64,000 nucleotides of DNA from Mucilaginibacter sp. (GTDB taxonomy: Bacteria; Bacteroidota; Bacteroidia; Sphingobacteriales; Sphingobacteriaceae): contig JAQBOA010000041.1 in the NCBI GenBank assembly GCA_028288305.1, positions 124,001 to 188,000 of the forward strand, written 5' to 3'. Positions 1 to 64,000 of this stretch are shown one piece after another. A model generated the notes under the pieces. It made no database searches. It saw only the letters and a list, made by a program, of their open reading frames with translations, and was not told where the DNA came from. The translations under genes and the position numbers were made by a program. Each line of letters opens with the position of its first letter. Position 1 is the first letter of the stretch.

Positions 1-185
1 AAGAACTTCCCGTACCTGTAGTGAAGTACCTGTTTTTCCGGCAATTTACCTCCCTTATCGTTTTTCTGCTTGCAATTCCTTTGGCCTTTTACCAATTACG
101 CTGGGCACAGTATTACCTGTTTATTCTTTTTCCAGTACATTGGCTAACAAGGAAATATTTCAGAAAATATTCAGGGGGAAAGTAA
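1..185 (+). CDS. C-terminal fragment of a membrane protein (truncated by window edge)
   Basis: Frame 3 is open from the window edge to a TAA at 183-185 and is absent from the ORF track because it has no start here. The 60 visible residues hold two strongly hydrophobic stretches (around LIVFLLAIPLAF and YYLFILFPVHW), followed by a basic tail, RKYFRKYSGGK. This looks like the end of an integral membrane protein with a cytoplasmic basic tail. The family cannot be assigned from this fragment. The other two frames are either stopped early or give no plausible protein. Confidence 0.5.
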   Translation, partial: ELPVPVVKYLFFRQFTSLIVFLLAIPLAFYQLRWAQYYLFILFPVHWLTRKYFRKYSGGK

Positions 186-202
186 ATTAAAAAACGTCCG
201 TT

Positions 203-493
203 TTATAAAATGATGGGGTCTTGCCGGTTGTCCCAAAAGAAAAGCACTTCTATTTCATTCGGTTTAACTTCATAAAAAACAGAACAGTTTTTATGGATCA
301 ATCCCTTCCTGATATTTGGATTATCAGGTATTGACTTGAACATTAATGGCGATTGTAAGATCAAATCAAGTGTTTTAACTGTTTTTCGCTCAAATTTCTT
401 CAAAACAACATCTCCCCAACGATTATATAGCTGTGCCTGGATTGCCGCATAGGTTTCTTTGGCTTGTCTTGAGAATATCAGCGTTAAGCTCAC
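203..493 (-). CDS. RelE/ParE-family toxin of a type II toxin-antitoxin pair
   Basis: The 96-residue protein has the ParE/RelE layout: an N-terminal helical hairpin (FSRQAKETYAAIQAQLYNRWG), a central helix, and a C-terminal beta sheet ending in VLFFWDNRQDP, typical of ParE-like plasmid-stabilisation toxins. Members of this family poison gyrase or cleave ribosome-bound mRNA; which applies here cannot be told from sequence. The start is GTG at 491-493 and overlaps the antitoxin stop (GTGA), so the two are translationally coupled with the antitoxin first. The length is normal for the family and the frame is intact. Confidence 0.8.
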   Translation of the reverse strand: MSLTLIFSRQAKETYAAIQAQLYNRWGDVVLKKFERKTVKTLDLILQSPLMFKSIPDNPNIRKGLIHKNCSVFYEVKPNEIEVLFFWDNRQDPIIL

Positions 494-696
494 TTAGATA
501 TAGAAAGCTGTTGCTTAAATTCTTCGTAGGTAAATGTATCTCCAGCCTTGATATCTTCCTGACCTTTTTTAATTCCGGCCAAAACATGCGCAGGTAAGAC
601 CTCCTGCTTTTTCTCAAATTGCACATTTAGCGCTTTAAGAAATGCTGTAACAGCTTTTTCCTGTGCCTTTGTGGGATAAACAATTAAAGTTTCCAT
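490..696 (-). CDS. Antitoxin partner of the ParE-like toxin
   Basis: The ORF track starts at 756, but the supported start is the ATG at 696, giving METLIVYPTK... (68 residues). The better start is backed by a promoter-like motif at 726-757, which lies inside the longer reading. The protein is small and charged, with a short N-terminal strand, then a helix (AQEKAVTAFLKALNV), and a C-terminal helix resembling the toxin-wrapping tail of such antitoxins. Its N-terminus resembles the antitoxin at 27218-27415, so both modules use related antitoxins. It should neutralise the toxin at 203-493 and probably autoregulates the pair. Confidence 0.7.
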   Translation of the reverse strand: METLIVYPTKAQEKAVTAFLKALNVQFEKKQEVLPAHVLAGIKKGQEDIKAGDTFTYEEFKQQLSISK

Positions 697-725
697 GTAC
701 GCGCTATTGTATTTTTGATATATAA

Positions 726-757
726 CAAACTTACAATTTTTTAAAATTAACGGCAAA
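726..757 (-). promoter_or_regulatory. Bacteroidota-type promoter for the toxin-antitoxin pair
   Basis: On the minus strand TTTG (757-754) is followed after 20 nt by TAAGTTTG (733-726). This matches the Bacteroidota consensus TTTG-N(17-23)-TAnnTTTG. Transcription would begin near 719, leaving a leader of about 25 nt before the ATG at 696. The motif match is seen directly; promoter function is inferred. Confidence 0.6.
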
Positions 758-837
758 TTACGGTTTTAATTTTCTACCCATACCTAAAAAACCGAATAAC
801 TCTCGCTAGCCGGTTCCATTATAGATAATGATTGTTT

Positions 838-988
838 TAGTCCGAAAGTCCGAAAGATGAAGTCTAAAAGAAACTATTCTCCGATGTCTAATTTCCTCAT
901 CTGCACATCAGAACACTATTCTCCGACCTCTGACCTCCGTCCTCTGATTTCCTCATCTGCACATTCGCACATCAAAAATCTGCGCATC
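838..988. repeat. Degenerate intergenic repeat block downstream of gltD
   Basis: The stretch consists of short quasi-repeats: TCCGAAAG twice at its left end, CTATTCTCCGA twice, and several copies of CATCTGCACAT/GCACATCAGAACA-like words. It lies between the gltD stop and the toxin-antitoxin promoter. The ORF track line at 857-1177 runs through it and is not believed. The words TCCGAAAG also occur in the inverted repeat at 14257-14356. Confidence 0.55.
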
Positions 989-2465
989 AGAACACCTGTT
1001 CAAACTGGTTCACCGCATCCTTGCTTTCCAGCACAGAATGACCCATTAAAAATTCATCCACTTTGCGGGCTGCCTCACGGCCTTCAGATATTGCCCAAAC
1101 TACCAGGGATTGTCCGCGGCGCATATCACCTGCAGCGAATACTTTGCCTACATTGGTACGATAAGCACCTTCGATAGCCAGAACATTTTTACGTGCGTCA
1201 AGCTTAATACCCAAACTTTCAAGCGTGCCTTCAAATTGCGGGTGCAAAAAGCCCATTGCCAGGAACACCCTTTGGCAAGGTATTTCCCTTTCAGAACCTT
1301 CCACTTTGCTAAACTTAATTGGCCTGTTCATCACATCCAGTTCCCAGCTAACATCAACAACCTTTAGCGCTCTTAAATTGCCATTTTCATCGCCCAAAAA
1401 CTCTTCGGTATTTACTCCCCAAAAACGCTCGGCACCTTCTTCGTGGCTGCTGGTTGTTTTAAGTATCATGGGGTAGGTTGGCCATGGCATGTGGGCAGTA
1501 CGTTGAGCAGGAGGCTGCATCATTACCTCAAACTGTTTAACAGATCTTGCACCCTGGCGATTTGAAGTACCTACACAGTCGGAACCGGTATCTCCCCCTC
1601 CTATCACAATCACATCTTTACCGGTTGCTAAAATATCTTCATCTTTAACTTCAATACTGCTTACCCGTTTATTCTGTTGCTTTAAAAAGTCCATCGCAAA
1701 ATAGATCCCTTTTAGTTCCCTTCCGGGGATAGGCAAATTACGAGGAATGGTAGAACCGCCGGCCAAAACAACCGCATCATTATTGCGCACCAGTTCATCA
1801 GCAGCTATATCCTTACCGACTTCAGTATTGCATTTAAATACAACGCCATCTTTTTCCATAAGTGAAATACGGCGTTCAACTACCCATTTTTCAAGCTTGA
1901 AATCAGGGATACCATATCGAAGTAAACCACCCGGACGGTCATCACGTTCATAAACTGTTACTGTATGGCCTGCCTTGCTCAATTGAGCGGCAGCAGCAAG
2001 TCCCGCCGGTCCAGAACCTACAACAGCAACTTTTTTACCTGTTTTTATAAGCGGAGCAACCGGTTTTACCAGGTTTTTCTGGAAAGCTATCTCAATAATA
2101 TGCTTTTCAATTTCTTCAATGGCTACTGCAGGTTTATTTATACCCAACACACATGCCGACTCGCATGGAGCAGGACAAATCCTGCCGGTAAACTCGGGGA
2201 AGTTATTGGTTGACGATAATATGTGATATGCTTCTTCCCAATTTTTACGATAAACGGCATCGTTAAATTCAGGAATAATATTGCCCAGCGGGCATCCCGA
2301 ATGGCAAAAAGGTATACCGCAATTCATGCAGCGTGCCGATTGCTGATTAAGTTTTTCGTCGGGGTATAAATGAACAAACTCTTTATAATTTTTTACACGT
2401 TCCGCAGCCGGTACCTTTTCGGGAAGTTCCCTGTTATATTCTTGAAATCCTGTAGCTTTTCCCAT
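987..2465 (-). CDS. gltD: Glutamate synthase small (beta) subunit
   Basis: This 492-residue flavoprotein passes electrons from NAD(P)H through FAD and iron-sulfur clusters to the large subunit, which makes glutamate from glutamine and 2-oxoglutarate. The N-terminal cysteine sets are visible (C46, C49, C54 and C58 in [13 protein letters not shown], then CPAPCESAC near residues 95-105). A FAD-binding [13 protein letters not shown] follows near residue 150, and the NAD(P) site [12 protein letters not shown] near 285. Length is normal. Its ATG overlaps the gltB stop by one base (TAATG), so the pair is a translationally coupled operon transcribed leftward. Confidence 0.96.
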
Positions 2466-5400
2466 TAGCCTATAGTTTGATATTGTAATTTCTCTAAAAC
2501 CTTTTTGTATTCTTTTGGATATACCTTAACAAATTGACCAGATGCTTTACGCCAGTTGGCAAGCAGGTGCTTTGCTACTTCGCTGCCTGTTAAATGTACG
2601 TGCTTATGCAGTAATGCCATGATTTGTTCTCCATCTTGTATAGATAAAGGATCAAGGTCAACCATTTCAGTATTGCAGTTTTCAGCAAACGTATTATTAG
2701 GATTATAAACCCAGGCAATACCGCCGCTCATCCCTGCTGCAAAGTTTCTGCCTGTTTCACCTAATATAAGTGCCCGTCCGCCGGTCATATATTCGCATCC
2801 ATGATCGCCAATGCCCTCAACAACCGTGGTAACACCCGAGTTACGTACAGCAAAACGTTCGCCTGCCATACCACGGATAAATACTTCGCCTGCCGTAGCG
2901 CCATAAAGGGCCACATTGCCGATAATGATATTTTTCTCAGGTGTAAAAGTTGCCCTTTCTGACGGATATATTGCCAGTTGTGCGCCTGATAAACCTTTTC
3001 CTACATAGTCATTAGCTTCACCTTCCAGCTCGAAGGAAATTCCTTTAGTGGCAAAAGCGCCAAAGCTTTGACCGGCAGAGCCTTTGAATTTAAAGTTGAT
3101 GGTATTATCAGGTAAGCCTGCCGAGCCATACTTTTTGGATATCTCGTTTGATAATAACGTTCCGATAGTACGGTCAACGTTCCTCACATCGAATGAAGCA
3201 AATACCGGTGTCTTATCTTCAAGTGCGGCTTTTGCAGCTTCAAGCAATTTCCAGTCAAGGATATCATCCATACCATGGTCCTGTTTTTCGCTGTTGTAAA
3301 GCGTAACATCTTTTGGATTATTTACTGGATGTAATATACCTGAAAGATCAATTTTTTGAGCTTTCCAATTTTTAAGGCCATCTTTAACCTTTAAGAATTG
3401 AACACGGCCAACCATATCATTAACTGTACGGAAACCTAGTTCAGCCATAATCTCGCGCAGTTCTTCAGCCATAAAGCGGAAGAGGTTTACCACATGTTCA
3501 GGTTTACCCGAAAATAATTTTCTTAATTCAGGATCTTGCGTAGCAACACCTACCGGACAAGTATTCAAATGACATTTACGCATCATTATACAGCCACCTG
3601 CCACTAAGGCGGCGGTTGCAACTCCCCACTCTTCAGCGCCCATTAAACAAGCTATCGCTAAATCGCGACCTGTTTTAAGCTGACCATCAGTTTGCAAAAC
3701 AACCCTGCTGCGCAGTTTATTGCGTACAAGTGTTTGATGTGCCTCAGTTAAACCAAGTTCCCAGGGTAAGCCTGCATGTTTAACAGAACTGATTGGCGAA
3801 GCGCCTGTACCACCATCATATCCGGCAATTAAAATAACATCCGCATGTGCTTTGGCAACGCCGGCGGCTATAGTACCAACGCCAGCTTTTGATACCAATT
3901 TTACATTGATACGGGCAGCACGGTTAGCATTTTTAAGGTCGAATATTAATTGCGCTAAATCTTCAATCGAATAAATATCGTGGTGCGGTGGCGGGGAAAT
4001 CAAACCAACACCTGGTGTAGAATGACGTGTTTTGGCGATCCAATCGTCAACCTTGTGGCCCGGTAATTGGCCGCCTTCTCCAGGTTTTGCACCCTGCGCC
4101 ATTTTTATTTGCAGTTCGTCCGCATTGGTGAGGTAATTTGATGTTACCCCAAATCTCGCCGATGCTACCTGCTTGATAGCCGAACGCATGGAATCGCCGT
4201 TAGGCAAACGCTCATACCGTATTTCGTCTTCACCGCCTTCGCCTGTATTGCTTTTACCGCCTATACGGTTCATAGCAATGGCCATAGTGCTGTGTGCTTC
4301 GTGCGAAATAGAACCAAACGACATCGCTCCGGTCGCAAAACGTTTCATGATGTTTTCAGCGGGCTCAACTTCATCTATGCTGATAGCTTCCCGGTGATGG
4401 GCAAAGTCAAGCAATCCCCTTATGGTAAAATGCTTTTCACTTTGCTCGTTTATTTCTTTAGCATAGTTTTTATATACAGAATAATCGTTACTGCGGGTAG
4501 CATGCTGCAATAAGTGAACCGTTGTCGGGTTAAATAAATGCGACTCACCCCTGCGTTTCCACTGGTAAATACCGCCTTCAGGTAACAAACGGTCAAGGCT
4601 TTTTGCACCAAAACCTATCCGGTGTTTACAAAGCGATTCGCGGGCAATTTCATCCAGACCTAACCCACCAATTCGGGTTACAGCGCCATTAAAATAACGG
4701 TCAACAACTGCCTGGTTGATTCCTAATATTTCAAAAACCTGTGAACCATGGTAGGATTGCAGCGTAGAGATACCCATTTTTGAGAATATCTTCAGCAAGC
4801 CATCATTAACAGATTTAACGTAATTTTTTTGGAGCGTTTTAATATCCAGGTTGGTTTCTAAACTGCCGTTATTTTTAAGGATCTCGATAGTTGACAGAGC
4901 CAGGTATGGATTTATTGCTGTAGCGCCAAAAGCAAGGAGACATGCAAAATGATGAACTTCCCAGGTATCCCCTGTTTCAACAACCAAACCTACAGAACCA
5001 CGGCGGCCACTCCTGATCAGGTGGTGATGTACTGCCGACACCGCCAGCAGGGAAGGTATTGGTGCATGTTCAGAGTCAATAGCACGGTCTGACAGGATCA
5101 ATACTTCGAAACCATCATCAACAGAATCTTCAGCGTAGCGGCAAAGCCTTGCTATGCCTTTTTCAAGGCTGCCCGGCATACCATCGGCATTATAGTAGGT
5201 TTGCAGTGTTTTAGCATGAAATACACCAGTATCAATGCTTCTGAGTTTTTCGAGCTGATGATTTTTTAAAATGGGATGCTTCAACATCACACAATGACAA
5301 TGCATTTTATCCTCATCCAGTAAATTACCGTTATTACCTATAAAAGTAGCAAGGCTCATTACCAAACGTTCACGTATCGGATCAATAGGCGGGTTGGTAA

Positions 5401-6982
5401 CCTGTGCAAAAAACTGCTTAAAATAACTAGATAAGTGTTGCGGTTTATCTGACAATATGGCCAGCGGCACATCGGTACCCATAGAGCCAATAGGCTCTTT
5501 GCCATCAAGGGCCATAGGTTTTATTATAGTATCGATATCCTCGCGGCTATAGCCAAATACCTGCTGGTAACGAAAAACAGAATCTTCTGACAGGCTGGCA
5601 AACGCTAAACGTGGCTCGGCAAGTTCACTTAAATGAATCTTGTAATTTTCCAGCCACCGGCCATAAGGCTGGCGCGATGCTATCTCGTGCTTTATCTCAT
5701 CATCAGTAATTATCTTGCCTTTTTCAGTATCTATCAGCAGCATTTTTCCAGGCTGTAACCGGCCTTTTTGTAATACTAAACTTTCATCGAGGTTAAGCAC
5801 ACCTGCTTCTGATGCGGCAATAACACGACTATCTTTAGTAACTACATAGCGCAATGGGCGCAGGCCGTTCCTGTCTAATAAAGCGCCGATCAGTTTTCCA
5901 TCAGTAAAAGTAATAGCAGCCGGACCATCCCATGGCTCTATTAAAGCGGCATGGAACTCATAAAACGCTTTTTTAAGCGGGTCCATATGTACATTACCAT
6001 CCCATGCTTCAGGGATCAGCATCATCATTACATGAGGCAATGAACGGCCGCTATGTAATAATATCTCAATAATATTATCAAGGCAGGCCGAGTCAGATTG
6101 GTTGTTATCAATCACCGGCAAAAGCATTTCCATTTCCTCCTGTGTAAAATAAGAGGATGCATATGATTTTAAACCCGAATAAAACCAGTTTAAGTTACCG
6201 GTTAAAGTATTGATTTCGCCATTATGGGCAATCAAACGGAACGGCTGCGCCAGTTTCCATGATGGAAAGGTATTAGTGGAGAAACGCGAATGGATCATAG
6301 CAAAACCCGATACCAAACGCGGATCAGTAAGGTCTGTAAAATACTTACGCAGCTGGTAGGTAGTTACCTGGCCCTTATAAATAATTGTTTTACAGGATAA
6401 TGAAGTAAAATAAAAATGCTCGGTAGCATTAGGTATAGTTTCGGTAATGGTTTTATTAATGTACCGTCTTAATACATAAAGTTTACGTTCAAAATCGTCA
6501 GTATTGGTGATATGATGAGGCCTCAATATAAAAAGCTGCTCCGAATCCGGTTCGGCTTTACGGGCAGTTTCACCTATGGCCGACGAATTAACCGACAATT
6601 TACGATAGCCTAATTTTTGTAATCCTAATTTTTCAATCGCATTACCTATAACCATACGGCAAGCCTTTTTAAGAGCAGAATCTTTCGGAAAAAAGATCAT
6701 TCCAACGCCATACTCACCTGGTTCGGGTAAGCTGATTTCTAAGTCAGAACACTCTTCCATCAAAAATTCATGGGGCAATTGTATCAATATACCGGCACCA
6801 TCGCCGGTTTCGGGGTCACAGCCGCAAGCGCCGCGATGCTCCATGTTCTCGAGCATGGTAAGCGCGTCATCAATAATTTGGTTGGTTTTATGACCATTTA
6901 TATTGGTTATAAATCCAGTTCCACAGGAATCGTGTTCAAATTCTGGCCTATAGAGGCCTTGGTCGTATTCAGTATTATCCAT
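2465..6982 (-). CDS. gltB: Glutamate synthase large (alpha) subunit
   Basis: This is a full-length 1505-residue GltB. A 19-residue propeptide precedes the expected N-terminal nucleophile Cys20 (HDS-CGTGF), which releases ammonia from glutamine. The central domain is followed by the FMN/glutamate synthase barrel (GVGTIAAGVAKAHAD and GYDGGTGASP). The 3Fe-4S cluster ligands lie in CIMMRKCHLNTCPVG near residue 1130, and the GXGXG beta-helix forms the C-terminus. It works with GltD directly downstream. No frameshift or missing key residue was noticed. No good promoter with both elements was found upstream; a weak TATCTTCG (one mismatch to TAnnTTTG) lies about 60 bases before the start. Confidence 0.97.
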   Translation of the reverse strand: MDNTEYDQGLYRPEFEHDSCGTGFITNINGHKTNQIIDDALTMLENMEHRGACGCDPETGDGAGILIQLPHEFLMEECSDLEISLPEPGEYGVGMIFFPKDSALKKACRMVIGNAIEKLGLQKLGYRKLSVNSSAIGETARKAEPDSEQLFILRPHHITNTDDFERKLYVLRRYINKTITETIPNATEHFYFTSLSCKTIIYKGQVTTYQLRKYFTDLTDPRLVSGFAMIHSRFSTNTFPSWKLAQPFRLIAHNGEINTLTGNLNWFYSGLKSYASSYFTQEEMEMLLPVIDNNQSDSACLDNIIEILLHSGRSLPHVMMMLIPEAWDGNVHMDPLKKAFYEFHAALIEPWDGPAAITFTDGKLIGALLDRNGLRPLRYVVTKDSRVIAASEAGVLNLDESLVLQKGRLQPGKMLLIDTEKGKIITDDEIKHEIASRQPYGRWLENYKIHLSELAEPRLAFASLSEDSVFRYQQVFGYSREDIDTIIKPMALDGKEPIGSMGTDVPLAILSDKPQHLSSYFKQFFAQVTNPPIDPIRERLVMSLATFIGNNGNLLDEDKMHCHCVMLKHPILKNHQLEKLRSIDTGVFHAKTLQTYYNADGMPGSLEKGIARLCRYAEDSVDDGFEVLILSDRAIDSEHAPIPSLLAVSAVHHHLIRSGRRGSVGLVVETGDTWEVHHFACLLAFGATAINPYLALSTIEILKNNGSLETNLDIKTLQKNYVKSVNDGLLKIFSKMGISTLQSYHGSQVFEILGINQAVVDRYFNGAVTRIGGLGLDEIARESLCKHRIGFGAKSLDRLLPEGGIYQWKRRGESHLFNPTTVHLLQHATRSNDYSVYKNYAKEINEQSEKHFTIRGLLDFAHHREAISIDEVEPAENIMKRFATGAMSFGSISHEAHSTMAIAMNRIGGKSNTGEGGEDEIRYERLPNGDSMRSAIKQVASARFGVTSNYLTNADELQIKMAQGAKPGEGGQLPGHKVDDWIAKTRHSTPGVGLISPPPHHDIYSIEDLAQLIFDLKNANRAARINVKLVSKAGVGTIAAGVAKAHADVILIAGYDGGTGASPISSVKHAGLPWELGLTEAHQTLVRNKLRSRVVLQTDGQLKTGRDLAIACLMGAEEWGVATAALVAGGCIMMRKCHLNTCPVGVATQDPELRKLFSGKPEHVVNLFRFMAEELREIMAELGFRTVNDMVGRVQFLKVKDGLKNWKAQKIDLSGILHPVNNPKDVTLYNSEKQDHGMDDILDWKLLEAAKAALEDKTPVFASFDVRNVDRTIGTLLSNEISKKYGSAGLPDNTINFKFKGSAGQSFGAFATKGISFELEGEANDYVGKGLSGAQLAIYPSERATFTPEKNIIIGNVALYGATAGEVFIRGMAGERFAVRNSGVTTVVEGIGDHGCEYMTGGRALILGETGRNFAAGMSGGIAWVYNPNNTFAENCNTEMVDLDPLSIQDGEQIMALLHKHVHLTGSEVAKHLLANWRKASGQFVKVYPKEYKKVLEKLQYQTIG

Positions 6983-7003
6983 TTCAATAAAAACCGTTTA
7001 TAA

Positions 7004-7295
7004 ATGGTGTAACTACGAAGATACTGAATGCTATTTTGAATTTAAAATTTCCTAAAATTTTTTACATAATTTAAATAAATAAATATTAATTACTTGTTAA
7101 ATTATCAATATGCTAATAACGATGGCGATTAAATTTAAATTTAATAATTCAATAAAATTTATCTATTCTTTTTTCAAACCATTTAAACATCCACTAATTC
7201 TATAGTTAATATAGAAACAGGTAATAAAGTTGAATTAAAAATCTTTTTTTGACTTTTTACTGGTTATTTCCTTTAATAACTTTGGTAAAAATAAT
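7004..7295. other. AT-rich gap between divergent gltB and the GNAT gene
   Basis: The 292-base gap separates divergently transcribed genes and is extremely rich in A and T. It must hold the gltB promoter on the minus strand and the acetyltransferase promoter on the plus strand. No small ORF, tRNA or strong hairpin was seen. Confidence 0.5.
7277..7284 (+). promoter_or_regulatory. -7 promoter element before the GNAT gene
   Basis: TAACTTTG fits the Bacteroidota -7 consensus TAnnTTTG exactly and ends 11 bases before the ATG at 7296, implying a very short leader. The only upstream TTTG (7248-7251) is 25 bases away, longer than usual, so only the -7 element is supported. Confidence 0.4.
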
Positions 7296-7829
7296 ATGAC
7301 AGATATTTTCATAGAAACATCCGGGCTAATACTAAGACCATGGAAAGAAACCGATTACGAACCATATGTCGAATTGAATATGGATGCTAATGTTGCGGAG
7401 TTTTTTCCATCAATTTCGACAAGGGCAGAAACAATGGCACAAATAGAAAGATTTACTCAACATTTTATTAAGTATAACTATGGTTTTTTTGCTGTTGAGA
7501 GGAAAGACAATCATCAGTTTATAGGATTTACCGGCTTATCACATCCCAGATTCGAAAGCCATTTTACTCCTTGTATAGAAATAGGATGGCGATTAAGTAA
7601 AGCTAACTGGGGCCAGGGATTCGCAACCGAAGCTGCAAAAGCATCCCTGGATTATGGTTTTAATAAATTAGGATTAAGTGAAATCTATTCATTTACAGCT
7701 GTTCATAATGCACGTTCGGAGTGGATAATGAAAAAGATCGGTATGATAAAACAAGGAGTATTTGATCACCCTTCAATTGAAGAAGGGCATATTTTAAAAA
7801 GCCACGTTTTATACAAAATAAGTGGATAA
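7296..7829 (+). CDS. GNAT-family N-acetyltransferase (RimJ/RimL-like)
   Basis: The 177-residue protein begins with the typical LILRPWKETDYEPY of the Acetyltransf_3 group. It has the mid-protein IEIGWRLSKANWGQGFATEAAKA segment that forms the acetyl-CoA pyrophosphate loop (WGQGFATEA), and ends with the usual NARSEWIMKKIGM helix. It should transfer an acetyl group from acetyl-CoA to an amine, but the substrate (ribosomal protein N-terminus, small amine or other) cannot be predicted. It is a single gene with no functional link to its neighbours. Confidence 0.85.
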   Translation: MTDIFIETSGLILRPWKETDYEPYVELNMDANVAEFFPSISTRAETMAQIERFTQHFIKYNYGFFAVERKDNHQFIGFTGLSHPRFESHFTPCIEIGWRLSKANWGQGFATEAAKASLDYGFNKLGLSEIYSFTAVHNARSEWIMKKIGMIKQGVFDHPSIEEGHILKSHVLYKISG

Positions 7830-7890
7830 CAATGTTTTATATTTGACTTAACCGATTTACACCTTTTCTTGTATTTAAAATCTTGAATAA

Positions 7891-9024
7891 ATGAGAAAGT
7901 TTATTTTTCTTTTCAATTGTGCTTTAATTTTAATTTCCGGGTTAGCATATGCTTATAGCTTTGATGGGCATAAAACCCTGACTATCGGTGCAAACGCCCC
8001 TGATTTTAGTTTGCCTGGTGTGGATGGAAAAACTTATACCCTGCAGTCTTTTAAAAATGCAAAAGTGTTGGCTATAGTTTTTATGTGTAACCACTGTCCT
8101 TCATCACAGGCTTATGAAGACAGGATTATTAAACTCACAAATGATTATGCTGCTAAAGGGGTTCAGGTAATTGGTATAAACCCAAATAACCCGGCTTCAA
8201 TTCGTTTGGATGAATTGGGCTATACCGACCTGGGTGATACTTTTGATGAAATGAAAATACGTGCCAAAGACAAAAATTTCAATTTTCCATATTTGTTTGA
8301 TGGCGCAACAGAAATAGCATCAATGAAGTATGGCCCGGTAGCTACTCCCCATATATTTATTTTTGATAAGGCCAAAAGGTTACAATACCAGGGACGCATT
8401 GACGACATGGAAAATCCACGTAAAACACCGCACAACTTTGATGCACGTAATGCTATTGAAGCATTATTAAATAATAAAGAGGTGCCGGTAACCACTACAA
8501 AAGTTTTTGGTTGTTCTATAAAATGGGCCGAAAAAAGTACCTGGATAGATAAAGCAACTGCTGAATGGGCTAAAGAGCCGGTAAAATTAGACACCATAAA
8601 TGCTACAGGAATAGCTGATTTGATAAAAAACCATACCGATAAATTAAGGTTAATCAATGTATGGGCAACATGGTGCGGACCTTGTGTCACCGAATTCTCT
8701 GAATTTATTAATATGAACAGAATGTACAGAGGAAGGGATTTTGAATTTATCAGCATCAGTGCAGATGATCCTGCTAATAAGGATAAGGCCTTGAAGTTTC
8801 TGCAAAAAAAGCAGGCTTCCACTACCAATTATATATTTTCTGTTGATGATAAATATAAATTGATTGAAGCTATTGATCCAAAATGGGAAGGAGCATTGCC
8901 TTATACCATGCTGGTTGAACCCGATGGTAAAATTGTATATGCCCACCAGGGAATTATTGATCCTTTGGAGTTAAAAAAAATGATTGTTAACGACCCTGTG
9001 ATCGGAAGGGTGTATAATAAATAA
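7891..9024 (+). CDS. Secreted protein with two thioredoxin-fold domains (peroxiredoxin-like plus TlpA-like)
   Basis: The 377-residue protein has a signal peptide (MRKFIFLFNCALILISG...). An AhpC/TSA-like domain with a CNHC motif near residues 66-69 follows. A second, TlpA/ResA-like domain carries WCGPC near residues 261-265. Each half has the thioredoxin layout, including a cis-proline region (VATPHIF and ALPYTML). A periplasmic thiol-disulfide or redox role is likely. The first domain's CxxC pattern fits the redoxin/AhpC-like group common in this phylum better than a classical peroxidase. The next gene starts 5 nt downstream and may be co-transcribed. Confidence 0.8.
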   Translation: MRKFIFLFNCALILISGLAYAYSFDGHKTLTIGANAPDFSLPGVDGKTYTLQSFKNAKVLAIVFMCNHCPSSQAYEDRIIKLTNDYAAKGVQVIGINPNNPASIRLDELGYTDLGDTFDEMKIRAKDKNFNFPYLFDGATEIASMKYGPVATPHIFIFDKAKRLQYQGRIDDMENPRKTPHNFDARNAIEALLNNKEVPVTTTKVFGCSIKWAEKSTWIDKATAEWAKEPVKLDTINATGIADLIKNHTDKLRLINVWATWCGPCVTEFSEFINMNRMYRGRDFEFISISADDPANKDKALKFLQKKQASTTNYIFSVDDKYKLIEAIDPKWEGALPYTMLVEPDGKIVYAHQGIIDPLELKKMIVNDPVIGRVYNK

Positions 9025-9029
9025 ACGGC

Positions 9030-9383
9030 ATGAATACTGTACCTGAAATAGCAACCCGCTTATCTTCACTATGCAACGAACTTAAGTTTGTTGAGGCTTA
9101 TACAGAATTATTTTCGGAACATGCAGAAAGCATTGACCCCTTACATAAAAATGGGCCTTTGAAAGGGTTGACAAATTTGATTGAAAGGGAAAAGAAATTC
9201 CTGGCTTCATCACAAATACACGAATTAAAAATTTCTGATCCCCAATTTGCAGGGAATTATTTTAGCATGGTAATTTCAATGGATTTTACAACACATAGTA
9301 ATGAACGAAAAAAGGTAGAAGAACTTTGTGTTTATAAAGTTGAAAATGGTAAGATTGTTAGTCAGCAATTTTTTATTGGGTAA
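9030..9383 (+). CDS. Small NTF2-like (SnoaL-type) protein
   Basis: The 117-residue cytoplasmic protein looks like the SnoaL/NTF2-like cone fold. It has an N-terminal helical pair with FVEAYTELFSEHAESIDP, a loop GPLKGLTNLIEREKKF, and C-terminal strands ending in VCVYKVENGKIVSQQFFIG-type sequence. Members bind or transform small hydrophobic molecules, but many are uncharacterised. No catalytic assignment is possible. It begins 5 bases after the thioredoxin-fold gene and is probably in the same transcript. Confidence 0.65.
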   Translation: MNTVPEIATRLSSLCNELKFVEAYTELFSEHAESIDPLHKNGPLKGLTNLIEREKKFLASSQIHELKISDPQFAGNYFSMVISMDFTTHSNERKKVEELCVYKVENGKIVSQQFFIG

Positions 9384-9470
9384 TTGTCGAACTAAGATTC
9401 GCAAGATTATAAGATAAAAATTAGGTACAATCCGGGTATCCTTAAATCCTATAAATCTTAGTTCAGACAA
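9384..9470. repeat. Inverted-repeat intergenic element
   Basis: Arms at 9384-9399 (TTGTCGAACTAAGATT) and 9454-9470 (AATCTTAGTTCAGACAA) are nearly complementary, with further pairing inside (AAGATTATAAGAT against ATCCTTAAATC). The element fills the gap between two same-strand genes and would fold into a long imperfect hairpin in RNA. It could act as a terminator or processing site for the upstream gene. Confidence 0.55.
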
Positions 9471-9504
9471 AAGTTTGCATAGTTACTTTCTATATTTACA
9501 TACC

Positions 9505-10383
9505 ATGCGATCATTCCTTTTTTTCCTAATCCTATTTTTCTTAACTTTTTCACGTTTGTTTGCCCAGGATAATGATGGTGCTGTTATTTTTCACATACAA
9601 TCATCTCACACTTCATTCCCGGATACAGGGCGTATAAAAGGCCATTTATATGATAGTGTATTGTACACATTTAAAGAACATTATAATGATAGTACGGTAC
9701 TGATCATCGCACCAAAAAATCTTGAAGCTAAAAAAACAGTCGACATGGTTTTCTGGTTTCATGGCTGGCGTAATAATGTGGATAGCACTGCAATAAGATA
9801 TGAATTGATCAAACAATTTATTGATTCGAAACGAAATGCGGTATTAGTTTTAGCCGAAACTGCCCGCGACGCCCCTGATAGTTATGGCGGTAAGCTAGAA
9901 AACGCTGGTGTATTTAAAGCCCTGGTGACAGATGTTATGGAGGGATTAAAGGCTCACAAACTTGTATCAAAAAGCTGCGTTCCAGGTCATATTCTGCTTG
10001 GAGGACATAGCGGTGCTTACAGGGTAATGGCGCGTATTATTCAAAATGGGCAAATGTCAATTGATGAAGCTATGCTTTTTGATGCCTTGTATGGTGAAAC
10101 AGATATATTTATGGATTGGATAAAGGCTGATAGATTACACCGCTTTGTCCATTTATTTACCGACCATGGCGGTACTTATGATGAAAGCAAAGCCATGGTT
10201 AAGTTACTGGATGAAGATGATATAAGTAACTTTGAAGTAGAAGAAACCACTCTTGTTCCGTCACAACTTCGGGCACATAGCATTATTTTTATACACAGTC
10301 TAAAGGAACACAATGATATTATTAACCCTGATAATTTCAGACTAGTGTTAGAAAATGAACTATTTTTGAAAAAGATAAAATAA
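9505..10383 (+). CDS. Secreted alpha/beta-hydrolase-like protein
   Basis: The ORF track begins at 9475, but the ATG at 9505 starts a clean signal peptide (MRSFLFFLILFFLTFSRLFAQ), so 292 residues are preferred. The mature part has the hydrolase features FWFHGWRNN (oxyanion-hole loop) and LLGGHSGAYRV, where GHSGA is the nucleophile elbow with Ser as nucleophile. Late Asp and His residues (FTDHGGTYDES and LRAHSIIFIHS) could complete the triad. Substrate unknown; it may be an exported esterase or peptidase. It is convergent with the cupredoxin gene. Confidence 0.7.
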   Translation: MRSFLFFLILFFLTFSRLFAQDNDGAVIFHIQSSHTSFPDTGRIKGHLYDSVLYTFKEHYNDSTVLIIAPKNLEAKKTVDMVFWFHGWRNNVDSTAIRYELIKQFIDSKRNAVLVLAETARDAPDSYGGKLENAGVFKALVTDVMEGLKAHKLVSKSCVPGHILLGGHSGAYRVMARIIQNGQMSIDEAMLFDALYGETDIFMDWIKADRLHRFVHLFTDHGGTYDESKAMVKLLDEDDISNFEVEETTLVPSQLRAHSIIFIHSLKEHNDIINPDNFRLVLENELFLKKIK

Positions 10384-10412
10384 CTTCGAATTAATTTAAT
10401 TTAAACCTTCTT

Positions 10413-10778
10413 TCAATTATTTACTACTACTGTTGCATTGGCCATCATTGAATGTATTGAACAATGGTATGTATAAGTACCCGGGGTGGTAAATTTTAAT
10501 TTAAAAGCTGTTGCGGGCGCTATGCCGCCGCTGTCAAACGAATTATGTATATCAGTAACCGTATGTGATACTACATCCGAATTGGTCCAGGTAACCGTCG
10601 TTCCCACATTAATGGTAATTGAAGAAGGAGAAAAAGCAAAGTTTTTTATATCAACAATATTTCCATTTTGTGTGGGTGGCATATCGTTCGGGGACACGGC
10701 CGGCTTTGATGAACAGCCATTAAAAAGCGCAAAACCTGACAAAATGATCAATGACAAAAAGACAAATTTCTTTTTCAT
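10413..10778 (-). CDS. Cupredoxin (plastocyanin-like) lipoprotein
   Basis: The 121-residue protein has a lipoprotein signal peptide with the acylated cysteine at C22 (ALFNGC). A cupredoxin domain follows, with copper ligands that can be placed: H72 (VVSHTV), C106 and H109 (YHCSIHSMM), and M111 or M112. The NFAFSPSSITINVGTTVTWTN stretch is characteristic. It should be a periplasmic, membrane-anchored blue copper electron carrier. No copper oxidase or partner gene is adjacent. Confidence 0.87.
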   Translation of the reverse strand: MKKKFVFLSLIILSGFALFNGCSSKPAVSPNDMPPTQNGNIVDIKNFAFSPSSITINVGTTVTWTNSDVVSHTVTDIHNSFDSGGIAPATAFKLKFTTPGTYTYHCSIHSMMANATVVVNN

Positions 10779-10923
10779 ATATTAATTGTTCCTATTAATA
10801 AACGAATATAACTTAAAATAAGTTGCTATGGCCATATTTATTTCGAAAAGCAATTTATTGGTACGGTTTATCAATGCGTAGTTTTACGTATAAAAATGGG
10901 TGAAAACACGCTGGCCCGATAAA

Positions 10924-10931
10924 TAGTTTTG
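10924..10931 (+). promoter_or_regulatory. -7 promoter element before the DUF3892-like gene
   Basis: TAGTTTTG matches TAnnTTTG and lies 41 bases before the ATG at 10973. No TTTG was found at the expected distance upstream, so support is limited to the -7 motif. Confidence 0.35.
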
Positions 10932-10972
10932 GTATAATTTTACCGCACCTGATTACCAAAACACTATTTGAA

Positions 10973-11269
10973 ATGGCTGTACGTATTATTTGTATTAAAA
11001 AAGATGATGGGGAGCACGAAAACCCATATGTAGCAATTGACCATTTAGAATGGGTTAATGACCGGATTAAAGTAAATGGAATAACTGACAGAACGAAAAT
11101 TCACGACTGGATAAAAAATGAAAAAGGCGAGGCCTATATTATGGATCAGTTCGGGAATAAAACCTATCTCATACCTGCTATTAGTCCCAAAGGAAATAAA
11201 TATGTAAAAACTGTCATCGATGAAACAGTGATGGATTCCCTTTTAATGTTACCTGAATGCATATTATAG
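10973..11269 (+). CDS. DUF3892-like small protein
   Basis: The 98-residue protein has the pattern I associate with DUF3892: IICIKKDDGEHENPYVAIDHLEW, then a region tied to stress-type positively/negatively charged helices, and a final conserved KYVKTVIDETVMDSLLMLPEC. No signal peptide or membrane segment is present. Function is unknown for the family. It stands alone between two minus-strand genes and has its own candidate -7 element. The family assignment is from memory of the motif and needs a profile search. Confidence 0.6.
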   Translation: MAVRIICIKKDDGEHENPYVAIDHLEWVNDRIKVNGITDRTKIHDWIKNEKGEAYIMDQFGNKTYLIPAISPKGNKYVKTVIDETVMDSLLMLPECIL

Positions 11270-11332
11270 AAATAAACGGAAGATGGATAGTGAAATGTAG
11301 ATACTCAGTGCCTACAACTTATAACTTTTAAA

Positions 11333-11800
11333 TTACCACTCTTTAAATGGATGCAATGATAGATATGAATTGTAATATCTATCATCATCGCTTACTTCGC
11401 GGCCAATCCATTCGGGTTTTTTAAATTCCTCCGTTTCCTGTTGCAATTCAATCTCTGCAATAATCAAACCTTCATTATCGCCTAAAAATTCATCAACCTC
11501 CCATAATTTACCGGCAAAATTAATACGGTACCGTATTTTCTCAACTTCAGATTTAGCAAAACCGTCCAGCAGTTCAATACCATCTTCCATGGGTATTTTG
11601 TATTCGTATTCTTTTCGGCTAATACCTGTTGAGCTGCCTTTAATTGTAATATAACCCTGGTTATCAGTAATCCTGACTCTTATAGTTTTAAAGTTTTCAT
11701 TTAACAGGTATCCTTGCTGGTAATGCGTACCCTTTGGCTTTATAGTCTTCTCCCATTTTTCATGATTAACTAAAAACTTCCGTTCAATCTCAACTCCCAT
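11333..11800 (-). CDS. CYTH-domain protein (inorganic triphosphatase / class IV adenylate cyclase family)
   Basis: The 155-residue protein begins with GVEIERKFLV, the ExExK signature (E4, E6, K8) that coordinates metal and triphosphate in CYTH enzymes. Further tunnel-lining basic residues appear as IRVRITDNQGYITIKG and EKIRYRI, and late acidic ones in IIAEIELQQETEEF. Family members hydrolyse tripolyphosphate or thiamine triphosphate, or cyclise ATP. With a CHAD gene 13 bases upstream in the same operon, an inorganic-polyphosphate role is more likely than cyclic AMP synthesis. Confidence 0.88.
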   Translation of the reverse strand: MGVEIERKFLVNHEKWEKTIKPKGTHYQQGYLLNENFKTIRVRITDNQGYITIKGSSTGISRKEYEYKIPMEDGIELLDGFAKSEVEKIRYRINFAGKLWEVDEFLGDNEGLIIAEIELQQETEEFKKPEWIGREVSDDDRYYNSYLSLHPFKEW

Positions 11801-11813
11801 TATGATAATCCTT

Positions 11814-12608
11814 TTAATTGGTAATATTTACCTTCTCCTCAACTGCTGTTGCCTTTTTTAAAAAATCACCTGCAAGCGAAGTGATATTACGCTTCACGTT
11901 TGCATTTTTTCTGTTTATTTTGGTTACTACCGGTTTATCATTTATTTCGGGCGATGAAAATAATTCGGCAGCTACAACATTATCATGCCATTCGCCAATA
12001 CTGTTTTGCAGCTTGTCAAGATATTCCCTGTTAAAATGAAAATTGCCATTAAGCGCTTTATCAGCCAGTTTATGGTTATAAACTAAAATTTTTATAAGTT
12101 TACGGTTATTATGCATTTCTTCGGTAAAAACAGTTGTTGCCAGGTTCCCTGCAATTTGCTCTAACTGCTTTTTATAATATTCAGCAATCAAATCATTGTC
12201 AATTTTCGGCAATTGCTTTTTAAGTTGTTTATGAGTTTCCTTTATATTTTTTAGATATTTTTTTCCTTTCAGGCGGAATTCGTTTGTTCCCTCTTCAATT
12301 ATTTTTTGCTGGCCGTTTTCAAAAAGTTCGTTCTTAAGTTTATAGCGTTCACTTAGCTGCAGGTTTGTATGTGCATCGCGTATATGGCCTGCATATTTAA
12401 ATATTTTGCGTACAGGTTTAAAATCCTTTAAAAGGCCATGTCGTCTGGATGTGCTTTCAAATAAGCTGAGCATGGCCTTTAACTTTTTTATCTGTACCCT
12501 GAATTTATGCAGTTCTTCCTGGTCGCCCGATTCTAAAAATGTCTTTAAATGAGCATTCATTTCATCCCATTCTTTATCCAAATACTTTGTTTCTTCTTTT
12601 TTCTTCAT
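11814..12608 (-). CDS. CHAD-domain (polyphosphate-binding) protein
   Basis: The 264-residue, strongly basic helical protein carries the conserved His/Lys pattern of CHAD domains: EELHKFRVQIKKLKAMLSLFE near residue 35, and further histidines in YAGHIRDAHTN and IGEWHDN. CHAD domains bind inorganic polyphosphate through these residues. It is followed by the CYTH gene, so the pair is the split version of the CYTH-CHAD fusion found in many bacteria. Together they probably bind and hydrolyse short polyphosphate. No membrane segment is present. Confidence 0.87.
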   Translation of the reverse strand: MKKKEETKYLDKEWDEMNAHLKTFLESGDQEELHKFRVQIKKLKAMLSLFESTSRRHGLLKDFKPVRKIFKYAGHIRDAHTNLQLSERYKLKNELFENGQQKIIEEGTNEFRLKGKKYLKNIKETHKQLKKQLPKIDNDLIAEYYKKQLEQIAGNLATTVFTEEMHNNRKLIKILVYNHKLADKALNGNFHFNREYLDKLQNSIGEWHDNVVAAELFSSPEINDKPVVTKINRKNANVKRNITSLAGDFLKKATAVEEKVNITN

Positions 12609-12768
12609 AATACAGAATATAGAGAATAACGTTTTTAAACTTAAAAGTTTAACTGTATTGTTAATATTACGATAAGATATCAGATTTTTGTTTCAGCAAA
12701 CCGATAATCCTTTAACTAAAAAAAATATTTGTTTATAAATATAAAACAATATTGATAATAAATTAAAA
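12609..12768. other. AT-rich gap upstream of the CHAD gene
   Basis: This stretch precedes the CHAD-CYTH operon on the minus strand and should contain its promoter. A short palindrome (AAACTTAAAAGTTT) sits about 25 bases upstream of the start. No ORF or RNA gene was recognised. Confidence 0.4.
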
Positions 12769-12956
12769 TGCATTACTAATGCAAATCAAGAGTCAAGATA
12801 TTAGAGCCAAGAATCAAGATAAAAAGGTAAAAACCGGCTCATTTACAGTATTGTACTGACATTGCCTGATTACCTTGTTTCTTTTTAATGGATTTCTTCA
12901 TCCTGTTGCTATTTTCTTGACTCTTGGTTCTTGACTCTTGATTCGCATTACTAAGG
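12769..12956. repeat. Two-arm inverted repeat built of CAAGAGTCAAGA words
   Basis: The left arm (about 12779-12820) contains ATGCAAATCAAGAGTCAAGA followed by near-copies. The right arm (12916-12948) contains CTTGACTCTTG twice and ends in ATTCGCAT. The arms are complementary over most of their length and are flanked on both sides by GCATTACTAA-like sequence. The spacer of about 95 bases is non-coding. It belongs to the same structural class as the other intergenic elements in this half of the window but has its own word. Confidence 0.6.
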
Positions 12957-12971
12957 GTGTTCGAAGTCCTC

Positions 12972-13229
12972 TCCCTTGGACTACTGTGTGTACACAAATA
13001 TGTCACCCTTGCGAATCAAATACCCCAGGGGGGTAACCTGTTTGTAGAAAAACAAATAACAAATCAAAATTTGCCACGTCAGTGGCTGCCCTTCGCGAAT
13101 TGGGTAGCCACTGACGTGGCAAAAAAGGATGATTTAAAAGAAGTTCTACAAACGTTTAGTCCGCCTATTGGCGGAGCATAAAGACTTAACCGCCTCCAAA
13201 AAGATGTATACACACAGTAGTCCCTTGGA
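12972..13229. mobile_element. 240-bp MITE-like element with 9-bp target duplication
   Basis: The direct repeat TCCCTTGGA occurs at 12972-12980 and 13221-13229. Between them lies a 240-base element (12981-13220). Its termini are inverted repeats: CTACTGTGTGTACACA on the left, and on the right the complement CTACTGTGTGTATACA (15 of 16 identical). Inside are nested inverted repeats: GTTTGTAGAA with TTCTACAAAC, and a 20-bp-class stem at 13070-13091 with 13102-13122 around a TTCGCGAA-type loop. No transposase is encoded, so it is non-autonomous. The 74-residue ORF track entry at 12957-13181 runs across the insertion joint and is an artefact. Confidence 0.75.
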
Positions 13230-13262
13230 GAGCCTGCCTGCCGCAGGCAGGGATTTAGGTGA
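13230..13262. repeat. Host repeat remnant with CCTGCC palindrome, split by the MITE
   Basis: Right of the duplicated TCCCTTGGA lies GAG, a 19-bp palindrome (CCTGCCTGCCGCAGGCAGG, 13233-13251) and GGATTTAGGTGAGGCT. Joining the left flank CTC across the 240-bp insertion restores CTC-TCCCTTGGA-GAG, itself a small palindrome. This resembles an intergenic repeat type frequent in Bacteroidota genomes, by recollection rather than search. Confidence 0.5.
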
Positions 13263-13273
13263 GGCTTTTATAA

Positions 13274-13567
13274 TCAATCAATAATTATAGTTATTCCATA
13301 TTCATTAAATAATTGCTCAGCAGTCTGTAAAACCTTTTCTTCTTCTCTAAGCGCATAAATAGTGGTTATTTGCTTATCAATACATAAGGTTAGCATTTCG
13401 TGTGTATAAGCAATTGAATTAGGATGAGGCAACCTGATCATATTAAATGATGTTAACATAAAGGCAGGCAGATCAAGGTAATCGCCTAATATAATGTTGG
13501 CCGGATTTAATTTATTTTTAAGCCGGTAGGCATGTGCAGAATTTGCCGCAGTGATGAGCGTATTCAA
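13274..13567 (-). CDS. Stand-alone pre-ATP-grasp-like domain protein
   Basis: The 97-residue protein begins MNTLITAANSAHAYRLKNKL and ends ...LFNEYGITIIID. It aligns along its full length, by eye, with the first about 105 residues of the ATP-grasp protein at 56318-57283. The shared pattern is an N-terminal MN-LIT-A strand, then L-LCI, then E--VL----F---GI-II. That region is the Rossmann-like pre-ATP-grasp domain, so this looks like the domain without any catalytic part. It starts 11 bases after the lolD-like stop and is probably co-transcribed with it. Function is unknown. Confidence 0.6.
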   Translation of the reverse strand: MNTLITAANSAHAYRLKNKLNPANIILGDYLDLPAFMLTSFNMIRLPHPNSIAYTHEMLTLCIDKQITTIYALREEEKVLQTAEQLFNEYGITIIID

Positions 13568-13578
13568 TTAGCTCTAAA

Positions 13579-14232
13579 TTAATGGACAATTAAACCATCC
13601 TTCATTGAAACTGTGCGGTCAGACAGATCGGCCAGGTCTTGATTATGCGTAACTATGACAAATGTTTGGTTAAACTCATTGCGCAGTTTAATAAACAGTT
13701 CATGTAATTCAAGTGTATTAGCCGAATCGAGATTTCCTGAAGGTTCATCAGCAAAAATAAGTGAAGGCTTATTAATTAAAGCTCTTGCCACGGCAACTCT
13801 TTGCTGCTCGCCGCCCGACAGTTCATTGGGTTTATGGTTAAGCCTTTCACCCAAACCTAATAATTGCAATAATTCTATAGCCCTTTTCTCTGCCTCCTTT
13901 CGTGGGGTTCCAGCAATAAATGCAGGGATACACACATTTTCAATCGTATCAAATTCGCCAAGCAAATGGTGAAACTGAAATATAAAGCCAATTTTCTGGT
14001 TTCTGAAGGTACTTAAATTTTTATTGCTCAATCTGCTCACTTCCATATTATCAATAAACAATTGGCCTGAGTCGGACCTGTCTAAAGTGCCAAGTATATT
14101 TAAAAGAGTACTTTTCCCGGCACCCGAAGCGCCTACGATTGTTACAATCTCTCCCTTTTTTACTTCAAAATCAACACCTTTTAATATCTGAAGCTGTCCG
14201 TATGATTTATGGATATTTTTGGCTTTGAGCAT
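13579..14232 (-). CDS. lolD: LolD-like ABC transporter ATP-binding protein
   Basis: This is a 217-residue ABC ATPase of the LolD/MacB/FtsE group. The Walker [10 protein letters not shown] lies near residue 35, the Q-loop at [10 protein letters not shown], the signature [15 protein letters not shown] near 138, and Walker B with [10 protein letters not shown]. The first strand and spacing fit lipoprotein-releasing systems. In Bacteroidota the LolCE-type permease is often encoded elsewhere, as here. It would energise lipoprotein release from the inner membrane. A MacB-like role cannot be excluded without the permease. Confidence 0.8.
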
Positions 14233-14256
14233 GTGGCAAATGTAGGAGATTTTTTT

Positions 14257-14356
14257 GTCCGAAAGTCGTGAAGTCCGAAAGATGCCTTTTAGTTTTGTAA
14301 TAAAATTTCATTGTAATAATTTTCTTCCGGACTTTCGGACTTCCCGACTTTCGGAC
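14257..14356. repeat. Near-perfect 25-bp inverted repeat of TCCGAAAGTC words
   Basis: Arms at 14257-14281 and 14332-14356 are complementary at 24 of 25 positions. Each arm is itself built of two copies of GTCCGAAAG separated by six to eight bases. The spacer of 50 bases is AT-rich. The element fills the gap between the divergent lolD-like and sucC genes, so it cannot be a simple transcription terminator for both. Confidence 0.75.
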
Positions 14357-14390
14357 TTATTTATTAGCTTTACTGCAAATTCTTCAAAAC

Positions 14391-15584
14391 ATGAATATTC
14401 ACGAATATCAAGGTAAAGCCATATTAAAGAGCTTTGGCGTTAGGGTTCAGGAAGGCATTGTTGCCGATACAGTTGAACAAGCTACTGAAGCTGCAAAAAA
14501 AATGAAAGAAGAGTACGGATCAAGCTGGGTGGTAATAAAAGCCCAGATACATGCCGGTGGCCGGGGTAAAGGCGGTGGTGTTAAGTTAGCTAAGAACCTT
14601 GACGAGGTTAAGGAAAAAGCAGGAAACATTTTGGGTATGCAATTGGTAACCCACCAAACCGGACCTGAAGGTAAAAAAGTTTATAAAGTTTTGGTTGCCC
14701 AGGATGTATATTATCCAGGCGACAGTCCTACAAAGGAATATTACATGAGCGTTTTGCTCGACCGTGCAAAAGGGCGCAATATAATCATGTATTCTACCGA
14801 AGGTGGTATGGATATAGAAGAAGTGGCTGCTCATACTCCTCATCTGATATATAAAGAAGAAATTGACCCCAAAGTAGGTTTGCAAGCTTTCCAGGCTCGT
14901 AAAATAGCTTTTAACCTGGGTCTTTCGGGCGATGCTTTTAAGGATATGGTTAAGTTTATAACCGCACTTTATAAAGCTTATATTTCTACCGATTCTTCGA
15001 TGTTTGAGATCAACCCGGTATTAAAAACTTCGGATAATAAAATACTTGCAGTAGATGCCAAAGTTAACCTTGATGACAACGCTTTATTCCGTCACCCTGA
15101 TTTTGCCGCTTTACGCGATACAAATGAGGAAGACCCAATGGAAGTTGAGGCCAGCAAATCAAATCTTAATTATGTAAAGCTCGATGGTAATGTTGGCTGT
15201 ATGGTTAACGGCGCAGGTTTAGCTATGGCAACTATGGATATTATAAAAATTGCCGGAGGCCAGCCCGCTAACTTTTTGGATGTTGGCGGTACCGCAAATG
15301 CCGAAACAGTTAAAGCCGCTTTCAATATTATTTTAAAAGATCCGCACGTTAAAGCTATTCTTATAAATATATTTGGTGGTATTGTCCGCTGCGACCGTGT
15401 TGCACAGGGCGTTATAGATGCTTATCACGAAATAGGTAATATACCTGTTCCAATCATTGTTCGTTTACAAGGTACAAATGCAGTAGAAGCAAAACAACTT
15501 ATAGATAATTCGGGCTTAAAAGTTTATTCAGCCATATTACTTAAAGAAGCCGCCGAAAGGGTGAAGGAAGTGTTAGCACTTTAA
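14391..15584 (+). CDS. sucC: Succinyl-CoA synthetase (ADP-forming) beta subunit
   Basis: This is a full-length 397-residue SucC of the TCA cycle, converting succinyl-CoA to succinate with nucleotide phosphorylation. The N-terminal ATP-grasp half starts MNIHEYQGKAILKSFGV and contains IKAQIHAGGRGKGGGVKLA. The metal-binding acidic residues FEINPV lie near residue 205. The C-terminal ligase half has GAGLAMATMDIIKIAGGQPANFLDVGG and the NIFGGIVRCDRVAQG loop. The alpha subunit sucD is not adjacent, an arrangement common in Bacteroidota. Confidence 0.96.
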   Translation: MNIHEYQGKAILKSFGVRVQEGIVADTVEQATEAAKKMKEEYGSSWVVIKAQIHAGGRGKGGGVKLAKNLDEVKEKAGNILGMQLVTHQTGPEGKKVYKVLVAQDVYYPGDSPTKEYYMSVLLDRAKGRNIIMYSTEGGMDIEEVAAHTPHLIYKEEIDPKVGLQAFQARKIAFNLGLSGDAFKDMVKFITALYKAYISTDSSMFEINPVLKTSDNKILAVDAKVNLDDNALFRHPDFAALRDTNEEDPMEVEASKSNLNYVKLDGNVGCMVNGAGLAMATMDIIKIAGGQPANFLDVGGTANAETVKAAFNIILKDPHVKAILINIFGGIVRCDRVAQGVIDAYHEIGNIPVPIIVRLQGTNAVEAKQLIDNSGLKVYSAILLKEAAERVKEVLAL

Positions 15585-15588
15585 GGAA

Positions 15589-15706
15589 GTCATTGGTCAT
15601 TGTGTCATTAGTCATTGTAAGTTTAATATTAAAAACTGGAACGCAATTCTATAAAATTATGGCCAACGACCATGTAAAATGACTAATAACTCAATGACTA
15701 ATGACC
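15589..15706. repeat. Inverted repeat of GTCATTGGTCATT words
   Basis: The left arm (15589-15617) is a string of TCATTGG/TCATTAG words; the right arm (15678-15706) is a string of AATGACTAAT words. The arms pair with only a few mismatches around a 60-base AT-rich spacer. The ATG at 15701 given by the ORF track for the next gene lies inside the right arm, so the following ATG at 15713 is the better start. Confidence 0.65.
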
Positions 15707-15712
15707 AAAAGG

Positions 15713-15916
15713 ATGTATATTATAAAAGTTAAAGGCGTTGCCAAAATACCTGACTATGTACAACTAAGGGACGATAAATTCACTTTACTGGCATATTTCA
15801 GGGTTGACAGGCCTGAAAAATCATTGGATAAAGCAGGACTGCACGACAAAACTGAATATATAATGAATATTATCAAAGATCTGCCTTTTGGGCAGATCTT
15901 AAAATTAGAGCTTTAA
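15713..15916 (+). CDS. Conserved-looking small protein upstream of ftsE
   Basis: The 67-residue protein MYIIKVKGVAKIPDYVQLRDD... is small, soluble and charged, with alternating strands (YIIKVKG, FTLLAYFRV) and a helix (TEYIMNIIKDL), and ends in an ILKLEL strand. No domain is recognised. The start at 15713 is chosen because the upstream ATG lies in the intergenic repeat arm, and AAAAGG precedes this ATG. It ends 4 bases before ftsE, so it is almost certainly co-expressed with it and may be linked to cell division or transport. Confidence 0.65.
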   Translation: MYIIKVKGVAKIPDYVQLRDDKFTLLAYFRVDRPEKSLDKAGLHDKTEYIMNIIKDLPFGQILKLEL

Positions 15917-15920
15917 AAAT

Positions 15921-16604
15921 ATGATTGGAGATTCCATTATAAGGCTAAAAAACGTTGATATTTTTCAACAGACGCACCTGGTATTATCAAATGTCGAACT
16001 GCATATTGATAAAGGCGATTTTGTTTGGCTAATAGGCCAAACCGGCTCCGGTAAAAGCAGTTTGTTAAAAGTTATTTACGGAGATTTGAGTATCTCTACA
16101 GGCGAAGGCGTTGCCTGCGGGTATGACCTTAATCATATAAAAAGCAAAGACATCCCTTTTCTGCGCCGTAAACTTGGAATTGTTTTCCAGGATTTTCAGT
16201 TACTTACCGACCGCTCCGTTGAACACAACCTGGAGTTTGTAATGCGCGCAACAGGCTGGACAGATAAGAAATTAATTGCTGACCGCAGCCTTGATGTATT
16301 GGAAAAAGTGGGATTACGTTCTAAACTAAAAAAAATGCCCCATGAACTTTCAGGCGGTGAACAGCAACGCGTTGTAATAGCTCGTGCAATGATTAACGAT
16401 CCTGAAATTATCCTTGCTGATGAGCCAACCGGCAACCTTGACCCGGATACTTCCGAAGAAATTGTGTTGCTGCTTAAACATATCAGTACATTAGGTACTG
16501 CCGTGCTCATCGCTACCCACGATTATCACATCATCCGTACATTTCCATCACGTATTATTAAATGTGAAAGTGGCAAAGTGCTTGAGGATGTGAAGATAGC
16601 TTAG
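15921..16604 (+). CDS. ftsE: FtsE-like cell division ATP-binding protein
   Basis: This is a 227-residue ABC ATPase with N-terminal IIRLKNVDIFQQTHLVLSNVELHIDKGDFVWLIGQTGSGKSS (Walker A GQTGSGKS near residue 40). The Q-loop is LGIVFQDFQLL, the signature [15 protein letters not shown], and Walker B ILADEPTGNLDP. The phrase DFVWLIG and the overall length match FtsE better than LolD. FtsE works with the permease-like FtsX to control cell-wall hydrolases at the septum. ftsX is not adjacent in this window. Confidence 0.82.
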   Translation: MIGDSIIRLKNVDIFQQTHLVLSNVELHIDKGDFVWLIGQTGSGKSSLLKVIYGDLSISTGEGVACGYDLNHIKSKDIPFLRRKLGIVFQDFQLLTDRSVEHNLEFVMRATGWTDKKLIADRSLDVLEKVGLRSKLKKMPHELSGGEQQRVVIARAMINDPEIILADEPTGNLDPDTSEEIVLLLKHISTLGTAVLIATHDYHIIRTFPSRIIKCESGKVLEDVKIA

Positions 16605-16798
16605 ATTATTTCGGAATTTCGGAATTTCGATTTCGGATTTAGAATTGAATTTACATTGCATGCAAATGATTTACCGTTATTGGTTTGTTTATGCTTTTTA
16701 CCAATGAACTAATGAGCTAATGAACCAATGAACAATTTTTGACAATCTGCCAACTGCCCACCGCCAACTGAAAACAAAGCAGATTCCGACAAATAGTA
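16605..16798. repeat. Intergenic stretch with several short quasi-repeats
   Basis: The gap between ftsE and grpE contains TTTCGGAATTTCGGAATTTCG, then AATGAACTAATGAGCTAATGAACCAATGAAC, then CAACTGCCCACCGCCAACTG. Each is a small tandem or quasi-palindromic group of a different word. No gene is present; the minus-strand ORF at 16698-16925 is not credible. Confidence 0.5.
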
Positions 16799-16840
16799 CT
16801 GACACGATGTCGGCTTTAAGCCAATGGCAGGATACTTGAT
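16799..16840 (+). promoter_or_regulatory. Candidate grpE-dnaJ heat-shock regulatory region
   Basis: A dyad CTGACA-CGA-TGTCGG (16799-16813) is followed by TGGCAGGATACTTGAT (16825-16840). The latter resembles a sigma-54 promoter (TGGCAC-N5-TTGCW) with two mismatches but the correct GG to TTG spacing. A transcript starting about 12 bases downstream would begin close to the ATG at 16855, which would leave almost no leader. The motif is seen; its role as an activator site plus promoter is inference. Confidence 0.35.
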
Positions 16841-16854
16841 TGGCACTATTAGCT

Positions 16855-17448
16855 ATGAATTTTAACGATATGTTGAAGAAAAAAAAGAAAGAAGGGGATT
16901 CTGATAACCCTGAAGTTATAAACAACGTAATAAACGAAAGTGAACAGACAAATGGTCAGGATCAAAATCAGCAGATAGCTGAAGATGAAAATGCACCCTC
17001 GGCTGTGGACATGCTTAAGGAAGAGTTATCCCTTGCTAATGATAAATACTTGCGTTTATACGCAGAATTTGATAACTTTAGAAGGCGCACCATAAAGGAA
17101 CGTGAAGAAGCGCGAAAAATGGAAGGAAAAGATTTAATTGTTTCCCTTCTCCCGGTTTTGGATGATTTTGAACGCGCCTTAAAAGCAATGGAAAATGCAA
17201 CTGATGTTGCTCCTATTAAAGAAGGAGTTACGCTGGTTCAGCATAAATTAAAAAACACACTTTCGCAAAAAGGATTAAAAGCAATGGAAACCATAGGAAC
17301 TCCATTTGACCCTGAATTGCAGGAAGCTATTACAAATATACCCGCCCCTTCAGAAGATTTGAAAGGCAAAGTGATTGATGAAATGGAAAAAGGATATTTC
17401 CTTAATGATAAGGTAATAAGGTTTGCCAAAGTAATAGTTGGAGCGTGA
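16855..17448 (+). CDS. grpE: GrpE nucleotide exchange factor
   Basis: The ORF track starts at a TTG at 16840 that lies inside the regulatory motif. The ATG at 16855 gives MNFNDMLKKKKKEG and 197 residues; the ATG at 16870 is also possible. An acidic N-terminal tail leads to the long coiled-coil helix (LKEELSLANDKYLRLYAEFDNFRRRTIKERE), which is diagnostic of GrpE. The C-terminal beta domain follows (GTPFDPELQEAI ... GYFLNDKVIRFAKVIV). GrpE releases ADP from DnaK. It is followed by dnaJ. Confidence 0.95.
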   Translation: MNFNDMLKKKKKEGDSDNPEVINNVINESEQTNGQDQNQQIAEDENAPSAVDMLKEELSLANDKYLRLYAEFDNFRRRTIKEREEARKMEGKDLIVSLLPVLDDFERALKAMENATDVAPIKEGVTLVQHKLKNTLSQKGLKAMETIGTPFDPELQEAITNIPAPSEDLKGKVIDEMEKGYFLNDKVIRFAKVIVGA

Positions 17449-17465
17449 ATAATTATTGAATGAGT

Positions 17466-17620
17466 GAATTATTGAATTAGTGAGTTATAGAAAGATTAAA
17501 TTATTGAATAATTGATTTGGCATTTATCTTTTTAATATTACAAATCAAAAAACTATCAATAATTAAATAACTCAATGATTCAACATTGTTAAATTCAGTC
17601 CTTCACTAATTCAATAATTC
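17466..17620. repeat. Perfect 18-bp inverted repeat between grpE and dnaJ
   Basis: GAATTATTGAATTAGTGA (17466-17483) has its exact complement at 17603-17620, with further partial copies of ATTATTGAAT/ATTCAATAAT words between. The spacer is about 120 bases, very AT-rich and non-coding. The two arms bracket the whole gap between grpE and dnaJ. A structured RNA here could affect relative expression of the two chaperone genes. Confidence 0.7.
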
Positions 17621-17637
17621 ATAATTAAAAAAAAGAG

Positions 17638-18801
17638 ATGTCTAAAAGAGATTACTACGATGTATTGGGCGTAGCAAAAGGTGCCGATGCTGATGAAATA
17701 AAGAAAGCTTACCGGAAAATGGCTATCAAATATCACCCTGACAAAAACCAGGGCGATAAAGCTGCTGAAGATAAGTTTAAAGAAGCGGCCGAAGCATATG
17801 AGGTGTTAAGTAGTCCCGAAAAACGTCAGCGGTATGATCAGTTTGGCCATGCGGCTAATGCCCATTCTGCTAATGGAGGAAATTATGGCGGCAACATGAA
17901 TATGGAAGACATATTCAGCCAGTTTGGTGATATATTTGGTGGTGGCAGCCCATTCGAAGGCTTTTTTGGCGGAGGCAGGCAAAGTGGCAGTGCTGGGGGT
18001 CGTAGAGTAACCCGTGGCAGTAACCTGCGTATCAAAGTAAGGTTAACATTGGAAGAAATAGCCAACGGCACCGAAAAAAAGATAAAAGTAAACAAGCAAA
18101 TTATTTGTAAAACTTGCGATGGCACTGGGGCTAAAGACCGTTCGTCATTTCAAACCTGTAAAACCTGTGGTGGTTCGGGTGCAGTGCGCAGAGTGACAAA
18201 TACTATATTGGGACAGATGCAAACTACCAGCACTTGTCCTACCTGTAACGGGGAAGGTTCAACTATTCTGTCAAAATGTACCGTTTGTGCCGGTGATGGT
18301 GTGGTACGCGGTGAAGAAACGATCAGCATAAATATTCCGGCAGGCGTTAGTGAAGGCATGCAACTGAGCATGGGCGGCAAAGGTAACGCAGCCCCAAGAG
18401 GCGGTGTTCCCGGTGATCTGATCATTCTTGTGGAAGAAATTCCGCATGAAACCCTGAAACGTGATGGCAATAATATAATTTACGACCTCCATATTAATTT
18501 TGTTGATGCAGCTATAGGCACCAGCGTTGAGGTACCAACCATCGACGGCAAGGTTAAAATAAAGATAGACCCCGGAACACAAGGAGGTAAAATTTTGCGC
18601 CTGAAAAGCAAGGGTGTACCGGAAGTAAACTCCTATCATCGTGGCGACCAACTGGTGCATATCAACATCTGGACACCAAAAGCGTTGAGCCGTGAAGAAC
18701 GTGAAATATTAGAAAAATTACAAGGCTCTCCTAACTTTAAACCCAATCCCGGAAAAAATGAGAAAAGCTTTTTCGAACGGATGAAGGAGTACTTTGAGTA
18801 A
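17638..18801 (+). CDS. dnaJ: Molecular chaperone DnaJ (Hsp40)
   Basis: This is a full-length 387-residue type I DnaJ. The J domain has HPD at residues 33-35, which stimulates the DnaK ATPase. A Gly/Phe-rich linker follows ([19 protein letters not shown]), then four zinc-finger repeats between about 155 and 215 ([32 protein letters not shown]), then the C-terminal client-binding barrels. It follows grpE; dnaK is not in the window. A purine-rich AAAAAAGAG precedes the ATG. Confidence 0.97.
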
Positions 18802-18829
18802 GGTTAAAGGTGAAAGCCAAAAGGTATTT

Positions 18830-18863
18830 AAAGCCCGGAATCGTCATGATTTTGGGCTTTTTT
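18830..18863 (+). terminator. Rho-independent terminator after dnaJ
   Basis: AAAGCCC pairs with GGGCTTT at 18854-18860. The inner AATC/GATT also pairs, with two G-U pairs between the two helices, and a T run follows directly. It lies 29 bases after the dnaJ stop and should end the grpE-dnaJ transcript. Confidence 0.8.
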
Positions 18864-18951
18864 ATACTTTATTATTTATTTAGATAAAAAAGCAGTTTGT
18901 CGTCCTGAGTAAAGCGAAGGATCTTCTAAAAGCGACATATCGCCGACCCTT

Positions 18952-19974
18952 TTAGTTTCTGCTCTTAGCCTTCCCCTTCCCAACCGGCTGATACATAATC
19001 AACTCATTTATCAAATCCTGCACAATTTTATAATCCACTTTTTCAACCAGGTAGGCCTGTCCTTCCCCATTATCATCCCAGGTATTACGTCCATTAGCAG
19101 CAACTACAATTCTGCCCTTATGTAAATCGTACCATGGTGAGTATCCCCTTATTGCAACTAAAACGGCCGTTTCATCCCAGCTTTTTCTACCGGCAGAATC
19201 TTCTTTAGCCTGCGGGATTGAAATTCGGAATACATCTTTAACCGGATCGTTTTTAATAGCATTATTATGGATTAGTGGCAATCCGGCCTTTATCTTTGCC
19301 CCTATTTCAAAACCACTGAATATTACCGGTGTGTTCCAGTTTTCAAATACGTTTTGTGATGCAGGGGCATCTTTCATCACATTAAACTCAAATCCGGAAG
19401 GAAATTTACCTGCCATGCACACCAATAGCTTTACTTTCTTTTTTATAAGTTCTTTCCCCGAAAGGGTAGAATACTGATCGGCTGGTGTATTTAATACATT
19501 CGAAAGGTTAGTTAAAAATCCGACTGTAACAATCGTTACACTTTGATCAGGCTGGATAGCCAAAATTTTTCTATAAAGCTCAACGGCATCCCATGCCTCG
19601 TTGTTGGTCTTTATCCGGTGCGGATATTTTACCAACAAAGTGTCGGTCCAGTGCTGCCAGTCACGTAGATCAAGTGCATCACCTTTCGGCACGCCTACAG
19701 GAATATTAGGACGTTTAAAATAGGTGTTGAACACATTTAAGACCCCTGCAACACCTTCGTATTTAGTACTTGCTATGGTGGCCAATATCCTCACTTCGCC
19801 CTCAGCTGCTAAAGCATGTAAAATAGTTATAGCACCAGCATCATCATAATCAGGCCCCATATCGCTGTCGAAAATAATATGCACGGGTTCAGCTTTTTTT
19901 TGTGCAAAAACATTGGTTGCACAGTAAAAGATCATAAAAAAAAATAAAGACTTTAAACGACATTTTGATATCAC
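18952..19974 (-). CDS. Secreted inosine/uridine-preferring nucleoside hydrolase
   Basis: The 340-residue protein starts with a signal peptide (SLFFFMIFYCATNVFAQ). The nucleoside hydrolase motif follows: FDSDMGPDYDDAGAI near residues 35-50, whose aspartates bind the catalytic calcium. The active-site segments TVGFLTNLSNVLN and a late WDETAVLVA with Asp also fit the family. It should split the N-glycosidic bond of nucleosides in the periplasm for salvage. It is a single gene; upstream is a divergent ABC transporter. A degenerate GTCCTGAGTAAAGCGAAGGATC-like repeat word sits near 18900 between this gene and dnaJ. Confidence 0.85.
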   Translation of the reverse strand: MISKCRLKSLFFFMIFYCATNVFAQKKAEPVHIIFDSDMGPDYDDAGAITILHALAAEGEVRILATIASTKYEGVAGVLNVFNTYFKRPNIPVGVPKGDALDLRDWQHWTDTLLVKYPHRIKTNNEAWDAVELYRKILAIQPDQSVTIVTVGFLTNLSNVLNTPADQYSTLSGKELIKKKVKLLVCMAGKFPSGFEFNVMKDAPASQNVFENWNTPVIFSGFEIGAKIKAGLPLIHNNAIKNDPVKDVFRISIPQAKEDSAGRKSWDETAVLVAIRGYSPWYDLHKGRIVVAANGRNTWDDNGEGQAYLVEKVDYKIVQDLINELIMYQPVGKGKAKSRN

Positions 19975-20160
19975 AGGTTTAATTATTAGAGTTGAACAAT
20001 TTACAATGAAAATTATAAATTACAACTTTAAAACTTAACCTAACTCATTCACCGTATTCAACCATTCTAACTTATTCTAACTTAATCAACCAATATCATG
20101 TAACTTTATGGCTTCTGTCGTATCTAAAGCAAAACTATTTAAAGTTAAAAACCCTTATCC

Positions 20161-21069
20161 ATGCTAAGCATCCGCAACATTGTAAAACAATACGCCGGTC
20201 ACACGGCATTAAGCGGCGTAAGTTTAGAAGTTGAAAGCGGACAAATATTTGGTCTTTTAGGACCAAATGGCGCCGGTAAAACCTCACTTATCCGTATTGT
20301 AAATCAAATTACCGCACCCGATTCTGGTGAAGTCTTTTTTAACGGCGAAAAACTCAATCAATCACACATTGAGCGGATCGGTTATTTGCCTGAAGAACGA
20401 GGCCTTTACAAAAAAATGGAGATTGGCGAGCAGATGATCTACCTGGCACGCTTAAAAGGTCTTAGTAGAGATGAAGCCATAAAAAGGTTAAAAATATGGT
20501 TTCAAAAACTAGGTATGGAAACCTGGTGGAAAATGAAAATAGAAGAGCTATCAAAAGGTATGCAGCAAAAAGCCCAGTTTGTAGCCACCGTATTGCATGA
20601 GCCAGATTTGATCATTTTAGATGAACCATTCAGCGGTTTCGACCCTGTTAATGCTGAAATAATAAAAGACGAAATACTTGAACTGAACCGTAAAGGCGCA
20701 ACTATACTGTTTTCTACCCATCGTATGGAATCAGTAGAAGAATTATGCGATGCTATCGCCTTGCTTGATAAATCAAAAAAAATACTGAGCGGGAAGATCA
20801 GGGATATCAAAAACACCTACCGCAATAACATCTATATTATAGAATATACTGGTGAAAAAATAAATTTTAATGGAGCCCAGCCTTTTGAGTTAATTGATGA
20901 GAAAGCAGGACATGAAAATGATTACACCATAAGAATAAAGCTAAAAGCAGGGTCTGATTCTAATGAAGTATTACAATATCTTATTCCAAAAACACATATA
21001 ACCAGGTTACAGGAAGTGATACCAAGCATGAACGAAATTTTTATTGAACAAGTTAACAAAATCGCCTAA
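20161..21069 (+). CDS. ABC exporter ATP-binding protein (NatA-like)
   Basis: This is a 302-residue ATPase with Walker A GPNGAGKTS near residue 39, a variant signature ELSKGMQQKAQFVATVLHEP near 130, and Walker B LIILDEPFSGFDP. A C-terminal extension of about 80 residues follows, as in NatA/YhaQ-type proteins. It begins 3 bases before the permease gene, so both form one transporter. Substrate is unknown; family members export sodium ions or small amphipathic molecules. Confidence 0.85.
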   Translation: MLSIRNIVKQYAGHTALSGVSLEVESGQIFGLLGPNGAGKTSLIRIVNQITAPDSGEVFFNGEKLNQSHIERIGYLPEERGLYKKMEIGEQMIYLARLKGLSRDEAIKRLKIWFQKLGMETWWKMKIEELSKGMQQKAQFVATVLHEPDLIILDEPFSGFDPVNAEIIKDEILELNRKGATILFSTHRMESVEELCDAIALLDKSKKILSGKIRDIKNTYRNNIYIIEYTGEKINFNGAQPFELIDEKAGHENDYTIRIKLKAGSDSNEVLQYLIPKTHITRLQEVIPSMNEIFIEQVNKIA

Positions 21070-21072
21070 GTC

Positions 21073-22323
21073 ATGAATAAAGTTTTACTAATTATACAAC
21101 GTGAATACATTACGAGAGTAAGAAAGAAAGCATTTATCATCATGATATTTGTAGTGCCTGCTTTAATTATAGCAATGGGTGCTGTTATTGCCTTAATTGC
21201 TAAAAACAGCGGCGAATTAAGCAATCAGCAAATTGTTGAAGTAGTAGATGAAAGCGGAGTATTTGCTGGAAAATTTCACGATATAAAAAATTTGAAGTTT
21301 TTAAATGTGGGGCAGTCATTGACGGCGGTTAAGCCAGAGGTAAAAAAAGATGAAAACACTTCCGCGTTACTGATATCGAAAGACTATACTAAAAATGGGG
21401 CTGTTCAAATATATTCGAAAAAGAAACCAGGCTTTGCCTTAACCGGCGAAATAGAAAAGCAGATGAATGATATTGCCATTAGCGACAATATGATAAAACA
21501 TCATATTGATACAGCAATAGTTCGTTCTATAAAAAGCAATATTTCCATCAGCCCTATAGAAGTAACTGATACCGGCGATAAGGAAGCTAATGTTGGTGCA
21601 GCTGTTGGTGTAGGTATAGCCTGCGCAGTTTTAATTTATCTTGCACTGTTTATTTATGGAGCACAGGTAATGAGGGGTGTTATAGAAGAGAAAACCAGCC
21701 GCATTATTGAGGTGATCATATCTTCGGTAAAGCCATTCCAGTTAATGCTTGGAAAAATCATTGGTGTGGGGCTTGTAGGGTTAACACAGTTTGCCGCGTG
21801 GATAGTTTTATCGGTTATTGCAACAAAAATAGCTGGCGGTGCATTTTCATCCCCGCAAGGTGGCATAATGGGCGCCTTAGCTGTTTTGCAAACCATCCAT
21901 TTCGGTTTTGTTTTAATTTGCTTTTTATTTTATTTTCTTACTGGTTACCTGCTTTATAGCGCTCTGTTTGCGGCAGTCGGCTCGGCAGTTGACAGCGAAA
22001 CAGAAACACAGCAATTTATGTTTCCCATTACGCTGCCTTTGCTGTTTACTTATATACTATCAGTTTCAGTTTTATTTCAGGCACCCGACAGTCCTTTGGC
22101 AGTTTGGCTTTCTATAATTCCTTTTACTGCCCCGGTAGCTATGATGGTACGCTTGCCATTCGGCGTTCCCGGCTGGCAATTGGCAATATCAATGTCGCTA
22201 ATGGTTATTGGTTTCCTGTTTACCACCTATGTCGCCGCAAAAATTTACCGTGTTGGAATTTTGATGTATGGAAAGAAAGCGAGCTATAAAGAACTGGCAA
22301 AATGGTTTTTTTATAAAGAATAA
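21073..22323 (+). CDS. ABC-2 type exporter permease (NatB-like)
   Basis: The 416-residue protein has an N-terminal transmembrane helix (AFIIMIFVVPALIIAMGAVIAL), a large extracytoplasmic domain of about 140 residues, and then five further hydrophobic segments from about residue 175. The cytoplasmic loop GVIEEKTSRIIEVIISSVKPFQLMLGKIIGVG is characteristic of ABC-2 permeases. With the preceding ATPase it forms an efflux transporter. It is followed by an intergenic inverted repeat. Confidence 0.85.
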   Translation: MNKVLLIIQREYITRVRKKAFIIMIFVVPALIIAMGAVIALIAKNSGELSNQQIVEVVDESGVFAGKFHDIKNLKFLNVGQSLTAVKPEVKKDENTSALLISKDYTKNGAVQIYSKKKPGFALTGEIEKQMNDIAISDNMIKHHIDTAIVRSIKSNISISPIEVTDTGDKEANVGAAVGVGIACAVLIYLALFIYGAQVMRGVIEEKTSRIIEVIISSVKPFQLMLGKIIGVGLVGLTQFAAWIVLSVIATKIAGGAFSSPQGGIMGALAVLQTIHFGFVLICFLFYFLTGYLLYSALFAAVGSAVDSETETQQFMFPITLPLLFTYILSVSVLFQAPDSPLAVWLSIIPFTAPVAMMVRLPFGVPGWQLAISMSLMVIGFLFTTYVAAKIYRVGILMYGKKASYKELAKWFFYKE

Positions 22324-22386
22324 GTTTGATTTGGGAGTTATGATTTACGATTTCAGATTTAGAATCATTTAGAGTCAAGAAGGTAC

Positions 22387-22510
22387 GTCATGCCGATGCA
22401 TATCGGCATCTCATATGATATTGAGGCCATGCTTTTATCAAACTCCGTATGGTGTATACATTGCAAGTCGTTCACTTAGCATAAGGGATGCCGATATACA
22501 TCGGCATGAC
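22387..22510. repeat. Inverted repeat of GTCATGCCGATG arms
   Basis: Arms at 22387-22409 and 22488-22510 are complementary at 22 of 23 positions. Each arm is itself a palindrome (ATGCCGATGCATATCGGCAT on the left). The upstream start chosen by the ORF track for the next gene (22488) lies in the right arm and is therefore rejected. The spacer is 78 bases without coding potential. Confidence 0.7.
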
Positions 22511-22565
22511 ATCTGTTTTTTATTTTAGTTTTAATCATTCAACTTCGCATTTGAATAATTCTTAT

Positions 22566-23495
22566 ATGAACAATAAACCGATAGCCATTATCGATTTGGG
22601 AACCAATACCTTTCAATTTTTGATTGCTAAAGGAGCTTCATCCGATTATAAAGAAATTGTCAGTTTACAGGAAACCGTTAAGCTTGGCGAAGGCGGTATA
22701 AATAAGGGTTTGATACAACCCGTAGCATTTGAACGCGGGATTAACGCGATGCTTAAATTTCATGAGTTAATATTAAAACATGAAGTTAAAAAAGTTAAAG
22801 CCATTGCTACATCTGCTTTGAGAAGCGCTGCAAACGGACAGCATTTTATTGAGGAAGTTAAAAACCAAACGGGTATTTCTATTGAAATTATTGATGGCGA
22901 TAAGGAAGCAGCATATATTTATAAAGGAGTTAAGTCTGCAGGTTGTTTATCCAAAAAAGATAGCCTGATCATTGATATCGGCGGAGGAAGTGTTGAATTT
23001 ATTATAGGGAACAGTGAGCAGATAAAATGGAAACAAAGCTTTGAAATTGGCTGCGCCCGGCTAATGGATAAATTTCACCGTACCGACCCCATTCCACCGG
23101 AATCCATTACCGCATTAAATTTTTATTTGGAAGATAGTTTAAAAGATCTATTTATCGCGACTTCAAATTACAAAATTGAAAATATAATAGGTTCATCCGG
23201 CGCATTTGAAACATATACCGAAATAATAGAACTTGAAAAAGGAAATACCATTAATCTAAAAAAAACGAAACGATACAGTTTTGATAAGAATGAACTCTTA
23301 ACTCTAATTGAAAAACTTGTCCTTTCCTCCCATCAGCAACGTTTAGTTATGGACGGCATTATCCCTATCCGGGTGGATATGATTGTAACCGCCGCACTCA
23401 TAACCCGTTTTGTAATGCGAAAGTTGAATATTTATAATGTAGTGATGACAACAAACTCGTTGAAAGAGGGAGTATTGAGTGAAATGATGGATTAA
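22566..23495 (+). CDS. Ppx/GppA exopolyphosphatase family protein
   Basis: The start at 22566 gives 309 residues beginning MNNKPIAIIDLGTNTFQFLI, with the DxGTN phosphate-binding motif of the sugar-kinase/Hsp70/actin fold. The second half of the fold shows LIIDIGGGSVEFIIG and the linking FEIGCARLMDKF. It is about the length of the short Ppx forms, lacking the C-terminal HD-like domain of the E. coli enzyme. It should hydrolyse polyphosphate or pppGpp. The CHAD/CYTH pair elsewhere in the window touches the same chemistry, but no operon link exists. Confidence 0.87.
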   Translation: MNNKPIAIIDLGTNTFQFLIAKGASSDYKEIVSLQETVKLGEGGINKGLIQPVAFERGINAMLKFHELILKHEVKKVKAIATSALRSAANGQHFIEEVKNQTGISIEIIDGDKEAAYIYKGVKSAGCLSKKDSLIIDIGGGSVEFIIGNSEQIKWKQSFEIGCARLMDKFHRTDPIPPESITALNFYLEDSLKDLFIATSNYKIENIIGSSGAFETYTEIIELEKGNTINLKKTKRYSFDKNELLTLIEKLVLSSHQQRLVMDGIIPIRVDMIVTAALITRFVMRKLNIYNVVMTTNSLKEGVLSEMMD

Positions 23496-23566
23496 TGATT
23501 GTAATGATTAAATGCAAATAAAATTTTCAACCCATCCTTTGTATATTGCTACCATATTAACATCTA

Positions 23567-25564
23567 ATGAAATTTAAACTTATCCTAATCATCTTTCTGT
23601 CTATAGCCGTGTCCGTTCATGCGCAAAGAAGACACCGGAGCAATAACCCTAATGATACCATATCTTCCAGTTATCAGCCATCTGAATTATTTTCTCCTAT
23701 GTTTTATAGTGAAAAGGGAAATGAATTTCATTCTGTCAATGGTGATCCCGGACCTAAATATTGGCAAAACCGGGTTGATTATCAGATAAAAGCCAATATT
23801 GATACGGTAACTAAAACCCTCAGCGCTTCGGATAATATTACTTATACTAATAACAGTCCTGATAATTTGCAATTTTTATGGCTGCAGCTTGATCAGAATA
23901 CTTATAAAAAAGAGGCACGTTCAAATTTTGTAACCGGTTTTTCTCCCGGTCCAGATCAACATACAAATGGTTACCAAATTGAATCAGTCTCTATCATCCA
24001 AAACGGAAAAGCAGAGAAAGTAAATTTTATAGTTTCCGATACCCGCATGCAGGTACGTTTACCAAAAGCAGTGGGGGCTAATGGCGGGAAGTTAAATCTG
24101 CTCATTAAATATCATTATACTATCCCCGGTAATTTCGGTGGCCGCACAGATTTTACTGACACCAAAAATGGTAAAATATATGAAATAGCTCAATGGTTCC
24201 CGCGTATGTGTGTGTACGATGACAGCCATGGATGGGACACGCTGCCATTTTTAGGAGCCGGTGAATTTTACCTGGAGTATGGAGATGTTGATTACCAGGT
24301 AACCGTACCCTGGGATATGATTGTAGCGGGGTCAGGAGAACTGCTTAACCCTACCGAGGTGCTAACTGCAAAACAGATCAGCCGGCTTAATAATGCCCGC
24401 AACAGCGATAAAACCATTATGATCAGAAGTGCTGAAGAAGTAAACGATGCCTCATCCCGTCCGGTGCATAAAGGAACTTTAACCTGGCACTTTAAGATGC
24501 TTAATACCCGCGATGTAGCTTTCGGCGCGTCAAAGGCATATGTATGGGATGCTGCAAAGGTTAATTTATCAGGTGGTAAAAAGTGCCTTTCTATGTCGGT
24601 TTATCCGGTAGAAAGCGCTGGCAATGACGCCTGGGGCCGGGCAACCGAATACCTGAAAAAATCGATAGAATATTTTTCAGAAAAATGGTTTGTGTACCCC
24701 TACCCTGTCGCCGTAAATGAAGCAGGTATAGCTGGAGGAATGGAATACCCAGGTATCGTGTTCGATGGCATAACTGATAAAGGCAAAGAGCTTTATTGGG
24801 TAACCGCCCATGAAATAGGCCATAACTGGTTCCCTATGATTGTTGGCAGTAATGAACGTCGTTACGCCTGGATGGACGAAGGTTTTAATACTTTTATTGA
24901 TGTTTATGCAGACGACAATTTTAACAACGGCGAATATGCCCCCAAACGCGATTCCGAATACGCACCTGGAGGCGGTAATCCAGCGGATGAGATTGTGCCT
25001 ATAATAAATGATCCAAACGCCCCGATTATCATGACAGCAGCCGATGCAGTACCCGAAAAATACCGGCACCCTATTGTTTATTATAAACCTGCCTTTGGTT
25101 TGGTTTTGCTTCGGGAGCAAATTTTAGGAAAAGACAGGTTTGATTACGCATTCAGAAATTATATCCACAAATGGGCTTTTAAACATCCGCAGCCTGATGA
25201 TTTTTTTAGATCAATGGATAATGGTGCGGGAGAAGATTTATCCTGGTTCTGGAAGGGGTGGTTCTATAATAACTGGTCACTTGACCTGGCAATAATCGAC
25301 GCCAAATATGTAAACAATGATCCTAAAAAAGGCATACAGGTTACTGTTGCCAATAAGGAACAAATGGTTTTTCCATTTATAGTAGAAGTTAAGTTAAAAG
25401 ATGGCAGTAAACAGCGAATACATTTGCCAGTTGAAACCTGGCTGCAAAACAAAGCGATCACTTTTACTATCCAAACTACATCCGAGGCAGAAAGTGTAAC
25501 GGTTGACCCGGATGCTGCTTTGCCTGATATTAACAGGAAGAATAATGTTATGACAGTAAAGTAG
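23567..25564 (+). CDS. Secreted M1-family metallopeptidase
   Basis: The 665-residue protein has a signal peptide ([16 protein letters not shown]). An N-terminal beta domain follows, then the M1 catalytic domain with the exopeptidase-like [10 protein letters not shown]. The zinc motif HEIGHNWFP, with the downstream Glu in MDEGFNTF near residues 417-445, completes the site. It should remove amino acids from peptides in the periplasm or outside the cell. The C-terminal part is all-beta. It ends at a strong shared terminator facing maf. Confidence 0.9.
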
Positions 25565-25576
25565 CAAGTCGGAGCC

Positions 25577-25609
25577 AGACTTACGAAGTTTTTAAAACTT
25601 CGTAAGTCT
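25577..25609. terminator. Bidirectional terminator between M1 peptidase and maf
   Basis: A perfect 16-bp stem (AGACTTACGAAGTTTT at 25577-25592 against its exact complement 25594-25609) sits between two convergent genes. Short T-rich sequence follows on the plus strand (TTTGTACCCCTT) and A-rich sequence is weaker on the other side. It probably stops both transcripts. Confidence 0.7.
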
Positions 25610-25624
25610 TTGTACCCCTTGTTT

Positions 25625-26191
25625 TTACAAATTCATCAACTCTCTATACAGCTTTTCTGTAGGTAACCCCACAACATTAGTATAGGAGCCATTTATCCTT
25701 TCAATACCAATAAGGCCAATCCGTTCCTGAATACCATATGAACCCGCTTTATCCAAAGGCTGATATTTGTTTACATAGCTCCTGATTTCCTCATCAGTAA
25801 GCTTGCCGAAATACACTTCCGAAACATCATAAAAGCTATGATACTGATGTTTATAAAGCAAACAAACTCCTGTTATTACCCTATGCATCCTGCCGGATAG
25901 CAATTGAAGCATTTCAACCGCATGACCCGGAGTTTCCGGCTTGCCAAGTATTTGATTTTCTATGCATACAATAGTATCAGCGGTGAGTACTATCTCATCA
26001 ACAACACTTTCATCAAATGCCCGGGCTTTTTTTTCGGCAATGTAAACTGCTATTTCTTCAGGCTTTAAATGATCTGGATATGATTCATCCACATCTTTTA
26101 AAACAACACGAAATTCAATATCCATTAGCCTTAAAAGCTCCTGCCGCCGGGGAGATTTAGAGGCAAGGATGATTTGGGGAAAATTGTTCAT
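25625..26191 (-). CDS. maf: Maf-family nucleoside triphosphate pyrophosphatase
   Basis: This 188-residue Maf protein begins IILASKSPRRQELLRLM, the signature SxSPRR loop. It has VLTADTIVCIENQILGKP and KAGSYGIQERIGLIGIERINGSYTNVVGLP, both conserved in the family. The enzyme hydrolyses non-canonical or pyrimidine nucleoside triphosphates (house-cleaning) and has been linked to septum formation. The kdsC-like gene follows upstream after an inverted-repeat element. Confidence 0.93.
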   Translation of the reverse strand: MNNFPQIILASKSPRRQELLRLMDIEFRVVLKDVDESYPDHLKPEEIAVYIAEKKARAFDESVVDEIVLTADTIVCIENQILGKPETPGHAVEMLQLLSGRMHRVITGVCLLYKHQYHSFYDVSEVYFGKLTDEEIRSYVNKYQPLDKAGSYGIQERIGLIGIERINGSYTNVVGLPTEKLYRELMNL

Positions 26192-26365
26192 TGGTTCACT
26201 GGTTCATTAGTCATACTGCCAATAAATTCAAATTTTAATATTGTTTATGGGGAGGTTTGAAGATTTGAATTTGAGTTAAAAAGTATAAAATTTATAAATT
26301 GGCTATAGCGCAAATGGGCCATAACGGCACCAATGAACAAATGAACCAGTGAACTAATGAACCAC
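26187..26365. repeat. Inverted repeat of GGTTCACTGGTTCATT words
   Basis: The left arm (26187-26211) is a string of TTCATTGG/TTCACTGG/TTCATTAG words; the right arm (about 26330-26365) is a string of AATGAACCAGTGAAC words. The arms pair at about 21 of 22 positions in the core. It fills the gap between maf and the kdsC-like gene. The word resembles the one at 16705-16735. Confidence 0.65.
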
Positions 26366-26368
26366 ACC

Positions 26369-26890
26369 CTACCAGCTATAGGCATCTTCGTTCATCCATT
26401 TGCCCTGTACTTTCAGCACTTTTTCAATTACATCCCTAACGCAGCCTTTACCACCTGCATAGGGAGAAACATACATACTTACCGCTTTAATCTCTTCAAC
26501 TGCATCGGCAGGACAAACCGGCAGGCCTATTATTTTCATTACCTCCAATTCGGGAATATCATCGCCCATGTATAAAACATTTTCATGGATAATACTTTTT
26601 TCCTCCAGGTAATTTTTGACTTTTACTATTTTGGTATGGATTCCCATATAAACATCTTGCACCCCCCAGCCATTTAATCTGTAAAGTGCACTTTTTGACC
26701 TGCTTCCCGAAACAGCGCAAACATTATAGCCGCACTTAACAGCCAGTTGTATAGCGTATCCATCCTTTATATTAAAGGCTCGGCTTTGCTCACCGCTTTC
26801 AGTTACAAAAACGGTCCCGTCCGTTAGTACACCATCCACATCAAAAATGAAAGTGGTTATATCTTTTAATTTATGTAAGAATGATTCCAC
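26369..26890 (-). CDS. KdsC-type HAD phosphatase
   Basis: The 173-residue protein has the HAD nucleophile motif FDVDGVLTDG (D17, D19), GYAIQLAVKCGYNVCAVSGS and YMGDDIPELEVMKIIGLPVCPADA. This combination is characteristic of 3-deoxy-D-manno-octulosonate 8-phosphate phosphatase in the KdsC subfamily, which lacks a cap domain. It would release phosphate from KDO-8-P in lipopolysaccharide synthesis. Related phosphatases of acylneuraminate pathways share the motifs, so the substrate is probable rather than proven. Confidence 0.82.
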   Translation of the reverse strand: MESFLHKLKDITTFIFDVDGVLTDGTVFVTESGEQSRAFNIKDGYAIQLAVKCGYNVCAVSGSRSKSALYRLNGWGVQDVYMGIHTKIVKVKNYLEEKSIIHENVLYMGDDIPELEVMKIIGLPVCPADAVEEIKAVSMYVSPYAGGKGCVRDVIEKVLKVQGKWMNEDAYSW

Positions 26891-26945
26891 AGATTATATT
26901 ATGATTACACTGATTATATATTCAAGATTTCACCGATTTTTTTTA
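26887..26945. repeat. Copy of the GATTTCACCGAT intergenic word
   Basis: This gap contains ACAGATTATATTATGATTACACTGATT and GATTTCACCGATTTT. The same words recur at 27443-27478 (same orientation) and inverted at 27784-27835 (AATCAGTGAAATC, AATCGGTGAAATC). These copies surround the second toxin-antitoxin pair and iscX. Confidence 0.5.
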
Positions 26946-26950
26946 TATCC

Positions 26951-27216
26951 CTAAGGGAATACTTTATAAATATCCTTTCGATGTATCACGCGAACAAATT
27001 CAATAATATTATTTTCAACGAAAAGGCCAATTCTATAATCACCAATTCGTATTCTATATGCAGTTAGATGTCCTTTAAGTTTTTTAATGTTTTTAATTTC
27101 AGATAAGAAGTTAGCCTTCTCCACTTGTTCAATTATATCAGAAATGTCTCTTTTGATTGAGGCTTGATTGAGTTTATCCAATCTTTTAAAAAGCGTCCGG
27201 TAAATTCAGTAATCAT
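26951..27216 (-). pseudogene. RelE-type toxin with a frame break near its N-terminus
   Basis: The ATG at 27216 follows the antitoxin stop after one base and encodes MITEFTGRFLKD, then runs out of frame and stops at 27133. The track ORF starts at an internal TTG (27181) and encodes the rest of a RelE toxin (DKLNQASIKRD ... YRIRIGDYRIGLF ... VRVIHRKDIYKVFP). Joining the two frames gives an 88-89 residue protein of normal RelE length. The break can be a one-base T deletion (GATTGG for GATTTGG), a sequencing error, or a programmed -1 shift. A slippery heptamer T-TTA-AAA lies in phase at 27190-27184, and slipping there would give FLKRLDKLNQ. Confidence 0.75.
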
Positions 27217-27217
27217 T

Positions 27218-27415
27218 TTAAGAGTTAAGCTTTTTCATAACTTCTTCCCGTGATACTTTTTCATTACGGTCAACTTCCTTCATCATCATTAATAAGCCAA
27301 AATCTTCTTTTTCATCTTCAGTAATTACTTTTGATGAAATGTTCATCCTTTGCAGAAGATCGGTAGTGAACTTAGCTTCATCTTTTGATTTCGGATTAAT
27401 AACTATGCTTTCCAT
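27218..27415 (-). CDS. Antitoxin partner of the frame-broken RelE toxin
   Basis: The 65-residue acidic protein starts MESIVINPKSKDEAKFTTDLLQRMNISSKVI and ends with a charged helix (DRNEKVSREEVMKKLNS). Its N-terminus resembles METLIVYPTKAQEKAVTAFLKALNV of the antitoxin at 490-696: a short strand, a conserved Pro, then a helix. One base separates its TAA from the toxin ATG. A TAAATTTG -7-like element lies immediately upstream (plus positions 27420-27427), which would give an almost leaderless message. Confidence 0.7.
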   Translation of the reverse strand: MESIVINPKSKDEAKFTTDLLQRMNISSKVITEDEKEDFGLLMMMKEVDRNEKVSREEVMKKLNS

Positions 27416-27515
27416 TTAACAAATTTAATCAACTAATTTTAGATTACACAGATTATTGAAGTGATTTCACTGACATTGCCAGCTCATCCCGGTAGCTATC
27501 AAAACTGCAAACTGC

Positions 27516-27758
27516 CTACTGGTTATCACGCCATTCATATACCCAGGCCGACTGGATTTGTTCCAGGTGGCCCTCATTGGATTCTTCGCGCGTACCTTTA
27601 AAATTCGGAAGGGAAAGCACCCATTCTAAAAGATCAGTAAAACGGATCCTGTATATCTTTGATTCATCAAAATCATCGCCAAACTTTTCATAAAGTTCAA
27701 TAGCAATATCTTCATGATCTTTCCAGTGTATCGGCAAGGTAAATTTGTTTTCAGTCAT
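27516..27758 (-). CDS. iscX: IscX-like protein (DUF528)
   Basis: The 80-residue acidic protein has the IscX pattern: IHWKDHEDIAIELYEKFGDD near the N-terminus, YRIRFTDLLEWVLSLPNF in the middle, and a Glu-rich end with HLEQIQSAWVYEWRDNQ. IscX is a small adaptor that binds IscS and iron and tunes Fe-S cluster assembly. The neighbouring gene is an ISC-type ferredoxin, as in the E. coli isc operon, which supports the call. No iscS or iscU is present here. Confidence 0.88.
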   Translation of the reverse strand: MTENKFTLPIHWKDHEDIAIELYEKFGDDFDESKIYRIRFTDLLEWVLSLPNFKGTREESNEGHLEQIQSAWVYEWRDNQ

Positions 27759-27837
27759 TTTTTATGTTAAACTTTATATGGTTTAATCTGTGTCTTTATA
27801 ATCAGTGAAATCAAAATTTAATCGGTGAAATCACTTA

Positions 27838-28170
27838 CTAGTGTCCTAAAAAATTAGATTGGTCTGGTAAAGTTATTTCAATATCACCATCAATCATAAC
27901 ACACTGGCACCCTAAACGCGAATTAATCCGCGGATTCACAGCTCTGTCCACAAAATCCTCTTCTTTGTCAGATATTTCCTGTACATTATCCATGCCTTTG
28001 TTAACATAAACATGGCAGGTACTGCATCCGCATACCCCCCCGCAATTGTGCTGCAGTTCTATGCCATTTTCCAGGCAAACGTCTAATATCGACTCACCTT
28101 CGGCAATAGGTAACTCAACAGGTTCGAGCCCCTTTTCCTCAAAGTTGATCTTAACTTTAAAAATGTCCAT
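27838..28170 (-). CDS. fdx: [2Fe-2S] ferredoxin (adrenodoxin/ISC type)
   Basis: The track ORF starts at 28212; the ATG at 28170 (MDIFKVKINFEEKG) matches the family length, giving 110 residues. The cluster ligands C43, C49 and C52 lie in CGGVCGCSTC, and the fourth Cys lies in GCQC near residue 90. A further Cys is present between C43 and C49. The acidic helix around DKEEDFVD faces partner proteins. It would supply electrons for Fe-S cluster assembly; iscX is 79 bases downstream. Confidence 0.9.
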   Translation of the reverse strand: MDIFKVKINFEEKGLEPVELPIAEGESILDVCLENGIELQHNCGGVCGCSTCHVYVNKGMDNVQEISDKEEDFVDRAVNPRINSRLGCQCVMIDGDIEITLPDQSNFLGH

Positions 28171-28211
28171 TTCTGCAAAAGTAACAAAATTACTTGCGCC
28201 AGTGGTCGGCA

Positions 28212-28973
28212 TTATATGTTTTTGATAATTGCCTGACTTAATAACTCGTATAAATTTTTCATTTCCGGCTCGCCATTAAGCATTTGAAGATGAATGGCCA
28301 TTGTATTTTTGTCATTACGGATGGCGGGGCCTGTTTGTACTTCAGCAGGCAAGTGGTCTTGCACTTTTTGTGCGGTTTCCAAAATTAAAGGCCGCAACAA
28401 TTCAAACTCCATATTGTGCTTTGCCAAGAGCTGTTGGGCAATAGAATATAGGTAATTAGGAAAGTTACAGGCAAAAACAGCAGCCAGGTGCAAAATTTTA
28501 CGCTGTTCGGAATTTATACGGTAAACATGATTACTTATGGTTTGTGCAAGCTGTTCTAATTCAAATGTTATTGTCTCGTTTGCTCCTTCAACACAAAGCG
28601 GAACCGTGAAAAAATCCACTTCCTTGTTTTTACTTAAAGTTTGCAGCGGATAAAAAACCCCTGCATTTGATGTAAAAGCCGATAACGAAGACAAATCGGT
28701 AGCACCAGAGGTATGTACTATTAACTTTTGATGTTTTGACAATGTTTTGGCTGTCGATATGATAGCATCATCTTTAACTGAGATAATGAAAATATCAGTT
28801 TCAGGATTAACCTGATTTAAATTATCAATTGGTTCCGCGCCCACATGATACGCTAGTAATGCTGCGTTTTGCATATCGCGGCTATAAACTTGCACTATGC
28901 GATGACCAGCGTTTTTAAAAGCCGCTGCAAGGTGGGTGGCTACGTTACCGGATCCGATGATGGTGATGCGCAT
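28212..28973 (-). CDS. Rossmann-fold protein of the DUF2520 type
   Basis: The start at 28973 gives 253 residues beginning MRITIIGSGNVATHLAAAFKNAG, a clean GxGxxA dinucleotide-binding loop. The track start at 29018 adds a non-Rossmann leader. The central part shows IFIISVKDDAI and LIVHTSGATDLSSL, the reductase-like layout, and a C-terminal helical domain (LHLAAVFACNFPNYLYSIAQQLL) characteristic of DUF2520 proteins. Enzymatic activity is unproven; it may be an NAD(P)-dependent oxidoreductase. It overlaps the longer ferredoxin ORF start by 1 base. Confidence 0.8.
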   Translation of the reverse strand: MRITIIGSGNVATHLAAAFKNAGHRIVQVYSRDMQNAALLAYHVGAEPIDNLNQVNPETDIFIISVKDDAIISTAKTLSKHQKLIVHTSGATDLSSLSAFTSNAGVFYPLQTLSKNKEVDFFTVPLCVEGANETITFELEQLAQTISNHVYRINSEQRKILHLAAVFACNFPNYLYSIAQQLLAKHNMEFELLRPLILETAQKVQDHLPAEVQTGPAIRNDKNTMAIHLQMLNGEPEMKNLYELLSQAIIKNI

Positions 28974-29040
28974 TGTTATTGATATTATGCTAATCTTAAA
29001 GCACTTAACAAGAACCAAACTTGCTTGCTTTGTATAAAAA

Positions 29041-29148
29041 AGTCCCGTTAGGGACTAAATATTGGTAGTAGTAGTAGTAGTAGCAAAAACGCAAAAGCAA
29101 TTTTTTCATGCCGTAGGTATGTAACCTAAGTAGCATACCTACGACATG
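29041..29148. repeat. Hairpin, TAG microsatellite and CATGCCGTAGG inverted repeat
   Basis: The gap between the DUF2520 and ccmF genes contains AGTCCCGTTAGGGACT (a hairpin, 29041-29056) and (TAG)6 at 29066-29083. It also contains an inverted repeat, CATGCCGTAGGTATG (29107-29121) with its complement at 29134-29148 (14 of 15). Similar words are common in other Bacteroidota genomes, by recollection only. No ORF is credible here. Confidence 0.65.
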
Positions 29149-29210
29149 CAAAACATTTTATTATTTATCTGGTTACCGATATTTAACTCCTAACGAATTA
29201 TTTATTTTTC

Positions 29211-31685
29211 TCAAACCGTCTTCAATTCCTTACTCCTTCTAAAAATAGAAAGCAAAAATCCGATGATCATAATAACTGTTCCTGCCCACAGAAAATTGAT
29301 GTATGGAAAATCAAGGGCACGCATTACAATCCATGGCTTTTTATTTTCGGGTTGCTGGTAAACGGTGATCTCCACCTTGTTTTTATCCGGAATTATTTTT
29401 GTGAGGCGCAGCTTTAAACCTGCATCGTCAACTTTACGGGCAAAGTCGAAAACGCTTTTGTTTTTTATCATATAAACCGGCTCGGCTTCATAAGTTTTAT
29501 CGTGCGATACCACTACCAATTTAGCGCCTATAGCAATATCATTAGCAGCAAGTGGAATGTTTTGTACTTGCGCTTCTTTATTCAGTGATTTTAAAATTAT
29601 ATACCCTTCCCGAAAACGAATGGTGTCGCCCATGGAAACTTCATATACCACAGGGGCATCATAATTTTTATCGTCGTTTTCTCCTCCATGTGCCGCATCA
29701 GCCTGTTCATCAGCAGGTTTTTCGTTTACTACAGGTAATGCTGTAATATGCGTGTAAAGATCGTGAAATAAAAAATGCTTTGTATCAGGGGATGGAGAAG
29801 GCAATGATCCCATTTGCGGGTTTGTCAATACGTCTGGTTTTAATGTAAACTCTTCTGAAACTTTACCAGTAGCATCAAGGCGTTTATAATCAACTTTAAA
29901 GTAATGATTAGGCGCGGCAAGCGAATCCCCTAAATAGGTTACCATATAATCACCCATCTTAACGGGCTCGTTTTTGTAGATCATTACATTTTCACGTGCA
30001 TCACCCACTCCTCCGTCTCTATTAAAACCGGCTATATCGATAGAACCTTTGTCATTTTTCGATACTACCCCCCTGGTACCCGCTGCAATTAAAGCGCCTA
30101 CCAGCATTAATGCAAAACCTATGTGGGCCACCGCAGAACCAGCCAGTTTAAATTTACCTTTTAAAGCATCCGCCAATACCTTTCCGTTCGCTAAAAGAGA
30201 ATAGATAGAACCCAGCATTACAAGCATAAACACAAATTGCAGCTTATATAAACCGGTAGCATAAATTATAACTGCAGCAATTATAACGGCAACAGCCAGG
30301 TAAAGTAAGGTAGTGATAAAAAACCGCGTAATATCTGTCTTCTTATATTTTAAAAATTGGGTAAAGCCTGTTAATAAAGTAATTACCATTCCAAATGAAG
30401 CCTGTACAATATTGTAATGTCCAACTGAATCTGTTGGCGGAGCTACCTTAGTACCAAACATGCGGTTCCATACAGGAATAGAAGTCACCAAAATAAGGTG
30501 AAAGCAGGATAGTCCTAAAAAGATCGCTCCCACAAACATCCAAAACTCGCGTGAGTAAGTGTCTTCATCCTTTTTTGTGATGGGCAATTCTTTCCGTCGT
30601 ACTATTAAAAAGTATACTGCAATAAATAAAAATATTACTATGTAAGCGACTAACTGGTCAAACATCCCCAAATCGGTAAAAGCATGTACCGATGTTTCAC
30701 CGAGTACACCGCTACGGGCAAGGAACGAGGAATAAAGCACCATGATAAAACTTAACAATACTAAAAACGTCGCTGTAAAGTAAGAATGCCCGGTGTTTTT
30801 ATATACAATTAAAACATGAAGCCCTCCTACTAAAGTAAGCCATGGAAAAATTGAACCATTCTCTACCGGGTCCCAGGCCCAAAAACCTCCGAAATTAAGC
30901 GATTCATAAGCCCACAAAGAACCCATAATAACCCCGGTGCCCAATACCATAGCGCCAAACAATGCATAAGGAATTGCCTCGTTTACCCATTCTTTGTATC
31001 GTTTTTGCCAAAGCCCGGCAATAGCGTAGGCAAATGGGACAACTACCAATGCCTGACCAAGGAATAAGGTAGGCGGATGTATAACCATCCAATAATTTTG
31101 AAGCAAGGGGTTCATACCTTGCCCATCTTTTATAAAGTTCAAGTAATCCGGGCGTGAAAATATCGGTGCTTCAATGGCGTCCCTTAAAAGCAGAAATGGT
31201 GAACTACCTATTCTTACATTAAAAAACTCAATCCCCAAAAGCATGGATGCCAATACTAACTGTGAAAGCGAAATAACTGTCATTACAGGTTTTTCCCACG
31301 ATTTTGCCTTCCAGATTAAAAAATTACCTATAACAGCTTGCCAAAATGTCCACAGCAGGAAACCGCCCTCCTGCCCGTTCCAAAAACCGGATACTATATA
31401 GTAAACCGGTAAGGACCTGGAGGTATAGGACCAGGCGTAATGATATTCGAAATAATGATTGTATATAACATAAAACAAGCAGACTGCTACGCCTAAAATA
31501 GCAATGGTATTTGCATAAAAACCAATGCGTGCCATCCGATGCCATGACTTATCGAGCTTATCGGCAGTCGTGGTTGCAAAATAATAACTTATAGTCGACA
31601 AAAGGGCTGCCCCGAAGGAAAGAATAACAAAGATCTGCCCGATATGACCGGGTAAAAGGTGTTCGCCCTGAAAAGCTTTATCCAT
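29211..31685 (-). CDS. ccmF: CcmF-type cytochrome c heme lyase component
   Basis: This 824-residue multi-pass membrane protein has the heme-handling WWD-type motif GGFWAWDPVENGSIFPW near residue 270, and histidine-rich loops nearby (NYWMVIHPPTLFLG). About 15 hydrophobic segments are visible. A soluble domain of about 200 residues lies between residues 540 and 790, before a final membrane helix. It should ligate heme from CcmE to c-type apocytochromes. The ccmE gene starts 9 bases upstream. Other ccm genes are not in the window. Confidence 0.9.
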   Translation of the reverse strand: MDKAFQGEHLLPGHIGQIFVILSFGAALLSTISYYFATTTADKLDKSWHRMARIGFYANTIAILGVAVCLFYVIYNHYFEYHYAWSYTSRSLPVYYIVSGFWNGQEGGFLLWTFWQAVIGNFLIWKAKSWEKPVMTVISLSQLVLASMLLGIEFFNVRIGSSPFLLLRDAIEAPIFSRPDYLNFIKDGQGMNPLLQNYWMVIHPPTLFLGQALVVVPFAYAIAGLWQKRYKEWVNEAIPYALFGAMVLGTGVIMGSLWAYESLNFGGFWAWDPVENGSIFPWLTLVGGLHVLIVYKNTGHSYFTATFLVLLSFIMVLYSSFLARSGVLGETSVHAFTDLGMFDQLVAYIVIFLFIAVYFLIVRRKELPITKKDEDTYSREFWMFVGAIFLGLSCFHLILVTSIPVWNRMFGTKVAPPTDSVGHYNIVQASFGMVITLLTGFTQFLKYKKTDITRFFITTLLYLAVAVIIAAVIIYATGLYKLQFVFMLVMLGSIYSLLANGKVLADALKGKFKLAGSAVAHIGFALMLVGALIAAGTRGVVSKNDKGSIDIAGFNRDGGVGDARENVMIYKNEPVKMGDYMVTYLGDSLAAPNHYFKVDYKRLDATGKVSEEFTLKPDVLTNPQMGSLPSPSPDTKHFLFHDLYTHITALPVVNEKPADEQADAAHGGENDDKNYDAPVVYEVSMGDTIRFREGYIILKSLNKEAQVQNIPLAANDIAIGAKLVVVSHDKTYEAEPVYMIKNKSVFDFARKVDDAGLKLRLTKIIPDKNKVEITVYQQPENKKPWIVMRALDFPYINFLWAGTVIMIIGFLLSIFRRSKELKTV

Positions 31686-31694
31686 TAAAATGAT

Positions 31695-32105
31695 TTATAT
31701 ATTGGCTGATTTAGCCTTAACTTCTGTAGTTTCAATTTTATCCTGTTTGTACTTGGAAGGACATTTCATAAGAATTTTTGATGCATGAAATTCATTGCCT
31801 ACCATTTGCCCGGTAAGAACAATTTTTTCCGAACGTTCAAAATCCTGCGGCTTTGTTCCTATAAAAACTACTTTACACTCCTTGCCTATATTGTCTTTTA
31901 CAAAAAAGGAGAAGTAGTTGGCATCTTTAGCAGCATCATAATACAATTCCTTTTGTTTATCCAGGAAACCAACCACATTTAATTCGCTTTCAGATTTTTT
32001 GGCATCATTAAATGTACTATAACTGCTTGATTTTGACATCACAGCAATAATAACTGAAATAGCAATAGCTATAACAATTAAACCTAATATTGAACTTCTT
32101 TTCAT
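31695..32105 (-). CDS. ccmE: CcmE heme chaperone with CxxxY motif
   Basis: The 136-residue protein has one N-terminal membrane helix (ILGLIVIAIAISVIIAVM) and an OB-fold with NVVGFLDKQKELYYD and KVVFIGTKPQDFERSEKIVLTGQ. The heme-attaching residue differs from the E. coli form: in place of HxxxY it has CPSKY (C115 to Y119). A CxxxY variant of CcmE is known from other bacteria and binds heme through Cys. It starts the ccmE-ccmF operon and carries heme to CcmF. Confidence 0.88.
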   Translation of the reverse strand: MKRSSILGLIVIAIAISVIIAVMSKSSSYSTFNDAKKSESELNVVGFLDKQKELYYDAAKDANYFSFFVKDNIGKECKVVFIGTKPQDFERSEKIVLTGQMVGNEFHASKILMKCPSKYKQDKIETTEVKAKSANI

Positions 32106-32135
32106 CCGCGGTCTAAACTCTAATTTTTCGATTTA

Positions 32136-32143
32136 CAAAAATA
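32136..32143 (-). promoter_or_regulatory. -7 promoter element before ccmE
   Basis: On the minus strand TATTTTTG (32143-32136) fits TAnnTTTG, 31 bases before the ccmE ATG. No TTTG was found at the expected distance upstream. Only the -7 element is supported. Confidence 0.35.
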
Positions 32144-32306
32144 CGAAACGTTAAGTTAATAATGTTTATTACAAGATTTTAATCTTATTTAGAATCTGTT
32201 TTAATAAAGACAATTAAGCAGTAAAACAACCTTTTTGTTAAATAAAAATTTAATTAGTTCTTTCTTAGCAAAATATAGCGCTAACATCACGGCTATGTCA
32301 AAACAA

Positions 32307-32337
32307 TTCGTTTTTTTAATAAAAAAGCATATTTTTG
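32307..32337 (+). promoter_or_regulatory. Promoter for the polysaccharide cluster
   Basis: TTCG (one mismatch to TTTG) at 32307-32310 is followed after exactly 19 bases by TATTTTTG (32330-32337), a match to TAnnTTTG. The ATG of the first export gene is 47 bases downstream. It lies between the divergent ccmE gene and the cluster. The sequence is seen; strength and use are inferred. Confidence 0.55.
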
Positions 32338-32383
32338 GCAATTCTTTAACAAAGGATAGCAGTTACCTACGTCGTCATAAAGC

Positions 32384-33208
32384 ATGAAAAAATTTCTTTA
32401 CCTGAATATTTTTGTTGTTCAGGCAGTAATACTAACACTTACTTCGTGTGTTTCTCAAAAACAAATAACATACTTTCAAAAAGGAGTTAACCAACCGGAT
32501 ACTATAGCAGTTGCAAAGGCCTATATTCCTAAAATTCAACCAGGAGATATTTTGGCAATTAATATAGGTTCACTGAATCCTGCTGCCAGCAGTTTTTTTA
32601 ATCCATATTCAACAATGCCTTTAGGCACTGATGCTAATGATGCAGCAGCTAACGGTACACCATCATCATTGGTACTTAATCAATCAGCTTCACCAAATTA
32701 TTTAGTTGATGCAGACGGTTCAATTGAATTGCCGCTTATTGGCAATATTAAATTATCCGGCCTTTCTACTTCAGAAGCAAGAGATATGATTAAAAACAGT
32801 TTGAAAACATATCTTAAGGGACCTACCGTTAATGTAAGGGTCATGAATTATAAAATATCAATAATGGGGGAAGTTGCCAAGCCATCAGTTTATGTAATCC
32901 CTAATGAAAAAATAACACTGCCTGAAGCATTAAGTCTTGCGGGCGATATGACCATTTTTGGCAAGAGGGATAACGTGCTAATCATTCGGGATAATGATGG
33001 TAAAAAAGAATTTGGAAGGGTAAACCTAAATAGCCGCGAGGTTTATACATCTCCTTATTATTACCTCCATAACAATGATGTGATTTATATTGAACCTAAT
33101 GGAGGAAAGATTGCGCAAACAGATAAAACCTATCAAATTTTACCTATTGTATTGAGTACGCTTTCATTTATTGTTATTATTTTTAGCTATACCCACATAA
33201 AACTTTAA
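32384..33208 (+). CDS. Polysaccharide export lipoprotein (Wza/KpsD-like)
   Basis: The 274-residue protein has a lipoprotein signal with LTSC (Cys about residue 22). The polysaccharide export domain (IQPGDILAINIGSLNPAASSFF) and SLBB-type repeats follow (ISIMGEVAKPSVYVIPNEKITLPEALSLAGDMTIFGKRDNVLIIRD). The C-terminus ends in a hydrophobic helix (YQILPIVLSTLSFIVIIFSY), as in Wza-type proteins that place a helix in the outer membrane. It should form the outer-membrane exit pore for the polymer. It begins the cluster; the Wzc-like gene follows after 14 bases. Confidence 0.9.
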   Translation: MKKFLYLNIFVVQAVILTLTSCVSQKQITYFQKGVNQPDTIAVAKAYIPKIQPGDILAINIGSLNPAASSFFNPYSTMPLGTDANDAAANGTPSSLVLNQSASPNYLVDADGSIELPLIGNIKLSGLSTSEARDMIKNSLKTYLKGPTVNVRVMNYKISIMGEVAKPSVYVIPNEKITLPEALSLAGDMTIFGKRDNVLIIRDNDGKKEFGRVNLNSREVYTSPYYYLHNNDVIYIEPNGGKIAQTDKTYQILPIVLSTLSFIVIIFSYTHIKL

Positions 33209-33222
33209 TTCCTTGCTAACCA

Positions 33223-35577
33223 ATGAGCACTGCTGATAATAACAATAGTATAGACCAAGAAGATATAGACGTTGACCTGCTTGAAAATATAGTTACCTAT
33301 TTCAGACACTGGAAGCTCTTCATTTTATCTATAATTTTCTTTCTATTTCTGGGATATATTTACAATAAATTGGTAACTCCATTATATAGAATAGAATCTG
33401 ATTTGCTTATTAAAGATAATAAACAAGGCGTGAGCAGTCAAAATGACATGCTTAAGGATATTGGCTTGTTCTCATCTGAAAAGATCATTGATAATGAAAT
33501 TCCAATCCTGAAGTCAAATACAATTTTAGAAAAAGTGATAAAATCCCTAAAATTGCAGACCTCGTATATTACCACTGAAGGAGTTCGAAATAAAGAGATA
33601 TATGATAACTTGCCTTTTGAAGCAGAACTTTTAAAACCTTCTTCAAATGCCTATAATATTTCCCTTCCTATTCAGTTAGTGAGTAATCATGAAGCAGTTA
33701 TAAATGGTAAAAAAGTTTCGATAGATTCACCAGTTTTAACTGAAGCAGGATTGATCATTATAAAGCCAAATCAATCGGCCATTAACCCTTATAATAAAAT
33801 TTTATTAATAAATTTTAGTGAAATGGTTGATCTGCTTCAGCGATATAAAAAAAGTTTAACCATAGAACCCGATAGTAAGCAATCTAGTGTATTAATTATA
33901 ACTTTAGAAGATGCTATTCCGCAAAGAGGTAAAGATTTCCTGAACAAGCTTGTAGAGGAGTATAATCTTGCATCTATAGAAGACAAAAATCAGATAACTT
34001 CTAATACTTTATTTTTTATTGATAAAGAATTAAAAAGGATAGCTGATCAACTTGGTTCAGTTGAAAAAAATGTAGAGCAATATAAATCAAGTAACAGGAT
34101 TACTGATATAAGTGCAGAATCGCAAATTTTTTTGCAAAGCGTTCAGGATTATGATGTTCAACTTACCCGGGTAATGATTCAACTTAATGTAATTAACAAT
34201 CTGGAGAATTACCTTCAAAATCATCAGGATCAATCTGCAAAACTACCATCCATGCTTGGAATTGAAGACCCAACTATTTTAGGCTTGGTTTCTAAATTAA
34301 GTGAGACTGAGCTTCGAAGGCAAAATCTTATGCAAACCGTACCGGAAACTAACCCCCTCGTTATTACGCTAACCGATCAGATTAACACTTTAAAGCAATC
34401 CATACTTTCATCAATCCAAAATCTTAAAAATGGATTGCAGATAACTAAGCAACAACTACAAGCTAAGAATAATTTATTTGAATCAACCATTCAAGGGGTG
34501 CCTACTAAAGAGCGTGGCTTATTGGATGTGATGAGGAAGCAAGAAATTCAAAACAACCTGTTTACTTATTTATTGCAAAAACGTGAGGAAACGGCCATGT
34601 CGCTTGCATCAGTTGTGTCTGATAGCCGGACGATTGATTTAGCAAGCAGTAGTAAATATCCTATTAAGCCTGTTAAAAGTGTAGTATATATGGTGTTTTT
34701 TTTAATAGGGCTTATTTTACCAGCGGGTATTATTTTTTTAAGTACGCTTTTAAATTTTAAAATAACCCGCCGATCAGATATTGAACAAGCAACAAAAGTT
34801 CCCATACTGGCCGAAATATCTCACTCAGAAGACTCAGGTGTTATAATAGTATCAAGCAAGCCGCGTTCCATGATTGCCGAACAAATTCGAACGTTAAGGA
34901 CCAATATGCAGTTTGTGCTTCCTGATGAAACTCAAAAAGTCATCCTTTTTACTTCCAGTATTAGTGGGGAAGGTAAATCTTTTGTTTCATTAAATCTGGG
35001 AGCTTCATTGGCAATGACAGGTAAAAAAGTTATTATTTTGGAGTTAGATTTACGTAAACCCAAATTACATAGCGGATTGAGTATTGATAATAGTATAGGT
35101 TTATCTAATTTCCTGGTTGGTAAAGTTGATTACAAAGAAATTATTAAAGAAATACCCTTTCAAAAGGATTATTATATAATTCCAAGTGGCCCCATACCCC
35201 CCAATCCTGCGGAGTTGTTAGCAAATGGACAGATTGATGGACTTATCGAAAATCTTAAGAAAAAATTTGACTATATCGTTTTAGATGCACCACCAATTGG
35301 ATTAGTTACTGATGCACAAATACTGGGAGAATATGCTGATTTGACACTATTTATAGTGAGACATAATTATACCGCAAAAGCGCATATCAAAGCCCTAGAA
35401 AACCTCTATAAAAATAAAAAATTTAAAAACATTAATCTCATTCTGAACTCTGTAGATTTAAAGATGGGTTACGGTTCAAGTTATGGTTATGGTTATGGTT
35501 ATGGTTACGGTTATTACCAAGAGCCAACCCCACGAAAATTTATGGACTTGTTTAATTGGTTTAAAGAAAGAAAGTAA
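33223..35577 (+). CDS. Wzc-like polysaccharide chain-length regulator and tyrosine kinase
   Basis: The 784-residue protein has the Wzz domain with a first membrane helix (LFILSIIFFLFLGYIYNKLV), a long coiled-coil periplasmic region, and a second membrane helix near 495 (VVYMVFFLIGLILPAGIIFL). The cytoplasmic BY-kinase domain follows: Walker A SSISGEGKSF near 580, Walker A' VIILELDLRKPKL, and Walker B YIVLDAPPIG. The tail has a tyrosine cluster, residues 754-765 (YGYGYGYGYGYY), the probable autophosphorylation region. It controls polymer length and export with the upstream Wza-like protein. No partner phosphatase gene was seen. Confidence 0.92.
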   Translation: MSTADNNNSIDQEDIDVDLLENIVTYFRHWKLFILSIIFFLFLGYIYNKLVTPLYRIESDLLIKDNKQGVSSQNDMLKDIGLFSSEKIIDNEIPILKSNTILEKVIKSLKLQTSYITTEGVRNKEIYDNLPFEAELLKPSSNAYNISLPIQLVSNHEAVINGKKVSIDSPVLTEAGLIIIKPNQSAINPYNKILLINFSEMVDLLQRYKKSLTIEPDSKQSSVLIITLEDAIPQRGKDFLNKLVEEYNLASIEDKNQITSNTLFFIDKELKRIADQLGSVEKNVEQYKSSNRITDISAESQIFLQSVQDYDVQLTRVMIQLNVINNLENYLQNHQDQSAKLPSMLGIEDPTILGLVSKLSETELRRQNLMQTVPETNPLVITLTDQINTLKQSILSSIQNLKNGLQITKQQLQAKNNLFESTIQGVPTKERGLLDVMRKQEIQNNLFTYLLQKREETAMSLASVVSDSRTIDLASSSKYPIKPVKSVVYMVFFLIGLILPAGIIFLSTLLNFKITRRSDIEQATKVPILAEISHSEDSGVIIVSSKPRSMIAEQIRTLRTNMQFVLPDETQKVILFTSSISGEGKSFVSLNLGASLAMTGKKVIILELDLRKPKLHSGLSIDNSIGLSNFLVGKVDYKEIIKEIPFQKDYYIIPSGPIPPNPAELLANGQIDGLIENLKKKFDYIVLDAPPIGLVTDAQILGEYADLTLFIVRHNYTAKAHIKALENLYKNKKFKNINLILNSVDLKMGYGSSYGYGYGYGYGYYQEPTPRKFMDLFNWFKERK
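35482..35505 (+). repeat. (TATGGT)4 hexanucleotide repeat in the Wzc tail
   Basis: Four perfect tandem TATGGT units are followed by one TACGGT. They encode alternating Tyr-Gly residues in the C-terminal tyrosine cluster. The unit length is a multiple of three, so gain or loss of units would stay in frame and change the number of tyrosines. Confidence 0.85.
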
Positions 35578-35705
35578 TAACCAGTAATAATTGAAATAAG
35601 GAATACTTTGATAATAAATCCATTAATTATAAATAATTATAACTTTTTATAATTAATTTGGATAATGCGGTGTAACTTATTCACAATAGTAATCTAACAA
35701 TTTCA

Positions 35706-37031
35706 ATGTCTAAAAAAATAAATAATTTAAGTATATCTAACCATAATATATATCTTGAAAATGTTAGAATAGCTATTATTGGTTTAGGGTATGTGGGGTT
35801 ACCACTTGCAGTTGAATTTGCGAAAAAATATAAAGTTGTTGGCTTTGATATCAATACTAAAAGAATAGCAGAACTAAATAATGGTTATGACCGCACCCTG
35901 GAAGTAACTGTTGAATCACTTAATGAAGTTAAAAATACTTATAAAGATTCTGGGTTGTTTTACAGTGATCATTTAGAAAGCATTAAAGATTGTAACTTTT
36001 ATATTGCAACTGTTCCCACACCGATAGATAAGTATAATCGGCCAAACCTTACTCCATTATATAAAGCGAGTAAAACGATTGGACAAGTATTAAAAAAAGG
36101 AGATATTGTAATATATGAATCAACCGTATATCCGGGTGTTACCGAAGATGAATGTGTACCCGTTCTTGAAAACGAGTCTGGTTTAAAGTTTAATATTGAT
36201 TTTTTTGTTGGTTACTCTCCTGAGCGTATAAATCCGGGAGATAAAGAACATACTGTTTCTAAAATTTTAAAGATTACTTCAGGTTCTACACCAGCTGCTG
36301 CAGAAAAAATTGATCAATTATACAATTCTGTGATAACTGCCGGCACTTACAAAGCTGCTTCAATAAAAGTAGCTGAAGCGGCAAAAGTTATTGAAAATGC
36401 TCAACGCGATATTAATATTGCTTTTGTGAATGAATTGGCAAAAATTTTCAATTTGATAGGCATAAATACGAATGATGTATTAGAGGCCGCTGGGACAAAA
36501 TGGAATTTTTTGAAATTTAAGCCTGGTCTTGTTGGAGGACATTGTATAGGTGTAGATCCGTATTATTTGGCTCAAAGAGCCCAGGAAGCCGGTTATCATC
36601 CCGAAATCATATTAGCAGGAAGAAGGTTAAATGACGACATGGGTAAATACGTTGCTTCACAAACCATTAGGTTGATGATCCAAAAGGATATTAAAATTAA
36701 AAAAGCTAATGTATTGGTGCTCGGCTTTACTTTTAAAGAAAATTGCCCTGATGTAAGAAATACTAAAGTTATTGATATCGTATTGGAACTGAAAAGTTAT
36801 AATATAAATGTAACTGTTGTGGACCCATGGGCAAATCCATCCGATGTTAGCAGAGAATACAATGTGAAATCAATTAAACAAATACCGGATAATAAGTTTG
36901 ATGCAATTATTTTGGCCGTAGGACATACAGAATTTAGTGCCATTACAATCAGTGATTTTTTGAATAGTAATTCAATAGTGTTTGATGTAAAAGGGATATT
37001 GCCAAAGGATTTAATTGATGGATCATTATAA
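35706..37031 (+). CDS. UDP-HexNAc dehydrogenase (WbpO/TviB-like)
   Basis: The 441-residue nucleotide-sugar dehydrogenase has the NAD-binding [26 protein letters not shown] near residue 25. The catalytic Cys lies in [19 protein letters not shown] near 278, and the C-terminal domain has [19 protein letters not shown]. The pairing with the downstream 4-epimerase, as in the wbpO/wbpP and tviB/tviC pairs, points to UDP-N-acetylgalactosamine or glucosamine oxidised to a uronic acid rather than to UDP-glucose. It overlaps the next gene by one base (TAATG). Confidence 0.88.
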
Positions 37032-38008
37032 TGGATAAACAAGTTAAATTATTGATTACAGGTGGCGCAGGATTTATAGGATCAAATCTTGTTGCTAAAT
37101 ATATAAATGACCCGCGAATTGCTTTAATAAGAGTAGTTGATGATCTTTCAAATGGATATTATTCAAATATTGAAGAATTTGTGGGGTACTCAAAATTTGA
37201 GTTTATCAAAGGTGATATTTGTGATTACAATGTTTGTACCGAAGTAACAAAAGATATTAATAAGGTAAGCCATCAGGCTGCTTTGGGCTCGGTACCCCGA
37301 TCAATACAAAACCCAATGAGAAGTACTGAGGTTAATATTTTAGGTACCGTTAATTTATTGCATGCATGCCATGTTAATGGTGTTGAACGTATTATTTTAG
37401 CCTGCTCGTCATCCACCTATGGAGATAGCAAGGCATTACCTAAAACAGAAGATGTAATTGGCAAGCCATTAAGCCCTTATGCTGTTACAAAATATGCCGT
37501 TGAGGTTTTTGCTGACGTATTTAATAAAAATTATGGTTTAAATTATATTGGATTGCGTTATTTTAATATTTTTGGCCCCCGCCAAAATCCTGATAATCCA
37601 TATGCAGCCGTAATTCCAATTTTTTGCAAAGCTTTTATTGATGGAAAATCGCTGGTTATTAACGGTGATGGTGAAACCAGCCGTGATTTTACCTATATTG
37701 AAAATGCTTTAAATGCAAATGATCTGGCACTTTTTACAGATCATAAGAATGCTATTAACGAAGTATATAATGTTGCATGCGGCGACCAGGTAACACTAAA
37801 TGAAATGGTTGCTTACCTAAAAAAAATTACAAGAAAAGATATAACTGTTAATTATGGCCCTGAAAGAATAGGTGATGTAAAGCATTCAAAAGCAGATATT
37901 TCAAAAATAGAGGCATTATTGGGTTATAAATGTAAAGTCGGTTTTTATACTGGGTTAAAAACGGTATATGAATGGTATTTATCTAATCATTATCAATGCA
38001 AACATTAA
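37031..38008 (+). CDS. UDP-HexNAc 4-epimerase (WbpP/TviC-like)
   Basis: This 325-residue short-chain dehydrogenase/epimerase has GGAGFIGSNLVAKYI at the N-terminus, the YAVTKYAVE active site (YxxxK) near residue 153, and GLRYFNIFGPRQNPDNPYAAVIPIF, the segment typical of the WbpP subgroup. It would interconvert UDP-GlcNAc(A) and UDP-GalNAc(A). It is translationally coupled to the dehydrogenase gene. Together they supply a HexNAc-uronic acid precursor that the amidotransferase at 52645 could convert to a uronamide. Confidence 0.85.
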   Translation: MDKQVKLLITGGAGFIGSNLVAKYINDPRIALIRVVDDLSNGYYSNIEEFVGYSKFEFIKGDICDYNVCTEVTKDINKVSHQAALGSVPRSIQNPMRSTEVNILGTVNLLHACHVNGVERIILACSSSTYGDSKALPKTEDVIGKPLSPYAVTKYAVEVFADVFNKNYGLNYIGLRYFNIFGPRQNPDNPYAAVIPIFCKAFIDGKSLVINGDGETSRDFTYIENALNANDLALFTDHKNAINEVYNVACGDQVTLNEMVAYLKKITRKDITVNYGPERIGDVKHSKADISKIEALLGYKCKVGFYTGLKTVYEWYLSNHYQCKH

Positions 38009-38031
38009 ATTTCATTTAAAATTATAATACA

Positions 38032-38808
38032 ATGAAAGTAGTAATTTTGGCAGGAGGTTTAGGAACCCGAATTTCTGAGGAAACCGGGATAAGACCCAAG
38101 CCCATGATAGAAATTGGTGGTAAACCAATTTTATGGCATATAATGAAGATTTATTCGCAATACGGGTACAATGATTTTATTATATGTTTGGGTTATAAAG
38201 GGTATATGATCAAAGAATATTTTATTAATTACTTCTTATATAATTCCGATATAACAGTTGAACTACATAATAATCAGTTAGACGTTCATTACACCAATAC
38301 GGAATCATTTAAAGTAACCCTTGTCGATACGGGTATAAACACAAATACAGCGGGTAGGATAAAAAAAATTCAAAAATATATTGAGGGTGAAACTTTTATG
38401 CTGACTTATGGGGATGGAGTTTCCAATATTAATATTAAAGAGCTTGTTTCATTTCACAAGAATCACGGAAAATTAGCTACGCTTACATCAATACAGCCTC
38501 CCGGTCGTTTTGGGAATCTGGAAACAAATGAAGAAGGTGAAATTTCTAAATTTAAAGAGAAGCCGGAAGGTGATGGTTTATGGATAAATGGGGGGTTTTT
38601 TGTGCTGGATCCGAAAATATTTAATTACCTTGAAGGCGATGTAGACAACGAGCAATGGGAAAACGCCCCTTTATCGTCAATAGCTGCAGATGGACAATTA
38701 TTTGCATATAAACATTATGGCTTTTGGAAGTGTATGGATGCAATGAGGGATAAAATTGAATTGGAAGAAGAATGGAATAGTGGGATTGCACCCTGGAAAA
38801 TATGGTAA
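38032..38808 (+). CDS. rfbF: Glucose-1-phosphate cytidylyltransferase
   Basis: The 258-residue protein matches RfbF closely in pattern: VVILAGGLGTRISEETGIRPKPMIEIGGKPILWHIMKIYS at the N-terminus, then FMLTYGDGVSNIN with metal-binding acidic residues, and GFWKCMDAMRDKIELEE. It makes CDP-glucose from CTP and glucose-1-phosphate, the first step to CDP-linked deoxysugars. The next gene is the dehydratase that uses CDP-glucose. One base separates its stop from the rfbG ATG at 38810. Confidence 0.94.
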   Translation: MKVVILAGGLGTRISEETGIRPKPMIEIGGKPILWHIMKIYSQYGYNDFIICLGYKGYMIKEYFINYFLYNSDITVELHNNQLDVHYTNTESFKVTLVDTGINTNTAGRIKKIQKYIEGETFMLTYGDGVSNINIKELVSFHKNHGKLATLTSIQPPGRFGNLETNEEGEISKFKEKPEGDGLWINGGFFVLDPKIFNYLEGDVDNEQWENAPLSSIAADGQLFAYKHYGFWKCMDAMRDKIELEEEWNSGIAPWKIW

Positions 38809-38809
38809 T

Positions 38810-39895
38810 ATGAGTAAACCCCAAGTGTTAAATTCTATATATTCTGGAAAAAAGGTTTTTTTAACCGGTCACACAGGTTTTAAAGGTTCCTGGTTATTGA
38901 GTTGGCTGCGTCTTTTAGGAGCTGAAATTAAAGGATATGCTTTAAATACGATTAATGAAAACGACTTATATAATTGCATACAAGGGGATACAATTTGTGA
39001 ATCGGTTATTGCTGATATTCGTTCTAAAGAAACGTTAAAAAATGAAATATTACAATTTGAACCCGATTTCATTTTTCATTTGGCTGCCCAGCCATTAGTG
39101 AGAGTATCTTATGAAATACCTGTAGAAACCTTTGAGGTGAATGTAATTGGAACAGCTAACGTTTTGGAGGCGCTAAGATTTCTTGAAAAACCGTGCGTAG
39201 TAGTTGTTATAACAACAGACAAGGTATATGAAAACAAGGAATGGATATATCCCTATAGAGAGAACGACAGCCTTGGCGGATATGATCCATACAGCGCAAG
39301 CAAAGCCTGTGCTGAGTTAGTTATTGGCTCTTATCGTAACTGCTTTTTCAATGTGTTGAACTATTCTAAGCACGGTAAAGCAATTGCGTCTGCAAGGGCA
39401 GGGAATGTAATTGGAGGGGGGGATTGGTCGCAGGATAGAATTATACCTGATGTTGTAAGGGCCTTAAGCCGCAATGAAAGTATAAATGTTCGCAATCCAT
39501 CGGCCATTCGTCCATGGCAACATGTTTTAGAACCACTTTATGGTTATTTATTGTTGGGCGCCAAATTGACTGAGGATCCGATAAAATATTCCGGAGTGTA
39601 TAATTTGGGACCTTATGCCGAAGATACATTGTCTGTAGAAGATTTAGTGAAAGTGGCTATATGTTTATGGGGTAAAGGAGATTATTACAAACTTGATTTT
39701 AATTCTGCGGATCAACCACATGAGGCAGGGATATTAAAATTGGATATCAGCAAAGCTATCAATGAATTAAGTTGGCGGCCTAAGTTAACATCTGATAAGG
39801 CAATCTCCTGGACTATAGATTGGTACAAAAAGGCAGATGACGTTTCCAAAAAAAGTTTTACATTTGAGCAAATATTTAACTATTCTAACCTTTAA
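38810..39895 (+). CDS. rfbG: CDP-glucose 4,6-dehydratase
   Basis: The track start at 38756 reads through the end of rfbF; the ATG at 38810 directly after its stop is preferred (361 residues). The protein begins with the NAD site KKVFLTGHTGFKGSWLLSWLRLLGAEIKGYAL, the RfbG signature, and has YDPYSASKACAE (YxxxK) near residue 160 with IPDVVRALSRNESINVRNPSAIRPWQHVLEPL. It converts CDP-glucose to CDP-4-keto-6-deoxyglucose. It overlaps the following gene by one base (TAATG). Confidence 0.93.
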   Translation: MSKPQVLNSIYSGKKVFLTGHTGFKGSWLLSWLRLLGAEIKGYALNTINENDLYNCIQGDTICESVIADIRSKETLKNEILQFEPDFIFHLAAQPLVRVSYEIPVETFEVNVIGTANVLEALRFLEKPCVVVVITTDKVYENKEWIYPYRENDSLGGYDPYSASKACAELVIGSYRNCFFNVLNYSKHGKAIASARAGNVIGGGDWSQDRIIPDVVRALSRNESINVRNPSAIRPWQHVLEPLYGYLLLGAKLTEDPIKYSGVYNLGPYAEDTLSVEDLVKVAICLWGKGDYYKLDFNSADQPHEAGILKLDISKAINELSWRPKLTSDKAISWTIDWYKKADDVSKKSFTFEQIFNYSNL

Positions 39896-40440
39896 TGAAT
39901 TTTTTAGAAACTACTCTTGCTGACTGTTTCGTTGTAGAATTCAATAAATTTTCAGATGATCGCGGATGGTTTGCAAGAACGTATTGTAAAGATGAATTTT
40001 CTTCCATCGGATTTAATAAACAGTGGGTGCAGCACAATCATTCTTTTACAAATTATAAGGGAAGCGTTAGAGGGATGCATTTTCAATTACCTCCATTTGC
40101 CGAAACAAAATTAGTTAGATGTATCGCTGGTAAAGTTTATGATGTTGTTGTTGATTTGCGAAAATCATCGCCTACTTATTTAAAGTGGTTTGGTATTGAG
40201 TTGTCGGCATTTAACCGTCACATGATATTGATTCCGCAAGGCTTCGCACATGGCTTTCAGACATTGGAAAATGATTGTGAATTGCTATACTGCCATAGTG
40301 AATTTTATAACCCCTCGCATGAAAGTGGCATACATTATCAGGATAAAACAATTGGTATAAATTGGCCATTATCAGTTACGCAACTTTCAGAAAGAGATTC
40401 AAATCACGCTATAATTACTAATACATTCTTAGGCCTTTAA
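39895..40440 (+). CDS. RfbC-type sugar 3,5-epimerase
   Basis: The 181-residue protein is of the dTDP-4-dehydrorhamnose 3,5-epimerase (RmlC) fold. It shows DDRGWFARTYCKDEF, QHNHSFTNYKGSVRGMHFQLPPFAETKLVRCIAGKVYDVVVDLR with the catalytic His in GMHFQ, and IPQGFAHGFQTLEN. In this position it more likely acts on CDP-4-keto-6-deoxyglucose than on a dTDP sugar, because rmlA/B/D are absent. It would set stereochemistry before branching and reduction. Confidence 0.87.
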   Translation: MNFLETTLADCFVVEFNKFSDDRGWFARTYCKDEFSSIGFNKQWVQHNHSFTNYKGSVRGMHFQLPPFAETKLVRCIAGKVYDVVVDLRKSSPTYLKWFGIELSAFNRHMILIPQGFAHGFQTLENDCELLYCHSEFYNPSHESGIHYQDKTIGINWPLSVTQLSERDSNHAIITNTFLGL

Positions 40441-40451
40441 TAGTTTATTCA

Positions 40452-41675
40452 ATGAATTGCAGATTTTGCAAAAATACGCTAACACACGAATTTGTTGACC
40501 TGGGATTCAGCCCCCCGTCAAATTCCTATTTAAAGGCATCAGACTTAAATAAACCTGAAACTTTTTTTCCGCTACGGATAATGGTTTGCGAAAAATGCTT
40601 TTTGGTGCAAATAGATGAGTTTGCCAAACATGATGATATTTTTAATGCTGATTATGCATATTTTTCATCTTTCTCTACCAGTTGGCTTGCCCATGCCAAA
40701 GCTTACACCGTAATGATGATTAAACGGTTTGGCTTTAATTCACAATCGCAGGTGATAGAAATTGCAAGCAACGATGGGTATTTGTTGCAGTATTTTAAAG
40801 AGCAGGGAATACCTGTGTTGGGCATTGAGCCTACAGCCAATACAGCTGCTGCTGCAAAAGAAAAAGGGATTGAGTCGGTAGTTGATTTTTTTGGTGTGCG
40901 ATTGGCAAATACATTGGGAGCAAAAGGCATTAAAGCTGATTTATTGTTAGGAAACAATGTGTTGGCACATGTACCCGATATCAATGATTTTGTAGGAGGC
41001 CTTAAAATATTATTAAGGCCGGATGGGGTTATTACATTTGAGTTCCCTCATTTGTTACAATTAATAGATAAAAATCAGTTCGACACCATTTATCATGAGC
41101 ATTTTTCTTACTTGTCGCTAATCGCCGTAAAACAAATATTCGAACGTCACGGATTAGCTATATTTGATGTAGAAGAAGTGGCCACACATGGTGGATCATT
41201 AAGAATTTTTGTAAAACATGCAGACGATACCAAAGCAATATCTGATAACGTGGCTAAAATCATGGATAAGGAAATAACATTTGGGTTGAATGACCTTCCT
41301 ATTTATAAAAACTACCAGGATAAGGCAGAGAAGGTAAAAAATGATTTTACAGAATTTTTGATAAAAGCGAAAAAAGATGGAAAGAAAGTAGCGGGTTATG
41401 GCGCAGCGGCAAAAGGTAATACGTTACTTAATTTTGCAGGCGCTAAAAAGGACCTCTTGCATTTTGTAGCCGATGCTTCGCCGCATAAGCAAAATAAATT
41501 TTTGCCTGGTGTGCATATTCCTGTTTTTGATGAACAAAAAATCAAAACAGAAAAACCTGATTACATTGTAATTCTTCCGTGGAATTTGAAAGATGAAATT
41601 TCAGATCAGCTAAATTATATTAGAGCGTGGGGTGGAAAGTTTGTTGTGGCTGTGCCGGAGTTAAAAATTTTTTAA
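40452..41675 (+). CDS. Sugar C-methyltransferase (NovU/TylC3 type)
   Basis: The 407-residue protein has an N-terminal zinc-binding segment with CRFCKNTL ... CEKCFLVQ (two CxxC pairs). A SAM-binding VIEIASNDGYLLQYFKEQGIPVLGIEP follows near residue 110, with catalytic-region EFPHLLQLIDKNQFDTIYHEHFSYLS. A C-terminal domain contains GYGAAAKGNTLLNFAG. This is the layout of methyltransferases that add a methyl group to C-3 of 4-keto-6-deoxysugars. Next to rfbF/rfbG it implies a CDP-linked 3-C-methyl branched sugar. Confidence 0.85.
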   Translation: MNCRFCKNTLTHEFVDLGFSPPSNSYLKASDLNKPETFFPLRIMVCEKCFLVQIDEFAKHDDIFNADYAYFSSFSTSWLAHAKAYTVMMIKRFGFNSQSQVIEIASNDGYLLQYFKEQGIPVLGIEPTANTAAAAKEKGIESVVDFFGVRLANTLGAKGIKADLLLGNNVLAHVPDINDFVGGLKILLRPDGVITFEFPHLLQLIDKNQFDTIYHEHFSYLSLIAVKQIFERHGLAIFDVEEVATHGGSLRIFVKHADDTKAISDNVAKIMDKEITFGLNDLPIYKNYQDKAEKVKNDFTEFLIKAKKDGKKVAGYGAAAKGNTLLNFAGAKKDLLHFVADASPHKQNKFLPGVHIPVFDEQKIKTEKPDYIVILPWNLKDEISDQLNYIRAWGGKFVVAVPELKIF

Positions 41676-41678
41676 GAA

Positions 41679-42167
41679 ATGAATGAAATTGCTATTACAG
41701 CAAAAATATCTCCTTTTTGCGATATTGAAACTTCATCGAGAGGAAGTAAACTAATTGTTTCTGAAAATGTAACAATAGATTCTTTTGTAAAAATTAAATT
41801 TGTTGGAGGGTTAGGTAATATCGAAATTGGAGACCGGTCTTTTATTAATTCGGGCTGCGTTTTATACTCCGGAAATGGGATAAAAATAGGTAAAGATGTT
41901 CTTATAGCTGCTAATTGCGTGTTTGCAGCGGTTAATCATGAGTTTAGCTGTAAGTCGCAAACTATAATAAGTCAACGTTTTAAACCATCAAAGGGTGGGA
42001 TAACCATAGAAGATGATGTATGGATTGGCGCAGGTGTAATAATTTTAGATGGGGCAATTGTGAAAAAAGGAAGCGTTATAGGTGCCGGCTGCATTGTAAA
42101 CACAAAAACAGAAGAGTTTGGTGTTTATGTTGGCAATCCACCAGTTTTAAAAGGGTACAGAAAGTAA
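41679..42167 (+). CDS. Hexapeptide-repeat O-acetyltransferase
   Basis: The 162-residue protein is a left-handed beta-helix acyltransferase. It has repeated hexapeptide-type turns (IEIGDRSFINSGCVLYSGNGIKIGKDVLIAANC) and the active-site region AAVNHEFSC with His, then GGITIEDDVWIGAGVIILDGAIVKKGSVIGAGCIV, the usual end of this family. It probably acetylates a sugar of the polymer or a precursor. It ends one base before the next gene. Confidence 0.85.
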   Translation: MNEIAITAKISPFCDIETSSRGSKLIVSENVTIDSFVKIKFVGGLGNIEIGDRSFINSGCVLYSGNGIKIGKDVLIAANCVFAAVNHEFSCKSQTIISQRFKPSKGGITIEDDVWIGAGVIILDGAIVKKGSVIGAGCIVNTKTEEFGVYVGNPPVLKGYRK

Positions 42168-42168
42168 T

Positions 42169-42984
42169 ATGATTACAGTTTTAGGTGCTTCGGGTTTTGT
42201 TGGATCTCATTTGGTAAAGGAATTAATCAGGCGGGATATTGAATATTTTGCGCCGAAACGAGACGAAGCACTAACACAAAAATTCTTGGGAGATATAATA
42301 TACTGTATTGGATTAACCGGAGATGCCAAGTATAAACCACATGAAACAATTATCGCCCATGTTAGTAAACTTCAGGAAATAATAAAGCACTCACAATTTA
42401 GCAGCATCACCTATTGTTCGTCAACACGCATATTTATAAATAATGTATCTACGGAAGAGGATGGGCTTGTGAACATAAATGTAAATGATCTGTTTGAATT
42501 GTTTAATTTAACAAAATTAACTGCAGAATCATTACTAAAAAACACTGTTGAAAATTATAAAATTGCACGATTATCAAATGTATTCGGAAATGATTTCGGC
42601 TCCGATAATTTTATTACCTCAATTGTAAAGGATGCTTTATTTGATAAGAAGATTACTTTTAGAACAACCTCAAAATCTTCAAAGGATTATATCTATATAA
42701 AAGATGCAGTAAACATGTTAATAAATATTGCTATGTGTGAACCTTCCAGGGGCATCTACAACATCGCGTATGGGCACAATATTAGTAATAAGGAAATTTC
42801 AGATAAAATAGGTGAAATAACTGGTGCGGCTATAGAATTTGCAAGCAATGCATCGGATATTATTTTCCCCACAATAAATATTAACAAAATTAAACAAGAG
42901 TTTAATTTTAGCCCAACATCTTCTCTTATCGATTTCTTACCACAGTTTATTGAACAGTTTAAAGCTAATTTTGTTAATCTATGA
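42169..42984 (+). CDS. NAD-dependent epimerase/dehydratase family protein
   Basis: The 271-residue protein begins VLGASGFVGSHLVKELIRRD (GxxGxxG). It carries an extended SDR pattern with SSTRIFI, then FNLTKLTAESLL (a TxxK variant where YxxxK is expected), and KDYIYIKDAVNMLINIA. The catalytic Tyr of the family is not at the usual spot (NLTKLTAE), which is odd. It may be the 4-ketoreductase finishing the branched deoxysugar. It overlaps the following gene by four bases (ATGA). Confidence 0.7.
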   Translation: MITVLGASGFVGSHLVKELIRRDIEYFAPKRDEALTQKFLGDIIYCIGLTGDAKYKPHETIIAHVSKLQEIIKHSQFSSITYCSSTRIFINNVSTEEDGLVNINVNDLFELFNLTKLTAESLLKNTVENYKIARLSNVFGNDFGSDNFITSIVKDALFDKKITFRTTSKSSKDYIYIKDAVNMLINIAMCEPSRGIYNIAYGHNISNKEISDKIGEITGAAIEFASNASDIIFPTININKIKQEFNFSPTSSLIDFLPQFIEQFKANFVNL

Positions 42985-43673
42985 ATTTTTCAATTCCTAA
43001 GTCAGAACTTTGCGATTACGTGACAAAGCAATTAAATACTTTTTATCCGGATAAATTCATTGTAAAAAACGAAATCAGCCAGGTAATTGATATTACATTA
43101 GATAGGTTGGATTTTTGCTTTAGTCACGCTTTAAACACCCGGTATAATGGTATAAATGGGACTATTTTCAATCATTTGTATGCAGATCATTATGTGATGT
43201 TTTTGTGGTATTTATCAAGTGCTGTTTATAAAGAGCTTAACAACTCTAATATCTCATCAAAGCTTTATTATTTAAATAAATCCTTACATGGGGTTGATTG
43301 TATGTTTGATACTAAAATGCCTAACATATTTTTGATATTTCATGGAGTAGGTACTATGATTGGCAAAGCCGAATACAATGATTTTTTTGTGATTTTACAA
43401 GGTTGTACAGTTGGCTCGCATAATGGAAAATATCCTGTATTTGGAAAGGGGGTTGCTTTGGCTGCTAATAGTTCAGTCATTGGGGATTGTAAATTAGGAG
43501 ATAGGGCAACAGTTGCTACACGCACAACTTTATTTAAAAAAGAAATACAGAATGATCATACTGCATTTGTGAACTTTGAAACCGGTGGATTAGAGATTAA
43601 ACACTCTAAAAATTGTTATGCGCAACAGTTTTTCAATATAGATCTAAATAATATAGATCTAAATAAAATATAA
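42981..43673 (+). CDS. Serine-acetyltransferase-like hexapeptide protein
   Basis: The 230-residue protein has an N-terminal helical half and a C-terminal hexapeptide helix (GVGTMIGKAEYNDFFVILQGCTVGSHNGKYPVFGKGVALAANSSVIGDCKLGDRATVATRT), as in CysE-type acetyltransferases. In this cluster it is more likely to acetylate a sugar than serine. The C-terminus contains a duplicated NIDLN from a 15-bp tandem repeat at about 43641-43670. It is followed after 2 bases by a TTG-started flippase gene. Confidence 0.75.
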   Translation: MNFSIPKSELCDYVTKQLNTFYPDKFIVKNEISQVIDITLDRLDFCFSHALNTRYNGINGTIFNHLYADHYVMFLWYLSSAVYKELNNSNISSKLYYLNKSLHGVDCMFDTKMPNIFLIFHGVGTMIGKAEYNDFFVILQGCTVGSHNGKYPVFGKGVALAANSSVIGDCKLGDRATVATRTTLFKKEIQNDHTAFVNFETGGLEIKHSKNCYAQQFFNIDLNNIDLNKI

Positions 43674-43675
43674 CG

Positions 43676-45232
43676 TTGTTAAAAAAAATATTACACACCA
43701 CATCACTAAAGGCAAATATCATTGCAAACTTTGTTGGCAGTGGTTGGGGTGCTTTAATAAGTGTTATTTTTATACCATTATACCTTAAATATATTGGTGT
43801 CGAAGGGTATGGCCTGATTGGGATTTTCGCCAGTTTGCAAGTTGTGCTTTCTTTACTTGACAGTGGATTAAGTACAACCTTGAATAAAGAGATAGCAACG
43901 CTAAGTGCGCTGCCCGATACCCAACGGCAAATGCGTAACCTGGTTAAAACGTTAGGCAATATGTATTGGGGCATAGCTTTAACAGCCGGGCTGATAGCGC
44001 TTTGCCTTTCGCCATTACTGGCAAAATACTGGGTACATTCTAAAGAATTAAGTGTCCAAACAATTACTTATGCTTTTGTTTTACTAAGTATTTCCGTAAT
44101 TTTTCAGTTTCCCAGTGGATTTTATAGCGGCGGCTTACTTGGATTGCAAAAGCAAGTTGCTCTTAATGTTTTGCGAGTGTTTTTTGCCACTTTAAAAAGT
44201 GTTGGTGGAGTAATCGTTTTGGCATACGTATCCAGTTCGATTTTAGCATTTTTTAGCTGGATATTGATTGTAAGTATTTTTCAAGCTTTCGCATCCAGGT
44301 ATACTTTGTGGTATTATTTACCTAAAACAGCTATAAAACCAATATTTGATAAAAAAGAACTAAGAAATATTGGTCGTTTTGCAGCCGGCCTTACATTGAT
44401 TGGCTTAACAAGTGTGTTACTTACGCAGGTTGATAATATAGTTTTGAGCAAAATATTATCATTAAAGCAATTTGGGTATTATACTTTAGCCTTTACTGTC
44501 GGGTCTATACTTTATATGATTGTCGGGCCTATTTCACAATCATACTTTCCAAAATTTAGTGTGTTGCTGACCGAAGGAAAATTAGACGAATTAAAAAAAA
44601 TGTATCACCAGGGGTGTCAATTAGTAACATTACTTGTAGTGCCGTTTGCTTTATTTTTGGCATTATTCAGTAAGGAAATTTTACTTATCTGGACGCGTAA
44701 TAGCGTTACTGTTCAAAATACCTGGCAAATAACCTCGATAGTTATTTTAGCGATAGCTATTCATTGCTTAATGTTTATTCCTTATATGCTATGCCTTGCT
44801 TATGGTTATACAAAGCTGGCTTTATATACAAATATTATCATCCTGATGGTAATGATTCCGGGGACTATTTTTTCGGCCATGTATTGGGGGGGATTAGGGG
44901 GTGCGATATGCTGGTTAATTACTAATATTATTTGTTTCTTTGTTAACCCAATAATGATACATAAACTTTTTTTAAAAGGGGAGGCGTTTAAGTGGTATTG
45001 GAATGATACGTTTAAACCTATAATAGCATGTATAATAATATTGCTGTTGTCAAGATTTGTTTTATCAAAAAGTCATTTTGGTATTTCTTTAACCATGGGT
45101 ATCCTTGTAGTTACCTGTATCGCTGGTTTTTGCGTAACCCTTCTTTCTTCCACAGAATTAAAAGAAAATATTGTTGGAAAATTACGTTCCCAATTCAAAA
45201 CAAATAAAACCGGTAAAATTTATGTTAAATAA
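43676..45232 (+). CDS. Wzx-type lipid-linked oligosaccharide flippase
   Basis: The 518-residue protein has about 12-14 hydrophobic segments spread over the full length and begins ANIIANFVGSGWGALISVIFIPLYLKYIGVEGYGLIGIFASLQ, the typical start of the MOP-fold polysaccharide flippases. The start codon is TTG at 43676 because no ATG fits. It would move the undecaprenyl-linked repeat unit across the inner membrane. The downstream glycosyltransferase begins 11 bases before its stop. Confidence 0.88.
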   Translation: MLKKILHTTSLKANIIANFVGSGWGALISVIFIPLYLKYIGVEGYGLIGIFASLQVVLSLLDSGLSTTLNKEIATLSALPDTQRQMRNLVKTLGNMYWGIALTAGLIALCLSPLLAKYWVHSKELSVQTITYAFVLLSISVIFQFPSGFYSGGLLGLQKQVALNVLRVFFATLKSVGGVIVLAYVSSSILAFFSWILIVSIFQAFASRYTLWYYLPKTAIKPIFDKKELRNIGRFAAGLTLIGLTSVLLTQVDNIVLSKILSLKQFGYYTLAFTVGSILYMIVGPISQSYFPKFSVLLTEGKLDELKKMYHQGCQLVTLLVVPFALFLALFSKEILLIWTRNSVTVQNTWQITSIVILAIAIHCLMFIPYMLCLAYGYTKLALYTNIIILMVMIPGTIFSAMYWGGLGGAICWLITNIICFFVNPIMIHKLFLKGEAFKWYWNDTFKPIIACIIILLLSRFVLSKSHFGISLTMGILVVTCIAGFCVTLLSSTELKENIVGKLRSQFKTNKTGKIYVK

Positions 45233-46370
45233 TAAATCGCCTCTCTTAAGCATAATTATCCCAACTAAAAACAGGCAATATACATGCCTTTTTGCAATAG
45301 AGTCTGTTTTACTACTTAACAAGGAGGATGTAGAAATAATAGTTCAGGATTGCAGCGATTCAAATATATTGGAAAATCAAATTGTTGATAAATTTGGAAC
45401 AGATTTGAGGATTAGCTATGAATATATAGATACAAAGCCTTCAATGACAGATAACTGGAACCGGGCATTTGAAAGGGCTACGGGGATGTATAAATGTGGC
45501 ATAGGAGATGATGATGCTGTTTTACCTAGTATTTATGATATTGCAAAATGGGCAAAAGAAAATGATATTGATGCTGTCGGCCACAGCAAAAGATATGAAT
45601 ATTTTTGGCCGGATTTTACGGTTACACCTGGCCATACGGCAAAGTTAATTGTATGGCATTCTAACATTTTCGAGAGTGTAAAAGTTTATGAAAGAAAAGA
45701 TTTGGATGAGTTGTTGAAAATCCAAGCTGCTAGACCAAACATGAATTATAGAAACTTACCAATGGTATATCATTGTTTGTTGGCAAGTTCGTTGATAGAG
45801 AATTTAATAAAAAAAACAGGAAAGTTTTTAGATGGCACCTCTTTAGATGTTTATTCTGCTTTTTCATTAGGCTTACTGGCTAATAAATTTTATGTTTATG
45901 ATACGCCATTCACCTTGCCGGGTGCTTGCGGAGCCAGTAACACAAACAGGTCTCTAAAAAAAAGTATCAGTAATCATTTTTCAGAGTTTAAAATAATTGT
46001 TTCGGACAAAAGAATACCAAAAGTTTATAATTTGACATTTACTATAGCTGAATCTACACAAACAGCTTTTCGTAATTTAAATGATATTACTTATTCAAAA
46101 CTTCTTGACCTTCCATATTTATATGCCGATTTTTTATCTTATTCATTCAATATAAAAATGATTAAAGATTTATATAGATTAATGAAAGAAAATAAGTTTA
46201 CAGCAAAAGATTATATAAGGTTGGTGAAAAATTTTGTGAGGAAAACGTTGGTAAAATTTAGATTTATAAAAAAAAATTTAATAAGATATAGAGCAAAGGA
46301 TGCCGTTCTCTATAAGTCTGATAATATATTGGAGGCAATGAATGTTTTAAAAGCAGAAGGGGTTTTATAG
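45222..46370 (+). CDS. Glycosyltransferase family 2
   Basis: The start at 45222 (MLNNKSPLLSIIIPTKNRQ) is preferred over 45171, which reads the flippase tail out of frame; the protein has 382 residues. The GT2 fold is visible as LSIIIPTKNRQYTCLFAIESVLL and the acidic GIGDDDAVLPSIYDIAKWA, where DDD is the metal/nucleotide site. The C-terminal half is long and helical, without membrane segments. It should transfer one sugar of the repeat unit; donor and linkage are unknown. Confidence 0.82.
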   Translation: MLNNKSPLLSIIIPTKNRQYTCLFAIESVLLLNKEDVEIIVQDCSDSNILENQIVDKFGTDLRISYEYIDTKPSMTDNWNRAFERATGMYKCGIGDDDAVLPSIYDIAKWAKENDIDAVGHSKRYEYFWPDFTVTPGHTAKLIVWHSNIFESVKVYERKDLDELLKIQAARPNMNYRNLPMVYHCLLASSLIENLIKKTGKFLDGTSLDVYSAFSLGLLANKFYVYDTPFTLPGACGASNTNRSLKKSISNHFSEFKIIVSDKRIPKVYNLTFTIAESTQTAFRNLNDITYSKLLDLPYLYADFLSYSFNIKMIKDLYRLMKENKFTAKDYIRLVKNFVRKTLVKFRFIKKNLIRYRAKDAVLYKSDNILEAMNVLKAEGVL

Positions 46371-46475
46371 TTTTCTCTTATTTACTTGATAAATTGAAGT
46401 CGAAAATTAATCATCAATTGCAGATACAGTAAAAATGTCCAATTAATTATCAATAAACAATTACAAATAATAATT

Positions 46476-47552
46476 ATGAATAGAGAGAAACTCTATTTCG
46501 TTCATTTAAATAAGAAACTCAATGATGGCGGGTTATCCCGAAACTTAGCCTTTTGTGAATATCATTTAAAGAAAGGCGCAAAAGTTCAAAATGTTTTTCA
46601 CAGCAATAAATTCAGAAGAGTATTAAGTTCAATCGCCGTTTTTAAAGTTTTATTCTTTTCAAAAAATAAAATCATATTTATTCACCAGGGAACTATCATA
46701 TTTTTGTTTCCTATATCAATATTAAAACATAGTTTTTTTTTAAAGGCTTTGTTTAAGGCACTTCAGCATATTTCAAATAGGAACCGTCTAATTATAGAAG
46801 TAAATGATTTACCTTATGAACAATCGATAGATCTGGAATTACCCGTGAATTTTATAGACAAGCAATTTGAGGAAGCTTTATATTCTTTGAAAAACTGTTT
46901 TTATATCTTCGCATCTCAACAAATGAATGATTTTGTGAAGGAGAAGTTCAAAATCAAAGATGGCCATTCAGAGGCTGTTATTAATGGTTCAACCAGGTTA
47001 GATTCTAATGACATTGTTTTAGCAGATTCTTATAATTGGATAAGTCAGTTCAAATATAAATGTGTATATGCAGGAACCTTAAATAAAGGTAGGCAAATTG
47101 AATCTTTAATAGAGTTATTTACAAAAATTAACCATGTTAATTTAATTTTATTAGGAGATTGGGGAGAATGGCTGCTCGATTACGCTTTGCCGTCAAATGT
47201 GATTTATTTGGGCAATAAGGAACACACTGTTGCACAGCAAATTGTATCAAAATGTGATTTTGGTTTAATTCAGTATAATGCTGATAGATTTTACTATAAT
47301 TTATGTTTTCCAACCAAAATATCTTTTTATCTGACGGCAGGTTTACCTGTTTTAACGACGCCTTTAACAGAATTGAAAAACCATTTCAAAAATTCTGAAT
47401 GCGTTTACTTCGTAGAATTTGACAAATGGAAAGCATTTTTGTTATCTGTTAATTCAGAATTTATAGACAAAGCTAAAATAAATGCGAAAAAAGAAAGCAT
47501 TGATTATGAATGGGCCTCAGTTTTTACCTCATCCAAATTTTTAAACACATAA
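46476..47552 (+). CDS. Glycosyltransferase (GT4-like)
   Basis: The 358-residue protein has two Rossmann-like halves: an N-terminal acceptor half (VHLNKKLNDGGLSRNLAFCEYHLKKG) and a C-terminal donor half with YAGTLNKGRQIESLIELF, LILLGDWG, and FPTKISFYLTAGLPVLTTPLTEL. The E-x7-E motif is weak in this diverged member. It is probably a GT-B enzyme that adds one sugar of the repeat. It ends exactly where the polymerase gene begins. Confidence 0.7.
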   Translation: MNREKLYFVHLNKKLNDGGLSRNLAFCEYHLKKGAKVQNVFHSNKFRRVLSSIAVFKVLFFSKNKIIFIHQGTIIFLFPISILKHSFFLKALFKALQHISNRNRLIIEVNDLPYEQSIDLELPVNFIDKQFEEALYSLKNCFYIFASQQMNDFVKEKFKIKDGHSEAVINGSTRLDSNDIVLADSYNWISQFKYKCVYAGTLNKGRQIESLIELFTKINHVNLILLGDWGEWLLDYALPSNVIYLGNKEHTVAQQIVSKCDFGLIQYNADRFYYNLCFPTKISFYLTAGLPVLTTPLTELKNHFKNSECVYFVEFDKWKAFLLSVNSEFIDKAKINAKKESIDYEWASVFTSSKFLNT

Positions 47553-48656
47553 ATGTATTTCTATATTGGTCTGATCCTATTGACTCTTTCAATAATTGAA
47601 TCTCTGTTCAAATATGAAATTGGTATCAAAAGAATTCTTTTGATATTTTCGATATCTCTATTCTTTATATTAGTTGCATTTAATACATGGTCTCCTGATT
47701 TAGATAGTTATAAATTACAATATCAAAATTATGATGAACAATATGTAAAATATTCGGTCGAACCAGCGACCTTATTTATAATGAAATATGCCAATATATT
47801 TGGCTTTACATTTGAACAATACCAAATTTTTATCGCTTTCATAATTTTTTTATTATTATATAAATCCCTGGTTAAATATTCTCCCTTACCAGTTTTTATT
47901 TTAAGTTGCTTTTACATCATTCCTTTCTTTCCCAATATAGTTCAGGTAAGAAGTTTTCTTTCCTATTCTATATTGATTTATGCGCTCAGATTTTTAAATA
48001 ATCAAAAAATAAAATTTTGGATGTTATTCCTTGTTGCCTTTTTTATACATTATTCTGTTTTAGTTTTTTTGCCTTTCATCTTTTTAAAAAGGTTTCCATT
48101 CTATAACTCAGTCAAGAAAAATCATTACATCATACTGATTGGTACTTTACTTCTCTTGTTGGTACCAAAGTCTATTTCTGAACCTGTTTTAATTTTTATA
48201 AATCCAAAGTACTTACAGAATTTAAAAAATAGTAATACTTTTTTGGGAACCTTAACATTATTTATGCCCTTTTACATTATTAATTATTTTGTTTTAAGTT
48301 TCCATGAAAGGAAGTATAAATTTATAGAATATAAAATTGACGAAAAATATAAAAGTTATATTCCATTATTGGTTCAACTCATCCAATATTCAAATTATAC
48401 GATTATATTTCAATACTTTTTACGCGACACATCCAGAATTACGTATATACTTTACTTGGCTACCCTTATTTATTTGTCAATTATTTTATTTTATGGAGTA
48501 TCCAAAAAATACAATAAAAAGAAAGTTACTTTCCTCCGGGTTACAGTGTTATTATGGACAATTTTGATTTTTTATGTAAACTTCTTAATGATTAATCTGG
48601 GGGAATATTTTAAAATAATAGAAAGGGTTTTTGATTCAAATTCAATATTTAAATGA
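47553..48656 (+). CDS. EpsG/Wzy-like polysaccharide polymerase
   Basis: The 367-residue integral membrane protein shows about ten hydrophobic segments, and a central TFEQYQIFIAFIIFLLLYKSLVKYS/ FYIIPFFPNIVQVRSFLSYSILIYALRFL pattern with the QxRS-type motif shared by EpsG-family proteins. It is very rich in A and T. It is the best candidate for joining repeat units into the polymer in the periplasm. No other Wzy candidate exists in the cluster. Confidence 0.78.
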   Translation: MYFYIGLILLTLSIIESLFKYEIGIKRILLIFSISLFFILVAFNTWSPDLDSYKLQYQNYDEQYVKYSVEPATLFIMKYANIFGFTFEQYQIFIAFIIFLLLYKSLVKYSPLPVFILSCFYIIPFFPNIVQVRSFLSYSILIYALRFLNNQKIKFWMLFLVAFFIHYSVLVFLPFIFLKRFPFYNSVKKNHYIILIGTLLLLLVPKSISEPVLIFINPKYLQNLKNSNTFLGTLTLFMPFYIINYFVLSFHERKYKFIEYKIDEKYKSYIPLLVQLIQYSNYTIIFQYFLRDTSRITYILYLATLIYLSIILFYGVSKKYNKKKVTFLRVTVLLWTILIFYVNFLMINLGEYFKIIERVFDSNSIFK

Positions 48657-49708
48657 TGAAGAAACAAATTGCAATACTTTCTAAATACAATTCAAATGGT
48701 GCAAGTTCCAGATATAGATCGTATAATTACGAAAAGTACTTTAAATCTCGTAAGATTGATATAACATATTTCCCCCTGCTAGGTGATAATTATATAGAAA
48801 ATTTATATCAAAAAAATAGATTCAAAACATTTGTACACCAACTTGAAGGAATAATAAAAAGAATTTTTCAATTGCTATTTTATATGCATAAGTTTGATTT
48901 TCTTATCATTGAAAAAGAACTTATTCCCAATTGCCCGTATTTCTTAGAAAAGTTGTTGCTACGGGGGAAAAACTTTGCTTTAGATTTCGACGATTATGCC
49001 GGATCAAGCTATAAAACGAACCCCCTTAAAAGAATTTTACTCAAAAACAAAATTGATAATTTAGCAAGAGTCGCAAAATTTGTTACAGTTGGCAACCATT
49101 GGTATTTTACAGAGATCAAGAGTAACAATTTAGTTTATTTGCCTACAGTAATTGATTTGGATCAATATAAGTCAATAAAAAAACATAGCAATAATCATGT
49201 AATGACATTAGTTTGGATTGGCTCGCCAACTACAATTAAATATTTGGAAAATTTAAAACCTGTATTACAAAAGCTCGCTAAGAGCAGGGAATTCAAATTA
49301 AAAATAATTGGAGGAAAATTTAGATTAACCGGAGTCGATGTCGAGGAAATTATTTGGAGCTCTGAATCGGAAATTAATGAGATTTTAACCGGGGATATTG
49401 GAATTATGCCTTTAAATGATACATTATGGGAGAAAGGAAAATGCGGCTTTAAATTAATTCAATATATGGCTTGTGGTTTGCCGGTAGTTGCTTCTCCATC
49501 ACCAGCAAATGAAGAAATCATAGTGAACAATAAAACTGGCTATATTGCTTCAGACCTCTCGCAATGGGAATATTATTTAAATAAACTCATGAACGAACAC
49601 GAATTACGTGCTGATTTTGGTTTTAGCAGTAGAGAAAGAGTTGAAAATTTATATTCTTACCAGATTTGGGGCGAAAAATTTGCTGAATTGGTATATGAAA
49701 ACTGTTGA
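48653..49708 (+). CDS. Glycosyltransferase (GT4-like)
   Basis: The 351-residue protein begins KKQIAILSKYNSNGASSRYRSYNYEKYF and has a second half with LVWIGSPTTIKYLENLKPVLQKLAKSREFKLKIIGG and PLNDTLWEKGKCGFKLIQYMACGLPVVASPSPANEEI, the GT-B donor site with conserved E/K residues. Its ATG overlaps the polymerase stop (ATGA). It likely adds a sugar to the repeat unit. It is the last plus-strand gene before the inverted glycosyltransferase. Confidence 0.78.
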   Translation: MMKKQIAILSKYNSNGASSRYRSYNYEKYFKSRKIDITYFPLLGDNYIENLYQKNRFKTFVHQLEGIIKRIFQLLFYMHKFDFLIIEKELIPNCPYFLEKLLLRGKNFALDFDDYAGSSYKTNPLKRILLKNKIDNLARVAKFVTVGNHWYFTEIKSNNLVYLPTVIDLDQYKSIKKHSNNHVMTLVWIGSPTTIKYLENLKPVLQKLAKSREFKLKIIGGKFRLTGVDVEEIIWSSESEINEILTGDIGIMPLNDTLWEKGKCGFKLIQYMACGLPVVASPSPANEEIIVNNKTGYIASDLSQWEYYLNKLMNEHELRADFGFSSRERVENLYSYQIWGEKFAELVYENC

Positions 49709-49781
49709 TATGTTATTACTAATCTACAGTGATATTCAATTTTAATATAAAAATAGCTATTCAAATTTGAGTTCTGCAACT

Positions 49782-50663
49782 TTAATTCTTAATTCTAAAA
49801 ATATAGCTCATAGCTGATTTTAAAAAAAATATTTTTTTATGAATAATTGATTGTCTTGTTGCCTTTTTTAATAGACGAATATCAAAAAAAAAACTATCTG
49901 TAAATGACATGCAAAAATGGCTAGCCCCATCTAAATAATACTTAAACCTAACTTTATCAGAATGAAAGCTATTTTTCATAACTGTAGAGAGAAAATGTTT
50001 CACTTTCAAGTCAATTACTACAAAAGTATTTGTGTGTGTTTTAAATCTCCTGACAAAATCATGATCACTAAAATCTAGTTTGATTAATTCATTATAACCA
50101 TTATTCTCATTAAAAGCCATCAAATCAATACACATTCCACAATTAATGCAAGAGTATTCTTTTAGATTGTTTATACCTGACTTAAGGTTTTTAGAATAAA
50201 AGTTTTGTTTGACATTTTTAGAATAAAACCCTCTTCCAAATTTTAAATGCCCTGGGGAAATAATATTACCATCAACAGTAAGCATAATCGGTACAAAAAG
50301 TTTTTCTTTTGGATAAGCATTTATAGCAGTGATATACTCATTTATGGTTTGGATGGGGAAATCTGTGTCTTGATCTAAAAGCAGCAGCCACTTTTTATTT
50401 TTTTCTAATGCCATTGAAGCTGCAGTATTATACGCTTTGCTAACACCGCTATTATCTTCGTCGCCATAATAGGTGATATTCCAATTAATATAACCGTTGA
50501 GTCTTTCGTTGTTGTTATATTTCGGAAAGTTATCATAAACCAATAAATCAATCTTTCTATCAATAATTTGCAATGATTTAGTTAGCGACGTGAAAGATAT
50601 TGAATCACTTAGTTTTGTTTTATATAAAACTAAAACTGCTAAAACATCTTCTTCAACCTTCAT
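49782..50663 (-). CDS. Glycosyltransferase family 2 (rhamnosyltransferase-like) on the opposite strand
   Basis: The 293-residue GT2 enzyme begins VLAVLVLYKTKLSDSISF and has LLVYDNFP, GVSKAYNTAASMALEKNKKWLLLLDQDTDF (the DQD metal site typical of rhamnosyltransferases) and CINCGMCIDLMAF. It is the only minus-strand gene in the polysaccharide cluster, flanked by AT-rich non-coding DNA. An insertion or local inversion is a plausible reason. It should add one sugar to the polymer; rhamnose is only suggested by the subfamily. Confidence 0.8.
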   Translation of the reverse strand: MKVEEDVLAVLVLYKTKLSDSISFTSLTKSLQIIDRKIDLLVYDNFPKYNNNERLNGYINWNITYYGDEDNSGVSKAYNTAASMALEKNKKWLLLLDQDTDFPIQTINEYITAINAYPKEKLFVPIMLTVDGNIISPGHLKFGRGFYSKNVKQNFYSKNLKSGINNLKEYSCINCGMCIDLMAFNENNGYNELIKLDFSDHDFVRRFKTHTNTFVVIDLKVKHFLSTVMKNSFHSDKVRFKYYLDGASHFCMSFTDSFFFDIRLLKKATRQSIIHKKIFFLKSAMSYIFRIKN

Positions 50664-51265
50664 TTTTTAGCTATAATTTAATCGATTAACAATTTGGGGA
50701 GCCATCAATTTTTAATAAATGATAGTGATCGCTATATTTTAAGCATTGTAATACTTAAAGCATACCCTTTACGATGCGGGGCAAATATTCAACATTTTTT
50801 TATTAATAAAGCCCTAAAATGTAAATTATTACCGAATTTTAATCAAATAAAAGGTACCTACTGATATAAAATCATAATACTATTTTTACGCATTATTCAT
50901 CATATCAGCCTTTTGCAAGCTTTGTAATTATTGTTATTTATTTGACTGATATAACCAAAAATAAAGCAAGTGAGTTGTTAATGAGGTTATTTCAAATTTT
51001 AAAAATCAGGTTCTACCTCAACTTTTATAAGAGATTACCTAATTGTAAGTTTTTTCCCCTGAAAGCTTCACCACGATATTATGCCGATTTTGGTTAACTA
51101 TAAAACAAATAACTTGGTGCCTTTGCACCGCGGAAATTTTCACTCCGTTCGTATTTAAAAACTTCTTTATTACATGTTCCAGAAGAAAGTTCGTAAGGGT
51201 AGTCATATCCTTGATAGGCTACCACCTTATTATGTCTAATTTTGGGAATATATGTGAGCCGATAT
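50664..51265. other. Long AT-rich non-coding gap with a possible gene remnant
   Basis: The gap between the inverted glycosyltransferase and the beta-helix gene is about 760 bases, the longest in the cluster. A short ORF at 50981-51097 (plus strand) encodes 38 residues, MRLFQILKIRFYLNFYKRLPN..., whose basic amphipathic start resembles the first residues of polysaccharide-type acetyltransferases. It ends abruptly and may be a degraded gene. No tRNA, repeat pair or complete ORF was recognised. Confidence 0.35.
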
Positions 51266-51295
51266 TTTGTGAGTTCTTTTTAATCGCTAACTTTG
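51266..51295 (+). promoter_or_regulatory. Internal promoter before the beta-helix gene
   Basis: TTTG (51266-51269) is followed after 18 bases by TAACTTTG (51288-51295), matching the Bacteroidota promoter TTTG-N(17-23)-TAnnTTTG at both elements. Transcription would start near 51302, giving a leader of about 125 bases. It would drive the second half of the cluster independently of the promoter at 32307. Confidence 0.6.
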
Positions 51296-51427
51296 GCATT
51301 AAATAATTCCAAAACTTAAGAATCTGACAACAAAAGATTCTTTTAATTTTGACGCATAAATTTCGTAAAGATTATAAAATGGGTACTATTTGTTGTAATC
51401 TTTTTAAACATTAGTTTTAGTATTTCC

Positions 51428-52570
51428 ATGATGAGAGGCATGAAAATTTCGCTGTTTTTTTTATTTATCGGTTTATGCATTTTTCAAAAACTTTATTCCC
51501 AGAGCTTCGATAAGGCAGTACCTTCGGTATATTCAAATATTAATTTGCCTACAAATAAGGAGAGAACTTTAGTAGAACGTGATTTTAAAGGATCATATAA
51601 TATTAATTCTTGTTTGCCGCCAAATTATGTTAGAGATGGCTCTATTGATTATACTTCTTTTATTCAAGGGGTGCTGGATAAATATTCTAAAGTTGTTTTT
51701 CCTGATTTTCCTGTTTTAATTAATGAAAGCGGTTTAACAATTCATAGTAATTCAAAATTATATTTTCCTTCAGGCTCAAAATTATTTTTACGGCCGAGCA
51801 ATAATGGACATTATGAAATGTTAAGAATTCATAATGTTAGTAATGTCATTTTATACTACCCTGTTGTTGTTGGCGATCGTAAAAATCATTCAGGCACTGA
51901 CGGTGAGTGGGGAATGGGATTATCAATAAGTGATTCAAAAAATATTTTGATTCAAAAACCCAGAATTGATGATTGCTGGGGTGATGGCATCTATTTAGGA
52001 CAAAATTCCAACCCTAATATAAATATTCAAATTGTTAAACCTTTTTTAAATAATAATAGACGAAATGGGATTTCTATTATTTCGGTAAATGGTTTAAAAA
52101 TTTACCAGCCGGTTATATCAAACACAAATGGTACAAGCCCTATGGCTGGCATCGATTTTGAACCAAACTCGAATAATGATATTATAGATAGCATTTTAAT
52201 AGATAAGCCTATTACATTCAACAATTATTTTCACGGAATTCTTTTTGCATTGGGTAACCAGTCAGGCAATCATCAGCGATATATTAACATTAAAATTAAT
52301 AGTCCTATTGATGACCAATCTGCTTATGGTATAAGCTTTAAATTAGAGCAGAACCACGCTTTGCCAAATAACCCAAAAGGCTTGATAGAAATAAATAAGC
52401 CTGTTTTAAAAAATAATAAAATAAAATCTCTACTTTTTTATCCGGGAAACCTTGATAATACTGTTACCGTTAAAATTTCCAATCCTAAACTTATAAGCAC
52501 AAAACCCGATGAGCTCCTGAAAATCCAAAAGGAATTACAAGATAACAATAAAAATATTATTATACAGTAA
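51428..52570 (+). CDS. Secreted right-handed beta-helix protein
   Basis: The 380-residue protein has a signal peptide (ISLFFLFIGLCIFQKLYSQ) and then repeated short strands with Asn-rich turns (VSNVILYYPVVVGDR, SDSKNILIQKPRIDDCWGDGIYLGQNSNPNINIQIVKPFLNNNRRNGISIISVNGLKIYQPVISN), the hallmark of pectate-lyase or glycosidase beta-helices. Early residues GSIDYTSFIQGVLDKYSKVVFP match the pectate-lyase-3-like N-cap. It probably binds or cleaves the polysaccharide, for example for trimming or release. No catalytic residues can be fixed. Confidence 0.72.
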   Translation: MMRGMKISLFFLFIGLCIFQKLYSQSFDKAVPSVYSNINLPTNKERTLVERDFKGSYNINSCLPPNYVRDGSIDYTSFIQGVLDKYSKVVFPDFPVLINESGLTIHSNSKLYFPSGSKLFLRPSNNGHYEMLRIHNVSNVILYYPVVVGDRKNHSGTDGEWGMGLSISDSKNILIQKPRIDDCWGDGIYLGQNSNPNINIQIVKPFLNNNRRNGISIISVNGLKIYQPVISNTNGTSPMAGIDFEPNSNNDIIDSILIDKPITFNNYFHGILFALGNQSGNHQRYINIKINSPIDDQSAYGISFKLEQNHALPNNPKGLIEINKPVLKNNKIKSLLFYPGNLDNTVTVKISNPKLISTKPDELLKIQKELQDNNKNIIIQ

Positions 52571-52644
52571 TATTTTTATTGTTAAATCAACAGTAGGTCA
52601 CAACTTTTTAAATTCTATAACTATGGAGAATAAATATATAATTA

Positions 52645-54552
52645 ATGTGCGGAATTAACGGTCTCCTAAGTAAAGGGAACATAGGAAAGGAAACTATAAA
52701 AGAAAAACTTTCCTCAATGAATGATAAGATTGTTCACAGAGGTCCTGATGAAGATGGATTTTATACCGATAATTTGGATGAGTTTTCTATAGGAATGGCA
52801 ATGAGACGATTGTCAATCATAGATCTTTCTACAGGGCAGCAACCAATCTTATCAGTAGATAAACAAAAAGTAATTGTTTTTAATGGAGAAATATATAATT
52901 ATAGGGCACTAAAAGAAACGTTAATTAATGCAGGTATAGTTTTTTATACGAATTCTGATACAGAAGTAATTCTTAAACTATATGAGAAGGAAGGAATAAA
53001 TGCATTTTCTATGCTGGATGGAATGTTTGTGTTTAGCATTTACGATAAAACATTAAATAAAATCTTTATAGTACGTGATTTTTTTGGAGAAAAACCATTA
53101 TATTATACTCAAGAAGCAAATGATTTTTATTGGGCATCTGAACTTAAATCTATAATTAAAGTATTACCACAAATTCCTTCAATTTCTATTGAGGCACTCA
53201 ATATTTATTTTCAATTAACCTACATTCCGGCTCCGTTTACAATTTATAATAGGATCAGCAAGCTGGAGGCAAATAATTTTATTGAATATGATTGCCAGAG
53301 GTTTAGTTATCAAATTAAAGAAATAAAACAACAATATAAAGAAAACATAACTATTTCCGGTTTTGGCGATGCCGTTAGTCAAACTCATAATTTAGTTCAG
53401 CAAAGCATACAAAGCAGAACAGTATCCGATGTGCCCATTGGGACCTTTCTTTCCGGAGGTGTTGATTCCTCCATTATTTCCTTATGTGTTGCTCAACAAA
53501 CCAATTCAAAAATTGATACTTTTTCTATAGGATTTGAAAAAAAGGCGTTTGATGAATCGGATAAAGCAAGAACAGTTGCCAAATTAATAAATAGTAATCA
53601 TCATGAATTCATTATTGGGGAGAAAGATCTGACTGAAAATATAGAATCCATCTTACTTAATTTTGATGAGCCATTTGCTGATTCTTCTGCATTAGCTAGT
53701 TATTTAGTAGCCTATAAAACAGCTGATTTTGTAAAAGTTGCCTTAACTGGCGATGGAGGCGATGAAGTGTTTGGAGGGTACAATAAATATTACATGGGTA
53801 AATTGAACAGGCAGTATACAAATTTTGTTCCCAGTTATATTCACAATTCAATTCAAAGTGTTGCTTCCCGGGCATTAGCAATAAAGGATGATAAACGTGG
53901 ATTGCGCTTTAAGTTAAATAAGCTGATTAAGGCAATTAACTACAGTGGTGATTTTTATTACAATATTATTTCCCTTGGCTTCCAGGAAGATGAATTGGAG
54001 CAACTACTATTGGAATCGTTATTCAAAGATAAAGCATTAAACTACTACAAAGACAAAATTAATAACAAAGGTCAATCATTAACCGATTTTAGGAATATAG
54101 ACTTACACCTGAGTTTGGAGGGAGATATGTTGGTTAAGGTTGATCGGACAAGTATGTTAAGTTCACTCGAATGCAGGTCACCCTTTCTTAGTAAGGATTT
54201 ATGGCATTTCACTACTCAACAACTACCAGAAAGCTACCTAATCAAAGGTTGGGATAAAAAACACATACTTAAAGAGGCTTTTAAGGAGTACTTTCCTTCA
54301 GGATTTTTAAATAAGAGTAAGCAAGGTTTTGGAGTTCCGGTAGGTGATTGGTTAAGAGGCCCTATTAAAAATGAATTATTGTCTTATGTCCAACCAGACT
54401 ATTTAGAAAGGCAAAAGATATTCAATGTTGAATTAGTAAATAAATTAGTGACGGATCATATAAATCAAAAAATAGACAGTACGTTTAAAGTTTGGACATT
54501 TTATTGTTTTCAAAAATGGTACAAGAATATTTATGAAAGCAATAAAAACTAA
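52645..54552 (+). CDS. Glutamine-dependent asparagine synthase family amidotransferase
   Basis: The 635-residue protein starts MCGINGLLS, with Cys2 the glutaminase nucleophile, and IVHRGPDEDGFY and VFNGEIYNYRALK of the N-terminal domain. The synthase domain has the ATP-pyrophosphatase loop SGGVDSSIISL near residue 268 and GDGGDEVFGGYNKYY. Within polysaccharide clusters this family (WbpS/WbmI type) commonly amidates uronic acids. Here it fits the UDP-HexNAc uronic acid made by the genes at 35706-38008. A role as a general AsnB is less likely in this context. Confidence 0.85.
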   Translation: MCGINGLLSKGNIGKETIKEKLSSMNDKIVHRGPDEDGFYTDNLDEFSIGMAMRRLSIIDLSTGQQPILSVDKQKVIVFNGEIYNYRALKETLINAGIVFYTNSDTEVILKLYEKEGINAFSMLDGMFVFSIYDKTLNKIFIVRDFFGEKPLYYTQEANDFYWASELKSIIKVLPQIPSISIEALNIYFQLTYIPAPFTIYNRISKLEANNFIEYDCQRFSYQIKEIKQQYKENITISGFGDAVSQTHNLVQQSIQSRTVSDVPIGTFLSGGVDSSIISLCVAQQTNSKIDTFSIGFEKKAFDESDKARTVAKLINSNHHEFIIGEKDLTENIESILLNFDEPFADSSALASYLVAYKTADFVKVALTGDGGDEVFGGYNKYYMGKLNRQYTNFVPSYIHNSIQSVASRALAIKDDKRGLRFKLNKLIKAINYSGDFYYNIISLGFQEDELEQLLLESLFKDKALNYYKDKINNKGQSLTDFRNIDLHLSLEGDMLVKVDRTSMLSSLECRSPFLSKDLWHFTTQQLPESYLIKGWDKKHILKEAFKEYFPSGFLNKSKQGFGVPVGDWLRGPIKNELLSYVQPDYLERQKIFNVELVNKLVTDHINQKIDSTFKVWTFYCFQKWYKNIYESNKN

Positions 54553-55729
54553 CAATACCCTTGTTCGTGTTACAACTGTTCCAATATCGCTTGAGAAATT
54601 GATAAGTGGTCAAATGCGGTTTCTGAGTGAACAAGGTTTTGAGGTTTATATGATTAGTTCCGATTATGAACAGGCAAAATTTCTGGAAGAAAAGGAAAAT
54701 GGCAAATATGTACCAGTAAACATGACCCGTACCATATCACCTGTTAAAGATTTACTTTCTTTAGTAAAAATGATTTTGGTATTTAGAAGAATTAAACCAA
54801 TAATAGTTCATACACATACCCCTAAAGCCGGTTTAATTGGTATGATAGCCGCTTGGCTTACCAGAGTACCTATACGTTTACATACTGTTGCCGGTTTACC
54901 TTTAATGGAAAGTACTGGAGCTAAGAGGCGGTTATTGGAAATGGTTGAAAAAATAACTTATTTCTGTGCTTCAATGGTTTATCCGAACTCATATGAGTTA
55001 AAAGAATTTATTTTAAATTCAAAGTTTTGTAAAACACCTAAGTTAAAGGTTATAGGCAACGGTAGCAGTAATGGTATTGACACCGATTTTTATAAATTAA
55101 CTCCTCAATTAATTAATAGTGCAGGAGCATTAAGAGCAAAGTATAATATTTCAGAAAGTGATTTCATATTTATATTCGTTGGAAGGTTGGTGAAAGATAA
55201 AGGTATTGAAGAGTTAGTTGATGCATTTGCTGATATTAACATACTTTATCCGGATACACGCCTACTTTTAGTGGGCGGAACAGAACCTGATTTAGATCCG
55301 TTATCTTTTAATTGTATTAAACAAATTGAAGAGAATTCAAAAATTATTTCCGTTGGTTATCAAAGCGATGTTAGAAAATATTTTGCAATAAGTAACGCGT
55401 TGGTTTTTCCTTCCTATAGAGAGGGCTTTCCAAATGTACCTATGCAGGCAGGTTGTTTTAATTTACCATGTATAGTAACTAATATAAATGGATGCAATGA
55501 AATTATTGAAGACGAAAAAAACGGATTGATAATTCCTGTAAAAGATACTGAAGAATTGAAAGTTGCAATGGAACGAATGATGAATGATAAATTATTATAT
55601 TTGCAGCTTAAAGAAAGTGCCCGAAAAATGATAATTGATAGATATGAGCAAAGTGATTTTTGGTTTTTATTGTTGGATGAATATCATACCCATTTAAAAG
55701 AACATGGTTTTCTACTCCCAAATTTTTAA
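54533..55729 (+). CDS. Glycosyltransferase family 4 (PglA-like)
   Basis: The 398-residue GT-B enzyme has an N-terminal acceptor domain (ISLEKLISGQMRFLSEQGFEVYMISSD, PIIVHTHTPKAGLIGMIAAWLTRVPIRLHTVAGLP) and a donor half with FIFVGRLVKDKGIEELVDAFADI, LLLVGGTEPD and PSYREGFPNVPMQAGCFNLPCIVTNINGCNEII (E-x7-E-like). It overlaps the amidotransferase gene by 20 bases. Its place next to the PglC-like enzyme suggests it adds the second sugar of the repeat. Confidence 0.85.
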   Translation: MKAIKTNNTLVRVTTVPISLEKLISGQMRFLSEQGFEVYMISSDYEQAKFLEEKENGKYVPVNMTRTISPVKDLLSLVKMILVFRRIKPIIVHTHTPKAGLIGMIAAWLTRVPIRLHTVAGLPLMESTGAKRRLLEMVEKITYFCASMVYPNSYELKEFILNSKFCKTPKLKVIGNGSSNGIDTDFYKLTPQLINSAGALRAKYNISESDFIFIFVGRLVKDKGIEELVDAFADINILYPDTRLLLVGGTEPDLDPLSFNCIKQIEENSKIISVGYQSDVRKYFAISNALVFPSYREGFPNVPMQAGCFNLPCIVTNINGCNEIIEDEKNGLIIPVKDTEELKVAMERMMNDKLLYLQLKESARKMIIDRYEQSDFWFLLLDEYHTHLKEHGFLLPNF

Positions 55730-56315
55730 ACGATTTTTTGACTTAATTTTTAGCCTTTCTTTATTCATTCTTTTTTTTCCTTTTTTTTTAATTCTTAGCT
55801 TCCTACTCACTATTGCAAACAAGAATACTCCTTTTTTTTTACAATCCCGTCCAGGTAAAAATGGTCATATATTTAAGTTGATTAAATTTAAAACAATGAA
55901 TGATAAGAAAGACGAGAATGGTAATTTTTTATCCGATGCACAAAGGATAACTTCGATGGGCTCATTCATTAGGAAAACATCATTAGACGAAATCCCCCAA
56001 TTGCTCAATGTAATTAAAGGGGACATGAGCCTGGTTGGTCCTCGCCCTTTGTTAATAGAATATCTTCCATTGTATAACAATATCCAAAAAAGAAGACATG
56101 AAGTACGGCCTGGAATTACAGGTTGGGCACAAGTTAATGGAAGAAACTCTATAAGTTGGGAAAAGAAATTCGAATACGACGTTTATTATGTGGATCATAT
56201 GAGTTTTTGTCTTGACCTGAAAATTTTGATATTGTCTGCAAAAAAAGTCTTTAAGGCAGAAGGAATTAGTTTACAAGGACATGCAACTATGCCATTTTTC
56301 GAAAAGACTAAATAA
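55704..56315 (+). CDS. Undecaprenyl-phosphate sugar phosphotransferase (PglC-like)
   Basis: The 203-residue protein is the short monotopic form: one hydrophobic N-terminal re-entrant helix (FFDLIFSLSLFILFFPFFLILSFLL), FKLIKFKTMND, SLDEIPQLLNVIKGDMSLVGPRPLL with the DE catalytic pair, and RPGITGWAQVNGRNSISWEKKFEYDVYYVD. It transfers a phospho-sugar from UDP to undecaprenyl phosphate and starts repeat-unit assembly. The PglE/PglF-like genes just downstream suggest a 4-amino-4,6-dideoxy HexNAc derivative as the sugar. It overlaps its upstream gene by 26 bases. Confidence 0.92.
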   Translation: MVFYSQIFKRFFDLIFSLSLFILFFPFFLILSFLLTIANKNTPFFLQSRPGKNGHIFKLIKFKTMNDKKDENGNFLSDAQRITSMGSFIRKTSLDEIPQLLNVIKGDMSLVGPRPLLIEYLPLYNNIQKRRHEVRPGITGWAQVNGRNSISWEKKFEYDVYYVDHMSFCLDLKILILSAKKVFKAEGISLQGHATMPFFEKTK

Positions 56316-56317
56316 CG

Positions 56318-57283
56318 ATGAATATATTAATAACTTCTGCAGGGCAAAGAGTATCATTGGTAAGAGCTTTCGAAAGCGAGCTTAAAAAACAATTTCCTTC
56401 TAGTAAAGTATTTACTGCTGACATGTCGCCGGAGCTAAGTCCTGCTTGTAACGTCTCTGACAGATACTTTAAATTAAAAAAAGTTACTGACCCACTTTAC
56501 ATAACTGAATTACTAGAATTATGCATTTCAGAAAATATTCGAATGGTTATCCCTACTATCGATACAGAACTCCAGGTATTAGCAGATCACAAAGAAATAT
56601 TTGAAAAAGTGGGCATTTTTGTTGTCATTTCATCCCCAGAATTTGTTTCCAAATGCCGTGATAAAAGAAAAATCAATAAATTTTTTCAAACTTTGGATAT
56701 TAATATTCCAAAAGAAATTGATAAAAACGCACCTGTTTTTCCACTGTTTATCAAACCATATGATGGCAGTTTAAGTGTTGATAGCTTTCATATCAAAAAT
56801 GCTGAGGAAATAACAAATTATCATATAAATAATGAAAAACTTCTTTTTATGGAATATATAGATAAGGTATATCATGACGAGTATACTGTTGATATGTATT
56901 ACGGGAAAGATAATTACTTAAAGTGCATAGTACCACGTAAAAGAATACATATTCGGGCAGGTGAAGTTAATAAGGGTGTAACATGTAAGAATATTATTGT
57001 ACCTTTTTGTAAAGAAAAATTGAACTATGTGAAGGGTGTAATTGGATGTCAAACGTTACAGTTATTTTTAAATAGGGATAATTTCAATATTATTGCAATT
57101 GAAATTAATCCTCGCTTTGGAGGAGGCTATCCGTTAAGCTATCAAGCTGGTGCAAATTTCCCTGCTTATCTTATTAAAGAATATTTCATGAATGTGCCTA
57201 TTGAATATACTGAAGATTGGGAAGAAAATTTATTAATGCTAAGATATGATGATGAAATCCTGATACATGGTTATAAATGCTAA
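56318..57283 (+). CDS. ATP-grasp ligase-like protein
   Basis: The 321-residue protein has a Rossmann-like pre-ATP-grasp domain (MNILITSAGQRVSLVRAFESELKKQFPSSKVFTADMS) and an ATP-grasp domain with FIKPYDGSLSVDS, MEYIDKVYHDEYTVDMYYG and AIEINPRFGGGYPL, where the metal and ATP residues of the fold are visible. Family members couple ATP hydrolysis to carboxylate-amine ligation. Sitting between the PglC-like and PglE-like genes, it may attach an amino acid or other carboxylate to the 4-amino group of the sugar. That is inference. Confidence 0.82.
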   Translation: MNILITSAGQRVSLVRAFESELKKQFPSSKVFTADMSPELSPACNVSDRYFKLKKVTDPLYITELLELCISENIRMVIPTIDTELQVLADHKEIFEKVGIFVVISSPEFVSKCRDKRKINKFFQTLDINIPKEIDKNAPVFPLFIKPYDGSLSVDSFHIKNAEEITNYHINNEKLLFMEYIDKVYHDEYTVDMYYGKDNYLKCIVPRKRIHIRAGEVNKGVTCKNIIVPFCKEKLNYVKGVIGCQTLQLFLNRDNFNIIAIEINPRFGGGYPLSYQAGANFPAYLIKEYFMNVPIEYTEDWEENLLMLRYDDEILIHGYKC

Positions 57284-57929
57284 TGAAAAAAGCTTTTTTA
57301 TATTCGATCTCGATGATACATTATATAATGAGATTGACTTTTTAAAATCCGGGTATAGCTGCATTGCCAAAATTCTGGAACCCTATTTAGAATATAGTAT
57401 TTTTGATTTAATGTTTGATAAATACAAAAACAATGAGAATGTTTTTGCCTGGATAATACAAGAATATAGCCCAATAACTCCGTTTAAAACCATTTATGAA
57501 CTTTTAGATATATACAGAACACACTTTCCTACTATTAAGATGTCTCAGGAGACTATTAAGTTTTTGGGAGATATTAAAGAAAAAAATATTTCTACAGGCC
57601 TTATTACTGATGGACGAAGCACAACACAAAGAAATAAGTTAAAAGCGTTAGGTATTGAAAATTATTTTACAGATATTATTATTTCTGAAGAATTTGGAAC
57701 TGAAAAGCCTAACAAATTAAATTATTTATACTTCCAAAAAAAACATCCTGAAAAAAGCTTTTATTTTTTTGGAGATAACACTTCAAAAGACTTTATTGTT
57801 CCTTCGAAATTAGGATGGAATATAATATGCATTAAGGATGCAGGTAAAAATATACATTTGCAGGAATTACATAAATTAAATTTTCCAAATACTATTATTT
57901 CATCATTTGAAGAAATAACACTCTTATGA
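57267..57929 (+). CDS. HAD-family hydrolase
   Basis: The 220-residue protein has the nucleophile motif FIFDLDDTLYNEIDF near residue 13. A helical cap follows, then GLITDGRSTTQRNKLKALGIENYFTDIIISEEFGTEKPNKLNYLYF, the HAD motif II/III part, and YFFGDNTSKDFIVPSKLGW, the acidic motif IV. The length and cap fit HAD-IA phosphatases. The substrate is probably phosphorylated and linked to the ATP-grasp neighbour, whose gene it overlaps by 17 bases. No exact function is known. Confidence 0.82.
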   Translation: MVINANEKSFFIFDLDDTLYNEIDFLKSGYSCIAKILEPYLEYSIFDLMFDKYKNNENVFAWIIQEYSPITPFKTIYELLDIYRTHFPTIKMSQETIKFLGDIKEKNISTGLITDGRSTTQRNKLKALGIENYFTDIIISEEFGTEKPNKLNYLYFQKKHPEKSFYFFGDNTSKDFIVPSKLGWNIICIKDAGKNIHLQELHKLNFPNTIISSFEEITLL

Positions 57930-59059
57930 ATCCGAAAATATGGCTTTCCAGTCCGCATATGGGCAGTGAAGAATTTAATTTTGTAAAAGAAGCTTTTGAT
58001 ACCAATTGGATAGCACCACTAGGCCCAAATGTAGATGGCTTTGAACATGACCTGGAAAAATTCACAGAGGTTAAATATGCGGCAGCGCTAAGCTCTGGTA
58101 CAGCTGCGTTACATCTGGCTTTGATTATGTTAGGGGTAGAGGCTGGCGACGAAGTAATTTGCCAGAGTTTTACTTTTTCGGCCACAGCTAATCCTATAGT
58201 TTATTTAGGAGCAACACCCATATTTATTGATAGTGAAGCTGATACCTGGAATATGTGCCCTGATCTGCTGGAACAAGCAATAAAGGAAAGGATTGTTAAA
58301 GGTAAAAAACCAAAAGCAGTTATACCAGTTCATTTGTATGGCATGCCGGCCAAAATTGAGCGCATTATTGAAATAGCTAATAAATATGAAATACCTGTTA
58401 TTGAAGATGCCGCAGAAGCTTTAGGCTCTACAATAAATGGAAATGCTGCAGGGTCTTTTGGACAGATGGGTATACTGTCATTTAATGGCAATAAAATAAT
58501 TACAACAAGTGGCGGTGGCGCATTAATTTCAAATAATGAGAAATTCATTAATCAGGCTCGGTTTTTAGCTACACAAGCAAGGGATGCTGCTCCGCACTAC
58601 CAGCATTCGCAAATTGGATATAATTATAGAATGAGTAACGTTTGTGCCGGTATTGGAAGAGGACAAATGAAGGTAATTGCTGATCGTGTTAATCAACGAA
58701 GAAAAGTGTATAATATTTATTTGCAACATTTACAGGAATTTTCCAACATCGAATTTTTACCTGAACCGAAAGGCTATTTTAGTAATCGCTGGCTAACAAC
58801 AATTTTAATTAATCCGCAAAATAATAATGGAATTACCAGGGAAGCAATAAGGCTTTGTTTAGAAAAGGAAAACATTGAATCCAGGCCCCTATGGAAGCCT
58901 ATGCATTTACAACCTGTATTTCAAAATTACCCATCGTATATTAATGGTATTAGTGAAAAACTTTTTGATTATGGTTTATGTCTCCCTTCCGGTTCTAATC
59001 TCACAGAAGGTGACTTGAACAGGGTGTTGATTAATATTCAACAGCTTTTTTTAAATTAG
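57926..59059 (+). CDS. DegT/DnrJ/EryC1-type sugar aminotransferase (PglE-like)
   Basis: The 377-residue PLP enzyme has ALSSGTAALHLALIMLGVEAGDEVICQSFTFSATANPIVYLGATPIFIDSEADTWNM and the internal-aldimine lysine in ILSFNGNKIITTSGGGAL (GNK) near residue 190. RPLWKPMHLQPVF closes the active site. It would transaminate a UDP-4-keto-6-deoxy-HexNAc to the 4-amino sugar using glutamate, as PglE does in bacillosamine synthesis. The dehydratase that makes its substrate is encoded next. Four bases overlap with the HAD gene (ATGA). Confidence 0.91.
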   Translation: MNPKIWLSSPHMGSEEFNFVKEAFDTNWIAPLGPNVDGFEHDLEKFTEVKYAAALSSGTAALHLALIMLGVEAGDEVICQSFTFSATANPIVYLGATPIFIDSEADTWNMCPDLLEQAIKERIVKGKKPKAVIPVHLYGMPAKIERIIEIANKYEIPVIEDAAEALGSTINGNAAGSFGQMGILSFNGNKIITTSGGGALISNNEKFINQARFLATQARDAAPHYQHSQIGYNYRMSNVCAGIGRGQMKVIADRVNQRRKVYNIYLQHLQEFSNIEFLPEPKGYFSNRWLTTILINPQNNNGITREAIRLCLEKENIESRPLWKPMHLQPVFQNYPSYINGISEKLFDYGLCLPSGSNLTEGDLNRVLINIQQLFLN

Positions 59060-59183
59060 ATGTTCAAAATTTAATTTAAGAAAGTCAATAAAGTAAAAAA
59101 AGTAAATATTTAGAGTGTTTAAAATTGTTTTGTTAAATTATTAGCTAATTTACTTTAATTTAGCACTTTCTGCGAAATAGATT

Positions 59184-61103
59184 ATGAGAAAATATTTACA
59201 ATTTAACGGGGTGGTACCCCGATGGGTAATAATGTTGCTTGATTTTTTTATTGTTGCTACATCTTTCTCTTTCTCTTATTTTATTGTTTACCGATTTGAG
59301 TTTGTAAATATTCTGAGAGGTTACTTTCTTATTTATACAGGTTTATATTGTTTATTAACAGCCGAAGTAATGTTTATAATGCGTATACATACCGGCCTTA
59401 TACGCTACTCAAATACACGTGATGTGTTACGCATATTTAGTTCTGTTTTTTTAAGCACTTTAATTTACCTGGTTATTATAAATATTTGGATTTTACCTCG
59501 TTGGCCTATTAATTCTGTTACAATAGATATGGTTATGCTGGTTAACTTTTCTGTATCAAGTACTTTATTAATTTTACTGCGTACAGCTGTTAAAAGTGCA
59601 TATTATTTTATTAACAATTATTCCAGTACAACTAAAACAGTAGTGCTTATATATGGCTCCGACAGTAGCGCTATACTAGTTAAGCAGGCTTTGGAAACAA
59701 GTGCAAAAACCAATTTTGCTGTTATAGGTTTTGTTGCTGATGACCCAGGTAAGATTAATAAAGAAATAGAACAGGTTAAAGTATACGATATTGATAAGCT
59801 TGATAAGCTTATAGAAAAACGAAAGGTGGATAAGCTAATAATAATGAACCATCATTTGGATGAAGAAGCCAAAAAAAATGCTCTTGAAAAATGTATTGCT
59901 TTGGGCATACAGGTACTTACAGTACCGCCTTCGGACCAATGGATTTACGGTAAACTAAACCTGCAGCAAATTAAAGATCTTAATATCGAAGACTTGCTGC
60001 AACGTAAGCCTATTCAAATTGATACTACACGTATATCAGATGATTTGCAGGGAAGACGGGTCCTTGTTACCGGAGCCGCAGGGTCAATCGGATCAGAAAT
60101 AGTACAGCAAGTTCTTCAATATAAACCTGCAATGGTTATACTAAGCGATCAGGCCGAATCGCCTTTGCATGAGTTACGTTTGCATGTGGAGGAAACCTTT
60201 CCGGATGTTCCCGCTAAAATATTTATTGGCGATATAAGAAATTATAACCGGATGCGTAAATTATTCCTTGATTACAGGCCCGAAGTAGTTTTTCATGCCG
60301 CTGCATACAAACATGTACCTATGATGGAAGAAAATCCTACAGAAGGTGTATTAACTAATATATTAGGTACCAAACATATTGCGGATCTGGCAGTTGCATT
60401 TAATGTTGATAAATTTGTAATGATTTCTACCGATAAAGCAGTTAATCCTTCTAATGTAATGGGTACTACCAAGCGTATTGCCGAAATTTATATTCAATCG
60501 CTTAAAAATAGTTCAATAAATAAATCTACGCGCTTTATTACCACACGATTTGGTAATGTTTTAGGTTCAAATGGCTCAGTTATACCAAGATTTAAGGCTC
60601 AAATTCAAAAAGGTGGTCCAATAACAGTTACACACCCCGAAATCACCCGTTATTTTATGACCATTCCTGAAGCGGTGCATCTTGTTTTAGAAGCCGGTAC
60701 AATGGGTATAGGAGGTGAAATCTTTATTTTTGATATGGGTGAGCCGGTTAAAATCACAGATCTTGCATTAAAAATGATAAAACTCGCTGGCCTGCAGCCA
60801 GAAAAAGATATAAAAATTATATATACCGGATTAAGACCTGGCGAAAAACTTTATGAAGAACTGCTGAATGATGGTGAAAGTACAATGCCAACTTATCATG
60901 AAAAAATTAAGATTTCACAAGTGATAGATTATGATTATAAACAAGTGCTTGCAGATATTGACGAATTGCTCACACTGAATAAATGGAATAATGTTATGGC
61001 TGTAGTTAATAAAATGAAAGAGATCGTGCCTGAATTTATAAGCAAAAATTCACAATTTGAAGGATTGGACAACAATATAAAAGAAGGAATACTGGAAGCT
61101 TAA
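59184..61103 (+). CDS. UDP-HexNAc 4,6-dehydratase (WbpM/PglF-like)
   Basis: The 639-residue protein has four N-terminal hydrophobic segments, a first Rossmann half (VVLIYGSDSSAILVKQALETS), and the catalytic SDR domain with VLVTGAAGSIGSEIVQQVLQY near residue 293. VFHAAAYKHVPMMEENPTEGVLTNI and FVMISTDKAVNPSNVMGTTKR follow, where TDKA replaces the Tyr-based motif as in PglF/WbpM. It converts UDP-GlcNAc to UDP-4-keto-6-deoxy-GlcNAc, feeding the aminotransferase upstream. It closes the cluster; a weak TTTG-N18-TACTTTAA promoter-like match lies upstream. Confidence 0.92.
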   Translation: MRKYLQFNGVVPRWVIMLLDFFIVATSFSFSYFIVYRFEFVNILRGYFLIYTGLYCLLTAEVMFIMRIHTGLIRYSNTRDVLRIFSSVFLSTLIYLVIINIWILPRWPINSVTIDMVMLVNFSVSSTLLILLRTAVKSAYYFINNYSSTTKTVVLIYGSDSSAILVKQALETSAKTNFAVIGFVADDPGKINKEIEQVKVYDIDKLDKLIEKRKVDKLIIMNHHLDEEAKKNALEKCIALGIQVLTVPPSDQWIYGKLNLQQIKDLNIEDLLQRKPIQIDTTRISDDLQGRRVLVTGAAGSIGSEIVQQVLQYKPAMVILSDQAESPLHELRLHVEETFPDVPAKIFIGDIRNYNRMRKLFLDYRPEVVFHAAAYKHVPMMEENPTEGVLTNILGTKHIADLAVAFNVDKFVMISTDKAVNPSNVMGTTKRIAEIYIQSLKNSSINKSTRFITTRFGNVLGSNGSVIPRFKAQIQKGGPITVTHPEITRYFMTIPEAVHLVLEAGTMGIGGEIFIFDMGEPVKITDLALKMIKLAGLQPEKDIKIIYTGLRPGEKLYEELLNDGESTMPTYHEKIKISQVIDYDYKQVLADIDELLTLNKWNNVMAVVNKMKEIVPEFISKNSQFEGLDNNIKEGILEA

Positions 61104-61127
61104 TATATAAATATCTATTTAAGAACC

Positions 61128-61607
61128 TCAGTACGCTGTTTTTGCAGATGACGATTGCCAAAGCTTAAATATCTGTAATGCTTCGTCTCTTATCAGTTGT
61201 ATAAAGGGTAGTTTTCTTTTCTTAATATGCATTCCCATCTCTTTGTAAATAAATTCATCGTCAAAACCGATATCGGCGGCATCCTCCTTTGAGTTAGCAT
61301 AATAAATTTTATCGATATGAGCCCAGTATATAGCACCAAGACACATTGGGCATGGCTCGCAACTAGTATAAATTTCACATCCTGATAAATTATAAGTACC
61401 TAATTTTTGGCAAGCTAACCTAATTGCCGAAATTTCTGCATGAGCAGTCGGGTCATTTTCCTGGATTACCTTATTGGCGCTTTTTACCAGAACAATACCA
61501 TCCTTAACTATTACAGCACCAAATGGCCCCCCCTGCCCCGCCCTTACATTAGATTCTGACAGCTCTATGGCCATTCTCATAAATTTTTCATGCACCTGGT
61601 TTTCCAT
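61128..61607 (-). CDS. guaD: Guanine deaminase (GuaD-like nucleoside deaminase)
   Basis: The 159-residue protein has the zinc deaminase motifs AHAEISAIRLAC (His and Glu) and CEPCPMCLGAIYWAHIDKIYYA (PCxxC). The C-terminal swapped region with FDDEFIYKEMG matches the Bacillus GuaD type closely. It deaminates guanine to xanthine. It lies convergent to the end of the polysaccharide cluster, 24 bases after the last gene, and is downstream of the OmpH-like gene with a terminator between. Confidence 0.87.
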   Translation of the reverse strand: MENQVHEKFMRMAIELSESNVRAGQGGPFGAVIVKDGIVLVKSANKVIQENDPTAHAEISAIRLACQKLGTYNLSGCEIYTSCEPCPMCLGAIYWAHIDKIYYANSKEDAADIGFDDEFIYKEMGMHIKKRKLPFIQLIRDEALQIFKLWQSSSAKTAY

Positions 61608-61620
61608 AAATCTTTAAATT

Positions 61621-61650
61621 AAAAAAACCCCAAACAAATTTGAGGTTTTT
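61621..61650 (-). terminator. Terminator downstream of the OmpH-like gene
   Basis: AAAACC pairs with GGTTTT and CAAA with TTTG around a short loop, with one mismatch between the helices. On the minus strand the structure ends in a T run. It lies between the OmpH-like stop and the guaD start, so it should stop the OmpH-like transcript. Confidence 0.7.
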
Positions 61651-61704
61651 AATGTGAATTCATAAGTCCTAAAAGCAAGTAATTATCTTACTTTACCAAA
61701 CAAT

Positions 61705-62292
61705 TTATTTTTTATCCTTTTGATAGGCGTCATTCAGTCGTTTTATTACATCAGCAGTAACATCCAAACTTTGGTCACCATATAAAACAGTAGGGTTAGC
61801 TTTTGAGTACATCAATACTAATTTATAACCTTTTTCTTTAGCATAACCCTTTACAAATTCAACAATTTTATCATAAACTTTACCCGCTTCAGTAGCTTGT
61901 TCATTTTGAAATTGAGCTGAGGCATTTTGCTGGTATCCTTGTAAGGCCTGATTTTCACGTTGCAAGCGTTGTTCTGTTGTTTGCCGTTGGTCAGCAGGCA
62001 TAGTATTGGCATTCTTTTGGTATTCAGCAACTTCACGCTGAAAAGCCTGTTGCCGGCTTCCAAGATCGTTTTGTGCATTTTTACCTTTATCCTGCATAGT
62101 CTTGGTCACGTCTTTAGCATATGTATATTTACTTAATAATGTATCCTGATTGATATACACAATTGTTTCTTTATTAGCAGCGGAAGTCGCAATTGGTTTC
62201 TCCTCCGTTTTAGGTTTGTTGCACGCGGTCATCCCCCCTGCAATTAATATACATAAGGTGACCTTAGTGAAAATAGAAGCCGTAGTTTTCAT
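61705..62292 (-). CDS. OmpH/Skp-like lipoprotein
   Basis: The 195-residue protein has a lipoprotein signal peptide ending AGGMTAC (Cys about residue 24). A long coiled-coil-like region follows (KTMQDKGKNAQNDLGSRQQAFQREVAEYQKNANTM ... AQFQNEQATEAGKVYDKIVEFVKGYAKEKGYKLVLMYSKANPTVLY). The first strand IVYINQDTLLSKY and the final YGDQSLDVTADVIKRLNDAY fit the OmpH domain. It probably acts as a periplasmic chaperone for outer-membrane proteins, membrane-anchored unlike soluble Skp. A TATATTTG -7-like word lies about 70 bases upstream. Confidence 0.85.
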   Translation of the reverse strand: MKTTASIFTKVTLCILIAGGMTACNKPKTEEKPIATSAANKETIVYINQDTLLSKYTYAKDVTKTMQDKGKNAQNDLGSRQQAFQREVAEYQKNANTMPADQRQTTEQRLQRENQALQGYQQNASAQFQNEQATEAGKVYDKIVEFVKGYAKEKGYKLVLMYSKANPTVLYGDQSLDVTADVIKRLNDAYQKDKK

Positions 62293-62456
62293 TTTAATTT
62301 AGTTTTTTCTTGTGCCATTACACAAAAGAGTGTCCGGTTAATTTCTTATAAAATTTTGACAAATATAAGCTTTCAATGCAAGTATCCTAATGTTTTACCA
62401 GCATGTTTATATCGTGCGTATTTATCAACAATACCGATAATACGCGGTAAAATTCG

Positions 62457-62464
62457 TACCTTTG
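62457..62464 (+). promoter_or_regulatory. -7 promoter element before gyrB
   Basis: TACCTTTG matches TAnnTTTG and lies 22 bases before the gyrB ATG at 62487. No TTTG was found at the usual distance upstream; only the -7 element is supported. Confidence 0.45.
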
Positions 62465-62480
62465 ACAGTTATTGTTTTAA

Positions 62481-64000
<1,520 letters not shown>

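Follow-up and report, generated by a model that had tools for sequence, protein, structure and literature searches.

The window, i.e., the whole 64-kb stretch of Mucilaginibacter DNA that was analyzed, contains a gene for a Wzc-type tyrosine kinase with a Wza-type export lipoprotein gene directly upstream and a nucleotide-sugar dehydrogenase gene downstream (Table 1). Nucleotide-sugar dehydrogenases are a class of proteins phosphorylated by BY-kinases elsewhere (PMC8863745). Past the dehydrogenase, sugar-modifying and glycosyltransferase genes were identified, together with a flippase, a candidate polymerase, and an initiating transferase. Because the export gene, the dehydrogenase, the glycosyltransferases, the flippase, the candidate polymerase, and the initiating transferase all occur here, the kinase is set in a Wzx/Wzy-type exopolysaccharide (EPS) locus of Mucilaginibacter. 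Reading of the ORFs at 23.5–62.3 kb, with the PHP family left out, revealed no recognizable cognate phosphatase gene. One low-molecular-weight PTP is encoded in the genome, on another contig. The phosphatase gene ltp1 of P. gingivalis is likewise encoded apart from the kinase cluster (PMC8863745). The ORF listed at 38756–39895 starts with a TTG (38756) that overlaps the preceding sugar-nucleotide transferase gene, and its true start is probably an ATG further in.

Table 1. Features of the kinase gene, its tail, the surrounding EPS locus, and other repeats in the window.
Feature	Positions	Strand	Basis or remark
Array	12914-12944		7-8-mer array
Array	14324-14358		7-8-mer array
Array inverted pair	15589-15619 with 15675-15705		7-8-mer arrays
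Array	16608-16637		7-8-mer array
Array	16703-16733		7-8-mer array
Array inverted pair	17451-17515 with 17556-17626		7-8-mer arrays
Array inverted pair	26186-26211 with 26337-26362		7-8-mer arrays
Wza-type export lipoprotein (Poly_export, SLBB)	32384-33208	+	Pfam; directly upstream of kinase
Wzc-type BY-kinase / PCP-2a polysaccharide co-polymerase, 784 aa	33223-35577	+	Pfam, NCBIfam, and PDB matches
EX2RX2R motif EQIRTLR, aa 553-559	34879-34899	+	E553, R556, and R559 invariant in 12 orthologues
Walker A SSISGEGKSF, aa 578-587	34954-34983	+	Sequence, orthologue alignment
Walker A' ILELDLRKP, aa 605-613	35035-35061	+	Sequence, orthologue alignment
Walker B IVLDAPP, aa 685-691	35275-35295	+	Sequence, orthologue alignment
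Tyrosine tail YGSSYGYGYGYGYGYY, aa 750-765, 8 Tyr	35470-35517	+	(YG)n position conserved in relatives
Perfect (TATGGT)4 hexanucleotide repeat	35482-35505	+	In frame, codons 754-761 of ORF 33223-35577
Post-tract C-terminal tail QEPTPRKFMDLFNWFKERK	35518-35574	+	One or three residues long in L028 and L031
Nucleotide-sugar dehydrogenase (TviB/Ugd type)	35706-37031	+	TIGR03026, 390 bits; downstream of kinase
Wzx-type flippase	43676-45232	+	PF01943, PF13440
EpsG-family candidate polymerase (Wzy role inferred)	47553-48656	+	PF14897, 81.7 bits
Initiating sugar-phosphate transferase	55704-56315	+	PF02397, 210 bits

The kinase exceeds the gathering cutoffs of the Pfam families Wzz (PF02706), GNVR (PF13807), and AAA_31, all in one chain, and scores 153.8 bits against the NCBIfam model for polysaccharide biosynthesis tyrosine autokinases (TIGR01007; cutoff 108). 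Among solved structures, it is closest to octameric Wzc (PDB 7nhr, E = 2.4e-51). The scores against the two NCBIfam equivalogs for E. coli-type Wzc fall under the cutoffs (PRK11519, 205 bits, cutoff 1068; PRK09841, 196.5 bits, cutoff 1248). All four kinase motifs (Walker A, A', and B, and EX2RX2R) are intact, with core residues that do not vary among 12 orthologues. The EX2RX2R motif plays a role in BY-kinase oligomerization. The C-terminal tyrosine cluster of a BY-kinase is also present, with 8 Tyr within aa 750–765, and the protein has the PCP-2a architecture, with a Wzz/GNVR periplasmic domain fused to the kinase and a Poly_export gene directly upstream. The Pfam and TIGR01007 matches, the Walker motifs, and the 7nhr match agree with an earlier note on this DNA, which had described a Wzc-like kinase. 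The genome also encodes two clear paralogues, whose Tyr-rich tails are irregular and contain no YG arrays.

The tail is encoded in the order TAC GGT TCA AGT (TAT GGT)4 TAC GGT TAT TAC, giving YGSSYGYGYGYGYGYY. Tandem Repeats Finder (TRF) describes this tract as 5.8 copies of period 6 with 93% match. By unit count, (TATGGT)4 exceeds every other perfect run of period 4–12 in the 64-kb window, and the kinase tract is the sole match to (TAY GGN)3 in the genome. The earlier note had placed an in-frame (TATGGT)4 repeat here; the repeat and its frame are as described, while the end given at 35515 cuts the last codon, since YGYGYGYGYGYY (aa 754–765) occupies 35482–35517. The tract was also rightly taken to be the tyrosine-rich tail of the kinase, as the position of the (YG)n run is conserved in relatives, and gains or losses of 6-bp units do keep the frame. 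An on-off switch was ruled out because the units are multiples of three.

The Y-G peptide is widespread among related kinases. A run of 3–11 YG units at the homologous position was found in 88 of approximately 100 distinct relatives, a few of whose sequences are incomplete. Sampling 148 genomes across the phylum placed the 30 best kinases in this same class, and their tails carry YG runs of 2–10 units. A degenerate (YG)4 DNA pattern occurs in 187 of the 301 genomes from the family, and reversing it as a control left almost no matches. Farther out in the phylum, most kinases end in a different Tyr-rich tail, e.g., GYGSYYKYYYYY, and a few have YG arrays. The distant-phylum kinases L188–L197 and L202–L204 share the stereotyped tail GYGSYYKYYYYY or a similar one, and the kinase tail of L200 contains 15 consecutive YG units, the longest seen. 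These comparisons mark the (YG)n tail as a protein motif that is conserved throughout the class. Chance low-complexity DNA was rejected as an origin of the tract because the peptide is conserved across the class.

The codons beneath this peptide are not conserved in the same way. In most relatives the (YG)n codons are mixed, with both TAT and TAC and all four Gly codons used. Four-fold sites differ by 12–52% between sister species whose YG number is unchanged. Both the scrambled synonymous codons and the constancy of YG number despite this divergence indicate that selection acts on the Y-G peptide and not on the DNA repeat, so that the perfect run is incidental.

The number of units changes between species. 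Each species is represented by a single genome in the collections, and the unit number differs in 10 of 18 independent species pairs; counted by residues, tract length changed in 11 of the 18. The kinases of two Mucilaginibacter (L022 and L025) share 99.3% amino acid identity with no indel in 703 aligned core residues, and have 9 and 8 Y[GS] units, respectively. Two further close pairs differ by two units (L007/L008, 95.1% identity, 7 vs. 9; L071/L072, 94.8% identity, 13 vs. 11). Invariance among strains, named in the earlier note as the outcome that would refute a graded contingency locus, is therefore not what is seen at the species level. Among the closest pairs (>97% identity), five of six have the same unit number. 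Across pairs, 10 indels were counted per 278 aa of tract vs. 7 per 12,667 aa of core, approximately 65-fold more per residue (Fisher P = 3e-13). The non-repetitive, lysine-rich tail after the tract is also length-labile, with internal gaps in 4 of 18 pairs and a different end length in 9 of 18. Thus, part of the tract's lability is tolerance of a disordered end, and its excess indel rate over the core may reflect disorder only. In pairs of >90% identity, the tract changed in 4 of 9, vs. 1 of 9 with internal gaps in the post-tract tail. After the final YY of the tract, the L028 and L031 kinases have only three residues (QEE) or one residue (E). Since these two proteins end so soon, the basic post-tract tail of the other relatives appears to be dispensable.

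To judge how unusual the perfect run is, it was compared with codon usage. Given a (YG)5 peptide, at least four identical units are expected with P = 0.011 under local codon usage, in which TAT accounts for 73% of Tyr codons and GGT is the commonest Gly codon, and with P = 0.026 under the gene's own codon use. Runs of at least four identical units occur in 6 of 51 dereplicated relatives vs. 1.67 expected (P = 0.007). On this count, the perfect run goes slightly beyond codon bias and is not exceptional, and a minority of tracts, perhaps including the one in the window, may therefore be recent expansions. Identity between adjacent units in the 51 tracts is at the shuffled level (lag 1, 0.203 vs. 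0.206, z = -0.17), whereas units two apart (lag 2, 12 bp) are more often identical than in shuffles (0.273 vs. 0.207, z = 3.0). Such a pattern is better explained by 12-bp duplications, or by an alternation of codons, than by steady slippage of 6 bp. Recent expansion and a coincidence of codon usage are the two candidate origins of the perfect (TATGGT)4 of the window.

We favor, with a probability of roughly 0.8, the reading that the tract is the phosphoacceptor tail of a Wzc-type autokinase acting in EPS polymerization and export, whose length drifts by occasional indels. The autokinase would control polymerization and export in the Wzx/Wzy-type locus. In its (YG)n array, every second residue of a flexible strand would be one of many equivalent tyrosines, and this strand would pass through the active site of the neighboring subunit; accumulating phosphates would then loosen the oligomer, and a phosphatase would reset it. 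This model draws on E. coli Wzc, in which the tail moves through the neighbor's active site, no single tail Tyr is essential or sufficient, and the octamer fraction falls with a growing number of Tyr-to-Glu changes (PMC8285477). Function there is set by the extent of phosphorylation, not by any individual tyrosine (PMC11986026). A literature search retrieved no phosphorylation data for Bacteroidota (YG)n tails. Because the tyrosines would be redundant, selection would keep the Y-G pattern while tolerating a range of lengths, mostly 3–11 consecutive units, and unit number would be free to drift. Unit number would shift, on the time scale of species, through occasional insertions or deletions of 6 or 12 bp, presumably arising by slippage, with synonymous mutation scrambling the codons between these events.

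The earlier note had proposed that the DNA repeat itself is a graded contingency device, in which frequent hexanucleotide slippage produces within-population variants in Tyr number with altered polymer length or export. The perfect in-frame repeat, the single-unit difference between near-identical species, and the slight excess of tracts with at least four identical units all fit this proposal. Comparable graded in-frame repeats also exist elsewhere, namely the heptads of H. pylori FutA/FutB, where the number of C-terminal repeats tunes a surface polysaccharide as a molecular ruler (PMC2583950). That system is an analogy only: its units have seven residues, the protein is a glycosyltransferase, and within-population variation has been shown for FutA/FutB (PMC2583950). 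Copy number does differ between related genomes, as expected of a contingency locus, but a slippage-prone repeat conserved at the DNA level was not found, since most homologous tracts are scrambled and have no perfect repeat and adjacent units are no more identical than in shuffles. Five of the six closest pairs keep their unit number in the face of the divergence at four-fold sites given above, the post-tract tail varies as well, and four 6-bp copies would be short for a hypermutable tract. These comparisons give the claim little support, and we regard such a locus as improbable; within a population it is possible, not favored. Where relatives spell the same peptide with scrambled codons, finding a perfect in-frame repeat in a single genome says little in favor of a contingency locus. 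It is similarly a long shot that unit number in Bacteroidia Wzc serves as an evolvable dial, where 6- or 12-bp repeat changes would alter phosphate capacity and hence polymer length, with several alleles per population. The perfect run could alternatively have arisen purely by drift among synonymous codons under selection for the Y-G peptide, with no slippage in the lineage of the window. The per-tract probabilities of approximately 0.01–0.03 given codon use, the dozens of tracts in the genus, and the local preference for TAT and GGT make this conceivable. We nevertheless consider it rather doubtful, as runs of at least four units exceed the codon-use expectation among the 51 tracts; moreover, L010, whose GYGSS(YG)4YY tail shares the architecture of the window's tract, is one unit shorter, which is compatible with a gain, although the two share only 65% DNA identity.

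Compatible with the phosphoacceptor reading is a purely neutral drift of length, in which the disorder and redundancy of the tail would leave Tyr number without a phenotype once a minimum is reached. We give this a little less than an even chance. It accords with the variable end length of the post-tract tail (9 of 18 pairs) and with the tolerance of E. coli Wzc to single Tyr changes, whereas the drop in octamer proportion with Tyr-to-Glu number in the same protein argues against it (PMC8285477), as does the peptide periodicity kept across the class despite extensive synonymous divergence. The regular, low-complexity Tyr-Gly sequence might also suggest that the array serves mainly in clustering or partner binding, as an aromatic sticker or scaffold, and not as a phosphoacceptor. 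This is very unlikely, given that the array aligns exactly with the autophosphorylated tail position of solved Wzc proteins and that the kinase motifs are intact. The tail constitutes a natural allelic series of orthologous kinases, some 95–99% identical elsewhere, that differ in the number of equivalent tyrosines. Exchanging tails within this series would allow a test of whether polymer length or export is set by how many tyrosines of Wzc can be phosphorylated.

The kinase resembles E. coli Wzc in its Wzz/GNVR periplasmic part, BY-kinase motifs, C-terminal Tyr cluster, and Wza neighbor. The E. coli tail, however, is an irregular Tyr cluster and not a regular (YG)n dipeptide array, and the cluster in the window differs in having no recognized phosphatase gene. 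The nearest described tail is the (YGX)4 repeat of S. pneumoniae CpsD, also a BY-kinase C-terminal tail of repeated Tyr-Gly units, which is compared here from the literature only; its unit has three residues, and kinase and membrane modulator are two proteins. A mutational study of this repeat (Morona 2003) is cited in PMC4574921. P. gingivalis Ptk1 is likewise a Bacteroidota BY-kinase, needed for EPS/capsule, and phosphorylates sugar dehydrogenases (PMC8863745). As far as reading of the ORFs goes, Ptk1 differs from the kinase of the window in being adjoined by a PHP phosphatase gene. Literature searches returned no relevant report of in-frame tandem repeats in wzc and, among open-access papers, no bacterial report of YGYGYG with a kinase.

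Imperfect 7–8-mer arrays (AATGAACN, GTCATTRG, TTTCGGAC, and others) were also observed in the window, apparently intergenic where checked. Three inverted pairs of these arrays have a spacing of 55–125 bp, and the pair at 26180–26370 folds far better than shuffled sequences (z = -5.7). These arrays could be mobile or hairpin elements. The AATGAACNAATGAAC sequence occurs 15 times in the genome, vs. 0 for its reversed control.
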